Origin: Methanomicrobiales archaeon HGW-Methanomicrobiales-2
GTDB lineage: Archaea > Halobacteriota > Methanomicrobia > Methanomicrobiales > Methanoculleaceae
Length of the DNA stretch: 58,430 nucleotides
Reading direction: 5' to 3'
Assembly (NCBI GenBank): GCA_002839645.1
Contig: PGYL01000010.1
Span: 1-58,430, forward strand
Under the pieces are notes generated by a model. The model was not told where the DNA came from, made no database searches, and saw nothing but the letters and a program-made list of their open reading frames with translations. The translations under genes and the position numbers were made by a program. Below, in pieces: positions 1-58,430 of the stretch. Each line of letters opens with the position of its first letter. The stretch's first letter is position 1.

Positions 1-147
1 TACGCTCAGCTCAAGTGCCACGACCCGTCGGGTGACGACTACTACGTCACCTTCACCCGGACGACCGTCCGGCTCTCGTCCTACCAGGACGACGCCATCC
101 GGACCGCCGTCGAGACCTGGGCCGACGCCGTCGGCGCACTGGCGTGA
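1..147 (+). CDS. 3' end of an unidentified protein
   Basis: The first 48 codons read open in frame 1 to a TGA at 145-147. The visible C-terminus is rich in Asp, Tyr and Thr (it includes DPSGDDYYVTFTRTT) and ends in a helix-like stretch (AIRTAVETWADAVGALA). The start lies outside the window. I recognise no family. The codon use is strongly GC3-biased like the genes that follow, so it is probably a genuine gene. Its position next to a toxin-antitoxin pair and a replication module suggests it belongs to the same accessory element, but its function cannot be inferred. Confidence 0.6.
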   Translation, partial: YAQLKCHDPSGDDYYVTFTRTTVRLSSYQDDAIRTAVETWADAVGALA

Positions 148-148
148 A

Positions 149-168
149 GCAGGGGGCTCTCCCCCCGC
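149..168. terminator. GC-rich hairpin after the first gene
   Basis: The sequence GCAGGGGG-CTCT-CCCCCCGC starts two bases after the first stop codon. It can fold into a hairpin of seven pairs with one A-C mismatch and a four-base loop. An AT-rich stretch (AATTTATCT, about 171-179) follows. That stretch could be the end of a terminator or the TATA box of the toxin-antitoxin operon. Confidence 0.4.
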
Positions 169-279
169 TCAATTTATCTCAGTGCCAGGGCACAGATCGC
201 CCGGTAAACAACCCCTCTTCAGACAGAGATATGTAGATTGAAGCACCAGAGGATCGTATACCGCAGAGGTGAGGCTGCC

Positions 280-480
280 ATGACCCAGGTCAAAGAGGAG
301 ATCATCAGAGAGCTCGACGACCTCCCGCCCCGGACATACGGTGAGGTGCTGGATTTCATCCGGTTCCTCAAGTCCCGGCGCCGGAAGGCCGCCCCTGCCG
401 ACACCGCCCTCGCGAGCGAGCCTGCGCTCCGGAAAGACTGGCTCCGGCCCGAGGAGGAAGAGGCGTGGAAGGATTTGTAA
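280..480 (+). CDS. Putative antitoxin, partner of PemK/MazF toxin
   Basis: A 66-aa protein starting MTQVKEEIIRELDDLPPRTYG. I chose the ATG at 280 over the upstream TTG at 238 because a GAGGTGA ribosome-binding site lies about 8 bases before it and the protein then begins at the conserved part. The N-terminal half (REL-DDLPPRTYGEVLDFIRFLK) resembles the DUF2281/VapB-like antitoxins that sit before PemK-type toxins. The C-terminus is acidic and Trp-rich (LRPEEEEAWKDL), as expected for the toxin-binding tail. It overlaps the toxin gene by 16 bases, so the two are translationally coupled. In such pairs the antitoxin neutralises the toxin and represses the operon. Family assignment is by motif only. 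Confidence 0.7.
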   Translation: MTQVKEEIIRELDDLPPRTYGEVLDFIRFLKSRRRKAAPADTALASEPALRKDWLRPEEEEAWKDL

Positions 481-800
481 AAGGGGATGTCGTCATTGTA
501 CCGTTTCCTTTCTCCGATCTCTCAACCGTGAAACGAAGGCCGGCTCTTGTCGTTGCGGTGCCCGGCGGGGACGACGTCATCCTCTGCCAGATCACGAGCC
601 AGCATATCCGGGATCGCTACGCCGTCGGTATCACCGACATGGATTTTACGGAGGGAACGCTCCACAAACCAAGTAACGTCCGGCCAAACCGGCTCTTTTC
701 TGCCAGTACCAACCTGATTCTTTATCGAGCCGGCCGTCTCAACGACCAGGCCCTCGCATCGGTCATCGATCGGATCGTCGAGATCCTGCAGGCAACATAA
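465..800 (+). CDS. PemK/MazF-type endoribonuclease toxin
   Basis: This 111-aa protein has the length and motif order of PemK/MazF mRNA interferases. An N-terminal GDVVIVPFPFSDLS is followed by KRRPALVVA, the QITSQ strand and the NVRPNRLFSAS segment, matching the MazF-fold SH3-like barrel. MazF family toxins cleave mRNA at specific sites when their antitoxin is degraded. The gene begins inside the antitoxin gene (16-base overlap). No truncation is visible and the R and S/T residues expected at the active site are present, so the toxin looks functional. Its location beside an Orc1-primase module suggests a stabilising role for an integrated or formerly free replicon (inference). Confidence 0.85.
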   Translation: MEGFVKGDVVIVPFPFSDLSTVKRRPALVVAVPGGDDVILCQITSQHIRDRYAVGITDMDFTEGTLHKPSNVRPNRLFSASTNLILYRAGRLNDQALASVIDRIVEILQAT

Positions 801-956
801 CCTCCCTGATCCGGCCTTCAGCAAGGGTCTGGAGTTTTCAGCATCGAGATCCGGTTGGTTGCCTGCCAGGACCCCCCGGTTGCAGCCTTCGCACTCCTTC
901 ACTTTCAGACCGCGCACGGCCTTCATTTATCTACTTCTTCTTCTCCAGACTCTCCT

Positions 957-2108
957 ATGACGCATTCCCCTCTTCTCCGAAGCGACGAGACCCTCTTCCG
1001 CGACCGTGACGTCTTTGAGTTCACGTTCGTCCCCGACCACCTCCACCACCGCGACGCCCAGGTCCGGGAACTCGCCTTCCTTATCCGGCCCGCCCTCCGG
1101 GGCGGGAGCGCCCTCTCCGCCGTCCTCCGCGGCCCGCCCGGGACCGGGAAGACCACCACCGTCCGCCGGATCTTTTGCGAGGTCGCCGAAGAGACGCAAC
1201 AGGTAATCCCGGTCTACGTCAACTGCCGCCACGACCACACCCCGCTCGCCGTCTACGGGAGCATCTTCAAACAGGTCTGCGGCTACCCGGCGCCGTCGGC
1301 CGGCCGGTACCTCGATGATGTTAAAGAGGGGATCGCCTCCCGGCTCCAGGACCGCGACGCCGCACTCGTCGTCTGCCTCGACGACGCGGACGACCTCATC
1401 CCGGCCGGAACCTACAACGCCCTCCTCTACCAGCTCCTCCGGCTCTACGAGAAGTGGGACGTCAGGAAGGCCGGGGTCTTTGCGGTCACAAGCGACCTCG
1501 GCCTGAATCTCTATGCTGAGGCCGATGCGAGCGTCCGGTCGGTCTTCCACCCGACCGAGATCACCTTCCTGCCCTACTCGAGGACCGAGATCCGCGAGAT
1601 CCTCGCCGACCGGACCCGGCAGGGCCTCTACCCCCGGGTGCTGCCGGCTCCGCTCATCGACCGGATCGCCGCTATCGCCGACAGCGAGCAGGACGTCCGG
1701 GTCGGGATCGATCTCATCCGGCAAGCAGCCCTCCGCGCGGAGAAGGACGGCCGCCGGCGCGTCACCCACGCCGACGTCACCGCCGCAGCCCGGGCGGTCA
1801 CGGCGCCGGCCCTCCGGACCCGTGCTACGGGGCTCTCGGAGGCCGAGCGGGCACTCGCCTGCTGGATCGCGGAACAGTCGCTTGCGGGCGCCGACACGGC
1901 GTCGGGGGCGGTCTTTGAAGCGGCACAGGAGTACCTCCCGGTCGGGAAGACGGCCTACCACGAGCACCTCAACGCCCTCGCAAAGGCCGGGATCGTCGAT
2001 CTTGTGCCCGGGAAGGGTCGGGGCAGGGAGGTCCGGCTCCGGTACGATGCCGGGGACGTGGCTACCGCCTGCAAAGCCCCGGACCAGACCTCCAAAATTC
2101 CGAACTGA
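957..2108 (+). CDS. Orc1/Cdc6-type replication initiation ATPase
   Basis: A 383-aa AAA+ protein. From the ATG at 957 the order is: N-terminal segment with DETLFRDRDVFEFTFVPDHLHHRD (split here by position 11-34), Walker A GPPGTGKT at residues 59-66, Walker B VVCLDDAD at 138-145, sensor and lid regions, and a C-terminal winged helix. In that domain, YHEHLNALAKAGIVDLV is the recognition-helix region. Length and order match archaeal Orc1/Cdc6, which bind origins and load the MCM helicase. The upstream in-frame GTG at 855 would only add a low-complexity leader, and a TATA-like CATTTATC lies about 30 bases before the ATG. The Walker B is LDDAD rather than the usual LDEID, hinting at a divergent plasmid- or virus-type paralogue. 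The primase-helicase gene downstream supports a replicon-specific role. Confidence 0.88.
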   Translation: MTHSPLLRSDETLFRDRDVFEFTFVPDHLHHRDAQVRELAFLIRPALRGGSALSAVLRGPPGTGKTTTVRRIFCEVAEETQQVIPVYVNCRHDHTPLAVYGSIFKQVCGYPAPSAGRYLDDVKEGIASRLQDRDAALVVCLDDADDLIPAGTYNALLYQLLRLYEKWDVRKAGVFAVTSDLGLNLYAEADASVRSVFHPTEITFLPYSRTEIREILADRTRQGLYPRVLPAPLIDRIAAIADSEQDVRVGIDLIRQAALRAEKDGRRRVTHADVTAAARAVTAPALRTRATGLSEAERALACWIAEQSLAGADTASGAVFEAAQEYLPVGKTAYHEHLNALAKAGIVDLVPGKGRGREVRLRYDAGDVATACKAPDQTSKIPN

Positions 2109-2194
2109 GCATGAGATCCCAAAACCCCCGGTTCTGCCCGGGATTGGAGTTCCTCCTCAGATACTCCTTTTCCAAATTTTTCCAATAAAGTAAG

Positions 2195-2253
2195 GCTTAT
2201 ATGGGGCCTGTTGCTTTTTTCCGGGATGGTTGGCTCACTGTTTTAAGCAACAG
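2195..2253 (+). promoter_or_regulatory. Promoter with 9-bp inverted repeat before the primase operon
   Basis: An A/T-rich block ending in GGCTTATATGG (TATA-like, about 2194-2204) precedes the inverted repeat CTGTTGCTT (2208-2216) and AAGCAACAG (2245-2253). A second nested hairpin, ACTGTT-TTAAGC-AACAGT, lies at about 2237-2254. The repeat falls where the transcription start would be, so it could be an operator or an initiator-protein site. The expected start of transcription is about 2222-2228, ahead of the ORF at 2270. Confidence 0.4.
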
Positions 2254-2269
2254 TTCCCGATGATGGTGT

Positions 2270-2593
2270 ATGCGCCGGAGAGAGTCCCGGTGCAGGGAGC
2301 TACAAGAAATGCAACAGCAGCCAGAAGCAAACCCGGACAAACGGAATCCGGGAGGAACCGAACCGAGAACCAGCGGCGGCAGCCCGGATACAAAGTGCCA
2401 CCACGCGCTCCGCCAGGCCGCCACTGGTACATCTGCCCCGGAAGAGATAAACGTCTCGCCGGTCCCGCTCTTCCTCGTCCCGCAGGCGGTCGCCGCCGAG
2501 ATCCGGCGCTACGGCCGGGCGGTCCGGGAGATCACCGTCCGCCGGACCCGCAACCACCAGTATACGATCAGTGTCGAGCGGGGCCGGCCATGA
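2270..2593 (+). CDS. Hypothetical small protein before primase gene
   Basis: A 107-aa ORF. The first 60 residues are Gln/Arg/Pro-rich low complexity (QEMQQQPEANPDKRNPGG) and may not all be translated. The C-terminal 45 residues look more protein-like: PLFLVPQAVAAEIRRYGRAVREITVRR. The stop overlaps the next start as ATGA at 2590-2593, which argues that at least this half is expressed in an operon. There is no recognisable family. A later start cannot be excluded. The composition (LVPQAVAAEIRRYGR) would suit a small DNA-binding or accessory protein of the replication module, but that is speculation. Confidence 0.5.
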   Translation: MRRRESRCRELQEMQQQPEANPDKRNPGGTEPRTSGGSPDTKCHHALRQAATGTSAPEEINVSPVPLFLVPQAVAAEIRRYGRAVREITVRRTRNHQYTISVERGRP

Positions 2594-2931
2594 CCCCGGA
2601 GCCGGGCACCCTCGCCTGTACGGCAGCCGGCGGGCTCCTCATCCACGTCGAGGCTGAGCGTTACCGGATCGCGCCGGAAGATGTCAGAAGCCTGATCTTC
2701 TCCGGCCGCCCGGCGCCGGTCACATGCGAGCGAGTGCGACGCGGGGACGGTGTTGTCACGGGACAGACGACGATCGAGGGGCACGCGGCGGTCAACCCGG
2801 CCGGAAGAGCGGTGTTGGTCCACACCCGAACGGGATCGTTCATCATCCCGCTCGTCAGCCTCCGCCGGGTGGCCCGGGGGGAGGCGGCGAGCGCCCCCCT
2901 CTTCCCCCTCGTCCCGGAGATGAGCATATGA
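2590..2931 (+). CDS. Hypothetical protein in replication module
   Basis: A 113-aa protein starting MTPEPGTLACTAAGG. It starts in an ATGA overlap with the previous gene, and its TGA stop (2929-2931) overlaps the ATG of the primase gene at 2928, so three genes form one tightly coupled operon. The sequence is predicted to be mostly beta: GGLLIHVEAERYRIAPEDVRS, then RAVLVHTRTGSFIIPLVSLRRVARG. It lacks membrane segments and cysteine pairs. I do not recognise a family. Conserved placement directly before a primase-helicase suggests an accessory role in element replication. Confidence 0.6.
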   Translation: MTPEPGTLACTAAGGLLIHVEAERYRIAPEDVRSLIFSGRPAPVTCERVRRGDGVVTGQTTIEGHAAVNPAGRAVLVHTRTGSFIIPLVSLRRVARGEAASAPLFPLVPEMSI

Positions 2932-5787
2932 GTGAGGAGATCCGCCGGGCGGTGGGAGCCCTCGCCGACGGCGTAATCGAGGTCCGGGCGCTCGCCGACG
3001 GCATCACCCACTCCGGCTACTTCGACGACCACGAGGCACTCGCCCGGGCTGTCGAGGCCCTCGACGCCGACCCCTCGGTCGCCGGGATCTATGTCACCCT
3101 CAATGATGTGAACCCGGCGCTCCTCGCCCGGCGGGCGAACCGGATCAAGCTGCGCCTTTCCCGCAAGGATGCGACGACCGCCGACGCCGACATCCTCCGC
3201 CGGCGCTGGCTCCCGGTCGACATCGACCCGGTCCGGCCGAGCGGGGTCTCGTCGACCGACGCCGAGCACGACGCAGCGCTCGCTGCGGCGGAGCGGATCG
3301 CGATCTGGCTCGCCGAGCAGGGGTTCCCCTCTCCTATCAAAGCCGATTCCGGGAACGGGGCGCATCTTCTGTACCGGGTGGACCTCCAAAACGACGAACC
3401 CTCGACCGCGCTTGTGAAGGGCTGCCTTTCGACCCTCGATGCCCTCTTCTCAAACGAGGCTGTGACCGTCGATACTGCGAACCACAACGCCGCCCGGATC
3501 TGGAAACTCTACGGCACGCTCTCCCGGAAGGGTGACAATACCCCGGAGCGGCCGCACCGGCGAGCAAGGATCCTCGCTGTGCCTGACGAGATCGGTATTG
3601 TTCCCCTGGAACTGCTCCGGCACCTCGCGGGGCTCCTCCCCCGGGAAGAGCCTCCTCAGAGAAAAAACGGCCCCGGCATCGACCTTGCCGCCTGGCTGCT
3701 CGATCACGGCATCGCGGTCCGGTCGACGCGCCCCTGGCAGGGGGGGACCCTCTTCACCCTCGCCGGGTGCCCGTTCTCGGCGGCCCACAAGGACGGTGCC
3801 TTCGCCGTCCAGTTCGCGAACGGGGCCGTCTTTGCCGGCTGCCACCACCAAAGCTGCGGCGGGGGAGCGCAGCGCTGGCCGGAGCTCCGGGGGATGTACG
3901 AGAAGCAAAGGCCGGAGAGAAAAAAGGAGACGACGCAGAATGCAGAAAACCCGGGGGAGAAACCTGTCCCGGCCACCGATGAGCATCGCGAGCGTGCCCT
4001 TGCGATCCTGAAGGCCGGTGACCCCCTCGCCTTCCTCCTCGACACGTTCAACCGGAGCCACGTCGGCGACCGGACCGTCGCGGAGTGCCTGGTGATGTCC
4101 CTCGCCTCGCAGTCGGTCGAGAACACGAACGGCCTCCACGTCGCCGTTTCCGGCAACTCCGGGAAGGGGAAGACCCATGCCTGCACGACGATGCAGAGCC
4201 TCATTCCGGCGGCCTACAAACTCAAAGGCACTGTCTCCAATAAGGCGCTCTACTACGACGACGACCTCCGGGCCGGCACCGTTCTCCTCTTCGACGACGT
4301 CTCGCTCTCCGAGGACCTCCAGGAAGTCCTCAAATCCGCGGAAGCTCCGGGTCTGCACCATCCCGGCTCGGTGCGTCTGGTGGCTCGCCAAAGTCGAGGA
4401 TATCGGCGACGACCAGGTGATGAACCGGATGCTCACGGTCTGGATCGACGACTCCGTCGACCAGGACCGGCGGGTGCTCGAGCACATGAAGGAGGCCGAA
4501 GCGGTCGGGAAAAGCCCGGCAAAAGACGACATCCTCACCTGCCGGGCGATCTGGGAAGCTGTCAAGGCCGAGGTCCTCCCCGTCCGGATCCCGTTTGCCC
4601 GGCGGATAGGGTTCTCGACGACCCAGAACCGCCGGAACCCGGGCATGCTCTTTGACCTGATCAAGTGCCGGGCCCGGCTCTTCTCCCTCCAGCGCGACCG
4701 GGGGGAGGACGGGGCGGTGATCGCCCGGGAAGAAGACTTCACGGCGGCGGCCAAACTCTACGCCGCCCTCAACGGCGAAGCCGGCGGCCAGGAGACGAAG
4801 CTGACGAAGAACGAGGCGGCGGCGCTCGCGACGGTCGCCGGGATGGGCGTCGAGGTCTTCACCATCCGGCAGCTCCAGAGCGCTCTCGGTCTCTCCTACC
4901 AGAAGACCTACCGGCTACTCCACGGCTATATCAGCCGGGGGACGCCCTACTCCGGCCTCCTGGAGAAGTGCCCGGCGATCAGCCTCTACGATGCCACCGT
5001 AACGGAGAGCGATGGCGGTGGGGTCACGGTTCGCCGCCGGGAGCAGTACTTCACGTTCGATATCGAGGTCTACCGGGCCTGGAACGAGGGGGCCTCTGTC
5101 TGGCTGGACGACGACCCCGACGATGACAGCAATTTCAGCCGTTTTCAGCAGGTTTACAGCAACTGCTGTCAACAAGAAACCGGGCGGAACGGTGAAGATT
5201 CCGGGAATGACGACCAGGATCCTGATTTAGATCGATCCAGGTACGTACCTGTACAGCAGAATGAGAGAACAGAGAGCACGGGCGAGGATACTTCCGGTGA
5301 CGACCGGGGTGCCTGTGTTTCCCGCATTGCTGACATTCAAAAAGAGAAAGCCACGCATTGCGGCTCAAATGGTGAAAATACATCAATTCCGACGCCGTTG
5401 AATGACAGCAACTGCTGTCAACGTGCTGAAACCTGCTGTCACTCTCCACCTGCGGTCAACCCCGTCGACTACATCCCCCTCCCGGTGGAGAAGGACGAGC
5501 CCTGCCACATCTGCGGCCGGCGGCCGACGTCGTCGTTGAAGAGGGGCGGCGGGGGGAAGTATCTCTGCTACGACTGCCTGAAGAAGGGAAAGCGGCCAAA
5601 GACGCAGCCGCTCCCGGGGGTCCTCGACCACCGGACGTTTTGTCGGACGAAGGTCGAACTCGGCCGGTGCGACGTCTGCGGGACGGGGAAGGCGGTCTAC
5701 CGCTCGCGGGAGGCGCAGGCGAAGGTCTGCGAGGGGTGCTATGCGAGGCTGGTGCGGGAGTGGAATGCGGGGGCGGGGGTGCGGTGA
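2928..5787 (+). pseudogene. Primase-helicase of a mobile element, frameshifted
   Basis: Two reading frames together encode one large replication protein. Frame A (from ATG 2928) carries an AEP-type primase core: PVDIDPVRPSG, then KADSGNGAHLLYRVDL, then NHNAARIWKLYGT with RKGDNTPERPHR. A cysteine/His cluster (CHHQSCGG) follows, then a helicase/ATPase domain with Walker A SGNSGKGKT and Walker B VLLFDDV. At about 4,340 (after EVLKSA) homology moves to the +1 frame, continuing LRVCTIPARCVWWLAKVE to the stop at 5787. The second part has a winged-helix-like segment (FTIRQLQSALGLSYQKTYRLL) and two C-terminal CxxC pairs of zinc fingers (CHIC..CYDC and CDVC..CEGC). Family members usually have roughly 20 residues between the two joined motifs (recalled, not checked), so a small deletion caused the shift. 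The alternative is a sequencing error or programmed shift. Confidence 0.75.
5123..5441 (+). repeat. Palindromic TGACAGC/GCTGTCA repeats inside primase gene
   Basis: The 18-bp sequence ACAGCAACTGCTGTCAAC occurs identically at 5156-5173 and 5405-5422. The second copy is part of a perfect dyad TGACAGC-AACT-GCTGTCA (5403-5420). Half sites also occur at 5123-5132 (ATGACAGCAA) and 5433-5441 (CTGCTGTCA). They fall in the poorly structured, Cys-Cys-containing linker between the helicase domain and the zinc fingers (NCCQQ, NCCQR). Conservation at DNA level in a linker suggests a binding site for an initiator or regulator. Confidence 0.6.
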
Positions 5788-5909
5788 ACGACGGTTCGTA
5801 GAACCGGAGTTTGAGCACCGAAAGTGCGAGTCGCTACGGATCGGGGATCGAGCGGAGGGCACCATCGAGGAAGAAGACGCAGTACGTCCTGCGCGAGGAA
5901 CAGCCATGA

Positions 5910-6010
5910 TGCCGGGTGTGGATAATAGCACGGAGTTTCGGCCGAACGGGCGCCGCTCCTGCTCCGGAGCAGTGCGGATGCCCTGCCGGGTGCGGATAAC
6001 GTGTGGATAC
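5910..6010 (+). repeat. Iteron-like GTGYGGATA repeats after the primase gene
   Basis: TGCCGGGTGTGGATAA (5910-5925) and TGCCGGGTGCGGATAA (5984-5999) differ at one base. A third GTGTGGATAC follows at 6001-6010. They lie in the 387-base stretch 5788-6174, which holds no convincing gene. The same stretch has small hairpins such as GGTTCGTAGAACC near 5798 and GAGCACCGAAAGTGCGAG near 5814, and a TATA-like ACATATAG (about 6097-6104) that would drive the next gene. Position next to an Orc1/primase module makes an origin possible, but this is inference. Confidence 0.4.
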
Positions 6011-6174
6011 ACGATAACCCTGGAGCGAGATGAGGGCGCGATCGACCAGCATTAGATTCTTCTTCATTCCCGGGAAAATACTCAGAAAGAAATCAGAGAC
6101 ATATAGAGGGGAGACATGGCAGTCGAAACAATCAGAGCTCGGACTCGTCTGGGAGCATCTATAAGAGCTGCGGC

Positions 6175-7677
6175 ATGACCCCCGTCCGCATCTTCATCAG
6201 CAGCGTGCAGAAGGAGTTTGCCGACGAGCGGCGAGTGCTATTCGATTACATCAGGAGCGACCCTCTGCTGCGTCGTTTTTACGATGTATTCCTCTTCGAA
6301 GACCTGCCGGCTTCCGGGCGCCGGCCGGATGAGACCTATCTGGCAGAGGTGGACCGGTGTGGCGTCTACCTCTGCCTGCTTGGTAACGAGTACGGCCGTG
6401 CGGATACCGACGGTCGCTCGCCCACCGAACGGGAGTTTGATCGTGCCGCTGCCGGCGGTAAGGAGCGCCTGGTCTTCGTCAAAGGCAACGATGACTCAGT
6501 GCGCGATCCGAGGGTGCTTGCTCTTCTCCGCAACGTTGACAGTCAGCTCATCCGCCGCCGTTTCGGCAGCGTCCCGGAGTTGACTGCGGTGATTTATGCC
6601 AGCCTTGTCGAGCACCTGGACCGCACCGGCGCACTGCGAACCCGCCCGTTTGATGCCTCCGCATGTGCCGATGCTACGCTCGATGATATCTCACAGGAGA
6701 AGGTCGGGGAGTTTCTTTCCCGTGCTCAGCAAAGTCGAGGGTATGCCCTCAGCCCCAATACCCCGGTGCGCAAAGCGCTGGCGCACCTTAACCTGCTTGA
6801 TGGGAGTCTCCCCAACAACGCGGCTGTGCTCCTGTTCGGTAAACAGCCTCAGCGTTTCCTCGCCAGCTCCGAGGTCAAGTGCCTTCACTTCCACGGAACC
6901 GTTGTGGGTAAACCCATTCCCTCCTACCAGATTTACAAGGGCACTGTCTTTGAACTGGTCGATCAGTCGCTTGACTTCGTACTCTCCAAGATTGCCCGTT
7001 CTATCGGCACGCGAGCCGAGGGGCCTACGGCCCCGGCGACATACGAGGTCCCTCCGGAGGCTGTGGGCGAAGCTATCGTCAATGCTGTTGCGCACCGCGA
7101 CTATGCTTCAAATGCCTCGGTTCAGGTCATGCTCTTTTCCGACCGACTGGAGGTGTGGAATCCCGGTCAGCTGCCGCCCTCTCTTTCGCCCGAGGCGCTC
7201 CGTGTCCCGCATCCCTCTATCCCGCGCAACCCTCTCATTGCAGAGCCACTCTTCCTGACTCGCTATATTGAGAAAGCCGGCACCGGAACCCTTGATATGA
7301 TCGAGCAGTGTACCCGGGCCGGCCTGCCGCCGCCGGAGTTCCGGCAGAACGGCCAGCAGTTCGTCCAGGTTCTATGGCGCCCCGGGCGAGACCGGGTGAT
7401 AGGTGCTAAAACAGGGGACCTGGTGGGGACCAAGTTGGGACTAAGTGGGGACCAAGTTGAAGTGCTGCGCACCTGTATGGCAGAGACATCCATCTCCGAA
7501 CTTATGGATATTGCAGGGAGGACGAACCGCACCAAATTCAGGAACTCCGTACTGAAACCACTGATGCAGGCGGGGTTGATCGAGATGACCATCCCGGACA
7601 GGCCCCGGAGCGGCAACCAGAAGTATCGGGTCACTGAGAGGGGGCGTGCCCTGCTTGCCGGGAGGGATACGCCGTGA
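6175..7677 (+). CDS. DUF4062 - RecG-like ATPase-domain fusion protein
   Basis: A 500-aa protein. Residues 4-21 (RIFISSVQKEFADERRVL) and the following 90 residues are a DUF4062 domain, a TIR-like module often fused to signalling or defence proteins. After about residue 170 comes the region found in 'RecG-related' transcriptional regulators with AlbA_2 and HATPase_c_4 domains: NNAAVLLFGKQPQRFL, then EAIVNAVAHRDYASN, DRLEVWNPGQLPP and KAGTGTLDMIEQC. The last 100 residues form winged-helix segments ending KYRVTERGRALL. It sits between a replication module and a truncated relative at 7711-8312. The architecture suggests a sensor/effector with a GHKL-type nucleotide-binding domain, possibly in defence. 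This is inferred from domain company, and no substrate can be named. Confidence 0.75.
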   Translation: MTPVRIFISSVQKEFADERRVLFDYIRSDPLLRRFYDVFLFEDLPASGRRPDETYLAEVDRCGVYLCLLGNEYGRADTDGRSPTEREFDRAAAGGKERLVFVKGNDDSVRDPRVLALLRNVDSQLIRRRFGSVPELTAVIYASLVEHLDRTGALRTRPFDASACADATLDDISQEKVGEFLSRAQQSRGYALSPNTPVRKALAHLNLLDGSLPNNAAVLLFGKQPQRFLASSEVKCLHFHGTVVGKPIPSYQIYKGTVFELVDQSLDFVLSKIARSIGTRAEGPTAPATYEVPPEAVGEAIVNAVAHRDYASNASVQVMLFSDRLEVWNPGQLPPSLSPEALRVPHPSIPRNPLIAEPLFLTRYIEKAGTGTLDMIEQCTRAGLPPPEFRQNGQQFVQVLWRPGRDRVIGAKTGDLVGTKLGLSGDQVEVLRTCMAETSISELMDIAGRTNRTKFRNSVLKPLMQAGLIEMTIPDRPRSGNQKYRVTERGRALLAGRDTP

Positions 7678-7710
7678 CCACCCGCGAGGCCGGTCCACAG
7701 GCGCCGGTAC

Positions 7711-8312
7711 GCTAGAGATCCCGAAGGAGGTGGTGGCGGAGGCCGTCGCCCACCGCGACTACACGAGCAACGGCAGCGTCCAGGTGATGCTCTTTGCAGA
7801 CCGCCTGGAGGTCTGGAACCCGGGCACGCTCCCGCTGTCCCTGACCCTCGAAAAACTCCGGCAGGCCCACGGGTCGGTGCCGGGCAACCCGCTCCTCGCA
7901 GAGCCGATGTATCTCACCGGCTATATCGAGCGGATGGGCACGGGGACGCGGGACATGATCCGACACTGTACTGAGGCCGGGCTGCCGGAGCCGGAGTTTG
8001 CCGGGAGCGTACGGGTTCCAGACGATCATCCGCCGGACTCTGGCTCCCGGCCAGGGGGCGCAGCCAGAGTCACTGGAAATGAGAGTCCTTTGGCTTCTGG
8101 CAGTTGCCCCCAGGTCCAAAGCGGAGTTGTCAAGGGGACTCGGGCAGAAAGAGATCTCTGGTCAGTTGAACAAGATCGTCCGTCAATTACTAACGAACCT
8201 GATGATCGAATACACCATCCCTGAGAAACCCGGTAGTCGGTATCAGAAGTACCGCCTGACTGAGAAGGGCCGGGCTGCGCTGGAACCCGGTTCCGGAGAA
8301 GACATGCAATGA
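7711..8312 (+). pseudogene. Truncated, frameshifted RecG-like ATPase-domain protein
   Basis: The reading frame through about 8,008 matches the GHKL part of the preceding gene: VAHRDYTSNGSVQVMLFADR, then EVWNPGTLPLSLT and ERMGTGTRDMIRHCTEAGLPEPEF. The N-terminal half is absent, and the residues between EAV and AHRDY are short by about three compared with the neighbour (EAIVNAVAHRDY). Near 8,008 homology moves to another frame (YGFQTIIRR, then a winged helix ending KYRLTEKGRAALEP, stop 8312). It is the remains of a second copy, most likely left after recombination with the gene at 6175. Its stop overlaps the start of the hicB-like gene by four bases. Confidence 0.75.
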
Positions 8313-8674
8313 GCACCGTCGGCAAGCGCAAGATGGGAAACCTGCAGTACCGCCTCCTCCTCCAAAAGGAGCCGGAAGGCGGATATACCGTCACCGTGCC
8401 AACCCTCGCCCGTGCTCGCGTCACCTTCGGGGAGACCGTCGACGGGGCGATAGCGATGGCACGCGAGGCTATCGAGCTCTACATTGAAGACCTCCAGGAG
8501 AAGGGCGAGGAGATTCCCACCGAGGAAGGGCTCCTGGAATATACCCTCACCGTCGAAGCCCATGCCTCAACTTCCGGCACTTACGGCCCAGAAAATGACT
8601 CTCACTCTCGATTTTTCTTCAGCGTAATCGCGAGAGTACCCTCCAGGACTATGGTCGAGCAAAGAGTGAGGTAA
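8309..8674 (+). CDS. hicB: HicB-type antitoxin, run-on C-terminus
   Basis: Residues 10-80 match HicB antitoxins: LQYRLLLQKEPEGGYTVTVP, then TVDGAIAMAREAIELYIEDL and EEIPTEEGLLEYTLTVEAHA. HicB normally has PGC in the turn after TVPTL. Here the residues are ARAR, one residue longer, so the partial RNase H-like fold may be altered. Members normally stop just after VEAxA, but this frame runs on for about 35 residues of unrelated composition because the native stop is missing. The adjacent toxin gene is reduced to a stub, so the pair is no longer functional. The start could be the ATG at 8309 or the internal ATG at 8333. Confidence 0.7.
   Translation: MSTVGKRKMGNLQYRLLLQKEPEGGYTVTVPTLARARVTFGETVDGAIAMAREAIELYIEDLQEKGEEIPTEEGLLEYTLTVEAHASTSGTYGPENDSHSRFFFSVIARVPSRTMVEQRVR
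8562..8627 (+). pseudogene. hicA toxin stub
   Basis: An ATG at 8562, in a different frame from hicB and at the expected hicB-hicA junction, reads MPQLPALTAQKM. This matches the usual N-terminus of HicA (MPxLPxLTxQKxxRxLEK). After residue 12 the similarity disappears (TLTLDFSSA, TAA at 8625-8627), and the rest of HicA, including its catalytic His, is missing. It is too short for normal gene callers but explains why the HicB frame runs on. Confidence 0.55.
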
Positions 8675-8724
8675 AAATGATATTTTTTGCACTAAATCTA
8701 AAAAAAGATTAAAATTAAGCCGCT

Positions 8725-10521
8725 TTAGATCTTCTGGTAGTAATGCCGGATTTTGTCTGCTATGAGGCGTCTACGTGCGTATAGGAAATCCTCATAATCA
8801 CCGACATCCATCCCCTCTATCCCTCCCGGGATACAGTGTGCGGCAAAATTCGCCTTCATCTCATTCAGGCTGGTAATCCCGCCATATGCTGCTTGTCCAG
8901 CAACACACTGCTCCAGTATCTGAGTAAAGTAGTCTTTTGGAGCCTGATCTCCGACGGCGATGTTAATCTCACTCTGCATCATCACATAGTTCGCGATCTG
9001 ATTGTATTTGCCCTTCGTTAAATCGTGTTTTTTGAGGTAACTCCGGGGGAAGAGATGATGTATGTCACCGCGATGAGTTATCAGGTCATGGACAGTGATA
9101 TCCTTCGAGAGGAATCCCTTATCGTTGGCATGCACCTGGGCGGCAAGATACGCATAGAAGTACGGACTGGTTGCGACAGATGTATTCATTGCCTGAGGTA
9201 AGCCTGCATCCCAGAAAGCATCGGAGAGTTCTGCCTCCTCAAGGTCACGGAGATGGGCCTTCGCTCCACGCTCATTGATCTGCTTGATATCGAAACTCAT
9301 CGTGCTCTCCGCAGAGCCCGAATAGCGTCCGGTCAGTAAGGATATGACAAACCACCGCCGCACACACGATTCAATATCATTGGCACACTCATTCTGGCTG
9401 CGCATTGTCAGGTAGAGGGTGTATGCAAAGTTTAAGGCGTTTCGAGACCGTATCATCGAGCTTTCGATGAATCCTGCCGACCGTATGATCATCAAAAAGC
9501 GCTTGAAGTCCGTCTCGTTCATGAATCGCATGATGCCTTTCTCAAGCGTCCGGAATGACTGCTCCGCGATTGTCTCCTCATACTCGCGTGTCTCGAAATT
9601 TCTCCCCGAGAGGAGCGCAACCAGATCTCCCAGCTTCGCGCGCTGGAATTCCGACATGAAGGCCACACGAAGCATATCGGTATAGGAGGGGTCATACAGA
9701 TCATCATTTTCCTTGCGAAGCCAGCTCATCTTTGAGAAGTAGTCAGTGCTTGCAAACTCCGTATCCGACTCCTTGATCTGCTCATAGAATTCAGGTGCGA
9801 TTGCCAGGTGGCAGAAATAATCGATGCACTTCCGAAGAAGGTTGCCGCCGTAGACATCATTAGCCGCAATCTTCGACATGACGAAATCTGCCTGGCTTAA
9901 GACAGTCCCTTTCGAATTAATACGGATAAAAATCTCCGTTACCGTCTCGATATCCAGATCCGAATCTAATTCTATGAGCCCGATATGATTGTTAACGATC
10001 CCACGTAACAGCTCAATGCTTTCGTAGATCTCGTCTTGATCCGTACCTTCATTCTGCTCGCAGTATTCTTTGACAAGTCGAAGCATCTTCACTTCGGGTG
10101 AGAGTACATCCGTAATATTCGGAATCCATTGCTTATCTTTCTGGATGGCCGGATTAGTCACCTCGAATCTCTGCTCGATGGGATTGAAGGCAATGGTGAT
10201 ATTCATTTTTCTGTAGTCTTTGTTAACCACGCTCATACCCAGAAGTGCCGACATAAGCGCGGTAACCCGTTGCTGTCCGTCGATCAGAATCCGCTTTCCT
10301 TCAGATATGCTTCCATCCTTAAGACGGACATGAGGATTCCTCCACGCTATCAGGTATCCTACCGGGTAGCCCGTATAGAGCGAATCGATGAGGTCACGTA
10401 CTTGTGTGGCTGACCAGACAAATGGTCGCTGTATCTCCGGGATGGCGATCGCGCCCGTCTGCACCCAGGTCAGGAGTGCCTGAACTGAGTATTGGTTTAC
10501 TGCGTACTTCTGAATGGTCAT
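8725..10521 (-). CDS. GmrSD-like DUF262/DUF1524 nuclease
   Basis: A 598-aa protein. The N-terminal DUF262 domain is clear: [11 protein letters not shown] at residues 26-36 and [11 protein letters not shown] at 79-89. DUF262 is a ParB/Srx-like fold that binds or hydrolyses nucleotides in GmrS. The C-terminal part (from about residue 482) holds an HNH-type DUF1524 motif with [12 protein letters not shown] and, after about 15 residues, [15 protein letters not shown] single-chain GmrSD of this type is a type IV restriction enzyme that cuts modified DNA. Some DUF262 proteins instead accompany other defence systems. It is transcribed away from the hsdRSM operon, and its base composition is less GC-rich than the housekeeping genes, which fits transfer. 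Substrate modification is unknown. Confidence 0.82.
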
Positions 10522-10866
10522 CCGCTAACGCCTCCAAAATATCCCCGTAGATAGCGTTTATCCCGGAATAACTGCGTGATAGCAGTCAAGATGCGAGAGA
10601 AGTGTGGTGTTTGTCGTGTAAACCCTGGATACATGGTTAATATGTCTTTGGCTCGGTCGAGTTTATATACAGTGCGATTTTCTCCTGCGTGATGAGGCTT
10701 TTTGCAGGTGATCGAATCCATCTAATGAATTGCATTTTCTCCAGAATTTTATCAGGTCGCCAATTCTCTTCTCCGTCATAACTCTCCTTCGGCAAAGGTA
10801 AATTGCGGTCATGAACGGTCATGAAGATTTCGCAACCCTTATTTACACGCCCGTTTTGAGTAATTA
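10522..10866. other. Divergent intergenic region between GmrSD and hsdR
   Basis: This 345-base spacer separates the two divergent defence genes. Two short minus-strand ORFs (10637-10822 and 10518-10721) have no recognisable features, and I do not accept them. On the minus strand, CTGTATATAAACTC near 10665-10678 is a good TATA element, although it lies well upstream of the GmrSD start. On the plus strand, CCTTATTTACAC near 10836-10847 could drive hsdR. Confidence 0.4.
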
Positions 10867-13752
10867 ATGAATAGGGTACTCGCTTCTCCTATTCTCCTGG
10901 CTGTGAGGTCTCCGATGGACTTAAACGAATTTCAGACGCGGAAAGAGAAAATAGACGTCTATCTCAAAGAGCAGGGCTGGGACGTTACGAACCGCGCTTC
11001 TGTCATTCCCGAAGTAGATACCAAGCAATCTGACTTTCTCGCACACTCCTATAAGACCGTCTCCGAGACGCTCAAGAACGATCTGGAGAGCAAGTACGTC
11101 GACTACCTCCTGCTCGATAGCCTCGGCGCTCCGCTCGCCATCATCGAAGCCAAGCGGACCTTGAAAGACCCGCTCATCGGACAGAAGCAGGCGGAGCAGT
11201 ACGCCGACGATATCAAGCGGCAGACCGGGAGAGACGTCTTCATCTTCCTCTCCAACGGCTACGAGATATGGTTCTGGGACCGGGAGCGCTACCCGCTCAG
11301 GCTGCTGAAGGGCTTCTACGCGCAGAAAGACCTGGAGCGGCTCCGTTTCCAGATTCAGAAGATCGATCCCGCCCGATCGATCGAGATCAACACCCATATC
11401 GTCGACCGCTCAAAGAGCATCGAGAACGTCAAGCGCTTGCTGGAGCATATCCGTAAGGGCCACCGCAAAGGGCTGATCGTCATGGCGACCGGGACGGGCA
11501 AGACCCGCGTTGCGATGGCGATCATCGATGCCCTCCTGCGGGAAAATCGTGTGCAGAAAGTGCTCTTCCTCGCCGACCGCAAGGCGCTCCGCGATCAGGC
11601 GTGGAATAAGGGCTTCCTGGAGTTCTTCCCCCACGAGGCCAAGGACAAGATCCTGCACGGCATATACAATAAAGAAAAGCGGCTGTACGTCTCGACCATT
11701 CAGACATTTCAGGAGATATACACCCAGAAAGATGAGCGCGGGCAGAACCTCATCTCCCCCGGAGAGTTTGACCTGATCTTCTCCGACGAGGCGCACCGGA
11801 GCATCTACAACAAGTGGCGGGATGTCTTCACCTACCTCGACGCCATGCAGATCGGACTGACGGCAACCCCCGCCGAGCTGGTCGACCGGGACACCTTCCG
11901 GTTCTTCCACTGTAACGACAATATACCGACCGCGCTTTACTCGTATGACGAGGCGGTGAAGGACGGCGTGCTGGTCGACTTCCGCAAAAGCATCATCGGA
12001 GCGCAGACGCACTTCCAGATCGAAGGTCTCCGACCTTCCGACCTGACGGAGAGCGAGCGCAACCGGCTGATCGAGCAGGGGATCGACCCGGACGAGATTA
12101 ACTTCGAGGGCACAGAACTGGAGAAGAAGGTCGCCGTCAAAGGCACGTCCGAAGCGATCGTCCGGGAGTTCATGGAGGGCTGCCAGATGGATCAGGCCGG
12201 GACGCTTCCGGCAAAGTCGATCTTCTTCGCCATCTCAAAGAAGCACGCCCGGCGGCTGCATGAGGCATTCGACGACCTGTATCCCGAGTACAAGGGACGG
12301 CTGGCGCGGATCATCGTCTCGGACGATCCCCGCGCCGAGGCCCTCATCCACGACTTCGAACACGAGTCCTTCCCTCGCGTGGCAATCTCGGTGGATATGC
12401 TCGATACCGGCATCGACGTCCCGGAGGCCTGCAACCTGGTCTTTGCAAAGCCGGTCTTCTCAAAGATCAAGTTCTGGCAGATGCTGGGGCGGGGCACACG
12501 GTCGGATGCCGCGTGCAAACACCGGGAATGGTTGCCGGACGGGCATAAAGAGTACTTCAAGGTCTTCGACTTCTGGAACAACTTCGAGTACTGGAATATG
12601 AATCCAGATGGAGTGAAGAACGAGCCGACCGAAGCCATCACGAGCCGGATCTTCTTCCTCCGCTTGAAGCAGCTGGAGCGGCTCCTCGCGCAGGGCGACG
12701 GAGAGCGGGCGGCGGTGGTCCGGCAGAGGCTCGAAGAGGATATCCGCTCGCTTCCGATGGACTCTGTAACCGTCCGGGAGCACGAGCGGGAGATTGCCAA
12801 AGCGCTCTCCCCGAAACTCTGGGATAATGTCGGGCTTGACCCTCTGGAGTACCTGAAGAGCACGATCATGCCCCTCATGCGCTTCCAGACCGGCGTGAAC
12901 CTCAAAGAGGCATCCTTCACCGTCAAGGCAGAAAGGCTCGCGCTCGCGGTGCTGGAAGGCAACGAAAAGGAGATCGAGCGGCTGGCCCCGGAGATCGGGG
13001 AGATGGTCGATCACCTCCCCCGGACGCTCGATATCGTGAAGGAGAAGGAAGAGCGGCTGGACGAGGTGCTCACCCGTGCGTTCTGGAAGGGTCTGGCATT
13101 CGAGGATGCGATCGGGCTGGTGGAGGATATCGCCCCGCTCATGAAGTACATGTCGAAGGAGGCACACGAGCCGATCGTCATCGACATGGGGGATATCATC
13201 GAGCAGCGCACGCTCTGGACGCTCAACGAGGAAGCACCCGAGTACGTGGTGGCATTCAGGGAGAAGGTCGAGAAGCGCGTCACGGAGCTGGCCGACCATA
13301 ACCCGGTTATCCAGAAAATTCTCCGGGATGACCCGATAACCGAAGCCGATCTTCACGATCTCGAAGAGGCGCTGGCGGAGGCCGGGGTGAACGTCACCGA
13401 AGAGATGTTGCAGGCCTCGCCGCGTCATCCGTATGGCTCGCTCGTGGCGTTTATCCGGTCGCTCTTCGGTCTCTATGAAGCGCCTGATCCGAAGGAGAAG
13501 ATAGCAGAGGCGTTTCAGACCTACATGATCGAGAGCAATAAGCACTACAACGCCGACCAGCTCCACTTCATTCGGACGATTCAGACCGTTTTTATGCGTA
13601 AGAGGCGTATAGAAATGGACGATCTATTCCTTGCTCCATTCACGAATTTTGGGAGCACTGCGCCGATGCCGATGTTTGATGAGGGCGATCTCGTGGCGTT
13701 TATCGGCATCTGTCAGGGGCTGGAGCGGGAATTGTTTACGGTGGAGGCGTAA
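10867..13752 (+). CDS. hsdR: Type I restriction enzyme, R subunit
   Basis: A 961-aa protein. The N-terminal PD-(D/E)XK nuclease has D79 and E94-A-K96 (LAIIEAKRT). The superfamily 2 translocase follows, with Walker A MATGTGKT at 206-213, DEAH at 307-310, the TATP motif (GLTATP) and motif VI-like LGRGTRSD. A long C-terminal helical region that contacts the methylase completes the protein. HsdR translocates DNA and cuts at a distance when HsdS/HsdM meet unmethylated sites. An internal ATG at 10915 (MDLNEFQTRK) is an equally good start, since the first 16 residues look like leader. All key motifs are intact. It is followed by hsdS (6 bases) and hsdM (4-base overlap), so the operon is R-S-M. Confidence 0.93.
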   Translation: MNRVLASPILLAVRSPMDLNEFQTRKEKIDVYLKEQGWDVTNRASVIPEVDTKQSDFLAHSYKTVSETLKNDLESKYVDYLLLDSLGAPLAIIEAKRTLKDPLIGQKQAEQYADDIKRQTGRDVFIFLSNGYEIWFWDRERYPLRLLKGFYAQKDLERLRFQIQKIDPARSIEINTHIVDRSKSIENVKRLLEHIRKGHRKGLIVMATGTGKTRVAMAIIDALLRENRVQKVLFLADRKALRDQAWNKGFLEFFPHEAKDKILHGIYNKEKRLYVSTIQTFQEIYTQKDERGQNLISPGEFDLIFSDEAHRSIYNKWRDVFTYLDAMQIGLTATPAELVDRDTFRFFHCNDNIPTALYSYDEAVKDGVLVDFRKSIIGAQTHFQIEGLRPSDLTESERNRLIEQGIDPDEINFEGTELEKKVAVKGTSEAIVREFMEGCQMDQAGTLPAKSIFFAISKKHARRLHEAFDDLYPEYKGRLARIIVSDDPRAEALIHDFEHESFPRVAISVDMLDTGIDVPEACNLVFAKPVFSKIKFWQMLGRGTRSDAACKHREWLPDGHKEYFKVFDFWNNFEYWNMNPDGVKNEPTEAITSRIFFLRLKQLERLLAQGDGERAAVVRQRLEEDIRSLPMDSVTVREHEREIAKALSPKLWDNVGLDPLEYLKSTIMPLMRFQTGVNLKEASFTVKAERLALAVLEGNEKEIERLAPEIGEMVDHLPRTLDIVKEKEERLDEVLTRAFWKGLAFEDAIGLVEDIAPLMKYMSKEAHEPIVIDMGDIIEQRTLWTLNEEAPEYVVAFREKVEKRVTELADHNPVIQKILRDDPITEADLHDLEEALAEAGVNVTEEMLQASPRHPYGSLVAFIRSLFGLYEAPDPKEKIAEAFQTYMIESNKHYNADQLHFIRTIQTVFMRKRRIEMDDLFLAPFTNFGSTAPMPMFDEGDLVAFIGICQGLERELFTVEA

Positions 13753-13758
13753 GGAGAA

Positions 13759-14949
13759 GTGCTGAAGAAGGAGTTGCCTGATGGGTGGAGGTTGGTGAAA
13801 CTAAAAGAGGTCGCAAAAATTGATAATAAAGCCATTTCACCTGACGAAATGAGGGGAGAACTTCAGAGCTATATTGGCCTGGAGAACATCGAGAGCAATA
13901 CAGGCCGACTGGTAAGTTTTTCCGAAACACTTGGCGATGATATAAAGAGCAACAAATTTGGGTTCACAGAAGAGCACATATTGTACGGTAAATTAAGGCC
14001 ATATTTGAACAAAGTATATTTGCCTGATTTTGCTGGCGTATGCAGCACTGATATCATCCCCATTAAGCCGGACAGCGACCTGCTAATAAGAGAATTCTTG
14101 GGCTATTTTTTACGGACGCCTGAGTTCGTGAGCATGATTAACGCGAAATCGTCAGGTGCGAACCTTCCAAGAGTAAACCCAAAGGCTCTGTTAGACGTTT
14201 ATATCCCCCTCCCTCCTCTCGAAACCCAGCGCAAAATCGTCGCCATTCTTGAGAAGGCAGAGGCAACGCAGCGCCTGCGGGCAGAGGCGGATGTACTGAC
14301 ACAACAGTTGCTACAAAATGTCTACATGAGTATATTTGGAGATCCCATCTCTAATCCACAAAGTTGGGACATCGTGAAATTGGAGTGTGTCTGCAAAATT
14401 ATTACAGACGGTGAGCATGCAACACCAAAAAGATCACAATCAGGAATCTACCTATTGTCAGCGCGGAATATCAGAGATCACGAAATTGACTTATCAGACG
14501 TTGATTACATCGATGACGAGGAATATGATAGGATATCTAAGAGAATCGTGCCTCAAAACGGCGATGTACTGATATCTTGCTCTGGATCAGTTGGAAGAAT
14601 GTCAAGGGTTAAGGACGATATAAAATTCCAAATGGTAAGAAGTGTTGCCTTAATCAGGCCAGACAATCAAAAACTCAACTCAGCTTATCTGGAGTATACT
14701 TTTGATACAGCCTACCTAAAAATGCAAATTGCGCAGTCTGTTAACCAGTCCTCTCAAGCAAATCTTTTCCAGGGCAAAATTCGGGAATTGAAGATACCTA
14801 TTCCGCCGATGGATCTGCAACAAGTATTCGCAGAGATTGTTGAGAAATATGAACAATTAACTGAATCTCAGAGAATAACCTCTAGAAGAGCATTGACACT
14901 TTACAATTCACTGTTATCAAAAGCCTTCATCGGAGAGCTGATCGCATGA
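13759..14949 (+). CDS. hsdS: Type I restriction enzyme, specificity subunit
   Basis: A 396-aa HsdS with two target recognition domains. TRD1 spans about residues 5-150 and is followed by the conserved helix start IPLPPLETQRKIVAILEKAE. TRD2 spans about 190-340 and is followed by IPIPPMDLQQVFAEIVEKY. Each conserved pair forms the coiled coil that spaces the two half-sites. It starts at a GTG six bases after the hsdR stop, preceded by GGAG. The gene is distinctly AT-richer than hsdR and hsdM, as is common for TRDs exchanged by recombination. The target sequence cannot be read from the protein. The 3' end overlaps hsdM (ATGA). Confidence 0.92.
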   Translation: MLKKELPDGWRLVKLKEVAKIDNKAISPDEMRGELQSYIGLENIESNTGRLVSFSETLGDDIKSNKFGFTEEHILYGKLRPYLNKVYLPDFAGVCSTDIIPIKPDSDLLIREFLGYFLRTPEFVSMINAKSSGANLPRVNPKALLDVYIPLPPLETQRKIVAILEKAEATQRLRAEADVLTQQLLQNVYMSIFGDPISNPQSWDIVKLECVCKIITDGEHATPKRSQSGIYLLSARNIRDHEIDLSDVDYIDDEEYDRISKRIVPQNGDVLISCSGSVGRMSRVKDDIKFQMVRSVALIRPDNQKLNSAYLEYTFDTAYLKMQIAQSVNQSSQANLFQGKIRELKIPIPPMDLQQVFAEIVEKYEQLTESQRITSRRALTLYNSLLSKAFIGELIA

Positions 14950-16463
14950 GACTCGCATCCGACCTAAAATCAAAGATCGACACCCTCTGGGATCGCTTCT
15001 GGAGCGGCGGGATGTCAAACCCGCTTCAGTCCATCGAGCAGATGTCCTATCTCATCTTCATGAAGCGCCTCGAAGATACAGATGTCGTCGAGCAGAACCG
15101 GGCGCGGGCGCGGGGAGTGCCGTATACGTCAGTCTTCGAGGGGCATGAGGAGTGCCGGTGGTCGAGCTGGAAGCACTACCCTGCCGAGCAGATGCTTGTA
15201 CATGTCCGCGACAAGGTCTTTCCCTTCATCAAGGGTCTTCATAACGGTGAGAAAACACTCTTCGCCCGGCAGATGCGCGATGCCGTCTTCATGATCCCGA
15301 AGCCCTCGCTTCTCCAGGAAGCGGTCGCTCTCATCGATGAGATGAATATCACCGCCCAGAACCGCGACACTCAGGGCGATATCTACGAGTACCTTCTCTC
15401 GCAGCTCTCCACCGCCGGGAAGAACGGACAGTTCCGCACCCCGCGCCATATCATACGGATGATCGTCGAACTGGTCGATCCTGACATCACCGACCGTATC
15501 TGCGATCCGGCGTGCGGTACGGCTGGCTTCCTCATCAACTCGTATGAGCATATCATCCGGAAGTATACGAGCCCCGACCTCCTTGAGGTCGATGACGAGG
15601 GAGAATACCATAACCTCATCGGCGACAATATCACCGATCAGAAGCACTGGGAGAAGCTCTGGAGCGATACGTTCTACGGATTCGACTTCGACTCCACGAT
15701 GACCCGGATATCGCTCATGAACCTGATGCTGCACGGCATCAAAGCTCCTCACATCGAGCTCAAGGATACCCTCTCCAAGCGCTATAACGAAGAAGAGCGC
15801 TACACGGTCGTGCTCGCCAATCCTCCTTTCAAGGGGAGCATCGATAAGAGCGACATAAACGACAGTCTCTCGCTCGGCACGACAAAGACCGAGCTGCTCT
15901 TAGTCGAGCGGATGATACAACTCCTGACGATAGGCGGGAAATGCGGCGTTATCGTGCCTGATGGCGTGCTCTTCGGGAGCTCCAGGGCGCATAAGGAGCT
16001 TCGACGGATGCTCCTTGAGGAAAATCAACTGGAGGGTATCGTCTCCATGCCCTCCGGGATCTTCAAACCCTATGCGGGAGTCTCGACCGCCGTACTGATC
16101 TTCGTGAAGGGCGGAAAGACCGGGAAGGTCTGGTTCTACGACATGGAGGCGGATGGGTATTCGCTCGACGACAAGCGGACATTCATCGACGGCAAAGGAG
16201 ATATCCCGGATATTATCGAGCAATTCAGGGAGCGGAGAGACACAAACCCGACCGATCGGAAGGCGAAATGCTTCTATGTGCCGGTCGAGGAGATCCAGGC
16301 GAATAACTATGACCTCTCGATCTCTCGCTACAAGGAGATAGAATATGAGGAGGTCGATTACGAGCCTCCGGAAGTTATCATCGACAAGATCCAGGCGCTT
16401 GAGAGCCAGATTCAGCAGAATCTTGAGGTATTGAAGGAGATGCTCAAAGAGACTGAAAAATAA
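14946..16463 (+). CDS. hsdM: Type I restriction-modification N6-adenine methyltransferase
   Basis: A 505-aa HsdM. The N-terminal helical domain (LWDRFWSGGMSNPLQSIEQM) is followed by an SAM-dependent methyltransferase domain. Motif I is DPACGTAGF (187-195) and the catalytic motif IV is NPPF (292-295). The C-terminal helices (KIQALESQIQQNLEVLKEML) contact HsdS. The enzyme methylates adenine to protect host DNA from HsdR. The start codon lies in the hsdS stop (ATGA), so the stoichiometry is probably set by coupling. No lesions are seen, so this should be a working system. Confidence 0.94.
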   Translation: MRLASDLKSKIDTLWDRFWSGGMSNPLQSIEQMSYLIFMKRLEDTDVVEQNRARARGVPYTSVFEGHEECRWSSWKHYPAEQMLVHVRDKVFPFIKGLHNGEKTLFARQMRDAVFMIPKPSLLQEAVALIDEMNITAQNRDTQGDIYEYLLSQLSTAGKNGQFRTPRHIIRMIVELVDPDITDRICDPACGTAGFLINSYEHIIRKYTSPDLLEVDDEGEYHNLIGDNITDQKHWEKLWSDTFYGFDFDSTMTRISLMNLMLHGIKAPHIELKDTLSKRYNEEERYTVVLANPPFKGSIDKSDINDSLSLGTTKTELLLVERMIQLLTIGGKCGVIVPDGVLFGSSRAHKELRRMLLEENQLEGIVSMPSGIFKPYAGVSTAVLIFVKGGKTGKVWFYDMEADGYSLDDKRTFIDGKGDIPDIIEQFRERRDTNPTDRKAKCFYVPVEEIQANNYDLSISRYKEIEYEEVDYEPPEVIIDKIQALESQIQQNLEVLKEMLKETEK

Positions 16464-16613
16464 GGATGGAAGGGGCTATCTTAGTAATCTTTAGTTACGA
16501 TAGTCCGTGCTGGATGAGGAGCCATACGAAGGGTTTCTGTTCCATCAAGAGTGAAGATAGTCTGGTTGGCATAAGGTCTCACTTATGGGATGCGAAAAAG
16601 GCTTAATAGTCGG

Positions 16614-17714
16614 TCAGGAATCCGATCCCCCTCTTTCAACGGAGGTATCATCTCTTCTGGAAAATTGGGACAGCGTGGATTGATTCCTCATGGCATTCTT
16701 CCGGTAGTCCTCAAGCGCGAGTTTCTCTCCCTCCACGCTGGCTTTCTCATCAACCCATTTTTCAATAAATTTTGCATCGATATTCTCAAGAACGGCACGG
16801 AGTCTGGATCCCCGGCAGTTGAGCCGGATCGCATCGGCATCGACTTCATCGAATAGTTGATACTTCTGCCCGTATTCGAGGACAATTCGTAACTTCTCCG
16901 TCACCATCTGCTTCTTCTGATCTTCTGAAACGCCCAGAGAGACGTTATTCATCAAGGTCGAGAGCACTGCGTTTTTCTGGATGATCTTCGGATCTTCGAT
17001 ACCATCTTCGAACAGGTTCTTTCGGTAGCATTCCCCGATAATTGCCAGCTGGATGAGCCGGTAAGGGTTCGTCGAATAACAGTAAGGGAGTTCATACTGC
17101 TGGTGGAGGTCCTGATCGCCGAAACCCGCCTGCAGCATCTCATTTAATGCTGAATTCTCATGCGAGCATTCGAGGAGAAGTTGTATCAGTTGAGACCGCG
17201 GGGCATAAACCCAGACTTTCATCTGGTTGATATCGTATTTGGGATGCGGCTTCTGACCCTGTGCCTTCATGGACTCGATGATCTTCATCTTGTCCTTCTC
17301 GTTGATGCAGAGCACGTACTCGAACCGGTTGGGGTCAAGCTCGATGTCTATGGTATCCGAAAGGTAGTCCGTCTTTTCAAGGACCAGATCACGGGATAAT
17401 TCGACCTCTTTTAACGTCTTTCTTACATCGGTGATCGAGGATTTGCACTCGACGAAGATCGCACGGTTTTCGCCTTCGTTGTAGAGGAAGAGATCGAAAG
17501 TGTGATTTCCCTTTTTTGCGGAGCCGAACTCGATCAGGGGCTCTGCAAAATAAAATTCGTATCCGGATCTCTGTGAAAGGTTGGTCTGTGCGAAAGATTT
17601 TGCGCATTGTTTCACGAGAGTGTGGTGCTTTTTGTCTTCCTCAAGAGCATCACCGATCCGCTCTCGTGCCGAGGGTATGGAGTAAATTTTATATTTCTCT
17701 TTTAATTTATCCAA
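16614..17714 (-). CDS. PD-(D/E)XK nuclease-like protein, second gene of a cassette
   Basis: A 366-aa protein. Residues 50-95 contain a restriction-endonuclease-like signature: FYFAEPLIEFG, then HTFDLFLYNEG with D74, and IFVECKSS with E89-C-K91. The order E..D..ExK suggests a nuclease. The remaining 270 residues are helical and end in a charged tail (SQFSRRDDTSVERGG), with no domain I recognise. The start is uncertain: the frame is open back to about 17,797 (PREKEDFQAFYKRSPPEVRE) but has no ATG or GTG, so a TTG at 17714 is the formal choice. The upstream gene ends within about 80 bases on the same strand, suggesting co-transcription. Location directly beside hsdM and a GmrSD gene suggests defence, but the function is not established. 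Confidence 0.7.
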   Translation of the reverse strand: MDKLKEKYKIYSIPSARERIGDALEEDKKHHTLVKQCAKSFAQTNLSQRSGYEFYFAEPLIEFGSAKKGNHTFDLFLYNEGENRAIFVECKSSITDVRKTLKEVELSRDLVLEKTDYLSDTIDIELDPNRFEYVLCINEKDKMKIIESMKAQGQKPHPKYDINQMKVWVYAPRSQLIQLLLECSHENSALNEMLQAGFGDQDLHQQYELPYCYSTNPYRLIQLAIIGECYRKNLFEDGIEDPKIIQKNAVLSTLMNNVSLGVSEDQKKQMVTEKLRIVLEYGQKYQLFDEVDADAIRLNCRGSRLRAVLENIDAKFIEKWVDEKASVEGEKLALEDYRKNAMRNQSTLSQFSRRDDTSVERGGSDS

Positions 17715-17790
17715 TTCCTCGCGGACTTCAGGTGGAGAGCGCTTGTAGAACGCCTGAAAGTCTTCCTTCTCACGAGGAATATGGATGATA

Positions 17791-18900
17791 TCACCCTACG
17801 GTCGCCATATGATCGATATTTTCGACCACAAACTCGAAAAACCTCATGGATGTTCCGATGTCTATTTTCTCTACCGGGTAGACGTCGATCTTCTTGCCGG
17901 TAGTCGAGATGTCCAGGAGAGAACCCGTGTGCTCATCGATCAACCGGGCGGAGAAGAACATTGAACCCGGCAGCAGTACCTGTTCCAGTACAGTGAAGTT
18001 CCACTCCTCGCTGCACATCGCCTTGCAGAAGCGGGAAACGTCATCGTAGTGCATCTCCACCGGCACATCGATTGACCAGGGGATCTGAATGGCATTCGAG
18101 AATTGCCTGCGGGACCCGACCTTGCTGATGGAATATCCCGACTCTCCGATTGCCCCTCTCACGTTTTCAAGCCGTGAAACGACGTCCTCGATTATCTTGA
18201 AGATGCCGGCGAAGTGTCCGTGACGCAGTGTTATGATTCCCTTATTGTCGATGCGGAATGCGATGCCGTTCGGGAGCTGGACCTCAAGAATCTTTGGTAG
18301 CACACCGTAGTAGAATTCCATCTCCTCAAGCGTGTGTTTTCCGTCGTTCCCCCTGTACTGGATGCCTCTCTCGACATGGGGCCGGAACTCGGAGTGAATG
18401 TCAGTGTTGGGGCTCCTCTTCGCAGAGAAATAGGTTATGATCATGTCCGGGTACTCCCGGACGAGGTTATCTTTGATCTCCTTCATCACCTTAGGGGCTA
18501 TCCAGAGATTCGATATCTCCTTTGTACGGTTGATGTAAGTGAAGAGGATGTCAGGTATCTCATTGGTTTTCTTTGCATCCGTGATGAAGAGTGGGACATT
18601 GTTCCTGTCGTCGAAGAACGTATAAATATAAATCCGTTTACCCTGGGATTCCTTCGAGAGGAGGAGCAGTTTTCCTGCCCTCTTATCGATGGAGAAATGG
18701 AAGTTTTTGAGGCTCTCGACGAACTGGTCGATGTTCTGGAACATCGACAGCGTTGCAACTATGTGGAGATTACTGTTGATCTGGTCGTCTCCTCGCTCAC
18801 ATTCAAGGTACTGGATCAGCTCCTGAATGTCGTCGAAGTCTCTATCAGCTCTGATGAGCGAAGGGAGGTTCAAAGTATCACATCCCCGGTTAATTTCCAT
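17791..18900 (-). CDS. Unrecognised 369-aa protein, first gene of a cassette
   Basis: I do not recognise this family. The protein is mixed alpha/beta with no membrane segments and no metal-binding Cys/His clusters. Notable stretches are SNLHIVATLSMFQNIDQFVE, then GKRIYIYTFFDDRNNVPLFI, IITLRHGHFAGIFKIIEDV and TSMRFFEFVVENIDHM. It starts at an ATG at 18900 in a region with AT-rich sequence upstream. It lies at the island border next to tRNA-Ala and is followed on the same strand by the PD-(D/E)XK gene, so the two probably act together. The strand-rich middle section could be a nucleic-acid or ligand sensor, but that is a guess. Base composition is lower in GC than the chromosomal genes on the other side of the tRNA. 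Confidence 0.65.
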   Translation of the reverse strand: MEINRGCDTLNLPSLIRADRDFDDIQELIQYLECERGDDQINSNLHIVATLSMFQNIDQFVESLKNFHFSIDKRAGKLLLLSKESQGKRIYIYTFFDDRNNVPLFITDAKKTNEIPDILFTYINRTKEISNLWIAPKVMKEIKDNLVREYPDMIITYFSAKRSPNTDIHSEFRPHVERGIQYRGNDGKHTLEEMEFYYGVLPKILEVQLPNGIAFRIDNKGIITLRHGHFAGIFKIIEDVVSRLENVRGAIGESGYSISKVGSRRQFSNAIQIPWSIDVPVEMHYDDVSRFCKAMCSEEWNFTVLEQVLLPGSMFFSARLIDEHTGSLLDISTTGKKIDVYPVEKIDIGTSMRFFEFVVENIDHMATVG

Positions 18901-19008
18901 TAAGTTTCATGTAGATTTAGATGTTTCTTATTTGAACCTGATGCTATAGGTGGAACGTGAAGGTATCTTGAGGATTGCCAGATATCAAGTCAATCTGAAA
19001 AACAGTAT

Positions 19009-19080
19009 GGACCGAGCGGGAATTGAACCCGCGGCCTCTTCCATGCCAAGGAAGCGATCTACCCCTGATCTATCGGCCCC
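19009..19080 (-). tRNA. tRNA-Ala (anticodon GGC)
   Basis: On the minus strand the 72 bases fold into a full cloverleaf. The acceptor is GGGCCGA/TCGGTCC, the D stem GATC/GATC, and the anticodon stem CTTCC/GGAAG with loop TTGGCAT. The T arm is GCGGG-TTCAATT-CCCGC and the discriminator is A. No CCA is encoded and no intron is present. A TATA-like CTTATTAT lies on the minus strand at 19118-19111, about 31 bases before the tRNA. The 3' end faces the accessory region to the left, so it is a likely attachment site for the island. Confidence 0.95.
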
Positions 19081-19140
19081 TGTTACCCTACAATGTTGGT
19101 CGTGATCACATAATAAGGATTGGGGCCGGCCGCTCCCCGA

Positions 19141-20271
19141 TCACTCGCCGGCGAGGTCCGAAAGCCGGGATAACACCCGTTCACGCGCATCCTCCATCTT
19201 CGGCCGCGCGACGATGGTGCCGTGCTCGACGTAGCGGGAGAGGAGCGGCGTCGCATCCTCCGGCGCCGGGGCGGCGAGGGGGAGCGTGACGCGCCGGCCC
19301 CCGGCCGCTTCATAGACCTGCTTTGCGCCGCTCCGCTTCCCGCGCTTCGCAAACGGCCGCCCTTCCATCTCGACGATGTCCATCGCAAAGTCGATCACCG
19401 GGGCGTTTGCTATCGCCCCCCCGATGCCGAAAGCGTCGGCGACGTCGCGGTAGGCGACGACGTCTGCGCGGGTGAGGCCGCCCGAGAGGAAGATCTTCAC
19501 GTCCGGATAGCCGTGGACGTCGAGCTCCCAGCGCACCTCCTCGACGATCGCCCGCATGTCGCCCCGGCGCGACCGCGGCGTATCCAGCCGGACGGCCGTC
19601 GCCCCGCATGCCGCCGCCCTGACGGCCTCGTCCTTCTCGTCGGAGAAGGTGTCGGCGAGCATGATCCGCGGCACCTCCGGGCCCGCCCCCCGGGCAAACG
19701 CACACCAGGCATCCTCCTGCCGCGGGTAGCACATCACGAACGCGTGAGGCATCGTGCCCGCAAGCGGGATACCGTCCGGCGCGCAGGTGCTGCTCGCACC
19801 GTCCACCCCGCCGATCCAGGCCGCCCGCTCGATCATCGCCGCGATCGCCGGGTGCTGGCGGCGCGAGCCGAAGGAGTAGACCGGACGGTCCCGTGCAGCC
19901 AGCCTGATGTGGGCGGCCGCCGACGCCACCCCCGAGGCGTGGCAGAGGAACCCGAGGATGGCGGTCTCGTAGACCGCAAAGTCCCGGTAGCGCCCCGACA
20001 CCCGGAGGACCGGCTCGTTTCTGAAGAAGATCGAGCCCTCCGGCATCGCGTCCACGTCCACCGGGAGACCTTCGAGCAATTTTATAACGTCGTCGAGGCC
20101 GCAGAAGACCCCCCACGGGTCCGGGAGCGTTGCCGCCGTCACCTCCATCGCGACGTGCGGGTTGATGCCGTCCCGCTCCATGACCTCCACGACCCGCCGG
20201 AAGTAGATATCCGTGCACTTCCCGTCCTTGATGGCGTCCTCGCCGACCATCCCAAACCTGCCCATGATCAT
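19141..20271 (-). CDS. Nicotinate phosphoribosyltransferase, archaeal type
   Basis: A 376-aa enzyme of the NAPRTase/QAPRTase fold. The N-terminus (GKCTDIYFRRVVEVME) matches archaeal NAPRTases. The active-site region includes VYSFGSRRQHPA, the PHAFVMCYP strand and LSGGLTRADV in the barrel (phosphate-binding loop). It converts nicotinate and PRPP to nicotinate mononucleotide in NAD salvage. The start may be the ATG at 20271 or the second ATG two codons later, since both are followed by the conserved RFGMVGEDAIKDG. The gene is monocistronic and divergent from the nucleoside phosphorylase gene. It has the high-GC codon use of the core genome and marks the beginning of conserved chromosome after the tRNA. 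Confidence 0.88.
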   Translation of the reverse strand: MIMGRFGMVGEDAIKDGKCTDIYFRRVVEVMERDGINPHVAMEVTAATLPDPWGVFCGLDDVIKLLEGLPVDVDAMPEGSIFFRNEPVLRVSGRYRDFAVYETAILGFLCHASGVASAAAHIRLAARDRPVYSFGSRRQHPAIAAMIERAAWIGGVDGASSTCAPDGIPLAGTMPHAFVMCYPRQEDAWCAFARGAGPEVPRIMLADTFSDEKDEAVRAAACGATAVRLDTPRSRRGDMRAIVEEVRWELDVHGYPDVKIFLSGGLTRADVVAYRDVADAFGIGGAIANAPVIDFAMDIVEMEGRPFAKRGKRSGAKQVYEAAGGRRVTLPLAAPAPEDATPLLSRYVEHGTIVARPKMEDARERVLSRLSDLAGE

Positions 20272-20419
20272 TCCGGTTATCGCGATGGCGTAAATCCTTA
20301 TTGAACCGATCTTCTAGCAGCGCAAAGGTGAATCTTTTCCGCTGGGACGTCTACACTCTAAAGAGAATGTCGCACGGAGAAGCGTATGCCACAATGCCGG
20401 CCGGCCGGGGGCGGGTCTG

Positions 20420-21091
20420 ATGCTCGGGATCATCGGGGGCACGAGCCTCCTCTTCGCCAGACTGCCGCCGCTTGAGAAGCAGACCGTCGCGACGCCCTAC
20501 GGGCCGGCGGAGGTGCACGCCGGAGCTTTCGCGCTCCTGATGCGCCACCAGCACAACCTCCCCCCGCACCGGATCAACTACCCCGCGTGCCTCTCGGCGC
20601 TCGCCATCCTCGGGGTGGACACCATCGTCGCGTTCGGCTCCGCCGGCTCCTTGAAGCCCGGGATCCCGCCGGGCTCGCTCGTCATCCCGACCGACTACTT
20701 AAGCGTCACCGACATCCCGTCCATCCACGAGTGCAGCATCGAGCACGTCTGCCCCAGGCTGGACGCGGACCTGGTCCGCACCCTCGGCGATCTCATCCCC
20801 GAAGCCCGGATCGGCGGGGTCTACGCCCAGACCCGGGGGCCGCGGATCGAGACCGCCGCCGAGGTCAGAGCGCTCGCCCGCGTAGCGGATCTCGTCGGGA
20901 TGACGGTCGCGAGCGAGGCGACGCTTGCTCTCGAGCTCGGGATGCGGTTTGCCGCCGTCTGCACCGTGGACAACTACGCAAACGGCCTCGGCGAAGAGAC
21001 CCCGACCTACGAGCACATCCTCGCAACCTCCCGGGCGAACTGCCGGAGGACCGAGAAGATTCTTGAGAATATCGTGGAGCGATTTGCATGA
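20420..21091 (+). CDS. Purine/methylthio-nucleoside phosphorylase (MTAP/PNP family)
   Basis: A 223-aa protein of the trimeric PNP/MTAP family. The phosphate-binding start MLGIIGGTSLL, the SAGSLKPGIPPGSLVIPTDY core, and TRGPRIETAAEVRA followed by the VGMTVASEATLALELG ribose-binding stretch are all present. Asn in VDNYANGL at the base-binding position points to a 6-oxopurine. It shares a 4-base ATGA overlap with the DadD-type deaminase gene, which would supply 5'-methylthioinosine or inosine derivatives. The natural substrate is therefore probably methylthioinosine (a phosphorylase of the MTIP type). It is slightly shorter than the common 260 residues, with shortened C-terminal helices but an intact core. 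Confidence 0.8.
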   Translation: MLGIIGGTSLLFARLPPLEKQTVATPYGPAEVHAGAFALLMRHQHNLPPHRINYPACLSALAILGVDTIVAFGSAGSLKPGIPPGSLVIPTDYLSVTDIPSIHECSIEHVCPRLDADLVRTLGDLIPEARIGGVYAQTRGPRIETAAEVRALARVADLVGMTVASEATLALELGMRFAAVCTVDNYANGLGEETPTYEHILATSRANCRRTEKILENIVERFA

Positions 21092-22395
21092 ACGAAATCT
21101 TTACCGCACGGGGATCGATGCTGATCGCCGGCGTCACCATCGACGGATCGACTGTAGATATCGCGATCGACGAGACCGGCCTGATCGCGGCCGTAGGGAA
21201 GGACGCGAGGAAAGCCGTCGACGCCGATATCGTTATCGACGGAACGGACCGGCTTGCCGTCCCGGGCCTCGTGAACACCCACACCCACGCAGCGATGACC
21301 CTGCTCCGGGGCTACGGGGACGACATGCTGCTGCAGGACTGGCTCTCGCAGAAGATCTGGCCGCTCGAGGCCCACCTCACCGGCGACGACGTCTACGCCG
21401 GCACGAAACTCGCGTGCCTGGAGATGATCAAGAGCGGCACCGTCGCGTTCAACGACATGTACTTCTTCATGGACCGGGCTGCAGCGGCGGCCGACGAGAT
21501 GGGCATGCGGGCGACGCTCGCCTACGGGTTCATCGACCTTTCCATCCCCGAAAAGCGGGAGGCCGAGATCAAGGCGACGGAAGCCCTCGCCGCCCGGATC
21601 CAATCGCTCGATAACCCGCGGATCAAGGCGGCCGTCGGGCCCCACTCCGTCTACACCGTCTCCCCCGAAGGCCTCTCCTGGTGCGCCGAATTTGCAGAGG
21701 AGCAGGATATCGGCATCCACGTCCACCTCTCCGAGACCGAGAAGGAGGTCGTCGACTGTGTCGCGCAGTTCGGCAAACGCCCGGCAGCCCTCCTCGACGA
21801 CTGCGGCTGCCTCACCCAGAGGACCGTCGCCGCGCACTGCTGCTGGCTCGATGAGGCCGAGTGCCGGCTCCTGGGGCAGCGCGGCGTCTCCGCCTCCCAC
21901 AACCCGGCAAGCAACATGAAACTCGCCGTCAACCGGGCCATGCCCTACCACTGGCTGAAAACTTCCGGGGCGAACGTCTGCCTCGGGACCGACGGCTGCT
22001 CCTCGAACAACAACCTCGATATGTTCGAGGAGATGAAGTTCGCCGCCCTGCTGCAGAAGTTCGCCTGGAACTCGCCGACCCTCCTCCCCGCAGGCGAGGC
22101 GGTCACGATGGCGACCGCGGCGGGCGCCCGGGCGCTCGGCACCGGCCCCGGAACCCTGACCGTGGGCGCGCCGGCCGATATCGTCCTCCTCGACGCCCGT
22201 GCGGTCTGCAACACCCCGCTCTTCCACCCCGACTCAAACCTCGTCTACGCCTGCAACGGCGGCACGGTCAGGACCGTCCTCTGCGGCGGAAAGGTCCTGA
22301 TGCACGAGCGGGAGGTGCCGGGAGAAGAGGAGATCGTCCGTGAGGCCGCCGCCGCGGCGCGGGCGCTCGTAGGGCGGGCCCGGGGAGCCTCCTGA
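21088..22395 (+). CDS. dadD: MTA/SAH/5'-deoxyadenosine deaminase (DadD type)
   Basis: A 435-aa amidohydrolase. The metal ligands are visible: HTH at residues 65-67 (NTHTHAAMTLLRG), HVH in GIHVHLSE, His in VAAHCCWLD and Asp in CLGTDGCSSNNN. The TIM barrel is flanked by small beta domains (N-terminal FTARGSMLIAG and C-terminal GAPADIVLLD). In methanogens DadD deaminates 5'-deoxyadenosine, methylthioadenosine and S-adenosylhomocysteine, recycling products of radical SAM and methyltransferase enzymes. It is coupled to the phosphorylase by ATGA, forming a two-step salvage operon. The 8-T run at 22399-22406 ends the operon. Confidence 0.9.
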   Translation: MNEIFTARGSMLIAGVTIDGSTVDIAIDETGLIAAVGKDARKAVDADIVIDGTDRLAVPGLVNTHTHAAMTLLRGYGDDMLLQDWLSQKIWPLEAHLTGDDVYAGTKLACLEMIKSGTVAFNDMYFFMDRAAAAADEMGMRATLAYGFIDLSIPEKREAEIKATEALAARIQSLDNPRIKAAVGPHSVYTVSPEGLSWCAEFAEEQDIGIHVHLSETEKEVVDCVAQFGKRPAALLDDCGCLTQRTVAAHCCWLDEAECRLLGQRGVSASHNPASNMKLAVNRAMPYHWLKTSGANVCLGTDGCSSNNNLDMFEEMKFAALLQKFAWNSPTLLPAGEAVTMATAAGARALGTGPGTLTVGAPADIVLLDARAVCNTPLFHPDSNLVYACNGGTVRTVLCGGKVLMHEREVPGEEEIVREAAAAARALVGRARGAS

Positions 22396-22398
22396 TCC

Positions 22399-22406
22399 TT
22401 TTTTTT
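22399..22406 (+). terminator. Oligo-T terminator after dadD
   Basis: A run of eight T residues begins four bases after the dadD stop codon. Archaeal RNA polymerase terminates at such T-runs. The convergent propeller gene stops at the same place, so the space between the two genes is minimal. Confidence 0.6.
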
Positions 22407-23728
22407 CACCCTGACGGCACGTCCAGCAGGTCGGCAACCGCCGTTATGGTCAGGTCGAACCGGTCCTCCGTCCCCGTCACGTTCTCCCAGGGCCGCCGGT
22501 AGACCGCGGAGAACGCGAACACCCCCGGGCTTTCGGGCACGAGCGTCCAGGTCCGGATGCCGCCGACGCCGACCACCCCCTCAGGCGTCGCGTTCTGTTC
22601 GTAGCGGTCGGCGGCGATGGTGAGTCCCGGCGACACCGTGGCGTTCCAGGAGTAGCCGGTGGACGGGTTCTCCGCAAGGCTGACGTCGACCTCGCTCGCC
22701 GCCGGAACGGTGACGTTCTCCCCGTTCTGCTCCGCGCCGAAAGAGTATCCGGCCGCGTCCTCGAGCGTGAGGAGCCAGATATCCCCATTCCCCGACCGGT
22801 TGTCCGTCCAGACTACCCGGTTGCCCGATACCCGCGGGAGGAACTGCCAGGCGTCGTCATCGGTGACCTGCCGGGTCTCGCCGGCGGCGAGGTCGTGCAG
22901 GTAGATGTCATCGGTATCCTGGCCCGTAGCGTCCTGCCAGACGACCAGGTCCCCGGATATGTCGGGATAGGCGGCCACCCCCGCCGGGCTGCCGGCAACC
23001 CGCTCCTCCTCGCCCGTGGTGAGGTTATGGACGACGAGCGACCCCGAACCGTTTCGGATCTCCGACCAGGCGACCCGGTCGCCGGAGACCGCCGGGAAGC
23101 CCTGGCTCGCGCTGCCGTTTGCAAGCGAGACGGGCTCCGCACCATCCCGGCTAACGAAGACGGTGTAGTTCCCGCCGCTCCCGTCAGCCCAGACGACCGT
23201 CCCGTCCGAGACGTCGGGAGAGACGACTAAGGGGTTGCCCTGCACCGGCCCGGAAGAGACCCGGACGAGGGTGCCGTCCGTCAGGTTCATGGCATAGATG
23301 CCGCCCGCATCCCCGGCCCGCATATCGAGCCAGACGACCCGGTCGCCGTCGATCGCCGGCATAACCCGCCCGCCGGCCGCGTCGGTGAGCCGGACCTCCG
23401 TGCCGGCCGCCGTATCGTACAGCCGGATCTCAGGGTCCCCCGACCGGTTATCCTGCCAGACGATACGGTCCCCGGAGATATCCGGCCAGAGCGCGACTGC
23501 CGTCCCGTTGGTGATCCGGGTCTCTGTGCCGCCGGCAATGTCGTAGAGGTAGATATCGGCGCCGCCGTGCCGCCCGTCGACCCAGACGATCCGGTCGCCG
23601 TCGATGGCGGCGGCAATCTGGTCGCTCTGGTTCGTTGTCACCTGCACCGGGACATCTGCCGCCCCGCTCACCTCGACCATCAGCAGGATCATGCAGATGC
23701 ATACAACGTACAAGAATCCGTGTTTCAC
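22406..23728 (-). CDS. Secreted beta-propeller protein with chagasin-like domain
   Basis: Using the GTG at 23728 the product has 440 residues and a signal peptide (KHGFLYVVCICMILLMVEVSG, seen as basic start, hydrophobic core, small residues). The middle has about seven TolB-like blades with repeated G-D-R-(I/V)-V-W and D-I-Y-L-Y/H-D motifs. The last 110 residues look like a chagasin/I42 inhibitor fold, with loop L2 NPSTGYSW, loop L4 GVGGIRTWTL and loop L6 YRRPWE. Chagasins inhibit papain-family cysteine proteases. It is exported and may act on the cell surface, with the propeller as the binding part. The upstream ATG at 23761 is also possible. Confidence 0.75.
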   Translation of the reverse strand: MKHGFLYVVCICMILLMVEVSGAADVPVQVTTNQSDQIAAAIDGDRIVWVDGRHGGADIYLYDIAGGTETRITNGTAVALWPDISGDRIVWQDNRSGDPEIRLYDTAAGTEVRLTDAAGGRVMPAIDGDRVVWLDMRAGDAGGIYAMNLTDGTLVRVSSGPVQGNPLVVSPDVSDGTVVWADGSGGNYTVFVSRDGAEPVSLANGSASQGFPAVSGDRVAWSEIRNGSGSLVVHNLTTGEEERVAGSPAGVAAYPDISGDLVVWQDATGQDTDDIYLHDLAAGETRQVTDDDAWQFLPRVSGNRVVWTDNRSGNGDIWLLTLEDAAGYSFGAEQNGENVTVPAASEVDVSLAENPSTGYSWNATVSPGLTIAADRYEQNATPEGVVGVGGIRTWTLVPESPGVFAFSAVYRRPWENVTGTEDRFDLTITAVADLLDVPSG

Positions 23729-23872
23729 GGGTTTTCCCCCGGGACGGGACAACACGGACATAGTATATAAATTGCATTATAAAAATCAGGATATGACGGT
23801 TGCCGTCCGGGACCGATCCCGGCGAAGAAACGGCAGAGGCGGTGCGCCCGGGAGCAGGCTAAAAGGAGAGGG

Positions 23873-25573
23873 TTACGCGGTCTCGATCTTCGACTCGTCC
23901 TCGAGACCGAGTTCCTCGATCGCTGCTTCCCGCATCTTGAACTTCATGATCTTTCCCGAGACCGTCATCGGGAAGTCGTCGACGAACTTGATGTACCGCG
24001 GGATCTTGTAGTGGGCAATCCTGCCGCGGCAGAACTCCTTCACCTCGTCCTCGGTGAGGGTCGCGCCGCCATCGGTCTTGATCCAGGCCATCAGCTCCTC
24101 GCCGTACTTCCGGTCCGGGACGCCGATCACGTAGGCATCGGCGACTTTTGGGTGGTTATGGAGGTACTCCTCGATCTCGCGCGGGTAGATGTTCTCCCCG
24201 CCGCGGATCACCATATCCTTCAAGCGCCCGACGATCTTGACGTAGTCCTCCTCGTCCATCGTCCCGAGGTCGCCGGTATGGTTCCAATGGCTCTCGTCGA
24301 TCGTCGCGCGGGTGGCGTTGGGGTTATTGTAGTAGCACCGCATCACGCAGTAGCCCCGGGCGCAGATCTCGCCGGTCTCCCCCCGGGGGACGATCCGCTG
24401 TGTGTTCGGGTCGATGATCTTGATCTCGGTGTGGGGGAAGGGCTTACCTACCGGGGGGCCACGCCGCTCCAGGGGGTCCGCGGTCGTGGTCATCGTGACG
24501 CCGGGGGAGGTCTCCGTCTGCCCGTAGACGATCACGATCTCGGACATGTTCATCTTCTTGTTGACCTCCCGCATCACCTCGGTCGGGCAGGGCGACCCGG
24601 CCATGATCCCGGTGCGGAGCGAGTCAAGCCGGTACTTCGCGAAGTCCGGGTGGGAGAGTTCGGCGATGAACATCGTCGGCACGCCGTGGAGCGCCGTGCA
24701 CTTCTCGTCCTGGACGGCCTGGAGGACCGCTTCGGGGCTGAAGACCGGCGAGGGCAGGACCATCGCGGCACCGTGGGTGACGCTCGCCATGTTCGAGAGG
24801 ACCATGCCGAAACAGTGGTAGAACGGCACCGGGATGCAGAGCCGGTCCTCGTGGGTGAACTTCATCCCCTCGCCGATGATGTAGCCGTTGTTCAAGATAT
24901 TGTGGTGGGTCAGGACGACGCCTTTGGGGAACCCCGTGGTCCCGCTGGTGTACTGGATGTTGACCGCGTCGTCGAAGCTGAGCGACTCCTCGCGCTCCCG
25001 GAGTTCTTCGGGGCGAACGAGTTCGGCCTTTGAGAGGAGGTCGTCCCAGGTGTACATGCCGTTGTAGGGGATATCGCCGAGGAAGACGACGGTCTTTAAG
25101 AACGGGAACTTGTCGCTGTTGATCCGGCCCGGCTTCGCCTCGAACGCCTCGGGACAGGACTCGTAGAACATGCCGACGTAGTCGGAGGTCTTGAACCGCC
25201 CCTGGATGAGGAGCACCTGCACCTCGGACTGCTTCATGGCGTACTCGAACTCGTAGGTCCGGTATGCCGGGTTGATGTTCACCATGATGGCGCCGATCTT
25301 TGCGGTGGCGAACTGGACCAGCACCCATTCCGCGTAGTTCAACGCCCATATGGCGACACGGTTCCCGCGCTCCACGTCGAGCGCCATGAGGGCGCGTGCC
25401 AGGGTGTCGACGCGCTCAAGAAACTCCGCGTAGGTCCACCGGATGCCCTGGTGGACGGAAACAAGTGCTTCGCTATCCGGGTGCGCCGCTGCTATTCGGT
25501 TCAGCATTTCACCGATGGTGATGCCGAGCAGGGGTTTTTGCGAGTTCCCACACGCGTAACTGCCCTCAACCAT
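23873..25573 (-). CDS. AMP-forming acyl-CoA synthetase
   Basis: A 566-aa enzyme of the ANL superfamily. The P-loop YTSGTTGFPKG, the VYGQTE motif, TGDLGTMDEEDYVKIVGRLKD hinge region, and C-terminal NIYPREIEEYL with the catalytic Lys in TVSGKIMKFK are all intact. It activates a carboxylic acid as acyl-AMP and then transfers it to CoA. The middle region most resembles medium- or long-chain fatty acid-CoA ligases (substrate cannot be read). The role in a methanogen that has isoprenoid lipids is unclear and might be detoxification or uptake of fatty acids (inference). It is a stand-alone gene with the core GC content. The start ATG at 25573 gives a normal N-terminus. Confidence 0.88.
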   Translation of the reverse strand: MVEGSYACGNSQKPLLGITIGEMLNRIAAAHPDSEALVSVHQGIRWTYAEFLERVDTLARALMALDVERGNRVAIWALNYAEWVLVQFATAKIGAIMVNINPAYRTYEFEYAMKQSEVQVLLIQGRFKTSDYVGMFYESCPEAFEAKPGRINSDKFPFLKTVVFLGDIPYNGMYTWDDLLSKAELVRPEELREREESLSFDDAVNIQYTSGTTGFPKGVVLTHHNILNNGYIIGEGMKFTHEDRLCIPVPFYHCFGMVLSNMASVTHGAAMVLPSPVFSPEAVLQAVQDEKCTALHGVPTMFIAELSHPDFAKYRLDSLRTGIMAGSPCPTEVMREVNKKMNMSEIVIVYGQTETSPGVTMTTTADPLERRGPPVGKPFPHTEIKIIDPNTQRIVPRGETGEICARGYCVMRCYYNNPNATRATIDESHWNHTGDLGTMDEEDYVKIVGRLKDMVIRGGENIYPREIEEYLHNHPKVADAYVIGVPDRKYGEELMAWIKTDGGATLTEDEVKEFCRGRIAHYKIPRYIKFVDDFPMTVSGKIMKFKMREAAIEELGLEDESKIETA

Positions 25574-25663
25574 TCTACATAAATGAGTGGCGGCACCGTA
25601 ATAGCATTACTGGTTCTTCCCAGCGCAACGCTTATACTACATGGCGTCAACGGTATAGAGAGC

Positions 25664-25816
25664 GGGGTCGTGGCCTAGTCCGGAATGGCGACGGGCTCCA
25701 GCGGTCTTTGCACGTGATGAACAATGGGTCTCCTGAAGAAGAGATGATGACCCGTTGGAGCACTGATGCATGTCGGAGAGACCCGTCGATCGTGAGTTCA
25801 AATCTCACCGACCCCA
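25664..25816 (+). tRNA. tRNA-Trp (anticodon CCA) with intron
   Basis: Exon 1 (25664-25701) and exon 2 (25781-25816) fold into a complete cloverleaf. The acceptor is GGGGTCG/CGACCCC and the D stem GCC/GGC. The anticodon stem is ACGGG/CCCGT with loop CTCCAG+A and anticodon CCA at 25698-25700. The T arm is GTGAG-TTCAAAT-CTCAC and the discriminator is A. The 79-base intron interrupts the canonical site 37/38. A TATA box (CTTATACT, 25631-25638) lies 26 bases before the likely start. CCA is not encoded. Confidence 0.95.
25702..25780 (+). ncRNA. Intron-encoded box C/D guide RNA of tRNA-Trp
   Basis: The intron contains box C GTGATGA (25714-25720), D' CTGA (25733-25736), C' ATGATGA (25744-25750) and D CTGA (25763-25766). 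The guide before D', GGGTCTC, pairs with GAGACCC (25778-25784), and the fifth base from D' faces C25782, which is tRNA position 39. The guide before D, CCGTTGGAGC, pairs with GCTCCAGCGG (25695-25704; one G-U), and its fifth base faces C25698, which is C34 of the anticodon. Intron guide RNAs directing 2'-O-methylation at exactly these positions are known from Haloferax volcanii tRNA-Trp. Confidence 0.9.
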
Positions 25817-26172
25817 CATTCTCGTTTAACCGGCTCTTTTGCTGATGTCTTTCGCCGACTGCAGGGTATCCCGGGTCATTCCGTCTTCTGCGGACGCCGC
25901 CGCCCGGAGGATGGAGGGTTCAGACAGTGAGCAGATATACCCGGGCCGAAAATATCTTTCGTCATCCGCGAAAGACCCTGCGCGACAGGCGTTCCGGTTC
26001 GGGGCGGCGCAAGCGCGGGGGACGTACACGGTCGTGGCCGGCCGGAGCAGAATTGCCCCTATTTTCCCGCTCTCCTTGAGAAAGTCCACTTCCCGGGCGG
26101 TGTTGCGGGTCAACCCGGGAGACCTTTAATAGATGTCTCACCAATATTTGTGCACTATCTGAGGGCGTTTAT
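25817..26172. other. Intergenic region before fae-hps
   Basis: No credible gene is seen in 356 bases. Two overlapping ORFs on opposite strands (25826-26113 minus, 25839-26129 plus) have no recognisable features and I regard both as chance. A small hairpin, CTTTCGTCATCCGCGAAAG, lies near 25966. The end of the region holds the fae-hps promoter. Confidence 0.4.
26125..26131 (+). promoter_or_regulatory. TATA box of fae-hps
   Basis: TTTAATA at 26125-26131 is placed so that transcription would start about 26155, giving a leader of about 18 bases before the ATG at 26173. The purine-rich GAGGG at 26161-26165 could serve as the ribosome-binding site. Confidence 0.5.
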
Positions 26173-27354
26173 ATGTATCTCATCGGTGAAGCATTGGTTG
26201 GAGACGGCGCAGAACTTGCGCATATCGATCTGTTAATAGGAAACAAAGAAGGCGCAGTAGGACAGGCGTTTGCGAACTCCATGTCGCAGCTCTCGAAGGG
26301 CCACACGCCGCTCCTCGCGGTCATCAGGCCGAACCTGCCGACGAAGCCCTCGACGCTCATCATCCCGAAGGTCACCTTAAAGAAGGAGTACCAGGTGAAC
26401 CAGATGTTCGGGCCCGTCCAGGCAGCGGTCGCAAAGGCCGTCGCCGACTCGGTCGAGGAGGGCGTCTTTGAGGGAATGGACATCGAGGACATCGTCATCA
26501 TGGCAAGCGTCTACCTCGGCACCACCGCAGAGGACTACAACAAGATCTACCGGTTCAACTACGGCGCAATGAAACTCGCGCTCCGCAGGGCTCTCGACCG
26601 GTTCCCCGACGTCGACACGCTCCTGCACGAGAAAGACCGGGCCGCCCACGCGGTCATGGGATTCAAGGTCCAACGCCTCTGGAACCCGCCGTACCTGCAG
26701 GTCGCCATGGACCTCGTCGACAAGAACCACATGAGGAGGGTCCTTGAGTCGCTGCCCGCAAACGACCACCTGATCATCGAGGCGGGCACGCCCCTGATCA
26801 AGAAGTTCGGCCTCTCGATCATCGCCGAGATCCGCGAACTCCGCCCGAACGCGTTCATCGTCGCCGACTTAAAGACGCTCGACACGGGCAACCTCGAAGC
26901 CCGGATGACCGCCGACGCCGGCGCCGATGCCGTCGTGATCTCCGGCCTTGCGCCCCTCTCGACCATCGAGAAGGCGATCGAGGACACCCGGAAGACCGGC
27001 ATCTACACGGTGGTCGACATGCTCAACGTCGAAGATCCGCGGGCCGTCATCGAGCAGCTCAAGGTGAAGCCGGACGTCGTTGAACTCCACCGGGGCATCG
27101 ACGTCGAGGAGACCGCGTACGCCTGGGGAGACATCGCGGCGATCAAGAAGGCCGGCGGTAAAAGGCTGCTGGTCGCGACGGCAGGCGGCGTCAGGCAGCA
27201 TGTCGTGAAGGACGCGCTCAAGGCAGGCGCCGATATCCTGGTCGTCGGCCGGGCAATCACCGCAAGCAAGAACATCCAGAACGCGGCGGAAGAGTTCCTC
27301 AAGGAACTGAGCACCGAAGAGATCGACCAGTTCAGGATTATGACCGACTTCTGA
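26173..27354 (+). CDS. fae-hps: Bifunctional formaldehyde-activating enzyme / hexulose-6-phosphate synthase
   Basis: A 393-aa fusion. Residues 1-160 are Fae: GEALVGDGAELAHIDLLIG carries His17, the catalytic residue, followed by NSMSQLSKGHTPLLAV and the VIMASVYLG helix. Residues about 165-393 are Hps of the orotidine-decarboxylase fold: LQVAMDLVD, then FIVADLKTLDTG with Asp/Lys of the active site, VELHRGID and the phosphate loop TAGGVRQH..AGADILVVGRAI. Fae condenses formaldehyde with tetrahydromethanopterin. In archaea Hps mainly runs in reverse, splitting hexulose-6-phosphate into ribulose-5-phosphate and formaldehyde. The fusion couples pentose synthesis to formaldehyde capture. The gene stands alone with its own promoter and hairpin terminator. 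Confidence 0.96.
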   Translation: MYLIGEALVGDGAELAHIDLLIGNKEGAVGQAFANSMSQLSKGHTPLLAVIRPNLPTKPSTLIIPKVTLKKEYQVNQMFGPVQAAVAKAVADSVEEGVFEGMDIEDIVIMASVYLGTTAEDYNKIYRFNYGAMKLALRRALDRFPDVDTLLHEKDRAAHAVMGFKVQRLWNPPYLQVAMDLVDKNHMRRVLESLPANDHLIIEAGTPLIKKFGLSIIAEIRELRPNAFIVADLKTLDTGNLEARMTADAGADAVVISGLAPLSTIEKAIEDTRKTGIYTVVDMLNVEDPRAVIEQLKVKPDVVELHRGIDVEETAYAWGDIAAIKKAGGKRLLVATAGGVRQHVVKDALKAGADILVVGRAITASKNIQNAAEEFLKELSTEEIDQFRIMTDF

Positions 27355-27374
27355 AGTCGGTCAATACCTTTTTT
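27342..27374 (+). terminator. Hairpin terminator at the end of fae-hps
   Basis: GACCGACTTC (27342-27351) and GAAGTCGGTC (27353-27362) form a perfect inverted repeat, followed by AATACC and six T residues (27369-27374). The stem overlaps the last codons and the stop codon of fae-hps (TDF, TGA). Confidence 0.7.
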
Positions 27375-27430
27375 CTGCGGATTCGCGGGCCATCCGTAAC
27401 ACAGCCCCGCATACCAGATATCTGTTCATC

Positions 27431-27982
27431 ATGTTTCTCTCAGGCTCCCGGGACGGGGTATCCACGATCGACGGGGGAGAAGGCGGCTACCGGCGGCTGA
27501 ACCGGAAGTGCCTGCTCTCGATATACTTCGGTCACGCCATCTCCTACGCGTTCCTTCTTGGGGCGTTTGTCCTCGTCGAGACCTATGCGCAGGGGTTCCT
27601 CGGCCCCGGCTACGATCTCGTCCGATACGCCTTCATTGCGGTCCTCGCCATCGTCCTGGCCTACATGATAGTCTCCCCGCCGGTCTTCTATGCCAGATAT
27701 CGATATCAGATCACGGAGGACCGGATCGACGTGCGTTCCGGCGTCCTCGTGCTGCGCCACAACCTGGTCCCGATCGAGCGGGTGCACCAGGTGGAGGTCT
27801 CCCGGGGCCCGGTGAACAGCATGCTCGGCCTCGCCGACGTCACCATAACCACCGCCGGCGGGGTGGCGACGCTCAGCTATCTCGATATCGAAGAGGCGGA
27901 GAGAGTGGCCGACATGCTGGACGGCCTGGTAGGAAGGATGCTCAAAGAGCGCGTGCCGGCAACGGGGCCCGCGGGCGACTGA
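27431..27982 (+). CDS. PH-domain (DUF304/YdbS-like) membrane protein
   Basis: A 183-aa protein. Two transmembrane helices follow the N-terminal cytoplasmic part: CLLSIYFGHAISYAFLLGAF and YAFIAVLAIVLAYMIVSPPV. The bacterial PH domain (bPH2) follows, with ARYRYQITEDRIDVRSGVL, then RHNLVPIERVHQVEVSRGP and LGLADVTITTAGG. This is the YdbS-like half. The next gene is the YdbT-like half, starting one base after the stop, so the two products likely form one membrane complex. In Bacillus subtilis the YdbS-YdbT pair contributes to resistance to bacteriocins. The role in archaea is unknown. Confidence 0.82.
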   Translation: MFLSGSRDGVSTIDGGEGGYRRLNRKCLLSIYFGHAISYAFLLGAFVLVETYAQGFLGPGYDLVRYAFIAVLAIVLAYMIVSPPVFYARYRYQITEDRIDVRSGVLVLRHNLVPIERVHQVEVSRGPVNSMLGLADVTITTAGGVATLSYLDIEEAERVADMLDGLVGRMLKERVPATGPAGD

Positions 27983-27983
27983 T

Positions 27984-29459
27984 ATGATCGTGCCCGGCGA
28001 GAGGGTGAGGTGCCACCCGAGCGTCATCGTAGAGAAGTCGCTCTCTGTAGTAGTGCTCATCGCGCTCCTCGTTACGCGGCTCGAGGCGACCGCAGTAGCG
28101 GGCGTACTTGCGGCCGCCATCGTTGCGCTGCTGCTCTTCAACTACCGGCAGTGGAAGCTGACGACCATCCGGTTCGGCGAGACGGAGATCGTGGTGGAGC
28201 GGGACACCCTCTTCAAGGCAAAGAAGACCCTTCCCTACGCGAAGATCGCGTCGGTCAACGTGAACCGCGGCATCGTAAATCGGCTCTTTGGGACCTCGAA
28301 GCTGCAGATCAATATCAATTCGGGCAGCAGCGCGACGGTCCCGGAGGCGGCCCTGACGTTTGGCGAGGATATGGCGGACGAACTGCGGTCCGCGATCCTG
28401 GGGGCCCTCCACGACGGGGAGGTCCTGCCGGACGAGGACGAGGCGACAGAGTCCCTCGTCTCGTTCTCCCCTGCGGACGTGATCGTTCACGGCCTCTTCA
28501 GCGTCCCGACGTACCAGACCATCTTCGGCTCCGTCTTCCTCGCCTACTCGGTTTTTGAACTCTACACGTCTGCAGGTGCAGGGATCGGGGGGGATAGCAG
28601 AGCGCTCGTCTCCCTGCTGATGTTCTTTGTCGTGCAGTTCGGACCGGCGGTCTCGCTCATCTTCCGCTACTACAACTACCGGGTCTACCGCCGGGGAGAG
28701 ACGATCTTCCTCCAGCACGGCCTTCTCCGGACATATAAGACATCATTCGAAGTCTCCCGGATCAACGCCGTCCGCGTGAAGAGCACGCTTGCGGCCCGGC
28801 TCCTGCACCGGTCGTGGATCGAGGCCGAGGTAGTGGGGCTCGCGTCCGGGACCGGGGAGAGCCTCCGCCCCGTCCTCTGCCTCTTAAAGGACGATGCGAC
28901 GCAGCAGAGGCTCCTCCGCGAGCTGGCGCCGGAGTTCGTCTACGATCGGAGCCCGGAGAGGCAGCCCGCGGGCGCATGGAGCGTCCTCCTGATCCGGGCA
29001 GCGATTGCGTCGTTTGCGCTCGTTCTGGCGATGGTCTGGTCATCGCTCTACGTCTACCACGCGGCTACAGCCCTGGCCGGGATCGCCGGCGCGGTCCTCC
29101 CCTGGGTGCTGCCGCTCGCCACGATCCTCGGGGTCCTCGCGATCTTCTACGCGACGCACGTCTCCTGCCGGATCACCGAGTTCGACACCAGCAAGGACCT
29201 CTTCACCTTCGTGAACGGCGCCGTCGACCGCGAGACAGTCGTGATGAGTTACGACAGGGTCCAGATGGTCCGGGTCGAGCGGGGCCCGGTCGCCGGGTTC
29301 TTCGGGGTCGCGAGGGCGAGGGTGTACCTCCTCTCCTCGACCGGGGGGACGAGCATCTCGTCGGGGTATTTTTTTGAGAACCGGCTCGGCGCCATCGGGG
29401 AGACCGTGATGGAGCGGATCGCGAGCGGGGAGTATGATTGGCGGAGGAATAGTGTCTGA
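27984..29459 (+). CDS. Large PH-domain (DUF304/YdbT-like) membrane protein
   Basis: A 491-aa protein with three bPH2 units. They are marked by RFGETEIVVERDTLFKAKKTL (split by position 60-80), RRGETIFLQHGLLRTYKTSF and FVNGAVDRETVVMSYDRVQMV. The units alternate with pairs of membrane helices around residues 20-45, 190-235 and 340-390. The length and unit order match YdbT. It begins one base after the upstream YdbS-like gene, indicating a two-gene operon. Conserved R-V-x-V-x-R-G-x-x-x-x-x-F-G/L-x-A/V signatures recur in each unit. The function is membrane-associated and otherwise not established. Confidence 0.82.
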   Translation: MIVPGERVRCHPSVIVEKSLSVVVLIALLVTRLEATAVAGVLAAAIVALLLFNYRQWKLTTIRFGETEIVVERDTLFKAKKTLPYAKIASVNVNRGIVNRLFGTSKLQININSGSSATVPEAALTFGEDMADELRSAILGALHDGEVLPDEDEATESLVSFSPADVIVHGLFSVPTYQTIFGSVFLAYSVFELYTSAGAGIGGDSRALVSLLMFFVVQFGPAVSLIFRYYNYRVYRRGETIFLQHGLLRTYKTSFEVSRINAVRVKSTLAARLLHRSWIEAEVVGLASGTGESLRPVLCLLKDDATQQRLLRELAPEFVYDRSPERQPAGAWSVLLIRAAIASFALVLAMVWSSLYVYHAATALAGIAGAVLPWVLPLATILGVLAIFYATHVSCRITEFDTSKDLFTFVNGAVDRETVVMSYDRVQMVRVERGPVAGFFGVARARVYLLSSTGGTSISSGYFFENRLGAIGETVMERIASGEYDWRRNSV

Positions 29460-29578
29460 GCGGGGTGGGCGGAAAATGGCCCCCCTATGACGAACGCGGT
29501 CCCGCCTGTTCCCCCGCACTACCTATCCGCGATGTTCGTAATTTTAATATAACATAAGCCCTTGTAGCCGGATCGGGA

Positions 29579-29806
29579 ATGAGACTCATACAAATTGTGG
29601 GCGTGCTCATCGGCGCCTTCATTGCATCTCTTGGTCTGCTCTGGTTTCTCCAGGGCATGGCAATTATCCAGATGCGTCCGATACTCTGTGTCGCGAATTG
29701 TGAGCCTATTGTGGGCGGATCCCCGTTCTGGGCAGCAGCCGGGGTGATTGCGTTCATCATCGGGATCGTTGTCGCTCTTTTCAGTGCAAGGCGCGGCGGG
29801 GCATAA
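29579..29806 (+). CDS. Small two-helix membrane protein
   Basis: A 75-aa protein with two transmembrane helices (IVGVLIGAFIASLGLLWFLQG and FWAAAGVIAFIIGIVVALFS) joined by a loop with two Cys (RPILCVANCEPIVGG), which might form a disulfide outside the membrane. The C-terminus is basic (SARRGGA). The ATG is preceded by AATTTTAATATAACA (29548-29562), a good archaeal promoter, and by CGGGA. I recall similar small proteins in methanogens but cannot name the family. Confidence 0.7.
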   Translation: MRLIQIVGVLIGAFIASLGLLWFLQGMAIIQMRPILCVANCEPIVGGSPFWAAAGVIAFIIGIVVALFSARRGGA

Positions 29807-29933
29807 TCGAACCCCCCGGCAACTTCCCGCCGGCGAATGCGGCGCCCGCTACCGGGCTTGTGTCGAAGCCGGGAGCGGGTTATCCGAAAGGGATAATGCT
29901 CTCTCTGTAGTATACCTCTCATAGAGGAGTCCG

Positions 29934-30209
29934 ATGCACCCCATCATCCGCGAAAAGATCCCCGATCTCGCCGGCATCGCGGCACGTCACCGCGCGAGAA
30001 GGCTCGGGGTCTTCGGCTCAGCGACGGGCGACCGGTTCGACCCGGCATCGAGCGACATCGACTTCGTCGTCGAGTTCGAGCCGATGGCCCCGGTGGAGCA
30101 TGCACGGGCGTACTTCGGTCTCGCCGAAGACCTGGCCCGGGCCTTCGGCCGCAAGATCGATCTCGTTGAACTGTCCGCGGTGTGGATGCGATCTTCCGCC
30201 GGGCGTTAG
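29934..30209 (+). CDS. MNT-type minimal nucleotidyltransferase, shifted C-terminus
   Basis: A 91-aa protein of the MntA family: RRLGVFGSATGDRF gives the GSxxxD/G box and SSDIDFVVEFE the catalytic Asp pair. The third acidic residue lies in KIDLVELS. Such proteins are antitoxins that AMPylate HEPN toxins. The annotated C-terminus (WMRSSAGR) differs from the family, but in another frame the bases from 30182 read VDAIFRRALEKTCWDAYAV and stop at 30256, which fits the usual end. A one- or two-base shift after LSAV has therefore altered the last 10-25 residues. No HEPN partner gene follows, so the pair is probably orphaned. Confidence 0.75.
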   Translation: MHPIIREKIPDLAGIAARHRARRLGVFGSATGDRFDPASSDIDFVVEFEPMAPVEHARAYFGLAEDLARAFGRKIDLVELSAVWMRSSAGR

Positions 30210-30456
30210 AAAAGACCTGCTGGGATGCATATGCTGTTAAAAGGCGCAGGGGCTGATGCACTACTACCTGATGGGCAAAGCGCACCCCTGGTTTCATGAA
30301 GCAGGAGTAGCAGGTTGACAGGGTTGAGACGGGCGAGGATACACAGATGCTTCGTCTGTTCCCTCTAGCAGATGAACCTGCATCCGGCTGAATACCACCA
30401 CGATCTCCGGTGTGTCAGCGGTTGCGGAGGCTCGATCTTTATGAGAAAAAGGGTGG

Positions 30457-30500
30457 CAGGTCAGGGCCTACCATCATGGCTCACCGGTAGGTCGGGCCTG
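30457..30500 (-). terminator. Imperfect hairpin downstream of the phosphoesterase gene
   Basis: An inner stem CCTACC/GGTAGG (30467-30472, 30486-30491) with a 13-base loop and outer CAGG/CCTG pairs (30457-30460, 30497-30500) gives an interrupted hairpin. It lies about 20 bases past the minus-strand stop at 30521. The rest of 30257-30520 holds no gene that I can support. Confidence 0.35.
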
Positions 30501-30520
30501 GTAGAAGTATGATCGCCTGC

Positions 30521-32248
30521 CTATAGATCTCTTCCTGTCTTCTGAAGTATTTCCTGCATCTCCGGGGTCAACTGGAGAACAAGTTCTGCATTATATGCAC
30601 CGCCTGGCATCATCTCTACGGGAGATTTGAATATCTGTTGAGCTGCGATAGCATACGACCGCGATCTGGCAGCGGGTGATCCGTCTCTGACCGCCGGATC
30701 AACATTGGTGGTAAAGATTGAGATTGTATTGTCGCTGTTATAGACGAATTCGAAGGTCCGGAACTGCTGAGGGAACTCCCGCAGCGATGCGGTTTCAACC
30801 TGCCAGAAACCGAGTTCAGGGCGGTCAGAATCCGGAGATTCGATAGGTATCACGGTATTTTGATGGCGATGCCCCGAGATCCATGCCATGAGGTTTGGAT
30901 AGGTCTGAAGTTTGGCTATCAGATCAACATCAGATACCGCAGCGTACTCACTCCATTTCATAAGCGAACTGAGACCCGTTTGATCCTTTTCGATGACTAT
31001 CGGGATGTGGGCTGCGATGATCATGAGCTTTCCTTCAGCCTGACCACTCTCGAGTTCTTGTACGAGCCAGTCGTACCGCTCCTGGTCGATAGAACCAAAT
31101 CCGGAGGTCCCTTCGCTGGGATCATCGTCCCTCTGGGTATTATCAAGCACAATGACCTTTATCGGGATATCTGATCTCGGTTCGAATGAATAACAGGCAA
31201 ATCCCGTTGTTCTATCGGACTGGCTGAATCCATGCCCTTGTGGGTTTGAAGAGGAGTCTAAAAATCCACCGATCCACTCAGTTCTTGAGAGGAAACTGCG
31301 ATTTTGATCGGCCGGGACGGTTGGGGGACCATCAGGGAAGTCGGTGACAGGGCCTGCACCGATAACGTCACCATATGGTGTCCGACCATCGATTGCTCCC
31401 ATATAGAAGCCACGGCTTTTTAGGCGGAGAGGGTCGGTGAAAATATTGCCTAATTCGAGCACAGCAGTACCGGTTAAGGCATTATTGGTCTGATCGTCTG
31501 GAGGGAAGAGACCCATCCAGAAGTGGTCGTGATTGCCGAGAACCTGATACCATCTGATCGATTCATCAAGCCCTGCTGCTTTGTATTGGTCCTGGTAATC
31601 ATTGAGAGGGCCGGGGATTGGATCGTCCCTGTCACCGGAATCGGGGTTGACTATCCTGCCGTCAAGCACATCGATATACCATTGCAGTTCGTTGTACTGG
31701 CCGCTGTTAATTGCATCGCCAAGGAATATGCCGAAGTCAAATGGGTTCTCTTTATGAAGGGCGTTTGCCGTCTGGACTGCTGCGTCGAGGGCATGGGTGG
31801 TATACAACATAGCCGGAGAGTATCCTGAAATTACGTCCCATTCATAACCATAATAGACCACCTGAGCAGGAGACTCTTTGTCGGTGATATGGATATCACT
31901 CATGGCAAAGAAGGTTAAAAGTTTCTCCGTATTGGTATCTGATGCGGGGGTGTATCCACCTGGCATGAGGTCCAGTCTCTTTTCATAATCCAGCCCCTCG
32001 CCAAACTCCCAGACCCCATATCCATACTCTGAAAAGTTTGCGACCTGATCCGGATCCAGGGCAGGCGACGTTGAAGGGACAGGGACGGGAAGAACGGTTC
32101 TGTTGAGTGTTGTCAGGACCAGAGAATCTATTGGATAATCCGGTTCTCCATCTTCAGGGAGTTGGGAGCTGGGAGCAGTACACCCTGCTGCAGTGATGAA
32201 CACCACGAACAGAAGAGCCAGTATGACGCCTGCTTTAGAATTGTACAT
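30521..32248 (-). CDS. Metallophosphoesterase lipoprotein (TIGR03768-like)
   Basis: With the ATG at 32248 the product has 575 residues and starts with a lipoprotein signal: MYNSKAGVILALLF, then FITAAGC with C23 as the lipidated Cys. The calcineurin-like phosphoesterase motifs appear in order: FFAMSDIHITD, FGIFLGDAINSG, VLGNHDHFW, IIAAHIPIV and WISGHRHQN. All metal ligands are present. The protein is therefore exported and anchored outside the cell. The substrate is unknown. It is clearly AT-richer than its neighbours, which suggests later acquisition. The longer ORF upstream (to 32413) adds residues unlike a leader and is not used. Confidence 0.85.
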   Translation of the reverse strand: MYNSKAGVILALLFVVFITAAGCTAPSSQLPEDGEPDYPIDSLVLTTLNRTVLPVPVPSTSPALDPDQVANFSEYGYGVWEFGEGLDYEKRLDLMPGGYTPASDTNTEKLLTFFAMSDIHITDKESPAQVVYYGYEWDVISGYSPAMLYTTHALDAAVQTANALHKENPFDFGIFLGDAINSGQYNELQWYIDVLDGRIVNPDSGDRDDPIPGPLNDYQDQYKAAGLDESIRWYQVLGNHDHFWMGLFPPDDQTNNALTGTAVLELGNIFTDPLRLKSRGFYMGAIDGRTPYGDVIGAGPVTDFPDGPPTVPADQNRSFLSRTEWIGGFLDSSSNPQGHGFSQSDRTTGFACYSFEPRSDIPIKVIVLDNTQRDDDPSEGTSGFGSIDQERYDWLVQELESGQAEGKLMIIAAHIPIVIEKDQTGLSSLMKWSEYAAVSDVDLIAKLQTYPNLMAWISGHRHQNTVIPIESPDSDRPELGFWQVETASLREFPQQFRTFEFVYNSDNTISIFTTNVDPAVRDGSPAARSRSYAIAAQQIFKSPVEMMPGGAYNAELVLQLTPEMQEILQKTGRDL

Positions 32249-32743
32249 ATTTTTCTTTGAATCAAGATGAAGATAAGGCTGTTTATAGAAGAGCACCAGA
32301 TCGTCAGATGTATATACCACTGTATACCGGCAATGACGGGATACAACAGTACGGCAGCTGATAACAATACTCCTTTTCGTCCTGCAGCCCAGCCCATTCA
32401 TAACGCGGCTCACAAAAATTGACTGGATTTAGACTTAAATTTCGAACGGAGTAAATTTCATTGAGATATTTATGTTACTCGTTCTGTGTTGTACCTGACA
32501 CATAACGAGATTCGGCATTTCAGAATACTAATTATTTCTCAACTAAATAGCAATCAAACGCAGATAATACTTTATTTTTCTCCACATCGTTATGAGTGAT
32601 CGGGAATTTGGGCTAAAGGCATGAATCTTAGCAGTCAGCGTAAATGGAGCACATGCTGCACGCGTGTCTCCCCATGCCCATAAGGGACCCCGATCTGCTC
32701 GAAATATCTTAAAGAAGAGATTTTGAGTTTGGGTAGCCGCCCT
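32249..32743. other. AT-rich intergenic region
   Basis: This stretch of 495 bases separates the lipoprotein gene and the GHMP kinase gene. It is AT-rich up to about 32,600. It contains TATA-like sequences on the minus strand for the lipoprotein gene (TATATACC near 32309-32316). I see no gene, no tRNA and no clear repeat in it. Confidence 0.4.
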
Positions 32744-33826
32744 TCACGCCCTCTCTTCCACCCGGATCTTCAGCCCCTCGTTGTCCACCTCGGTCGCGAT
32801 AGCGACCCGGAGCCCCGCCTTTGCCAGGATCGCCGCCACTTCCTCCTCCGGGCGGCCGGTGATGACCGCGATGGACGGGCCGACCGAACTCATGCCGACG
32901 AACTCGAGGCCGGCGTCCCGGAGCACCGCCATGTAGCGGTAGATCTCAAACCCGTGGTGCTCGACCTCGGCGCGTTTTGAGCCCCTAAACTCGATCTCCC
33001 AGATGACGTCGCCGGCTTTCCGGAGATCGCCCTTCTCAAGCGCCGGGATGAGGTCCATCAAGACGAGGTAGGACTTCAGTTCGCGGTCGCGGTAGTCGAG
33101 CGTCCGGGCCTTGTTCATCAGGAGGTCGAACTCCTTCTCCCCCGCCGACGAGATATCGGACGACGGAATGGCAATATAAACCTGTTTCCCCTCGGCGAAG
33201 GCGTGCTGGTAGACGAGCGCCAGCTCGTCGCCCATCACGACCATGCCGCCGTGAGTGCTCGCTGCGGGCCCGACACCGGTCTCAAAGCCGAACGCGACGC
33301 TCCCGGCCGCCGTCTCCTCGACGAAGTTGCAGCCGAGGAGCAGGCGGAGCTGGTCGCTCGTTAGCGGCGAGCCCACCGCGGTGTTGAGGGCGTTTGCGAC
33401 CGCAATCAGGATGGTGCTCGTGGACCCGAGCCCGACGTGCTCGTACTGGTGGTCGCGTGCGCAGATCTTAAAGCCTCCCTCATAGCCGACGACCTGCTTG
33501 AAGGCCTCCACGAAGTGCCGGAGGATCGGCTCGCGGGAGTAGTCGATCTCGAGCCCTGACGCCGTGCACGTGACCTCGGCGGTGCAGTAGACCCCGATGG
33601 CAAAGCCGATGCCCCCTCCCCCGGGACGGTCGGGAGAGAACCGGTTCATGTCGAGCACGGTGAGGTGAATCCGTGCGGGAGCGCGGACGATGACGGTGCC
33701 GGTCACCGGCGCAAGCCGGTAGCCTTTCTGGAGGCCGCACGGCCTGATATGTTCGCCGGGGGAGAAGGAGATGAACTCGTACTCGACGAGGTCCAGATCC
33801 CCTCCGCGGATCTTCATAATGGGCAT
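32744..33826 (-). CDS. GHMP kinase family protein, RFAP-synthase-like
   Basis: A 360-aa protein. The GHMP fold is shown by VRAPARIHLTVLDMN (residues 48-61) and the glycine-rich phosphate loop VGLGSTSTIL (131-140). The C-terminal motif GMSSVGPSIAVI is the third GHMP motif. The region around DRPGGGGIGFAIGVY matches beta-ribofuranosylaminobenzene 5'-phosphate synthase (MptG), which joins 4-hydroxybenzoate-type precursors to PRPP in methanopterin synthesis. The N-terminal 45 residues are unusual. Assignment as an MptG homologue is likely but not proven. A different GHMP kinase function cannot be excluded. It is followed by a DUF2148 gene on the same strand, 12 bases upstream in transcription. Confidence 0.65.
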   Translation of the reverse strand: MPIMKIRGGDLDLVEYEFISFSPGEHIRPCGLQKGYRLAPVTGTVIVRAPARIHLTVLDMNRFSPDRPGGGGIGFAIGVYCTAEVTCTASGLEIDYSREPILRHFVEAFKQVVGYEGGFKICARDHQYEHVGLGSTSTILIAVANALNTAVGSPLTSDQLRLLLGCNFVEETAAGSVAFGFETGVGPAASTHGGMVVMGDELALVYQHAFAEGKQVYIAIPSSDISSAGEKEFDLLMNKARTLDYRDRELKSYLVLMDLIPALEKGDLRKAGDVIWEIEFRGSKRAEVEHHGFEIYRYMAVLRDAGLEFVGMSSVGPSIAVITGRPEEEVAAILAKAGLRVAIATEVDNEGLKIRVEERA

Positions 33827-33838
33827 GTTGTTACTCGA

Positions 33839-34384
33839 TTAGCGTGTGCGGTCAAAGAAGATATCCTTTCCAGATGCCCGGAGCGGGATACCGTAGGCGA
33901 CACCGCACCCTTCCAGCCATCCGAGCGCGAGTGCACCGACGCCGACCGAGTACATCACCCGGTTGTCGACGTTGTGGAGGCTTGCGGTCTTGGCCGCGGA
34001 ACCGACGGCGATCCCGAGATCCGTCATCCTGACGGCGCAGTTCGGGCCGCGGAACGGCGTGGCCGGCGGATGTCCCTGCGCATCGAGCATCTCCGCACAG
34101 GTGGCGTAGCCGCACCCGCCGCAGTCGAGGCCCACGGCGTCGGCGAAGAGCGAGCCGATGAGGAGGCAGGCGTCGCTTGCCGCGACGTTTCCCGCGTCCC
34201 TGATGAAGAACGCTACGTCGTGCCGCTCGCCGTACTCCCGCATCGCCTCTGCAAGTGCCGTCTTCTCCTCGCCGGTGACGATCATCGTCTTGATGACGTC
34301 GATGCCCCGTGCCTTCGGGGCGGTGCGGGCAGAGAGCGCCATGAGCCGGGCGACCGTCTCTACGGCGTCTGATTCAAAGAGCAT
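33839..34384 (-). CDS. DUF2148 ferredoxin-like protein
   Basis: A 181-aa protein matching DUF2148. Conserved features are the N-terminal ETVARLMALSARTAPKARG, the middle RDAGNVAASDACLLIGSL, and the Cys motif LDCGGCGYATCAEM with C88, C91 and C96, plus C115 in RGPNCAVRM. The latter could bind an Fe-S cluster. These proteins occur in anaerobes and have no known activity. It precedes the GHMP kinase gene by 12 bases on the same strand, so they likely share one transcript. It starts at an ATG at 34384. Confidence 0.8.
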   Translation of the reverse strand: MLFESDAVETVARLMALSARTAPKARGIDVIKTMIVTGEEKTALAEAMREYGERHDVAFFIRDAGNVAASDACLLIGSLFADAVGLDCGGCGYATCAEMLDAQGHPPATPFRGPNCAVRMTDLGIAVGSAAKTASLHNVDNRVMYSVGVGALALGWLEGCGVAYGIPLRASGKDIFFDRTR

Positions 34385-34476
34385 GAAGGTACGTGGGACC
34401 GACCGGAGATAAGGGTATGCCCCCGGAGGGGATGCCGATACCTTTTTCCACAGACCCGCCCAGAGGCGGATCTGTC

Positions 34477-34965
34477 ATGGCACCGGAGAAGAACTACGAG
34501 ACGGCCACGTTCGGCGCAGGTTGCTTCTGGGGCGTCGAGGAGACGTTCCGGCGCGTGCCCGGCGTCGTGGAGACGGCGGTGGGGTTCATGGGGGGCACCC
34601 TCGATAACCCGACCTACGAGGACGTCTGCACCGGGCGGACCGAGCACGCAGAGGTCGTGCAGGTGACCTACGACCCCGGCCTGGTCTCGTACCAGGCCCT
34701 CCTCGACGTATTCTGGAGCATCCACGACCCGACCACCCAGAACCGGCAGGGCCCCGATATCGGGGCGCAATACCGGTCGGTGATCTTCTACCACACCCCC
34801 AAGCAGGAGAAGGAGGCACGGGCGTCGAAGGAGGAGGAGGGCCGCTCGGACAGGTTCCGCCGCCCCATCGTCACCTCCATCGAACCCGCGAGGACGTTCT
34901 GGCGGGCCGAGGAGTATCACCAGCAGTACTTCGCGAAGCGCGGGGGCGGACACTGCAGGGTGTGA
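34477..34965 (+). CDS. msrA: Peptide methionine-(S)-S-oxide reductase
   Basis: A 162-aa MsrA. The catalytic Cys16 is in [12 protein letters not shown], and the conserved [30 protein letters not shown] and [12 protein letters not shown] blocks follow in order. The enzyme repairs oxidised methionine (S-sulfoxide). The ATG at 34477 was chosen because MsrA proteins begin right before the beta strand ending in GCFWG. The upstream ATG at 34393 would add 28 residues without homology. A resolving Cys is present near the C-terminus (GGGHCRV). Confidence 0.95.
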
Positions 34966-35149
34966 TAGGGGTGGCGGAGCGGGGATACATTCGGGCTGGA
35001 TCTTTGCCGGGCTGCGGTTAGAGGATTCGGGTTTTCTCACGCTAGAGGGTTATGACCCGGTGCCGGGATTCCCGCGCTCCATCCAGCCATTCTCATGCTT
35101 CTCGGAACAGCAGGGACGAGAGCAAAACCTATGCAGTGGACCGCGGGAG

Positions 35150-35291
35150 TATCGCCATTGGGAGAGGGGCTTACGGGGAGGGGGGAGCATCCCCCCCTGT
35201 CTCACCTCATAAGGAGATACCCGTAACCCCCACCCCGCCCGGCCTCCGGCCTCCTCCTCCGCCCCTCGGGCGGGGGCAGTGCGTGGCGATA
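35150..35291 (+). repeat. Dispersed GC-rich repeat, copy A
   Basis: The element begins TATCGCCA and ends TGGCGATA, forming an inverted terminal pair. The centre reads CACCTCATAAGGAGATACCC, then GTAACCCCCACCCCGCCCGG and CCTCCGGCCTCC, close to copies at 51644-51759 and 57263-57394 (inverted). Similarity extends about 20 bases outward on the left (ATGCAGTGGACCG from 35131). A solo right end (CACGGATTTT...TATCGCCATT, 35380-35406) lies downstream in inverse orientation. The rest of 34966-35483 holds no gene I can support. Confidence 0.75.
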
Positions 35292-35483
35292 TCCCCATGA
35301 AATCCGTGGTTCGTTACGTGACAGGCCAGGAGACAGGAGCGTGAGCACCGTTAGGTGCGCAGTCTGCACGGTCCAGTGTCACGGATTTTCTCCCGATATC
35401 GCCATTCCAGGGTATGCAAGTGACAACTGGCCGTGTCACAAGAACGAAAGCCGGAACATCGCCCGGCGCAAAAACAGCCCTCT

Positions 35484-35909
35484 TCACTCTTTCTTCGCAG
35501 AAACCCCGGTCTTGAACCCCACGCCCTCGAATGAGGCAATTCGCCGGTCGCCCGAGTAGACGTCGACGGCATATACGGATGTCCTCTCCGTCTCCGAGAC
35601 CCGGTAGGCCATCGCCTCGAGCGTGCCCTCCGCCGGCACGGAGAAGTACTGAATATACGCGGAGATCGCTATCTGGTCGACTCCGTCCAGGTTCGCGGCG
35701 ATCCCAAAGGCATGGTCCGCGACGGCGAAGATCGCGCCCCCGTGGGTCGTGCCGTGGGCGTTCTCCTTGCCCGCAATCGGCATGGCCACCCTGACCCGGC
35801 CGCCCTCGATCGCCGTCACCCTGATATCGAGCAGGCGTGCAAACCCGCAGGTCTCGGACCGGCGCACCGCATCGGTGTAAACCTCCGGGATGGGTCCCTC
35901 GTCCGTCAC
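35484..35909 (-). CDS. Hotdog-fold (PaaI-like) thioesterase
   Basis: Starting at GTG 35909 the product has 141 residues. Hotdog-fold features are GFARLLDIRVTAIEGGRVRV, then GKENAHGTTHGGAIFAVADHA, which holds the catalytic HGG with an upstream Asn, and SAYIQYFSVPAEGTLEA. It hydrolyses acyl-CoA thioesters, probably of an aromatic or short acyl type as in PaaI. I place the start two bases after the stop of the glycosyltransferase gene, not at the ORF start 35981, because the longer form has an Arg-rich N-terminus that duplicates the end of that gene in another frame. It is the last gene of a four-gene minus-strand operon. Confidence 0.82.
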   Translation of the reverse strand: MTDEGPIPEVYTDAVRRSETCGFARLLDIRVTAIEGGRVRVAMPIAGKENAHGTTHGGAIFAVADHAFGIAANLDGVDQIAISAYIQYFSVPAEGTLEAMAYRVSETERTSVYAVDVYSGDRRIASFEGVGFKTGVSAKKE

Positions 35910-35911
35910 GC

Positions 35912-36610
35912 CTACTTGTACTCCCGCTGCGAGTAGGAGACGCCGCCGGCGTCGCCCCCGCGGAGAACGATATACAGCCATTCCGATATCGATTTGAGCG
36001 TGCCGAACTGCTGGTAGCGCCGCATCGAAAACCCGATCTTCAGGCCGGGATCGAGGTAGACCTTGCCGATCTTACGCATCCGCTGGGCTATCTCAAGGTC
36101 GTCCCCGGCATCGATGCAGCGGTACATCCCCGCCCGGAGGAACGCCTCGCGGTCGAACGCCGTGTTGCACCCGAGCGTAAAGTAGATCGTCCGGGTATGG
36201 TAGCCGAGGCGCGCGAAGGTGTTTGCGCCAAGAAGTGAGAGATGGTTCCTGATCCCGCCTTCGAGCGGGTAGACCGTGCCGTAGAGCTGCACGATCTCGC
36301 GCTCTGCAAAATTTCTCTCGATCCGCTCCACCCAGTCCCGGGGGAGGATGCAGTCGGCGTCGGTCGTCGCGATGATCTCGCCTTTCGCGGCCATCGCCCC
36401 GTCGTTCCGGGCCCCGCCGACTCGCTTGCTCGTCTGGACAAAGACCCTGTCCGCAAGAGGCTCGGCCAGTTCCCGGGTCTTGTCCTTTGAATTTCCGTCG
36501 ACGACGATGATCTCGTAGGTATCCCTCGGCACCGTCTGGTCGGCGAGAGACCGCAGGCAGCCCTCGATGTTCTGCTCTTCGTTGTAGGTCGGAACGACTA
36601 CGGAGATCAT
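35912..36610 (-). CDS. Family 2 glycosyltransferase
   Basis: A 232-aa GT-A glycosyltransferase. It starts MISVVVPTYNEEQNIEGCL, followed by IIVVDGNSKDKT and the metal-binding TTDADCILP motif. The acceptor region has YHTRTIYFTLGCNTAFDREAF. The C-terminal segment is short and has no membrane helices, so it is a soluble or peripheral enzyme. It transfers a sugar from an activated donor to an unknown acceptor, likely lipid or surface polysaccharide. The start overlaps the preceding GT4 gene by four bases (36607-36610), showing coupling. Confidence 0.85.
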   Translation of the reverse strand: MISVVVPTYNEEQNIEGCLRSLADQTVPRDTYEIIVVDGNSKDKTRELAEPLADRVFVQTSKRVGGARNDGAMAAKGEIIATTDADCILPRDWVERIERNFAEREIVQLYGTVYPLEGGIRNHLSLLGANTFARLGYHTRTIYFTLGCNTAFDREAFLRAGMYRCIDAGDDLEIAQRMRKIGKVYLDPGLKIGFSMRRYQQFGTLKSISEWLYIVLRGGDAGGVSYSQREYK

Positions 36611-37584
36611 CTCTCGATCAACTCCCGGTATAGTTGTTGATGCCGTTTTGCTATAAGCGTGATGTCGTACTCCTCCGTTGAAGCGCGGGCGCGGGCGGCG
36701 CAGCGATGCAGGGCCGCGTCGTCGGCGAGGATCTCCCGTGCCCCGTCGGTCTCGGAGAAGAAGAGGATCGAGTCCCCGAAGATCTCCCGGAACTCGTAGA
36801 TGTCCCGGGCGATAACCGGGAGGCCTGCCGAGAGGGCCTCGACGATCACGAGGCCGAACGTCTCGGCGTGGGAAGGCATGAAAAAGATGTCCGCCCCGCT
36901 GTAGACCCGGGAGATGTCGTCGATGACGCCGGTGAAGATGACGTTCTCGTGGGAATGGGTCTTGAGCATCTGGATCTTTGCGTAATCCTTCGAGAACGTC
37001 CCGTACGGGAACCCGCCCACCCAGACCCAGGTCATATCGGGGTGCTGGTCCGCGAGTTTGAAGAAGTCGTAGATGCCCTTCCGGGGGGTCTGCTGGCCGA
37101 CGGAGAGGACCACTTTCCGGCCGGGATCGATCCCGTACTCGTCGCGGAACGACTTCCTCTTCTTCTTGTCCCGCTTGAAATACGTCCGGTCGATGCCGTT
37201 GGGGATGAGGGTCTTTGGGACATCGGGGACGAGCTGCTCGGTCTCCCGGTGACAGGGCTCCGAGATCGTGATGATATGGTCGAACTGCCGGTAGATCTTC
37301 GGGTATACCGTGTTGATCCGCTTTGAGAAGGCGACGTTCCCCTCGTTTAACCGGGGGGTCGAGTGGGCGGTCAGGACCTTTGCGCCCTCGGTGAACTTCA
37401 GGTGATACATCGCCCAGGGCCCGAAGGTGTGGTAGTGGGTCAGGTCGAAGTCGCCGTGATACAGGTTGCGGGAGACCTCCATATCGGGGAGCAGGGCGAG
37501 GTGGTTATACAGCGTCCTCGCTGCCGTTGCGCACCCGATGTAGCGCAGGAAGCGGAAGTCCTCGACGAAGATGTTGACCTTCAT
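36607..37584 (-). CDS. Family 4 glycosyltransferase
   Basis: A 325-aa GT-B enzyme. The C-terminal half shows the donor-binding region: VVLSVGQQTPRKGIYDFF, then IFTGVIDDISRVYSGADIFFMPSHAETFGLVIVEALSAG (broken here as several motifs: SGADIFF, HAETFGLVIVEAL). The glutamates of the E-x7-E motif are visible (E-TFGLVIVE). It uses a nucleotide sugar, with an alpha-retaining mechanism typical for GT4. Four-base overlaps with the FAD enzyme gene before it (37581-37584) and with the GT2 gene after it (36607-36610) define one operon. Confidence 0.88.
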   Translation of the reverse strand: MKVNIFVEDFRFLRYIGCATAARTLYNHLALLPDMEVSRNLYHGDFDLTHYHTFGPWAMYHLKFTEGAKVLTAHSTPRLNEGNVAFSKRINTVYPKIYRQFDHIITISEPCHRETEQLVPDVPKTLIPNGIDRTYFKRDKKKRKSFRDEYGIDPGRKVVLSVGQQTPRKGIYDFFKLADQHPDMTWVWVGGFPYGTFSKDYAKIQMLKTHSHENVIFTGVIDDISRVYSGADIFFMPSHAETFGLVIVEALSAGLPVIARDIYEFREIFGDSILFFSETDGAREILADDAALHRCAARARASTEEYDITLIAKRHQQLYRELIER

Positions 37585-38900
37585 CCGTTCGCCCTCACGA
37601 AGTCGATCGCGCTCCTGATGCAGCCGTCCATATTGAGGTACTCGAATTGCGAGAACCGCCCGACGAGGTCGATGCGGCGCTCCCGGCAGAACTCCCGGAC
37701 GATCTTGATGTTCTTCAAGTAATCAGTATCGTAGACGACGTAAGCGAACTTCTGCCGCGCGACGCCGGTGTAGACGACGTTATCGCGGGAGGGGATGATC
37801 CCGGCGGCGATGAGCGATGCGATAGTGTGCTCGATGATCTCGGCGTCCGGCATCTCCGAGACCGCGTCCCCGTCGTTGTAGGTGATCTCGGCGAGGACCG
37901 AGGAGTGACCCGGGGGCGCGACCCTGCTGCTGTAGTTCGAGGGGAACGATATCCGGTTGAAGAGGCCGGTCTCCGGGTCAGGGACGTAGAGCCACGATAT
38001 ATCGGGAACTTCGCCCGATAGGCCGATGAAGACCGAACAGAGCGAGTTGTAGCGGAGGGCGTCGCATGCCGCCTGCACGTCGGCCGGGACATCTGTTAGA
38101 GAGGGGAGCAGGTTCTGGAGCGGGATGGTCGATATCAGGCGGTCTGCGTGGACGGTCTCGTTGCCGTCGCTCACCGCAAACCCGCCCTTCTCCTCGCGGA
38201 CGGACGCGACGGAGAACCCGGTCCGGATGGCGGGGAGGACCGGCTCCGCAATCGCGCGGACCAGCGCCTCGATCCCGCCCGTCACCGGGTAGGAGAAGAC
38301 CGCCTGGTGGACGTAGCCCTCGGTCTCGATCCCGATGGCCGATCGGATGATATCCTCGACCGGCGGGCGGGGGATACGCCCCTCCACCCAGTGGTGCGAC
38401 ATCCGGTCGGCCGGAAAGTTCCAGATCTTCTCGTTGTAGGGGACCATGTAGCACTCGGCGATCCCCCGGCCGAAGGTATGGATGATCCACTCCGCAAAAT
38501 TTTCCGGCGGCGGGACTTCACCCTTCTCGACGGCGATGAGGTTCTTGACGAACTCGTTGATGCAGAAGAACCGGTCTTCGTCGGGCAACTGGTAGAGGCC
38601 GTTCTCGAAGGGGTATTTGATGTAGCGGCCCGCATAGAGGATCTTCGTATTCCGCTTCCGCCGGTCGGCGTTCTCGCCGAGGACCGAGACCATGAAGGAG
38701 AGGACTTCAGTATCGCGGGAGAAGAGGATGTGCGAGCCCCCGACGTCGAACGTGAAACCCGCCTCCGTTTTCGAGCGGCAGAGCCCCCCGATCGTCTCGT
38801 CCCGTTCAAGAACAGTCACGTCGTCGCCCTGTTCGTGGAGCAGGCGGGCCAGCGTAATCCCGGTGAGACCGCCTCCCAGTACCGCCGATTTCACATTCAT
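37581..38900 (-). CDS. FAD-dependent oxidoreductase, UDP-galactopyranose mutase-like
   Basis: Starting at ATG 38900 (439 residues), it begins with a dinucleotide-binding fold: SAVLGGGLTGITLARLL, then VTVLERDETIGGLCRS and FTFDVGGSHILF. The middle includes WNFPADRMSHHWVEGR and the C-terminus VYTGVARQKFAYVVYD with YLNMDGCIRSA, as in amine oxidase/protoporphyrinogen oxidase-like enzymes that rearrange or oxidise sugars. In a cluster with glycosyltransferases a UDP-galactopyranose mutase-type reaction is plausible (inference). It is the first gene of the operon 38900-35484. The start matches the position of the FAD motif, and the ORF further upstream (to 38957) is not used. Confidence 0.78.
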   Translation of the reverse strand: MNVKSAVLGGGLTGITLARLLHEQGDDVTVLERDETIGGLCRSKTEAGFTFDVGGSHILFSRDTEVLSFMVSVLGENADRRKRNTKILYAGRYIKYPFENGLYQLPDEDRFFCINEFVKNLIAVEKGEVPPPENFAEWIIHTFGRGIAECYMVPYNEKIWNFPADRMSHHWVEGRIPRPPVEDIIRSAIGIETEGYVHQAVFSYPVTGGIEALVRAIAEPVLPAIRTGFSVASVREEKGGFAVSDGNETVHADRLISTIPLQNLLPSLTDVPADVQAACDALRYNSLCSVFIGLSGEVPDISWLYVPDPETGLFNRISFPSNYSSRVAPPGHSSVLAEITYNDGDAVSEMPDAEIIEHTIASLIAAGIIPSRDNVVYTGVARQKFAYVVYDTDYLKNIKIVREFCRERRIDLVGRFSQFEYLNMDGCIRSAIDFVRANG

Positions 38901-39026
38901 ACGTTTAATGCCGAAGCCATATATGGTTGACCATCCGTTTTCCCGCGGTTGCCGCATATCGGCGTGAGAACCGGGGGTAATCAGGCCAGGAACGCAGGGT
39001 GCGACACAGCCGCCCGGCAGGGGTTC

Positions 39027-39294
39027 CTAAGGATTGCGCAGTTCCCCGACGAACTCCCGCACGTCCCCTGCGTAGAGGAGAGGCTCCTCCCGAGATCGCG
39101 AAGTGTCCGCCGCGAGGAAATGTCGTGAAGTGCTCAAGGTTAACCCTGCGCTCGGCCCACTCGCGGGGCAGCGGAGCGTCCCGGGGAGGGTGGGCGACGG
39201 CTGCCGGAACCGGGGTGCGCTGCCAGGGGCGGGGAGGAGCGTGAGCGTCGAGAGTCGCCTCCGGAACGGCTATGGTGAAGGATTCGGTCTTCAT
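39027..39294 (-). pseudogene. Collapsed epoxide hydrolase
   Basis: The ORF starting MKTESFTIAVPEATLD resembles the N-terminus of epoxide hydrolases (EHN domain, FTIxxPxAxLDDL). It then jumps directly to the C-terminal part (REWAERRVNLEHFTTFPRGG), the usual His-containing end. The internal 300 residues with the nucleophile are absent. After RGGHFA the reading changes frame: the other frame gives EEPLLYAGDVREFVGELRNP and stops at 39027-39029, as in intact members. Both a large deletion and a small frameshift are therefore present. Flanking stretches 38901-39026 and 39295-39433 show no gene. Confidence 0.72.
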
Positions 39295-39433
39295 GCGGTC
39301 GGTCCTCCTTCTTGTCAGTTATCTCCCGGCGGTGCGGCATACCGGGAGAGTGTGGACTCTGGAGGGGACCGCTCGCATATATGTATTCGGCACCTTGCGC
39401 GCAAAAAACGTGGAAAGGGGTTCGTCTGGCAGA

Positions 39434-40825
39434 CTACTCTTTTGCCCTTCTCTTTGCGAGGACCGTGCTCGTTTCTATCGATCTCTGCAGGGGCTGGATC
39501 ATGTAGTCGGGCATATTCTTCACCACGTCCCGCCGGACGGCAGGAATGCTCATCGCAAGAGAGGTCACCCGGGTGGTGATCCTCTGCCGGTAGTCACGGG
39601 TGGGGAAGTCGTAGAGCCCGTGCTGCCGGTAATACCGGTCGTCCGCCTTGAAGATCGCCCGCATTCCTCCCCAGATCTCGTCCCGGAAGATCTTATGCCC
39701 GCCCACGGCAGGGAAGGTGGGCGGCGCGATGTACCCCCGGTCCGCGAGCCTCACGGAGCGCTCGGCGAGAGTGTGCAGGGCGGCATCGATCTCGCCCGAT
39801 TCGCTGGTCACGATCCCTGCAAGGTTCGCTCCTTCCATCGCCGCGAGGCCCGTGAGAACCTCCCGGAGGGTCGCGAGATGGCCGAGCGGCCCTTCCACCA
39901 GGTACGCGACCTGCTTCCCCGCGAATGCCGGCACGTGGCCGTTCGCGAAACTCCGGTCGAAGAACTGCTTCCAGGCGGCCGAAAGGAAGCGGTCCCGGAC
40001 GGTTCCGGCCATGACCAGGATATCCGCCGGGACGACATACTCCTCCCAGAACGCCCGGAAGCCGTCGTCGTAGACGCAGGTGTTCTCAAAGGCGCACCGG
40101 CAGCACCCGAGACAGCCGCCTTTCATCGCGGCGTCCCGGATGTGGGCGACCCGGACAGAATCCCCGTAGCACGCCGCGAGCCCGCCGACCATCGCCGCGA
40201 GGCCGGAACCGGGTTCTCCATCGTGGAGGATGACCACCCGCTTGCCGCGGGTATCCACCGCGACCGGCGGGGTCACCGGAGCATACGGGGAGGAAGGAGC
40301 GGGAAGCAGCGGAAAAACCCGCTGGACCGGTCGCCGTTCCGCGATCGCTTCAAGGAAGTCGGTGAAGAAGAGGACGAGCTGCTCCTGGAACGCCTCGTTC
40401 CGGAGGTCCTCCATGTGGGCCGAGCAGAAACCGGTGTAGAGCATGCCGAGGTCGTCGCAGATCCCGTGCAGGTAGGCGTGGGCGGTGTGGTCGAAGTAGC
40501 GGATGGAGGTGGTGAGGGCGGCGGCGTACTTCCCGAAGAACGCCTCCGTCGCGTTCCGCTCGCCGACCAGTTCGATGAACCGCTTCAGCTGGGCCGGGAC
40601 CAGCATGACGTAGACCGGGGTTGCCCAGAGCACGCCGTCGCACTCCTTCACCGTGGCGAGCAGCCGGTCCCACACCTCTTCCTGCCGCTCAATCGTCCTG
40701 ATATCCCGGCCCACATGCACCACGGAGAAGGCATGCTCCGGAAACGCCTCCTCGAGGAACCGGACGTACTGCAGGGTGACGCTCATCTCCCCCTTGGGGC
40801 TCCCGGAAATGACACAGATCTGCAT
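39434..40825 (-). CDS. Two-domain flavodoxin-type NAD(P)H-dependent oxidoreductase
   Basis: A 463-aa protein with two flavodoxin-like units. Unit one begins MQICVISGSPKGEMSVT and has ATPVYVMLVPAQLKRFIEL. Unit two begins about residue 195 (GKRVVILHDGEPGSG) and includes a Cys cluster (GCLGCCRCAFENTCVYDDG) like the iron-sulfur flavoproteins (Isf) of methanogens, then MAGTVRDRFLSAAWKQFFDR. Each should bind FMN. The fusion of two FMN domains in one chain is unusual. It likely moves electrons between FMN and an Fe-S centre, for example to detoxify oxygen products (inference). The upstream 40826-41026 spacer has a TATA-like GGTTATATATAC (about 40864-40875). Confidence 0.78.
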   Translation of the reverse strand: MQICVISGSPKGEMSVTLQYVRFLEEAFPEHAFSVVHVGRDIRTIERQEEVWDRLLATVKECDGVLWATPVYVMLVPAQLKRFIELVGERNATEAFFGKYAAALTTSIRYFDHTAHAYLHGICDDLGMLYTGFCSAHMEDLRNEAFQEQLVLFFTDFLEAIAERRPVQRVFPLLPAPSSPYAPVTPPVAVDTRGKRVVILHDGEPGSGLAAMVGGLAACYGDSVRVAHIRDAAMKGGCLGCCRCAFENTCVYDDGFRAFWEEYVVPADILVMAGTVRDRFLSAAWKQFFDRSFANGHVPAFAGKQVAYLVEGPLGHLATLREVLTGLAAMEGANLAGIVTSESGEIDAALHTLAERSVRLADRGYIAPPTFPAVGGHKIFRDEIWGGMRAIFKADDRYYRQHGLYDFPTRDYRQRITTRVTSLAMSIPAVRRDVVKNMPDYMIQPLQRSIETSTVLAKRRAKE

Positions 40826-41026
40826 GGTTCTCTGAAGGTTATTCCCCGGGTACCCGCCACCCGGGTTATATATACCGATGTGATACAGGCGGGCAGATAT
40901 ATCTTGCGGAGGAAAGGGCGGATTTTTGGCTGTTTACCCGGCCCTTCGCGTCGGAGGGGCCGGTAATGGAGTAAAGGGGAGTGCACTTGAACTCTTTATC
41001 ACGGCAGGGAGGCTTCATCACCACCT

Positions 41027-41869
41027 TTACGAACCGTCCGCGGGACCTGTCACCTGATTTTTCTCGTGCGGCTCCGTCCTCGCCTGCGCCTCCATATCCG
41101 CAACCGTGAGATCCGGGTTCCGGTAGCGCTGCCTCCCTTCGGTAGCCTTTCCGGCCTGGATAGCCTCGACCGGACAGAGGTGGATGCACCCGCAGCAGAG
41201 TTCGCAGCGGTGGTTCCAGACCGGTCTTCCACCGACCATCTCGATGTTGCCCGCCGGGCAGGCGGCCGCGCAGGTTCCGCACGACGTACACTTCTCGCTT
41301 ACCGTGAACTTGCGGTCTTCCCCTTGGACGCGGGAGCGGAACCGGGGGTACATGATGGCTTTCACGAGCCGTGCCACCGGCGAGTTCGGGAGTGTCACCC
41401 TCTCACCCTGCCGGATCCGGCCCGCGATCGCCTCAAGGTCCGCGTCCGCCGCGGCGAGCAGCCGATCCCGCTTCTCCCCCGCAGGCGACGCGTACATCAG
41501 GATGTAGTTGCCCGGCATACTCACCGCAAACCCGGCGTCGAGCCCCCTTCTGGCCTTATCTTTCAGGATGCCGTCGAGCTGCCGGAGAGCCGCGGAGCCC
41601 CCGCCTCCCCCGTGCGTGACGATAGAAAAGACGTAGTCTGCTTTAGCGAGGTCGAGGCGCTCCGCGAACGATGCCGCCATCGCCGGGAGCCCGGAGAAAT
41701 AAACGGGGCAGGCGATGCCGACCCGCTCGGCATCCGGGCTGATCTCGCCCGTGGCATCCCGAAACGCCGCTATCGGGACGATTTCGGTATCCCCGAGGGA
41801 TGCGGCGACCTTCTTTGCAGCGGCAAGGGAGTTGCCGGTGCCGGTAAAATAGTAGATGACGGACTTCAT
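41027..41869 (-). CDS. EFR1-type flavodoxin/ferredoxin fusion
   Basis: Starting at ATG 41869 the product has 280 residues. The flavodoxin part has the FMN loop YFTGTGNSLAAAKK (residues 7-20) and PVYFSGLPAMAASF. The C-terminal ferredoxin has two [4Fe-4S] motifs: C194, C197, C200, C204 (CTSCGTCAAACP) and C222, C225, C228, C232 (CELCCGCIHLCP). The NCBI family name is EFR1 ferrodoxin. It is expected to pass electrons between low-potential ferredoxin and an FMN substrate. The upstream ORF extension to 41935 adds residues not like a flavodoxin start. It sits close to the two-domain flavodoxin gene on the same strand, but a promoter-sized gap (about 200 bases) lies between. Confidence 0.9.
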   Translation of the reverse strand: MKSVIYYFTGTGNSLAAAKKVAASLGDTEIVPIAAFRDATGEISPDAERVGIACPVYFSGLPAMAASFAERLDLAKADYVFSIVTHGGGGGSAALRQLDGILKDKARRGLDAGFAVSMPGNYILMYASPAGEKRDRLLAAADADLEAIAGRIRQGERVTLPNSPVARLVKAIMYPRFRSRVQGEDRKFTVSEKCTSCGTCAAACPAGNIEMVGGRPVWNHRCELCCGCIHLCPVEAIQAGKATEGRQRYRNPDLTVADMEAQARTEPHEKNQVTGPADGS

Positions 41870-42030
41870 GACAACCTCAAACAACCCGGCCGGGGCCTGG
41901 ACGCCGACCGTCTCCAGACCGATCCTGCTGTCCACCGGTTGTGTCAGTAGTCTAAGCGTTTATGAATATGGACTTTGCGAAGACAGGCGGCAGAGGAGTG
42001 AAAAAAGGAAATGCCGGGATCGCTCCGCCG

Positions 42031-43614
42031 TCACTGCTGGCGGGGCGAGTCCCGGTCGACAAACAAAGTCTCCCCCGGGCTCGCGGCCGGCGATGGGAGG
42101 GCAGGCGGCTGGATGAACCAGCCGGTCCGGGTGCCGTCGAGGATGGTCTCGGAGTTCCGGGTGGTCATGAGGCTGACGACGACCATGGTAAGGATCGAGA
42201 ACACGAGCGCGTAGATGCTGAAGTGCATCGGGAGCTTTGCCACAAACTGGTGCCAGTAGCCGAAGGCTGCGGCCCCGACGAGCCCCACTGCCATACTCGC
42301 GATCGCTCCCTGTCCGGTCGCGCCGCGCCAGTAGAGCCCGGCGAGCAGCGGGACCGCGAACGTCGCGAGCATCACCCCGATACCCATCCAGATCAGCCAC
42401 GCGAGCATCGGCGGCGGGTTGACGGCGAGCAGGAGCGTGCCGCCAGCCCCGGCGACGACCGCGATCTTCGAGACGAGGAGGACCTCTTTGTCGGGCGCCG
42501 AGGGCCGGAGGATGTTTTTGTAGATGTCCCACGCGAACATGGTCCCGACGGTGAGCATGAGCCGGTCGGTCGTGGACATCACCGCCGCAAGAACGATGAC
42601 CGCGAAGAGCGCCCATAATGCCACGTTCGGCATCGCGTGCTCGACGCCGGCGATGAAGGCGAAGTCCTGGGCGTTCACGGCCTGCGGGAGCACCAGCGCC
42701 CCTTCCTCGACGAGCGACCGCACGGCAAACCCGGTGAACTTGACGAGGAACATCACGACCGCGTAGATAGCGAACGCGAGGAGCGGCGCCCACTTGAAGT
42801 AGCGCTTCTCCTTCACCGCCAGGACGTTGCTGACGACGTGCGGTGCGCAGGCGAGACCGACCATCAGGAGGATCCCGAACGAAAAGAGGAACTCCGGCGT
42901 CGTGTAGGCATACGGAGCATAGGCAGTCGGGAACCAGGGTTCGACGAAGTTCGGGTCGACCCCGGCAAGCACGGTGTTGATGTGGGCCAGGCCACCGGCG
43001 CTCATAATGACCGGCGGCGCCATCAGGAGCACGCCGAAGATCAGGATCCCGCCCTGGAAGAGGCCCGTCCACGACACGGCGTAGAGTCCTCCGACGACTG
43101 TGTAGGCGGTGATGATGACCCCGGATATGAGGAGCGCCTGCCAGTGCGGGATACCGAAGAGCCAGACGAGCACGATGCTGATCGCGGCATACTGCCCGAC
43201 CAGGTAGATCAGCGAGACGACGATGCCTGAGACCGCGGCGAGCGCCCGGACCGCCCGCGGACTCTCGAACCGGTCCGCGAGGTAGTCCTGGATGGTCATG
43301 TAGCCCCGCTCGCTCCCGAGGGTGTGAAGTTTCACCCCGAAGAAGATGATACAGAACGAGGCCGCGAGGGGCACGAAGATCTGCTCCCATATTCCCGGCC
43401 AGCCTGAGGTGTAGCCGAACCCGCTGACGCCGAGGAGGCTCATCCCGCTACAGATGGAGCAGACGATCAGGATCGTGAAGACCCAGAACCCAAGCGATCT
43501 GCCGGCGACAAAATAGTCCTCGGTGTTCTTGATCTTCTTTGAGGCCCAGCTCCCGATGCCGATGAGCACCACGAAGTAGAGCACGATCACGGCGAGCGTT
43601 ATCAGGTCCGCCAT
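42031..43614 (-). CDS. Sodium:solute symporter (SSS family)
   Basis: A 527-aa protein with about 13 membrane helices. SSS signatures are the start LAVIVLYFVVLIGIGSWASK, the KIKNTEDYFVAGRS loop, GLYAVSWTGLFQGGIL, and ALFAVIVLAAVMSTTDRLML for the Na+ site with Ser-Thr-Thr. The C-terminal tail is soluble and Pro-rich. It imports a small solute (proline, pantothenate or an acid) with sodium. The small 35-aa gene before it ends exactly where this one starts (TGAATG), so they form one operon. The minus-strand T-run at 42006-42001 may terminate transcription. Confidence 0.9.
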   Translation of the reverse strand: MADLITLAVIVLYFVVLIGIGSWASKKIKNTEDYFVAGRSLGFWVFTILIVCSICSGMSLLGVSGFGYTSGWPGIWEQIFVPLAASFCIIFFGVKLHTLGSERGYMTIQDYLADRFESPRAVRALAAVSGIVVSLIYLVGQYAAISIVLVWLFGIPHWQALLISGVIITAYTVVGGLYAVSWTGLFQGGILIFGVLLMAPPVIMSAGGLAHINTVLAGVDPNFVEPWFPTAYAPYAYTTPEFLFSFGILLMVGLACAPHVVSNVLAVKEKRYFKWAPLLAFAIYAVVMFLVKFTGFAVRSLVEEGALVLPQAVNAQDFAFIAGVEHAMPNVALWALFAVIVLAAVMSTTDRLMLTVGTMFAWDIYKNILRPSAPDKEVLLVSKIAVVAGAGGTLLLAVNPPPMLAWLIWMGIGVMLATFAVPLLAGLYWRGATGQGAIASMAVGLVGAAAFGYWHQFVAKLPMHFSIYALVFSILTMVVVSLMTTRNSETILDGTRTGWFIQPPALPSPAASPGETLFVDRDSPRQQ

Positions 43615-43722
43615 TCAAGCGGCCTCCCTGAACCGGAGCCCCCAGAGGGCGAGGAGCACGAGGACAACGAGGGTCGCACCGCCCACGATGAGTCCTGTGT
43701 TGAAAGGTAATCCGAAAAACAT
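43615..43722 (-). CDS. 35-aa symporter-associated membrane protein
   Basis: A tiny gene too short for common ORF cut-offs. From ATG 43722 it encodes MFFGLPFNTGLIVGG, then a single membrane helix (ATLVVLVLLALWGL) and RFREAA. Its TGA directly abuts the ATG of the symporter gene (TGAATG at 43617-43612), a sign of translational coupling. Small proteins of this kind accompany SSS symporters in archaea and bacteria, with the name 'symporter small accessory protein' used in annotation (recalled). A TATA box lies about 30 bases before the ATG, implying a very short leader. Confidence 0.75.
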   Translation of the reverse strand: MFFGLPFNTGLIVGGATLVVLVLLALWGLRFREAA

Positions 43723-43755
43723 ACTGTGTTAGTATGTAGCGTGCTAACATATAAC
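43720..43755 (-). promoter_or_regulatory. Promoter and overlapping inverted repeats of the symporter operon
   Basis: On the minus strand a TATA box TTATAT (43754-43749) is followed by the ATG at 43722. Two inverted repeats overlap the expected start of transcription: TGTTAG/CTAACA (43727-43732 and 43744-43749) and CATACT/AGTATG (43720-43725 and 43731-43736). The arrangement is that of an operator blocking RNA polymerase. Confidence 0.5.
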
Positions 43756-43810
43756 ACAATCGAAAGGGGCCGGGAGATCACCGTGATCGAGGGATACCTC
43801 CCAAAAAATG

Positions 43811-44314
43811 TTATTTGGAACTTTTTACCGTCTTCGGGCCCCGGAGGAGAGCAATCTTTCCCGTGCGGACGAGTTCCTTGATGCCGTACTGGCGCAGGAG
43901 CGTCTCCAGCGCGTCGATCTTGCTGATATCCCCCGTCACCTGGAGCACCAGCGTCTTTGCCCCGACGTCCACGACCTGGGCGCGGAAGATATCGGCGATC
44001 TGCAGGATCTCGGCGCGGGCCGGGCCGGTCTCGGCAGCCACCTTGATGAGAGCAAGCTCCCGCTCCACGCTCTCCCGCGCCGTCAGGTCCGAGACCTTGA
44101 TGACGTCGATGAGCTTGTTGGTCTGCTTCATCATCTGCTCGACGACCCCGTCGTCGCCGTTCACCACGATCGTGATCCGGCTCATATCCGGCTCTTCGCA
44201 GGTCCCGACGGCGAGGCTCTCGATGTTGAACCCCCGGCGCGAGAACATCGCGGCGACCCGGCTCAAGACGCCTGCCCGGTTCTCCACGAGGACGCTCAAC
44301 GTATGCTGTTTCAT
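43811..44314 (-). CDS. ilvN: Acetolactate synthase, regulatory subunit
   Basis: A 167-aa protein with an N-terminal ACT domain: [20 protein letters not shown], then [12 protein letters not shown] and [11 protein letters not shown]. The C-terminal domain contains [19 protein letters not shown], then [19 protein letters not shown]. It stimulates the catalytic subunit and confers valine feedback control. The ATG at 44314 lies in the ilvB stop codon (ATGA). The longer ORF reading through to 44818 is only the shadow frame of ilvB. A minus-strand run of six T residues at 43807-43802 after the stop could end the operon. Confidence 0.93.
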
Positions 44315-45987
44315 CTCTGGCGCACCCCGATCATCTCGTTGATCGCAGCACCGGCCGGGACCATGGGGAAGACGTTTTCCTCCCGCTCGACCCTGAAGTC
44401 CAGGACGAACGGCCCGTCGGCGGCGAGCGCAGTCTCGATCGCCCCCCGGACACCGTCCTTCTCCTCGACCTTGAGGCCCTCGATCCCGTAGGCGTTCGCG
44501 ATCTTCACGAAATCCACCGGCGGGAGCTCCGTATAGGAGTAGCGGCGGTCGTAGAAGAGTTCCTGCCACTGCCGCACCATCCCGAGGTACATGTTGTTTA
44601 AGATCACGACCTTGACGGGGATGTCGTACTGCGCCACCGTCCCGAACTCCTGGATGTTCATCTGGATGCTGCCGTCGCCGGCGACGTCGACGACCGGCAT
44701 ATCCGGCCGGGCGTAGTGGGCGCCGATGGCTGCCGGGAGGCCGTAGCCCATCGTCCCGAGACCGCCCGACGTGATCCAGGTCCGGGGTTTTGTGAAGGTG
44801 TAGTAGAGAGCGGTCCACATCTGGTTCTGGCCCACCTCGCTCACGATGATCCCCTCTCCCTTCAGGACATCGGAGAGCTGCTCGACGACGTACTGCGGGT
44901 GGAGGCGGTCGTCGTCGCTGTAACCGAGCGGGTACTGCGCCTTCCAGTTGTTGATCCGGGCGACCCAGTTCGCCGTGTCGCCGCGCTTCTTCATCCGCCG
45001 GAGGAGCGCCTGAAGCACCGCTTTGACGTCGCCCACGATCGGGACGTCGACCTTCTTGTTCTTCCCGATCTCCGCCGGGTCGATATCGATGTGGACGATC
45101 GCAGCGTTCGGCGCGAACGTCTCGATCTTGCCGGTGACCCGGTCATCGAACCGGACGCCGACGGCAAGCAGGAGGTCGCACTCCGTGACGGCGTAGTTCG
45201 CCGACTGGGTGCCGTGCATCCCGAGCATCCCGAGACAGAGCGGGTGGTCGCCGGGGACGGCGCCAAGCCCCATCAGGGTCGTTGTCACCGGGATGGCGGC
45301 GGTCTCCACAAACTCCAGGAGTTCGGCCGATGCTCCCGAGAGGACCGCGCCGCCGCCCGCATAGATCAGCGGCCGCTCCGCCCGGGCTATCAGGTCGAGC
45401 GCCTTATCGATCTGGCGGACGTGCCCCTCATAGTTGGGCTGGTAGCCCCGGAGGGAGACCGTTTTGGGGACGGTTCCTCCGCTCTTCACCTGGCTCGTGG
45501 TGACGTCTTTGGGGAGATCGACCAGCACCGGGCCGGGCCGGCCGGTCCGCGCTATGTAGAACGCTTCCTGGACCACGCGATCGAGATCGGCGACGTCCTT
45601 GACCAGGTAGTTGTGCTTGGTGACCGGCATCGTGATCCCGGTGATGTCCGACTCCTGGAACGCGTCGTTCCCGAGGAGGCCGGTCGGGACCTGGCCGGTG
45701 AGCGCCACGACGGGGATGGAATCCATATACGCCGTCGCGATCCCGGTGACCAGGTTGCATGCACCGGGGCCGGAGGTGGCAAGGCATACCCCTACGCGGC
45801 CGCTCGCACGCGCGTACCCGTCGGCCGCGTGCGCTGCTGCCTGCTCATGCCTTACCAGTATGTGCCGGATCGACGAATCGTAGAGTTCATCGTAGATCGG
45901 CAAAACGACGCCGCCGGGGTAGCCGAAGATGGTGTCTACCCCTTCTCGCTGCAGCGCTTCAATGAGAGTCCTGGCTCCGGTCTTCAT
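44311..45987 (-). CDS. ilvB: Acetolactate synthase, catalytic subunit
   Basis: A 558-aa thiamine diphosphate enzyme. E48 ([16 protein letters not shown]) is the conserved proton-relay residue. The FAD/central domain includes [12 protein letters not shown], and the cofactor motif is [19 protein letters not shown] followed by VVILNN. It joins two pyruvates, or pyruvate and 2-oxobutyrate, in valine and isoleucine synthesis. It overlaps ilvN by four bases and its start overlaps the end of the upstream isopropylmalate/citramalate synthase gene by 29 bases. All three form one operon on the minus strand. Confidence 0.96.
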
Positions 45988-47470
45988 GCTCTTCCCTGAG
46001 TAATCTGTTCATCCCGGCGATAACTGCTTCGACGCTTGCCATGATGATGTCGGTCCGGGCACCCCGTGACGTCACGGTCTTCCCGTCCTTGCTGAGTTTC
46101 ACCGAAACGTCAACGAGAGCGTCCGTGCCGCCGGTTATCGCGTCCACGCGATATTCGTCCAGCCTTACGTTGCCGACATCCGCCACCGATCTCTGGAGCG
46201 CGCGGATCGCCGCATCCACCGGCCCGGTCCCGACTGCGGCACCGGTGATCTCTTCGCCGTGAACGAGCATCGTCACCGAGGCGGTCGGGACCGCGTTGCT
46301 GCCCGAGACGATGGTGAACTGGCGAAGTTCGATGCAGGGGGTAAACTCGATCTCCATGACGGTATCGGCTATCGCCATGATGTCGGCATCGGTTGCCCGC
46401 ATCCCCGCATCCCCGAGGCTTTTGATCCGGCTGACGATCTCCGCGAGTTGCGCGGCATCGGGGGCATACCCCATATCGTGGAGCGCGGCCTCGACCGCCG
46501 CCGACCCGGAGTGCTTCCCGAGGACGATGCGGCGCTTCCGCCCGACCCTCTCGGGCCGGAGCGGCTCGTAGGTGCTCGCGTCCCGCATCACCCCGTGGGC
46601 GTGGATCCCGCTTTCGTGCGTGAAGGCCATCTCGCCGACGATCGGCTTGTTGGTCGCAAGCGGCACCCCGGTCAGCCGGGCGACATGCGTCGAGAGCGGG
46701 TAGAGTTCTTCGGTCTTGATCCCGGTATCGACCCCGTAGAGGACCTCGAGCGCCATCACCAGTTCTTCAAGGCCCGTGTTGCCCGCCCGCTCCCCGAGGC
46801 CGTTGACGGTGACGTGGGCACAGGATGCCCCCGCACGGAGGGCGGCGACGGTGTTTGCGAGCGCGAACCCGAGATCGTCGTGGCAGTGGATGGAGAGCGG
46901 GGCGAAGAGGAGCGGCGGTATGATTGCGGCCGCCCGCTCGGGCGTGAGGAGCCCGACGGTGTCGCAGAAGCAGAGCCGGTCTGCGCCCCGCTCGACTCCT
47001 TCCCGGAAGACCTCTGCAAGGAACGCCTGGTCGGCGCGGGATGCGTCCTCCCCGGAGAGTTCGACGATGAGCCCGCGGCTCTTCGCGTACTCGATGGCGC
47101 TCCAGGCCATCTCGCAGACCTGCTCGCGGGTCTTTCGGAGCTTCTTGCTGATGTGGAGGTCGCTGACCGGGATGACGAGGTGGACGGAGTCGGCGCCGGC
47201 GTCGGCAGCGAGGTCGATATCCCCCGAGAGTGCCCGGACATACGTGCAGCACTCGGCGGCAAGCCCGGCATCGGCGATAGCACGGATGGACTGGCGTTCT
47301 CCAACGGAAGCGGCGGCAGAGCCTGCTTCGATCACGTGGACCCCGAGGTCGGAAAGATGCGTTGCGATCTCAAGTTTTTCGGCCGGCGTCAGGCAGACAC
47401 CCGGTGTCTGTTCGCCGTCCCGTAGGGTTGTGTCAAAAAAGCGAATCGATTCAACCAATAAAACGATCAC
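45959..47470 (-). CDS. 2-isopropylmalate synthase / citramalate synthase family
   Basis: A 503-aa HMGL-like enzyme. The active-site start is [15 protein letters not shown]. The substrate region has [20 protein letters not shown] and [15 protein letters not shown]. The Ser/His-rich ESGIHAHG and GKHSG motifs follow. The C-terminal LeuA dimer regulatory domain runs from about residue 385. It condenses acetyl-CoA with 2-oxoisovalerate (LeuA) or pyruvate (CimA), and the two cannot be separated reliably without alignment. Being in one operon with ilvB and ilvN allows either. The start is uncertain: GTG 47470 (used here) or TTG 47458, just before [10 protein letters not shown]. Confidence 0.85.
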
Positions 47471-47561
47471 ACATAGTGCAATTCACCGTCAGGAAATTGG
47501 CGGCGGCGCTACTTAAATGTTGGGCATTCGGGGAACCTGGTGCAGGGTAAAAAGAGGGTGG

Positions 47562-48236
47562 TTATGCCGGCGCCGGAGCGCTCTCGTAGAGGAGGGCGAC
47601 GTACCGGGCGGAGAAGATACTGAACGCCGGCGTGAGGAGGAACAGGAGGATAAGACCAAGGATCGGGATGAGCATGAGGACGAACTCCGCGATCGCGATC
47701 ACGATGCCCATGACGAGCAGGGCGATGAAGATGTTGAGCCATCCGATCCTGCCGATGTGAGTGAGAAGGGTGCGAATCCTGAAAGCCTCGCCCATGCTGC
47801 CCGTCCGGGAGAACCGGACCACCGCAAACGTCGAGAGGATCCCGATGATGATGGCGGCGACGATGAAGATGGCGAAGATTGCCAGGGCTATGAAGATGCC
47901 CAGCTCCGGGCCGAGGCCCGATGCGGAATCTGTTCCCGGGGTCGTTGTTGCCGAAACCGGGATGAAGTACAGCGCGAAGGGGAGGATCGTGAGGATCATG
48001 AGCGGGATTGCGTAGACGATCGTGATGACGAGCAGTTTAATGCCGTCGATAAAGAGCCCGACCCAGCCTTCAAGTTCGGGTGCGGGCTTTGCGCCGCTCA
48101 TGACCCGCACGGTGTAGCCGTAGATGAGCGGGAATATGATCGTGCTGATGAGCAGGAGGAGCCAGCGGGCCCACTTGCCCCAGATGGCGTCCTTCGCATA
48201 ATCGAAGGACTCGCTGAGTAATCGCATGTAATCCAT
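47562..48236 (-). CDS. DUF4013 membrane protein, paralogue 1
   Basis: A 224-aa protein from ATG 48236. It has the family pattern: MDYMRLLSESFDYAKDAIWG, a first helix WLLLLISTIIFPLIYGYTVR, the VMSGAKPAPELEGWVGLFIDG loop (residues 45-65), two further helices, the motif RFSRTGSMGEAF, and a C-terminal helix pair ending ARYVALLYESAPAPA. About five or six membrane helices are expected. It is most similar to paralogue 3 (WGKWARWLLLLISTI compared with WGKWVQWILLVISTI). The function of DUF4013 is not known. It is the last of four copies in a row on the minus strand. Confidence 0.88.
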   Translation of the reverse strand: MDYMRLLSESFDYAKDAIWGKWARWLLLLISTIIFPLIYGYTVRVMSGAKPAPELEGWVGLFIDGIKLLVITIVYAIPLMILTILPFALYFIPVSATTTPGTDSASGLGPELGIFIALAIFAIFIVAAIIIGILSTFAVVRFSRTGSMGEAFRIRTLLTHIGRIGWLNIFIALLVMGIVIAIAEFVLMLIPILGLILLFLLTPAFSIFSARYVALLYESAPAPA

Positions 48237-48430
48237 GGGTATCACCGCATGTTGGGTAAGTATCGTTCGTTCGTGGAGATAAGCGCGTTGCTTTGTTCGC
48301 GATGCAATTATCCTGGTTTTTTTGTTTTGAGGCAGACTGGTTCCGCATACGGATGAGGGACTACCGCGACGGAGACCACAGACCCGCTCCGCTCCGCAAG
48401 AAGGATAAAAAAAGTAAGATTATTCCTGTA

Positions 48431-49114
48431 TTACGCGGAAGCGGGCGCTGCCTCGTAGATCTGGGCAAGGTAGCGGGCGTAGAAGATGGCAAACGCCGCG
48501 TTGAGGAAGATTGCAATGAGCCAGCCGAGGAGGGGTATCGCACTGAGGATGCCGACCACGAAGCCGTAGATGAGCGCGACGACGACGAGGACGATGACCG
48601 CGATGATCCAGGTTCCCCACCCGAGAGCACCGATCTGTCCAAGGATGGCACTGAAGTTGAACGCCTCACCGATGCTGTCCGTGTGGGCGAACCGCAGTAC
48701 GGCAAACAGGGCGATGAACGCCATGACGAGCCCGACGAGTAAGGCGAGGAAGGCTCCTGCCATTGCGCCGAGGATTGCAGCGCCGGCCGCAGTCGGGTCG
48801 GTCGTTGCCATTCCTGCGATGACGCTGAGGCCGCCGAGAAGGAGGAAGACCAGGAGCGCCGGGATCATGTAGACGAACCCGATGATGTTCAGTTTCCATC
48901 CGTCGACGAAGAGCTTGCCCCACTCGTCGACCGCGGGGGCCGGTGTTTTGCCGGCGAGCACCCGCACGACGTAGCCGGAAAGCAGCGGGATCAGGGAGAG
49001 CGTGAACGTCTGGACGAGTGCCAGGACGGCCAGGATGATCCAGTCCATCCACTTTCCGACCAGAGCCTCTTTGGTATACTCAAACGAATTGGAGATAACA
49101 GAAACGTAGTCCAT
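48431..49114 (-). CDS. DUF4013 membrane protein, paralogue 2
   Basis: A 227-aa protein beginning MDYVSVISNSFEYTKEALVG. Features are LVQTFTLSLIPLLSGYVVRV, the AGKTPAPAVDEWGKLFVDGWKLNI loop (split about residues 52-75), RFAHTDSIGEAFNFSAIL and a C-terminal ARYLAQIYEAAPASA. It groups with paralogue 4 by the W-G-x-L-F-V-D-G-W-K-L-N-I loop and the QTFTL helix. Its upstream region shares a 21-bp element with paralogue 3. A minus-strand T7 run at 48413-48407 follows the stop, suggesting that it is transcribed alone. Confidence 0.88.
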   Translation of the reverse strand: MDYVSVISNSFEYTKEALVGKWMDWIILAVLALVQTFTLSLIPLLSGYVVRVLAGKTPAPAVDEWGKLFVDGWKLNIIGFVYMIPALLVFLLLGGLSVIAGMATTDPTAAGAAILGAMAGAFLALLVGLVMAFIALFAVLRFAHTDSIGEAFNFSAILGQIGALGWGTWIIAVIVLVVVALIYGFVVGILSAIPLLGWLIAIFLNAAFAIFYARYLAQIYEAAPASA

Positions 49115-49221
49115 AGGTGTACCACCTACGTGTTATTTTGAGAAATTAAGATATAAATGTATTTGGCAAAACCCCATGCACACCGTACATATTTCTTGAA
49201 ACGGGGTAGTTAGATCATTAC

Positions 49222-49242
49222 AAATCGGCTAATTCCGGCAGA
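49222..49242 (-). repeat. 21-bp element upstream of DUF4013 paralogue 2
   Basis: The 21-bp sequence starting AAATCGGCTAATTCCGG is identical to 50136-50156, and in both places it lies about 107 bases before the start codon. Smaller shared blocks flank it (ATATAAACAC, ATAACGG). It may be an upstream regulatory site or the trace of the gene duplication. No gene lies in 49115-49375. Confidence 0.6.
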
Positions 49243-49375
49243 GATCGTTCCGGCAGAAATGAGATTACCGGGGCATATAAACACTCGGATCATGATAACG
49301 GCGATGGCCCGTGCCGCTCCGAAGCGTCCGGACTCTTCTTCGCGGTTATAGGTCAGAAAAAGGAGAGATGAGGTT

Positions 49376-50029
49376 TTAAGCCGGTGCACGAGCGCTCTCG
49401 TAGATCAGCGTCATGTACCGCGCTGCGAAGATAGCCCAGACGGGGTACAGGAAGAGCGTGATCAGCCAGCCGAGGACGGGGATCATGTTCAGCACGGTCG
49501 TGATGATGGAGAAGACAATCCCGACGACCCACAGGACGATGAGGGCGATGATGTAACTGCCCCAGCCGATCTTCCCGATGTGCTCGAGGATGGCGCCGAA
49601 GGCGAATGCCTGGCCCATACTGTCCTTCTGTGCGAACCGGATGGTTCCGATCGCCGAGATCAGCGTGATGAGGATCGCGACGACGATCATGACCAGCAGA
49701 CCGATGCCCATCGACCCGAAGGCGAGCATGGGATCGCCGTCGTTAGCGGCGACCATGAACGCCGGGATGAAGAAGATGGCCGCGATGATGAAGATCGGGA
49801 TCGAGTAGATGATGCCGATGATGAGCAACTTCAGGCCGTCAATGAACATTCCTACCCAGTTATCCGTTTCAGGAGCCGGCTTTACACCGCTGTAAATGCG
49901 GACCATATACCCCATGATGAGCGGGAATATGATCGTGCTGATGACGAGCAGGATCCATTGGACCCACTTGCCCCAGACAGCATCTTTGGCATAGCTGAAC
50001 GAATCGCCCAGCATGTTTCCATAATCCAT
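49376..50029 (-). CDS. DUF4013 membrane protein, paralogue 3
   Basis: A 217-aa protein from ATG 50029. It begins MDYGNMLGDSFSYAKDAVWG and has the STIIFPLIMGYMVRIYSG helix, the KPAPETDNWVGMFIDGLKLL loop, RFAQKDSMGQAF and the C-terminal pair ending ARYMTLIYESARAPA. It groups with paralogue 1. The longer ORF that runs back to 50893 is not the gene; it is a chance read-through that overlaps the next paralogue on the same strand in another frame. TATATATCAC near 50051-50060 on the minus strand is a good TATA element, about 25 bases from the start. Confidence 0.88.
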   Translation of the reverse strand: MDYGNMLGDSFSYAKDAVWGKWVQWILLVISTIIFPLIMGYMVRIYSGVKPAPETDNWVGMFIDGLKLLIIGIIYSIPIFIIAAIFFIPAFMVAANDGDPMLAFGSMGIGLLVMIVVAILITLISAIGTIRFAQKDSMGQAFAFGAILEHIGKIGWGSYIIALIVLWVVGIVFSIITTVLNMIPVLGWLITLFLYPVWAIFAARYMTLIYESARAPA

Positions 50030-50135
50030 AGGTAAATCGCCTAAGATTGCATTTGCGAACGTGATATATAAGAGTGTTGGTCGAATGCTGATGCAGACCA
50101 TGTATATTCCCAGAAAAGAACGAATAACGCAGTAT

Positions 50136-50156
50136 AAATCGGCTAATTCCGGCAGA
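50136..50156 (-). repeat. 21-bp element upstream of DUF4013 paralogue 3
   Basis: Second copy of the AAATCGGCTAATTCCGG... element, 107 bases upstream of the ATG at 50029. Its surroundings are similar but diverged compared with the region upstream of paralogue 2. No gene is seen in 50030-50262. Confidence 0.6.
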
Positions 50157-50262
50157 AATTGCTTTCGCAGGAACAGGAGCGCCGTGACATACAAACACCC
50201 GGTCTTAATAACGGTGAAGGGCGTGTGCCCGGAGAGGGGCACCAGAAAAGGGGCGTGGGGTT

Positions 50263-50955
50263 TTACGCCGGCGCCGGGGCGCTCTCGTAAGCCTCCACGA
50301 GGTAGCGGGCGTGGAAGATGCCGAACGCCACCCCTAAAAAGAGGTTGATGATCCAGCCGAGGATGGGTATCGAGGCGATGAGCCCGAGCACGACCGCATA
50401 GACGAGGCCGATGAGGGCGAGGACGATGACGGCAAGGATCCAGGACCCCCACCCGATCCGCCCTATGTGTCTCGCGATCGCCCCGAAGCTGAATGCCTGG
50501 AAGAAACTTCCCGTGTGAGCGAACCGCACGACCGCAAACATGGCGATGAACGATATGATGACCCAGACGACGGCCGCAATCAGGATGCCGGTGAAGGCAA
50601 CGGCGACGGCCGACGCCCATACGTCGGGGTTGTCCAATCCCCGCGCCGCTATGGCGGAGACGGCCGCAATCCCCCCAAAGACTGCCAGGACCAGGATGAC
50701 CGGGATCAGGTAGATCAGGGTGATGATGTTCAACTTCCATCCGTCGACAAAGAGCCGGCCCCACTGGTTCACGTCCGGGGCGGGCCGCCGGCCGGAGAGC
50801 ACCCGGACGATGTAGCCGCTCGCGAGCGGGATTAAAAAGAGCGTGAACGTCTGGATGAGCGAGAGAATAACCAGGAGCACCCACCGCCCCCATTCACCCC
50901 AGAGAGCCTCTTTCGTGTAACGAAACGACCTGGAGATAAGATTGCCGTAGTCCAT
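50263..50955 (-). CDS. DUF4013 membrane protein, paralogue 4
   Basis: A 230-aa protein from ATG 50955. It begins MDYGNLISRSFRYTKEALWG, continues SLIQTFTLFLIPLASGYIVR, then the SGRRPAPDVNQWGRLFVDG loop, RFAHTGSFFQAFSFGAI and ends ARYLVEAYESAPAPA. It resembles paralogue 2 most. The four copies thus form two pairs (1 with 3, 2 with 4) in alternating order, suggesting duplication of a two-gene unit. The longer ORF to 51153 is not used since all paralogues start with MDY. The promoter lies in 50956-51043. Confidence 0.88.
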   Translation of the reverse strand: MDYGNLISRSFRYTKEALWGEWGRWVLLVILSLIQTFTLFLIPLASGYIVRVLSGRRPAPDVNQWGRLFVDGWKLNIITLIYLIPVILVLAVFGGIAAVSAIAARGLDNPDVWASAVAVAFTGILIAAVVWVIISFIAMFAVVRFAHTGSFFQAFSFGAIARHIGRIGWGSWILAVIVLALIGLVYAVVLGLIASIPILGWIINLFLGVAFGIFHARYLVEAYESAPAPA

Positions 50956-51043
50956 ATCATGCCACCTTCGGCCGTGGAGAGAGGGCGGGGGATATAACCG
51001 TTTGGGGACCCGGCAAAAAAGAGGCCTCCCGGCCTCGGAGCCG

Positions 51044-51487
51044 TCAGAGTTCCTTCTGCAGATACACCATATCGACGAGTCGTTCGCCGCAGTCGAAGAT
51101 CGGGTGGTCGTAATGATCGACAAAGAAATTCTCGACGCGATGGGATACGACAAACCCGCACCGCTCGTAGAACCGGAGGATGCGAGGGGATTCGCCCGTG
51201 CCGACGAGCATCATGCGGCACCTGCCCCGGTAGTGCTCGAAAATGTACTCGATAAGCCGCCTGCCGTAGCCCTGCCCCCGGCACTCTTCGTAGGTGGCTA
51301 TGTTCTTCAGTTCACAGATGCCGTCGCCTTCGCACGTCACCACGCAGACACTCTTCAAGTCGCCGTCATACAGAGCAAACAGGTCCCCGCGGTCCAGGTA
51401 GCGATCGATCATATCCTCCTGCTCGTCCCCGATCAGCAGCAGGTCAAGGAACCGCTTCTTGTTCTCCCGGACTTGTTCAATCTTCAT
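51044..51487 (-). CDS. GNAT-family N-acetyltransferase
   Basis: A 147-aa protein. The acetyl-CoA binding motif A is [16 protein letters not shown] (residues 68-83), preceded by the [11 protein letters not shown] strand and followed by [21 protein letters not shown]. The order and length match small GNAT enzymes. The substrate is unknown. The C-terminus ([20 protein letters not shown]) is typical of ybbK/MSMEG-type members. It lies on the same strand as the DUF4013 genes but with a gap of about 90 bases, and probably uses its own promoter. The ATG at 51487 is the only sensible start. Confidence 0.85.
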
Positions 51488-51643
51488 GGCAGACCCGACT
51501 GGAATGCGGTTTTACGTAAAAAGGCTCTGTTGAAACCCTATTCTGATCTTCCTCCCTATCCTGATAAGGCTGGTGCCGGACCCGGCCTGTCCCCGGGACG
51601 ACTTTTCTCTCGGGCATCTCCGCATGCCGTGGACCGTGGTGGC

Positions 51644-51759
51644 TATCGCCATGGGGTAGGGCTGACGGGGAGGGGGTCTCCCCCTCCCCTGTCTCGCGCG
51701 AAGATCCGCATAGCTCAGGCCCCACCCCGCCCCGGGGGCGGGGGCAGTCATGGCGATAC
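51644..51759 (+). repeat. Dispersed GC-rich repeat, copy B
   Basis: It begins TATCGCCATG and ends CATGGCGATA, a perfect 10-bp inverted terminal pair. The centre has GACGGGGAGGGGG, CCCCTGTCTC and CCCCACCCCGCCCC, as in copies A and C, but lacks the CCTCCGGCCTCC block. The outward similarity to copy A includes ATGCCGTGGACCG (from 51624). The remainder of 51488-51850 has no gene I can support. Confidence 0.75.
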
Positions 51760-51850
51760 CCGGTGGAAAGCCGTACCCCGGAGTGCGGCATCTGGAACAA
51801 ACAGGTGGGGGTTCAACAAAGCCGAAAAAAAGAGATCTCCGGCCGGCCGT

Positions 51851-53335
51851 TCAGTGCCGGAAGTGCCGCACGCCGGTAAAGACCATCGCGATGTTGAGCC
51901 GGTTCGCCGCCTCGATGACCTCCGCATCGCGGATGGAGCCGCCCGGCTGGACGAGCGCCGTCGCGCCCGCCGCCGCCGCGACCTCCATGGTGTCGGGGAA
52001 GGGGAGGAAGGCGTCCGAGGCGACCGCCGAGCCGACAAGGGGCTTTCGGGCCTTCCTGACCGCGATCTCCGCGGACTCGACCCGGTTCATCTGCCCGGCA
52101 CCGATACCGATGACCGCTTTCTCGTCGGCAAATATGATGGCATTACTCTTCGTGTGCTTGCAGACCTTCAGGGCAAGTTGCATCGCCCGCATCTCGTGGG
52201 CGTCGGGTTCCCGCTCGCTCACGACCCGCCAGTCCTCGCGGCAGGGCTCCGTGCGCTGGACCAGGACGCCGCCGTCGATGGTCCGGATCTCGTCCTGCAC
52301 CACGGGCTCCGGCAGCCGGAGCACCCGCATATTCTCCTTGGCCTTCATGATCTCAAGCGCTCCCGGGGTGTAGGACGGGGCGACCACGACTTCGACGAAC
52401 GTCCCGACAAACTCCCGGGCGACGTCCTCCGTCACCTCGCGGTTCAGGGCGACGATCGAGCCGTAGGCCGAGACCGGGTCGACATCCCGGGCGGCGATGT
52501 AGGTACCGAGGAGGTTCTCCCCGGTCGCCACGCCGCAGGGGTTGTTGTGCTTGACGATGACCACGGCGCAGTCGTCAAACTCCCGGAGCAGGCCGACCGC
52601 CGCGTGGACGTCGAGGTAGTTGTTGTAGGACATCGACTTCCCCTGGAGCGGCTGCTCTGCGGCGATGCCGGCATCGCCGTAAACGGCGGCCGCCTGGTGC
52701 GGGTTCTCACCGTACCGGAGCGGTCTTCCGTTGCGGAACTGGACCGTGAGGACCTCGGGGAACGGCCGGTCGACGCCGGTGAGGTAGTTCGTGATCGCAG
52801 CATCGTAGGCCGCCGTCCGGGCGAACGCCTTTGCAGCGAGGTTCAGCCGCTCTTCGGGCGCAAAGCCGCCCCGCCGGACGGCCTCCGCCGCCGTCGCGTA
52901 GTCGGCGCTCTCCACCACGACCGCGACGTACTTATGGTTCTTCGCCGCCGCCCGCACCATCGCCGGGCCGCCGATATCGATGTACTCGATCATCTCCTCA
53001 AGGGAGAGCCCCGTGGCGCTCATCTCCTCGAAGGGATAGAGGTTCACCACCACAAGGTCGATCGGCTCGATGCCGTGCTCCTGCATCACGGCGTCGTCGA
53101 TGCCGCGGCGCCCGAGGATGCCCCCGTGCACCTTCGGGTGGAGCGTCTTTACCCGCCCGTGCATCATCTCGGGAAAGCCGGTGTGCGTGGAGACGTCGGT
53201 GAACGGAACTCCCGCCTGCTTGAGCGCGGCCCCGGTGCCGCCCGAACTCAGGAGCCGGTAATCGTGCTCGACGAGCACCTTTGCAAGATCGACAATGCCT
53301 GCTTTATCCCAGACAGACAGCAGTGCCCACTTCAT
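51851..53335 (-). CDS. purH: Bifunctional PurH: AICAR formyltransferase / IMP cyclohydrolase
   Basis: Starting at ATG 53335 the product has 494 residues. The N-terminal MGS-like cyclohydrolase region has WALLSVWDKAGIVDLAKV, then SSGGTGAALKQ and the HGRVKTLHPKVHGGIL motif. The formyltransferase domain has RYGENPHQAA, SYNNYLDVHAA and the catalytic KHNNPCG (262-268). It carries out the final two steps of purine synthesis. Many archaea use separate PurP/PurO, so the bifunctional PurH is a bacterial-type enzyme that may have been acquired by some methanogens. The longer ORF upstream (to 53557) is not used. A TATA box (AAATATATATCC, minus strand about 53372-53361) precedes the start. Confidence 0.94.
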   Translation of the reverse strand: MKWALLSVWDKAGIVDLAKVLVEHDYRLLSSGGTGAALKQAGVPFTDVSTHTGFPEMMHGRVKTLHPKVHGGILGRRGIDDAVMQEHGIEPIDLVVVNLYPFEEMSATGLSLEEMIEYIDIGGPAMVRAAAKNHKYVAVVVESADYATAAEAVRRGGFAPEERLNLAAKAFARTAAYDAAITNYLTGVDRPFPEVLTVQFRNGRPLRYGENPHQAAAVYGDAGIAAEQPLQGKSMSYNNYLDVHAAVGLLREFDDCAVVIVKHNNPCGVATGENLLGTYIAARDVDPVSAYGSIVALNREVTEDVAREFVGTFVEVVVAPSYTPGALEIMKAKENMRVLRLPEPVVQDEIRTIDGGVLVQRTEPCREDWRVVSEREPDAHEMRAMQLALKVCKHTKSNAIIFADEKAVIGIGAGQMNRVESAEIAVRKARKPLVGSAVASDAFLPFPDTMEVAAAAGATALVQPGGSIRDAEVIEAANRLNIAMVFTGVRHFRH

Positions 53336-53636
53336 GGGTACACGTGAGCGGGATAGAGGGATATATATTTGGCGCCGCCCGCAAAAGCGGGCGTGTTTGC
53401 CACAGAAAACGGGGGAGAGGTGCCCTGGAGAGCACCCCGACGGCCGGCGGGGAAGGCCGTCCCCCTCCTCCGGATCGGCATATCGACGGGGGAATACTGG
53501 CGGATGGGCTCCCAATCGGGGATTTAGCCCGTTATAGGAGTCGGATGTCTGCAGCAACAGTTAGTAATATATAGAACCCCATTACAATAAATAATTGAAC
53601 TACTACATTAACATCATTTTGAAGCAGGTTAAGCGT
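53336..53636. promoter_or_regulatory. Divergent promoter region purH / grpE
   Basis: This 300-base region separates purH (minus) and grpE (plus). Near purH the minus strand has a TATA box (AAATATATATCC, about 53372-53361). On the plus strand AATATATAG (53566-53574) would start grpE transcription near 53597, giving a leader of about 40 bases. Two GC-rich hairpins lie near 53375-53393 and 53435-53455. I see no gene in between and no HrcA-type CIRCE element. Confidence 0.45.
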
Positions 53637-54146
53637 ATGAAGGAGGATACATCCGAACCAAACGAGAGCAAGCAGAATCTCGCCAAACCGGCGGATGCAC
53701 CATCTCCCGCGCTTGAAGAGTTGCAGAAGGCCTATGACGACCTAAACAACCGTCACCTGCGCCTTGCAGCGGACTTCGACAACTACCGCCGAAGGATGGC
53801 CCGGGAACTCGACGCGCGTACAACATTCGCCATCGAGGGGTTTGCGGTGGAGTTGCTCGAGGTCGTGGACAACTTCGAGCGGGCGGAGAAGGCCGACGGT
53901 GCAGCCCTCACGGAAGGGATGGAGCAGATCAGGAAACTCTTTGCGACCATCCTTGAGCGGCACGGCATCAGGCTCATGGAATGCCGGAACCTTCCTTTCG
54001 ACCCCGAGCGGCACGAGGCGATCGCCTACGTTCCTTCGGGCGCAGAGGAGGGCACCGTGATCGACGAGGTCGTTCGCGGATACTGTATGCAGGATAAAGT
54101 TATCAGATGCGCAAAAGTCGTAGTATCTAAAGGATCGGAGGAATAA
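53637..54146 (+). CDS. grpE: Nucleotide exchange factor GrpE
   Basis: A 169-aa protein from ATG 53637. A flexible N-terminus is followed by the coiled-coil helix ([20 protein letters not shown]) and the typical [12 protein letters not shown], then [13 protein letters not shown], the beta domain [14 protein letters not shown], and [23 protein letters not shown]. It releases ADP from DnaK. The ORF start at 53595 was rejected because it adds MNYYINIILKQVKR upstream of the real start. The gene is four bases from dnaK, so grpE-dnaK-dnaJ form an operon. Confidence 0.95.
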
Positions 54147-54150
54147 ACAG

Positions 54151-55908
54151 ATGGTTTCGGAAAAAGTTCTTGGTATTGATCTTGGGACAACCAACTCGTG
54201 CATGGCAATCATAGAAGGCGGGCGGGCGACGGTCATCGCCAACGCCGAAGGCGGCAGGACCACCCCCTCCGTCGTAGCGTTCACCAAGGAGGGCGAGCGG
54301 CTGGTCGGCACCGTCGCAAAGCGGCAGGCGATCACGAACCCGGGCCGCACCATCCAGTCGATTAAGCGAAAGATGGGCACGAGCGAGAAGATCACGATCG
54401 AGGGCAAGGGGTATACGCCGCAGGAGATCTCCGCGATGATCCTCCAGAAGCTGAAACTGGACGCAGAGGAGTACCTGGGCGAGAAGATCGCAAAGGCCGT
54501 CATCACGGTGCCCGCCTACTTCAACGACGCTCAAAGGCAGGCGACGAAGGACGCAGGGGCCATCGCCGGCCTCGAAGTGCTCCGGATCATCAACGAACCG
54601 ACCGCGAGCGCGCTGGCCTACGGCATCGATAAGGAAGGCGAGTCCACGGTGCTCGTCTACGACCTCGGCGGCGGCACGTTCGATGTCTCGATCCTCCAGC
54701 TCGGCGACGGCGTCTTCGAGGTCAAGTCGACCGCGGGCAACAACCGCCTCGGCGGCGACGACTTCGACAAACTGGTCGTCGACTACCTGGTCGATGAGTT
54801 CAAGAAGAAGGAGGGCGCCGACCTCCGGAAAGACCCGGTCGCCATGCAGCGGCTGCGCGATGCGGCCGAGAACGCGAAAATTGAACTCTCCACCGTCCAG
54901 AAGACCAACATCAACCTCCCCTACATCACCACGACGGAGGGCGGTCCCAAGTTCCTGGACTTCGACCTGACCCGTGCGAAGTTCGAGCAGCTGATCGGCG
55001 ACCTCGTCGACTCGACCCTCGGGCCGGTGAAGCAGGCGCTCGCCGACGCCAAACTGGGCCCTGACGGCATCGACCACGTCCTCCTCGTCGGCGGGTCGAC
55101 CCGTGTCCCGCTCGTGCAGGAGACCGTGAAGAAGATCCTCAAGAAGGAGCCCGACAAGGGGATCAACCCCGACGAGTGTGTCGCCCTCGGCGCCGCCATC
55201 CAGGCCGGCGTGCTGACGGGCGAGACCAAGGACGTCCTGCTCCTCGACGTGACGCCGCTCTCGCTCGGCATCGAGACGCTCGGCGGCATCGCGACGAAAC
55301 TGATCGACCGCAACACCACCATCCCCACGAGGAAGAGCCAGGTCTTCTCGACCGCCGCCGACGGCCAGACTTCGGTCGAGATCCACGTGATGCAGGGCGA
55401 GCGGACGCTCGCAAAGGACAACTTCACCCTGGGCCGGTTCCAGCTTACCGGTATCCCGCCCGCACCCCGGGGGATCCCGCAGATCGAGGTCACGTTCGAT
55501 ATCGACGCAAACGGTATCGTCCATGTCTCGGCAAAGGACCTCGGCACAGGAAACGAGCAGTCGATCACCATCAAACCGCAGGACTCCCGGCCCTCGGAGG
55601 CCGAGATCGAGCGGATGATGAACGACGCGCAGAAGTTCGCGGAAGAGGACCAGAAGAAGCGCGAGGAGATCGATCTGCGAAACACCGCCGATACCGCGAT
55701 CTTCACCGCCGAGCGGGCCATAAAGGACGCGAAAGAGACGATCGATGCCGCGGACCGCGAGAAGATCGAGAGCGCGATCGCCGACCTCAAGAAGGTGCTC
55801 GAAGGCGACGACCTCGATGCCATCAAGCAGAAGATGGAAGCTCTGGCGGAGGGTGCCGCAAAGAAGGATGATACTGTCGTTGATGCCGATTACGAAGTCA
55901 AAGAGTGA
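54151..55908 (+). CDS. dnaK: Chaperone DnaK (Hsp70)
   Basis: A 585-aa Hsp70. The ATPase motifs are [11 protein letters not shown] (residues 7-17), the [13 protein letters not shown] helix, [14 protein letters not shown] and [13 protein letters not shown]. The linker [18 protein letters not shown] leads to the peptide-binding domain and the lid ending in the acidic [10 protein letters not shown] tail. It is shorter than the E. coli protein (638 residues), as in Gram-positive and archaeal versions without the extra ATPase insertion. It was likely acquired by methanogens from bacteria. The stop overlaps the dnaJ upstream GTG, and coupling with dnaJ is tight. Confidence 0.96.
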
Positions 55909-55913
55909 GGTCG

Positions 55914-57068
55914 ATGGGTCCGGACAGCTACTATGATACCCTCGGTGTCTCGCGTGACGCCGACGATAAGGAGATCAGGAAAGCCTACCGGGACCTGGCA
56001 CGAAAATACCACCCTGATGTCTGCAAGGAGCCGGGGGCCGAGGAGAGGTTCAAGGGCATAAACGAGGCCTACAGCGTCCTCTCCGACGCCCAGAAGCGCG
56101 CCCAGTACGACCAGCTGGGGCATGACGCCTACAGCAATGCGTCCCGGGGTTCGTACTCCGGCGCGGGAGGGCCCACCGGCGGGTTCAACGCGGATTTCTC
56201 CGGCTTTGGGGATATCTTCGAGACCTTCTTCGGTGGCGGCGGGGGCAGGCGGAGTGCCGGCCCGCGCCCCGGGGCCGATCTCCTGATGAAGATACGGGTG
56301 ACGCTTGAGGAAGCGGCGTTCGGGACCGAGAAAGAGGTCGGTCTCGACCATATCGAGCCCTGCCCTGCATGCGACGGGTCGGGGAGCGAGACGAAGAAGT
56401 CCACCACCTGCCCGACCTGCGGCGGCAGCGGCCAGATGCGGCAGATGAGCCAGTCTATCTTCGGGAATTTCGTCAGGATGGCCCCCTGCACCGCCTGCGG
56501 CGGCCGGGGGAGGATTCCCGAGTCCCGGTGCAAGACATGCGGCGGCAGCGGGCACCGGCGCGGCCGGCAGACCGTGAAGGTCCGGATCCCGCCGGGCGTG
56601 GATACGGGCATGCGCCTCCGGATGGAGGGCTACGGCGACGCCGGGGAGTACGGTGCGCCGAGCGGGGATCTCTACATCGAGATCAGCGTCGCGCCCCATC
56701 GGACCTTCACCCGGCGAGGCGACGACCTGGAGACGACCGTCGATATCAGTCCGGTTCAGGCGATCCTGGGTTCCGAGGTCGAGGTAAAGACGATCGACGG
56801 GCGCACGGTCGTCCTCGATATCCCGGCCGGCGTGCAGTACAACACCGGGTTGAAGATTTCGGGCGAGGGCGTGCGGTGGCAGACCAAACCCGGCGACATG
56901 CTGGTGCGGGTGCGGATCGTCGTGCCCAAACACTTGAAAGAGGAGGAGCGCGAGCTCTACATGCGCCTGCTCGAGATGGAGGGGAAGAAACCCTCCTCCA
57001 AGGGCTCTAAGAAGGGCAAAGGCTTCTTTCAGGACGTCGTCGACAAGGTGAAAGAGTCGGTGAAGTGA
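55914..57068 (+). CDS. dnaJ: Co-chaperone DnaJ (Hsp40)
   Basis: A 384-aa protein from ATG 55914. The J domain has HPD at 33-35 (ARKYHPDVC). A Gly/Phe-rich region follows, and the zinc domain shows four Cys repeats: CPACDGSG, CPTCGGSG, CTACGGRG and CKTCGGSG. The C-terminal substrate-binding domains end with a basic tail. DnaJ stimulates DnaK ATP hydrolysis and delivers unfolded proteins. The GTG at 55905 was not used since MGPDSYYDTLGV is the canonical start and GAGGTCG lies just before it. It is the last gene of the operon. Confidence 0.95.
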   Translation: MGPDSYYDTLGVSRDADDKEIRKAYRDLARKYHPDVCKEPGAEERFKGINEAYSVLSDAQKRAQYDQLGHDAYSNASRGSYSGAGGPTGGFNADFSGFGDIFETFFGGGGGRRSAGPRPGADLLMKIRVTLEEAAFGTEKEVGLDHIEPCPACDGSGSETKKSTTCPTCGGSGQMRQMSQSIFGNFVRMAPCTACGGRGRIPESRCKTCGGSGHRRGRQTVKVRIPPGVDTGMRLRMEGYGDAGEYGAPSGDLYIEISVAPHRTFTRRGDDLETTVDISPVQAILGSEVEVKTIDGRTVVLDIPAGVQYNTGLKISGEGVRWQTKPGDMLVRVRIVVPKHLKEEERELYMRLLEMEGKKPSSKGSKKGKGFFQDVVDKVKESVK

Positions 57069-57262
57069 GGGGGGTTCCTCTCGCTTTATCGGCTACTTCT
57101 TTTGATAACGAGTGTGAGCCCCGTTTTGGGGGGTCGGCGGGCTATGATCCAAGCGTCGAAAGCGCGAGTAACGATGTTAGAGAGGGGTTACTCGCATCTA
57201 CCCATGCATAGGCCTCTGTCTAACGAGGAGTTGCAAATCCCTTGGCACGGATTTCGTGCAGA

Positions 57263-57394
57263 TTTCGCCACGCACTGTCCCCGCCCCCGTGGGGCGGGGG
57301 AGGAGGCCGGAGGCCGGGCGGGGTGGGGGTTACGGGCATCCCCTTATGGGGTAGAGACAGGGAAGGGGGCAGGCCCCTTCCCCGCGTGGCGATA
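57263..57394 (-). repeat. Dispersed GC-rich repeat, copy C (inverted)
   Basis: The minus strand reads TATCGCCACGC, then CCTGTCTCTACCCCATAAGG, GTAACCCCCACCCCGCCCGG, CCTCCGGCCTCC and ends GCGTGGCGAAA. It matches copy A in the same order, and the outward flank carries GAAATCCGTG as in copy A. The rest of 57069-57403 shows no gene, only a GC-rich hairpin-prone sequence after dnaJ. Confidence 0.75.
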
Positions 57395-57403
57395 GGAACT
57401 CAA

Positions 57404-57556
57404 TTATATTAGTTGTTGTTCCCTTATTACAAAAAACCAGAATAGGAAGATGATAATTCCTATGAGCATGAGTACCCCAAGTATGAAAATAACAAAATTT
57501 GGAAGGTCATACTGCCACTTCAGTTCGTTATACCTGTTATCAGCGTTTTGGATCAC
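57404..57556 (-). CDS. Small single-helix membrane protein
   Basis: Starting at GTG 57556 the product has 50 residues. A polar N-terminus (IQNADNRYNELKWQYDLPN) leads into one long hydrophobic helix (VIFILGVLMLIGIIIFLFWF) and ends VIREQQLI. A TATA-like ATATAAATTA (57601-57592 on the minus strand) lies about 36 bases before the GTG, which fits a nearly leaderless transcript. The longer ORF (to 57694) overlaps the transposase remnant and is rejected. No family recognised. Confidence 0.5.
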   Translation of the reverse strand: MIQNADNRYNELKWQYDLPNFVIFILGVLMLIGIIIFLFWFFVIREQQLI

Positions 57557-57624
57557 CCCTGATAGGTAAATACTTGAAGAGGTTGTCCCTAATTTATATG
57601 ATTCATTAGATAATATTCGGGGCC

Positions 57625-58320
57625 ATGGCCTTCTGGGAAATTGACGGTGATCTCTGGGAGATTGTCCGGAACGACATCTCGTCAACAACGCCACACATCG
57701 GCCGGTCCCGATGTGACCCTCGTAGACTGTTCATTGGTGTCCTGTATGTTCTGATTACTGGCTGTAGATGGTATGATGTACTGGCAAACTACGTACCAAA
57801 TCGGCGGTCCACCGGTACGCACATTGAATTATCGGAGAAATGCGTGTACAGGCGATCTTCCTCGAGTTGCTCCAGTTGGGGTACGAGATACAAAAGATTG
57901 ATCTCTCGCACTGTGCGACGGGTACGGAGGATATTCAGGCTAAAAAGAAGGATCGACCGGCTATGATGGCTATAAAAGGTAAAGGGAACAAGCTGAGTGT
58001 TCTGCCGATCGGAACGGTCTCCCGCTTGCCTGCACGGTTTCCCCTACCAATACCTATGATTCCCATCTCTATGAACCAACCCTCGAAGCATTTGAGACTC
58101 CCGATGTTCAGGATCGTCCTGTGATTATCTCCGCAGATGCAGCCTATGATGTCCGGGAGATTCGTCAGTACAACCAGAAACGAGAAAATAAGAGCAATAC
58201 TCCAGTAAACACGAGATCTCGAAGATATCCGAAACGAGGGAGGCCATTCTGATTCGATCCGAAGCATTACATGAAGCGCAATGCGGTAGAGCAGTTCTTC
58301 AAGCTGGATTGAGGCGTTTA
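57625..58320 (+). pseudogene. Decayed IS5-type (DDE) transposase
   Basis: The first frame (from 57625) has MAFWEIDGDLWEIV, then TTPHIGRSRCDPRRLFIGVL and TGCRWYDV, typical of the DUF4096/IS5 N-terminus. Homology then continues in a second frame from about 57846: AIFLELLQLGYEIQKIDLSH, then DIQAKKKDRPAM. A third stretch from about 58122 reads IISADAAYDVREIRQYN, and the end has YMKRNAVEQFFKLD with an in-frame stop. The DDE residues D (ISADAAYD) and E (AVEQFF) are still visible, but frameshifts and stops make it inactive. Clear terminal inverted repeats were not found. Confidence 0.78.
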
Positions 58321-58397
58321 AGAAGATTGTTCTAGTGCTTTTTGTCCCACATTTTTATAAGAACAATTATATTGTTTGTTATTGAATACATCCCTTC

Positions 58398-58430
58398 ATG
58401 GGGAAGAGCAAGTACACCGTTACCCTTACC
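58398..58430 (+). CDS. 5' start of a gene, possibly IS630-type transposase
   Basis: An ATG at 58398 opens a frame (MGKSKYTVTLT) that runs off the window. The beginning resembles IS630-family transposases (KYTVTLTxEER), but 11 residues do not allow certainty. An AT-rich region with TATAAGAACAATTATATTG precedes it, giving a TATA-like box about 40 bases upstream. Confidence 0.35.
   Translation, partial: MGKSKYTVTLT

What the first reader, a model, noticed from the sequence alone, without database searches (positions are those of the whole stretch)
16614..18900. Two-gene cassette beside type I R-M: unrecognised 369-aa protein plus PD-(D/E)XK nuclease-like protein
Seen: two genes on the minus strand, close together, at the island edge between hsdM and tRNA-Ala. 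The second carries the E..D..E-x-K pattern (D74, E89-C-K91) of restriction-type nucleases. The first matches no family I know. Known: such nuclease plus unknown-sensor pairs in defence islands are often new antiviral systems. Inference: the pair is a candidate undescribed defence module, with the nuclease as effector.
Basis: partly seen in the sequence, partly recalled or inferred. Interest (0 to 1): 0.72.

Follow-up and report, generated by a model that had tools for sequence, protein, structure and literature searches.

The report
Archaeal two-gene nuclease-partner module
Two unnamed genes next to a restriction system in a methane-making archaeon travel together across other archaea and in a virus, look like an undescribed tool in the conflict between cells and viruses, and stay under selection in many lineages after the nuclease half has lost its cutting site.

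Summary
In Pfam, PADLOC and NCBIfam, A, B and 22 relatives of each give only weak hits (best E 0.0005). A matches phrog_24372, function unknown. The pair is a unit: among 392 phylum genomes the same 18 carry full-length A and B, always A then B. In 82 of 85 fetched loci A has B directly downstream; the other three hold A fragments. A and B tree distances correlate (r 0.91), and both genes show purifying selection. B is modelled as a PD-(D/E)XK-like domain plus winged helix; A may have a TBP-like N-terminal domain (weak). Pairs lie near adenine methyltransferases more often than expected; one is carried by a pleolipovirus. Best reading: a mobile conflict module whose core is A, with B as nuclease effector in the window's lineage and as a non-cutting partner elsewhere. 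The function is inferred, not shown.

The parts
17791..18900 (-). gene A, 369 aa, no named family; possible TBP-like N-terminal domain
16614..17795 (-). gene B, open frame of 393 codons: long N-terminal helix, PD-(D/E)XK-like domain, winged-helix-like domain, C-terminal helix
17178..17582 (-). B residues 72-206, PD-(D/E)XK-like domain
   Evidence: AlphaFold2 model and structure comparison
17493..17495 (-).
17442..17450 (-).
16773..17075 (-). B residues 241-341, winged-helix-like domain
18343..18369 (-). A residues R178..Y182..D186; R178 and D186 identical in 72 of 72 distinct A proteins, Y182 in 70
   Evidence: one search counts two residues more
17789..17799 (-). junction where the A stop codon overlaps the B open frame
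19008..19079 (-). tRNA-Ala (GGC), conserved edge of the variable island

Best explanation
A and B are one mobile two-gene module of archaeal virus-host or element-element conflict. Inferred steps: A is the conserved core and recognises a nucleic acid or its state, possibly through TBP-like domains and the invariant R178/Y182/D186 cluster. B is a DNA-binding partner with long helices, a PD-(D/E)XK-like domain and a winged helix. In the window's lineage, with D101/E116/K118 intact, B cuts the DNA that A has recognised. In virus-borne and some plasmid-borne relatives B has lost the cutting site, and the pair acts by binding or blocking, for instance as superinfection exclusion, or interferes with active pairs. 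Shown here: obligate pairing, joint evolution, purifying selection, the predicted fold of B, loss of the site in several clades, and the genomic settings.
For: Pairing: the same 18 of 392 genomes carry full-length A and B, adjacent in every one; 82 of 85 loci have A then B on one strand, the other 3 hold A fragments. Joint evolution: patristic r 0.91 over 2556 pairs, 0 of 1000 permutations as high. Selection: omega 0.03-0.21 for A and 0.05-0.41 for B in the 10 of 18 compared pairs with estimable dS, four dead-site pairs among them. B model pLDDT 78.7; structural matches XisH-type proteins Z 8.6-8.7, AF2093 Z 8.2, Upx Z 9.4, AF2093 Foldseek E 0.013; that these are PD-(D/E)XK folds is recalled, not from a call. 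Setting: 7 of 28 pairs on contigs that hold an N6_Mtase lie within 10 kb of one, 2.0 expected (P 0.001; P 0.009-0.02 with the window's genus counted once). Defence-type genes within 6 kb of 17 of 75 pairs against 1 of 55 control regions. Patchy spread: 58 of 391 genomes of the haloarchaeal class, two of them by fragments only; variable site at tRNA-Ala. Carried by pleolipovirus Harhisp1 and beside pleolipovirus-type genes in other loci.
Against: No function was tested. 31 of 72 B proteins lack intact D-ExK. By the seeds used, 58 of 75 pairs have no defence-type neighbour, and those seeds came from case loci, so the 17/75 figure favours the cases despite leave-one-out. The A model is poor (pLDDT 53.9) and its matches are near the noise. 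B's structural matches are also modest: the tool warns that Z under 8 is common by chance. The link of a lost site with viral neighbours (13/31 against 2/41) is clade-bound; only 3 independent contrasts exist on supported branches, so it cannot be tested.
Confidence: 0.52

Rival explanations
1. Element housekeeping: A and B help replicate, segregate or stabilise the mobile element that carries them. A would be a TBP-fold DNA binder (the Rep_trans fold is TBP-like), B a DNA-binding partner whose nuclease site is optional.
For: In Harhisp1 the pair lies beside the Orc1-type replication gene. Orc1/Cdc6 genes or a DUF7845 protein neighbour several pairs. The window's island holds an ORF at 855-2108 that I read as Cdc6/Orc-like (not scanned), with relatives in the islands of L250, L260 and L261. 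Loss of cutting in 31 of 72 B proteins is easy to explain. PMC13107129 (passages) describes TBP-fold replication initiators in pleolipoviruses.
Against: Many pairs have no replicon gene within 6 kb by the seeds used. No A protein of 23 matched DUF7845 at E up to 0.1. Betapleolipoviruses have their own initiator.
Confidence: 0.2
2. Toxin-antitoxin or addiction pair, B a DNA-damaging toxin held in check by A.
For: Two genes with abutting or overlapping ends; nuclease-like fold; carriage on plasmids and a virus. Four loci keep A beside a broken or cut B (L024/L116, L113, L131, L148), as a retained antitoxin might.
Against: A is as large as B and better conserved. 31 of 72 B proteins have lost the site, and four dead-site pairs tested are still under purifying selection.
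Confidence: 0.12
3. DNA repair or recombination module acting with UvrD-type helicase-nucleases and SMC proteins.
For: UvrD-type and PDDEXK_1 genes flank some members of one haloarchaeal clade, one with an SMC-like ATPase. The best Foldseek hit of A is RdgC, E 0.0024.
Against: Patchy carriage, 58 of 391 genomes; carriage by a virus; such neighbours found in only 5 of 75 loci by the seeds.
Confidence: 0.1
4. Accessory subunits of the adjacent type I R-M system.
For: Adjacent in the window and in two relatives.
Against: G010 has the pair at the same tRNA with no hsdRSM match in 16.6 kb. With the window's own R-M genes as seeds, only L028, L070 and, weakly, L069 and L121 among the other 74 loci have a type I match.
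Confidence: 0.03

Closest known systems
phrog_24372 (gene A of pleolipovirus Harhisp1, HarHp1_105), function unknown
   Same: A matches the family over residues 19-366, E 1.4e-65; the Harhisp1 gene is a relative (E 3e-43) and is also followed by a B homologue. That HarHp1_105 is in this PHROG is inferred
   Different: the viral B has lost D-ExK; the window's B keeps it
PD-(D/E)XK-type nucleases: XisH-type proteins, AF2093, NucS/EndoMS, Lamassu LmuA, Upx C-terminal part (fold class recalled)
   Same: core fold in the model and D..E-x-K
   Different: no sequence-level family match (best HSDR_N_2, E 0.0066 in 3 of 23); B adds a winged helix and long terminal helices; site lost in 31 of 72 relatives
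TBP-fold DNA binders: RdgC, CENP-L/Iml3, TBP
   Same: Foldseek lists RdgC (E 0.0024) and TBP (E 0.006 and up); VIA-align lists CENP-L Z 8.4, rmsd 5.4, 189 aligned, and RdgC Z 6.7
   Different: low-confidence model and no sequence similarity; a lead only
Hachiman HamAB, a nuclease-plus-sensor defence pair (start of abstract in search listing)
   Same: two genes, one a nuclease effector
   Different: its sensor is a helicase; A has no helicase match, and no Hachiman model was hit

Membership tests
PD-(D/E)XK nuclease superfamily (gene B) | D..E-x-K motif on the core fold | tested here: met
   D101, E116, K118 in the window and in 41 of 72 distinct B proteins; model pLDDT 78.7 with modest structural matches
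PD-(D/E)XK nuclease superfamily (gene B) | motif conserved across homologues | tested here: not met
   31 of 72 lack it, mostly as whole clades
PD-(D/E)XK nuclease superfamily (gene B) | metal-dependent DNA cleavage | not testable with these tools
   needs protein
Known defence systems in PADLOC-DB 2.0.0 | match to a system protein model | tested here: not met
   46 A and B members at E <= 0.01: only two HEC-02B models (4 and 1 members, best E 0.0005) and Cas11b (1 member, 0.0021). With PDLC04221, 4 of 18 genomes had a short match (37-44 codons, E 0.03-0.33) inside B
Type I restriction-modification accessory | co-occurrence with hsdRSM | tested here: not met
   G010 has A+B with no hsdRSM match in 16.6 kb; few other loci have type I matches
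Rep-Arvir replication initiators (DUF7845) | DUF7845 domain | tested here: not met
   none of 23 A and 23 B proteins matched PF25227 at E <= 0.1, while a neighbour in L065 did, E 3.3e-106
TBP-like fold (gene A) | beta-alpha-beta4-alpha repeats | tested here: inconclusive
   order of elements fits for residues 45-125 of the model, but mean pLDDT is 53.9 and profile comparison found no internal repeats
Toxin-antitoxin pair | one gene toxic alone and neutralised by the other | not testable with these tools
   needs expression

The most novel reading that the evidence does not exclude
A new archaeal immune or counter-immune system whose core is A, a protein family of unknown function with an invariant R-Y-D site. 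B is a partner of variable activity: nuclease-active in host islands, repeatedly turned into a dead nuclease in pleolipoviruses and related elements, which use the pair as a non-cutting exclusion device or as a dominant-negative decoy against the host's active pairs.
Probability: 0.25. Interest if true: 0.85.

Novelty: new variant of a known kind. Interest (0 to 1): 0.62.

Why it matters
Archaeal defence repertoires look thin compared with those of bacteria, and the authors of PMC12988326 call for archaea-adapted discovery (passages). This module was found in 58 of 391 genomes of one haloarchaeal class and has no model in PADLOC 2.0.0, NCBIfam or Pfam. If it is defence, it is a widespread archaeal system with a test bed at hand. 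The repeated loss of a nuclease site while the gene stays under selection makes a general question testable: what a nuclease fold does after it stops cutting.

Tried and rejected
Accessory of type I R-M: rejected. HEC-02 membership: rejected as a short match around the PD-(D/E)XK motif. Internal repeats in A by profile comparison: no signal. Profiles of A and B against PDB sequences: nothing, best E 0.91 and 0.28. Eight scans of viral contigs found no relative; they need exact short motifs, so this is weak evidence of absence. Gene B by tblastn in phages and plasmids with the window query: no match, though profile search finds B beside A there. Bacterial relatives: none among plasmid records; bacterial chromosomes were tested only through the motif scan, whose seven confirmed loci are archaeal. 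Phylogenetic test of lost site against viral or defence neighbours: not possible, 3 independent contrasts. Literature: eight searches and passages of seven papers gave no description of the pair; the library holds no bioRxiv preprints and lacks most subscription papers. One of three fold-search jobs without a cap of their own was left unused.

Full report
WHAT IS THERE. Gene A (17791-18900, minus) and gene B (open frame 16614-17795, minus) lie between hsdM (14946-16463, plus) and tRNA-Ala (19008-19079, minus). Pfam matches mark the neighbours as HsdR, HsdS, HsdM and a GmrSD-type protein. For A and B themselves the hits are weak: Pfam best E 0.08, NCBIfam 0.1, PADLOC none. A matches phrog_24372, E 1.4e-65, function unknown. 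Over 23 A and 23 B relatives the best Pfam E-values are 0.01 and 0.006. The genus is Methanoculleus by inference: two same-genus genomes (G006, G010) have contigs of the same length as named Methanoculleus records.

START OF B. Methanogen homologues align upstream of the annotated TTG. In six of the ten methanogen loci (window, L027, L028, L029, L030, L070) the first ATG, GTG or TTG of the B frame lies well inside the conserved part, at residue 28 in the window and at 61 in L027. L031 starts B with a GTG that overlaps the A stop; the window and its three close relatives have a GTG there that is one base out of frame (my reading of the junctions). How B is started is unexplained.

THE PAIR IS A UNIT. 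Among 199 relatives A was found in 11 and B in 9 genomes. All 9 B genes adjoin A; the two other A hits are a contig-end fragment (G004) and a weak partial hit (G155, E 4e-4). Among 392 phylum genomes A was found in 19: 18 full length and a fragment (G499). B was found in 24: the same 18 full length, two fragments with a stop (G299, G274) and four short hits of 47-57 model positions around the nuclease motif. Of 85 loci examined, 82 have A followed by B on the same strand; the other three hold only A fragments (L010 at a contig end, L067, L160). Among the 82, L033 is fragmentary, B is in pieces in L024, L116, L113 and L131 and short in L148, and a few loci are copies of one record. Distances in the A and B trees correlate with r 0.91; none of 1000 permutations reached it.

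SPREAD. The pair occurs in Methanoculleus, Methanofollis, Methanothrix and Methanoregula records (titles), in 58 of 391 genomes of the class of G475, on haloarchaeal plasmids and in the pleolipovirus Harhisp1. G475 is taken as Halorubrum lacusprofundi because its contig has the length of pHLAC01, so the class is Halobacteria by inference; in two of the 58 (G499, G723) only fragments were seen. Harhisp1 is an induced provirus integrated at a tRNA-Ala of Haloarcula hispanica (PMC7911831, passages). G732 has four copies, two of them on contigs of 20.3 and 17.0 kb, with 10-14 kb of nearly identical surroundings; one copy lies beside a spike-like gene (L110). In the window's genus 27 of 35 genomes have the gene before the tRNA. 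I took 15 stretches from these and compared them with the window, L028 and L070: all 18 have that gene and the tRNA-Ala, and the pair follows in 4 (window, G006, G019, G010), so this is a variable site.

STRUCTURE. B: AlphaFold2 with 8 sequences, mean pLDDT 78.7. It shows a long N-terminal helix (22-68), a core at about 72-206, a winged-helix-like part at about 241-341 and a long C-terminal helix. Best VIA-align matches of the core are Upx (Z 9.4), XisH-type proteins (8.6-8.7), AF2093 (8.2) and BsmI (8.0), with NucS/EndoMS and LmuA at 7.1-7.4; Foldseek's best is AF2093, E 0.013, none under 0.001. A: mean pLDDT 53.9, with about residues 50-110 at 74-90. Foldseek's best is RdgC, E 0.0024, then weak TBP and unrelated hits. 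VIA-align gives CENP-L Z 8.4 with rmsd 5.4 over 189 residues, and KA1 domains near Z 6 with rmsd 2.6 over 85-89 residues. The tool warns that Z under 8 is common, so the TBP-like reading of A is a lead only. In 72 distinct A proteins T107, R178, D186, G199, G221 and P342 are identical in all, and Y182 in 70; the best B column reaches 70 of 72.

THE NUCLEASE SITE IS OFTEN LOST. Of 72 distinct B proteins 41 have D, E and K at the three positions and 31 do not. The state changes 5 times on the A tree and 4 times on the B tree, with 3 and 4 forced by starred branches (quick searches, with long branches flagged by the tool). Some of the 31 may still be active: three have E-x-E and one has S-x-K, where a ligand could have moved. 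The rest, with pairs such as S-E, C-E, V-L or L-V at the E and K positions, are unlikely to cut in the usual way (inference). Omega is 0.03-0.21 for A and 0.05-0.41 for B in the 10 of 18 pairs with estimable dS, four of which have a lost site; in 8 pairs dS was saturated, and one of the 10 has dS above 2.5 (on stop-to-stop frames).

SETTING. I used 36 seed proteins from case loci and from Harhisp1, E up to 1e-5, and did not score a locus by its own seeds; the one exception, a transposase seed of L025 scored on L055, is not in the defence count. Defence-type genes lie within 6 kb of 17 of 75 pairs and in 1 of 55 control regions of 14 kb on the same contigs (Fisher P 3e-4). The seeds were chosen from case neighbourhoods, which favours the cases; some matches are weak, and related loci share islands (four McrBC loci, for example). 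A less biased test used Pfam N6_Mtase in 59 genomes: 7 of 28 pairs on contigs that hold such a gene lie within 10 kb of one, with 2.0 expected from random places on the same contigs (P 0.001; with two of the three Methanoculleus genomes dropped, 5 observed against 1.4-1.8 expected, P 0.009-0.02). Pleolipovirus-type genes or integrases lie near 13 of 31 pairs with lost site and 2 of 41 with intact site; L021, the virus itself, was added by hand, and L059's Pfam integrase is not counted. Pentapeptide-repeat neighbours by the seeds are 9 of 31 against 0 of 41, but Pfam shows one 1.8 kb from the intact-site pair in L069, which the seeds missed. These contrasts follow clades: three independent comparisons exist on supported branches, so they are descriptions, not tests.

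MECHANISM. Shown: obligate pairing, co-evolution, selection, predicted nuclease-like and winged-helix-like parts of B, repeated loss of the site, and an association with methyltransferase loci and viral elements. Inferred: that A recognises something on invading nucleic acid, that B binds DNA and, where the site is intact, cuts it, and that dead-site pairs act by binding or interference. A holds the invariant residues, four loci keep A beside a broken or cut B, and no full-length B was found without A in 392 genomes; this suggests that A is the core. I put 0.52 on the conflict reading in this form, 0.2 on element housekeeping, and less on toxin-antitoxin or repair.

LITERATURE (passages only). 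[quoted passage not shown] PMC4158269: PD-(D/E)XK families listed in archaeal dark matter as virus or plasmid associated; I could not tell whether B is among its arCOGs. PMC13107129: TBP-fold DUF7845 initiators in pleolipoviruses; A does not match DUF7845. PMC10544981: the test strain. PMC11078007 and PMC10599561: no mention of the pair in the passages shown.

VERDICT.

Noticed in passing
window 13759-14949 and L028, L070: HsdS is 33% or 59% identical to its counterparts in two relatives while HsdM and HsdR are 95-97% identical, so the specificity subunit appears to be exchanged.
   Followed up: partly
window 17714-17799; L027, L028, L029, L030, L070: In six of ten methanogen loci the B frame has no ATG, GTG or TTG ahead of its conserved N-terminal part.
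   Followed up: partly
L022, L127, L134, L145, L066, L154, L155, L156, L021; also L069: A pentapeptide-repeat protein lies near the pair in nine lost-site loci, eight of them in one clade of nine, and near one intact-site pair, L069.
   Followed up: partly
L056, L057, L058, L117, L024: UvrD-type helicase genes, most with a PDDEXK_1 nuclease, flank the pair in some members of one haloarchaeal clade; L056 also has an SMC-like ATPase. This may be a further unnamed system.
   Followed up: no
L110-L113 (G732): Four near-identical copies of a 10-14 kb element with A+B, two on small contigs; the B of one copy (L113) is in pieces.
   Followed up: partly
window 2724-5787: Two overlapping ORFs in different frames (643 and 536 aa) look like one gene with a frameshift (my reading).
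   Followed up: no
window 855-2108; L250, L260, L261: An ORF that I read as Cdc6/Orc-like lies in the same island; relatives lie in the tRNA-Ala islands of other genomes of the genus.
   Followed up: no
window 8725-10521: A GmrSD N-terminal-domain protein lies beside the type I R-M operon, so the island holds several defence-type genes.
   Followed up: no
L065:2457-4610: A DUF7845 protein (Rep-Arvir type by PMC13107129) lies within 2 kb of an intact-site pair.
   Followed up: no
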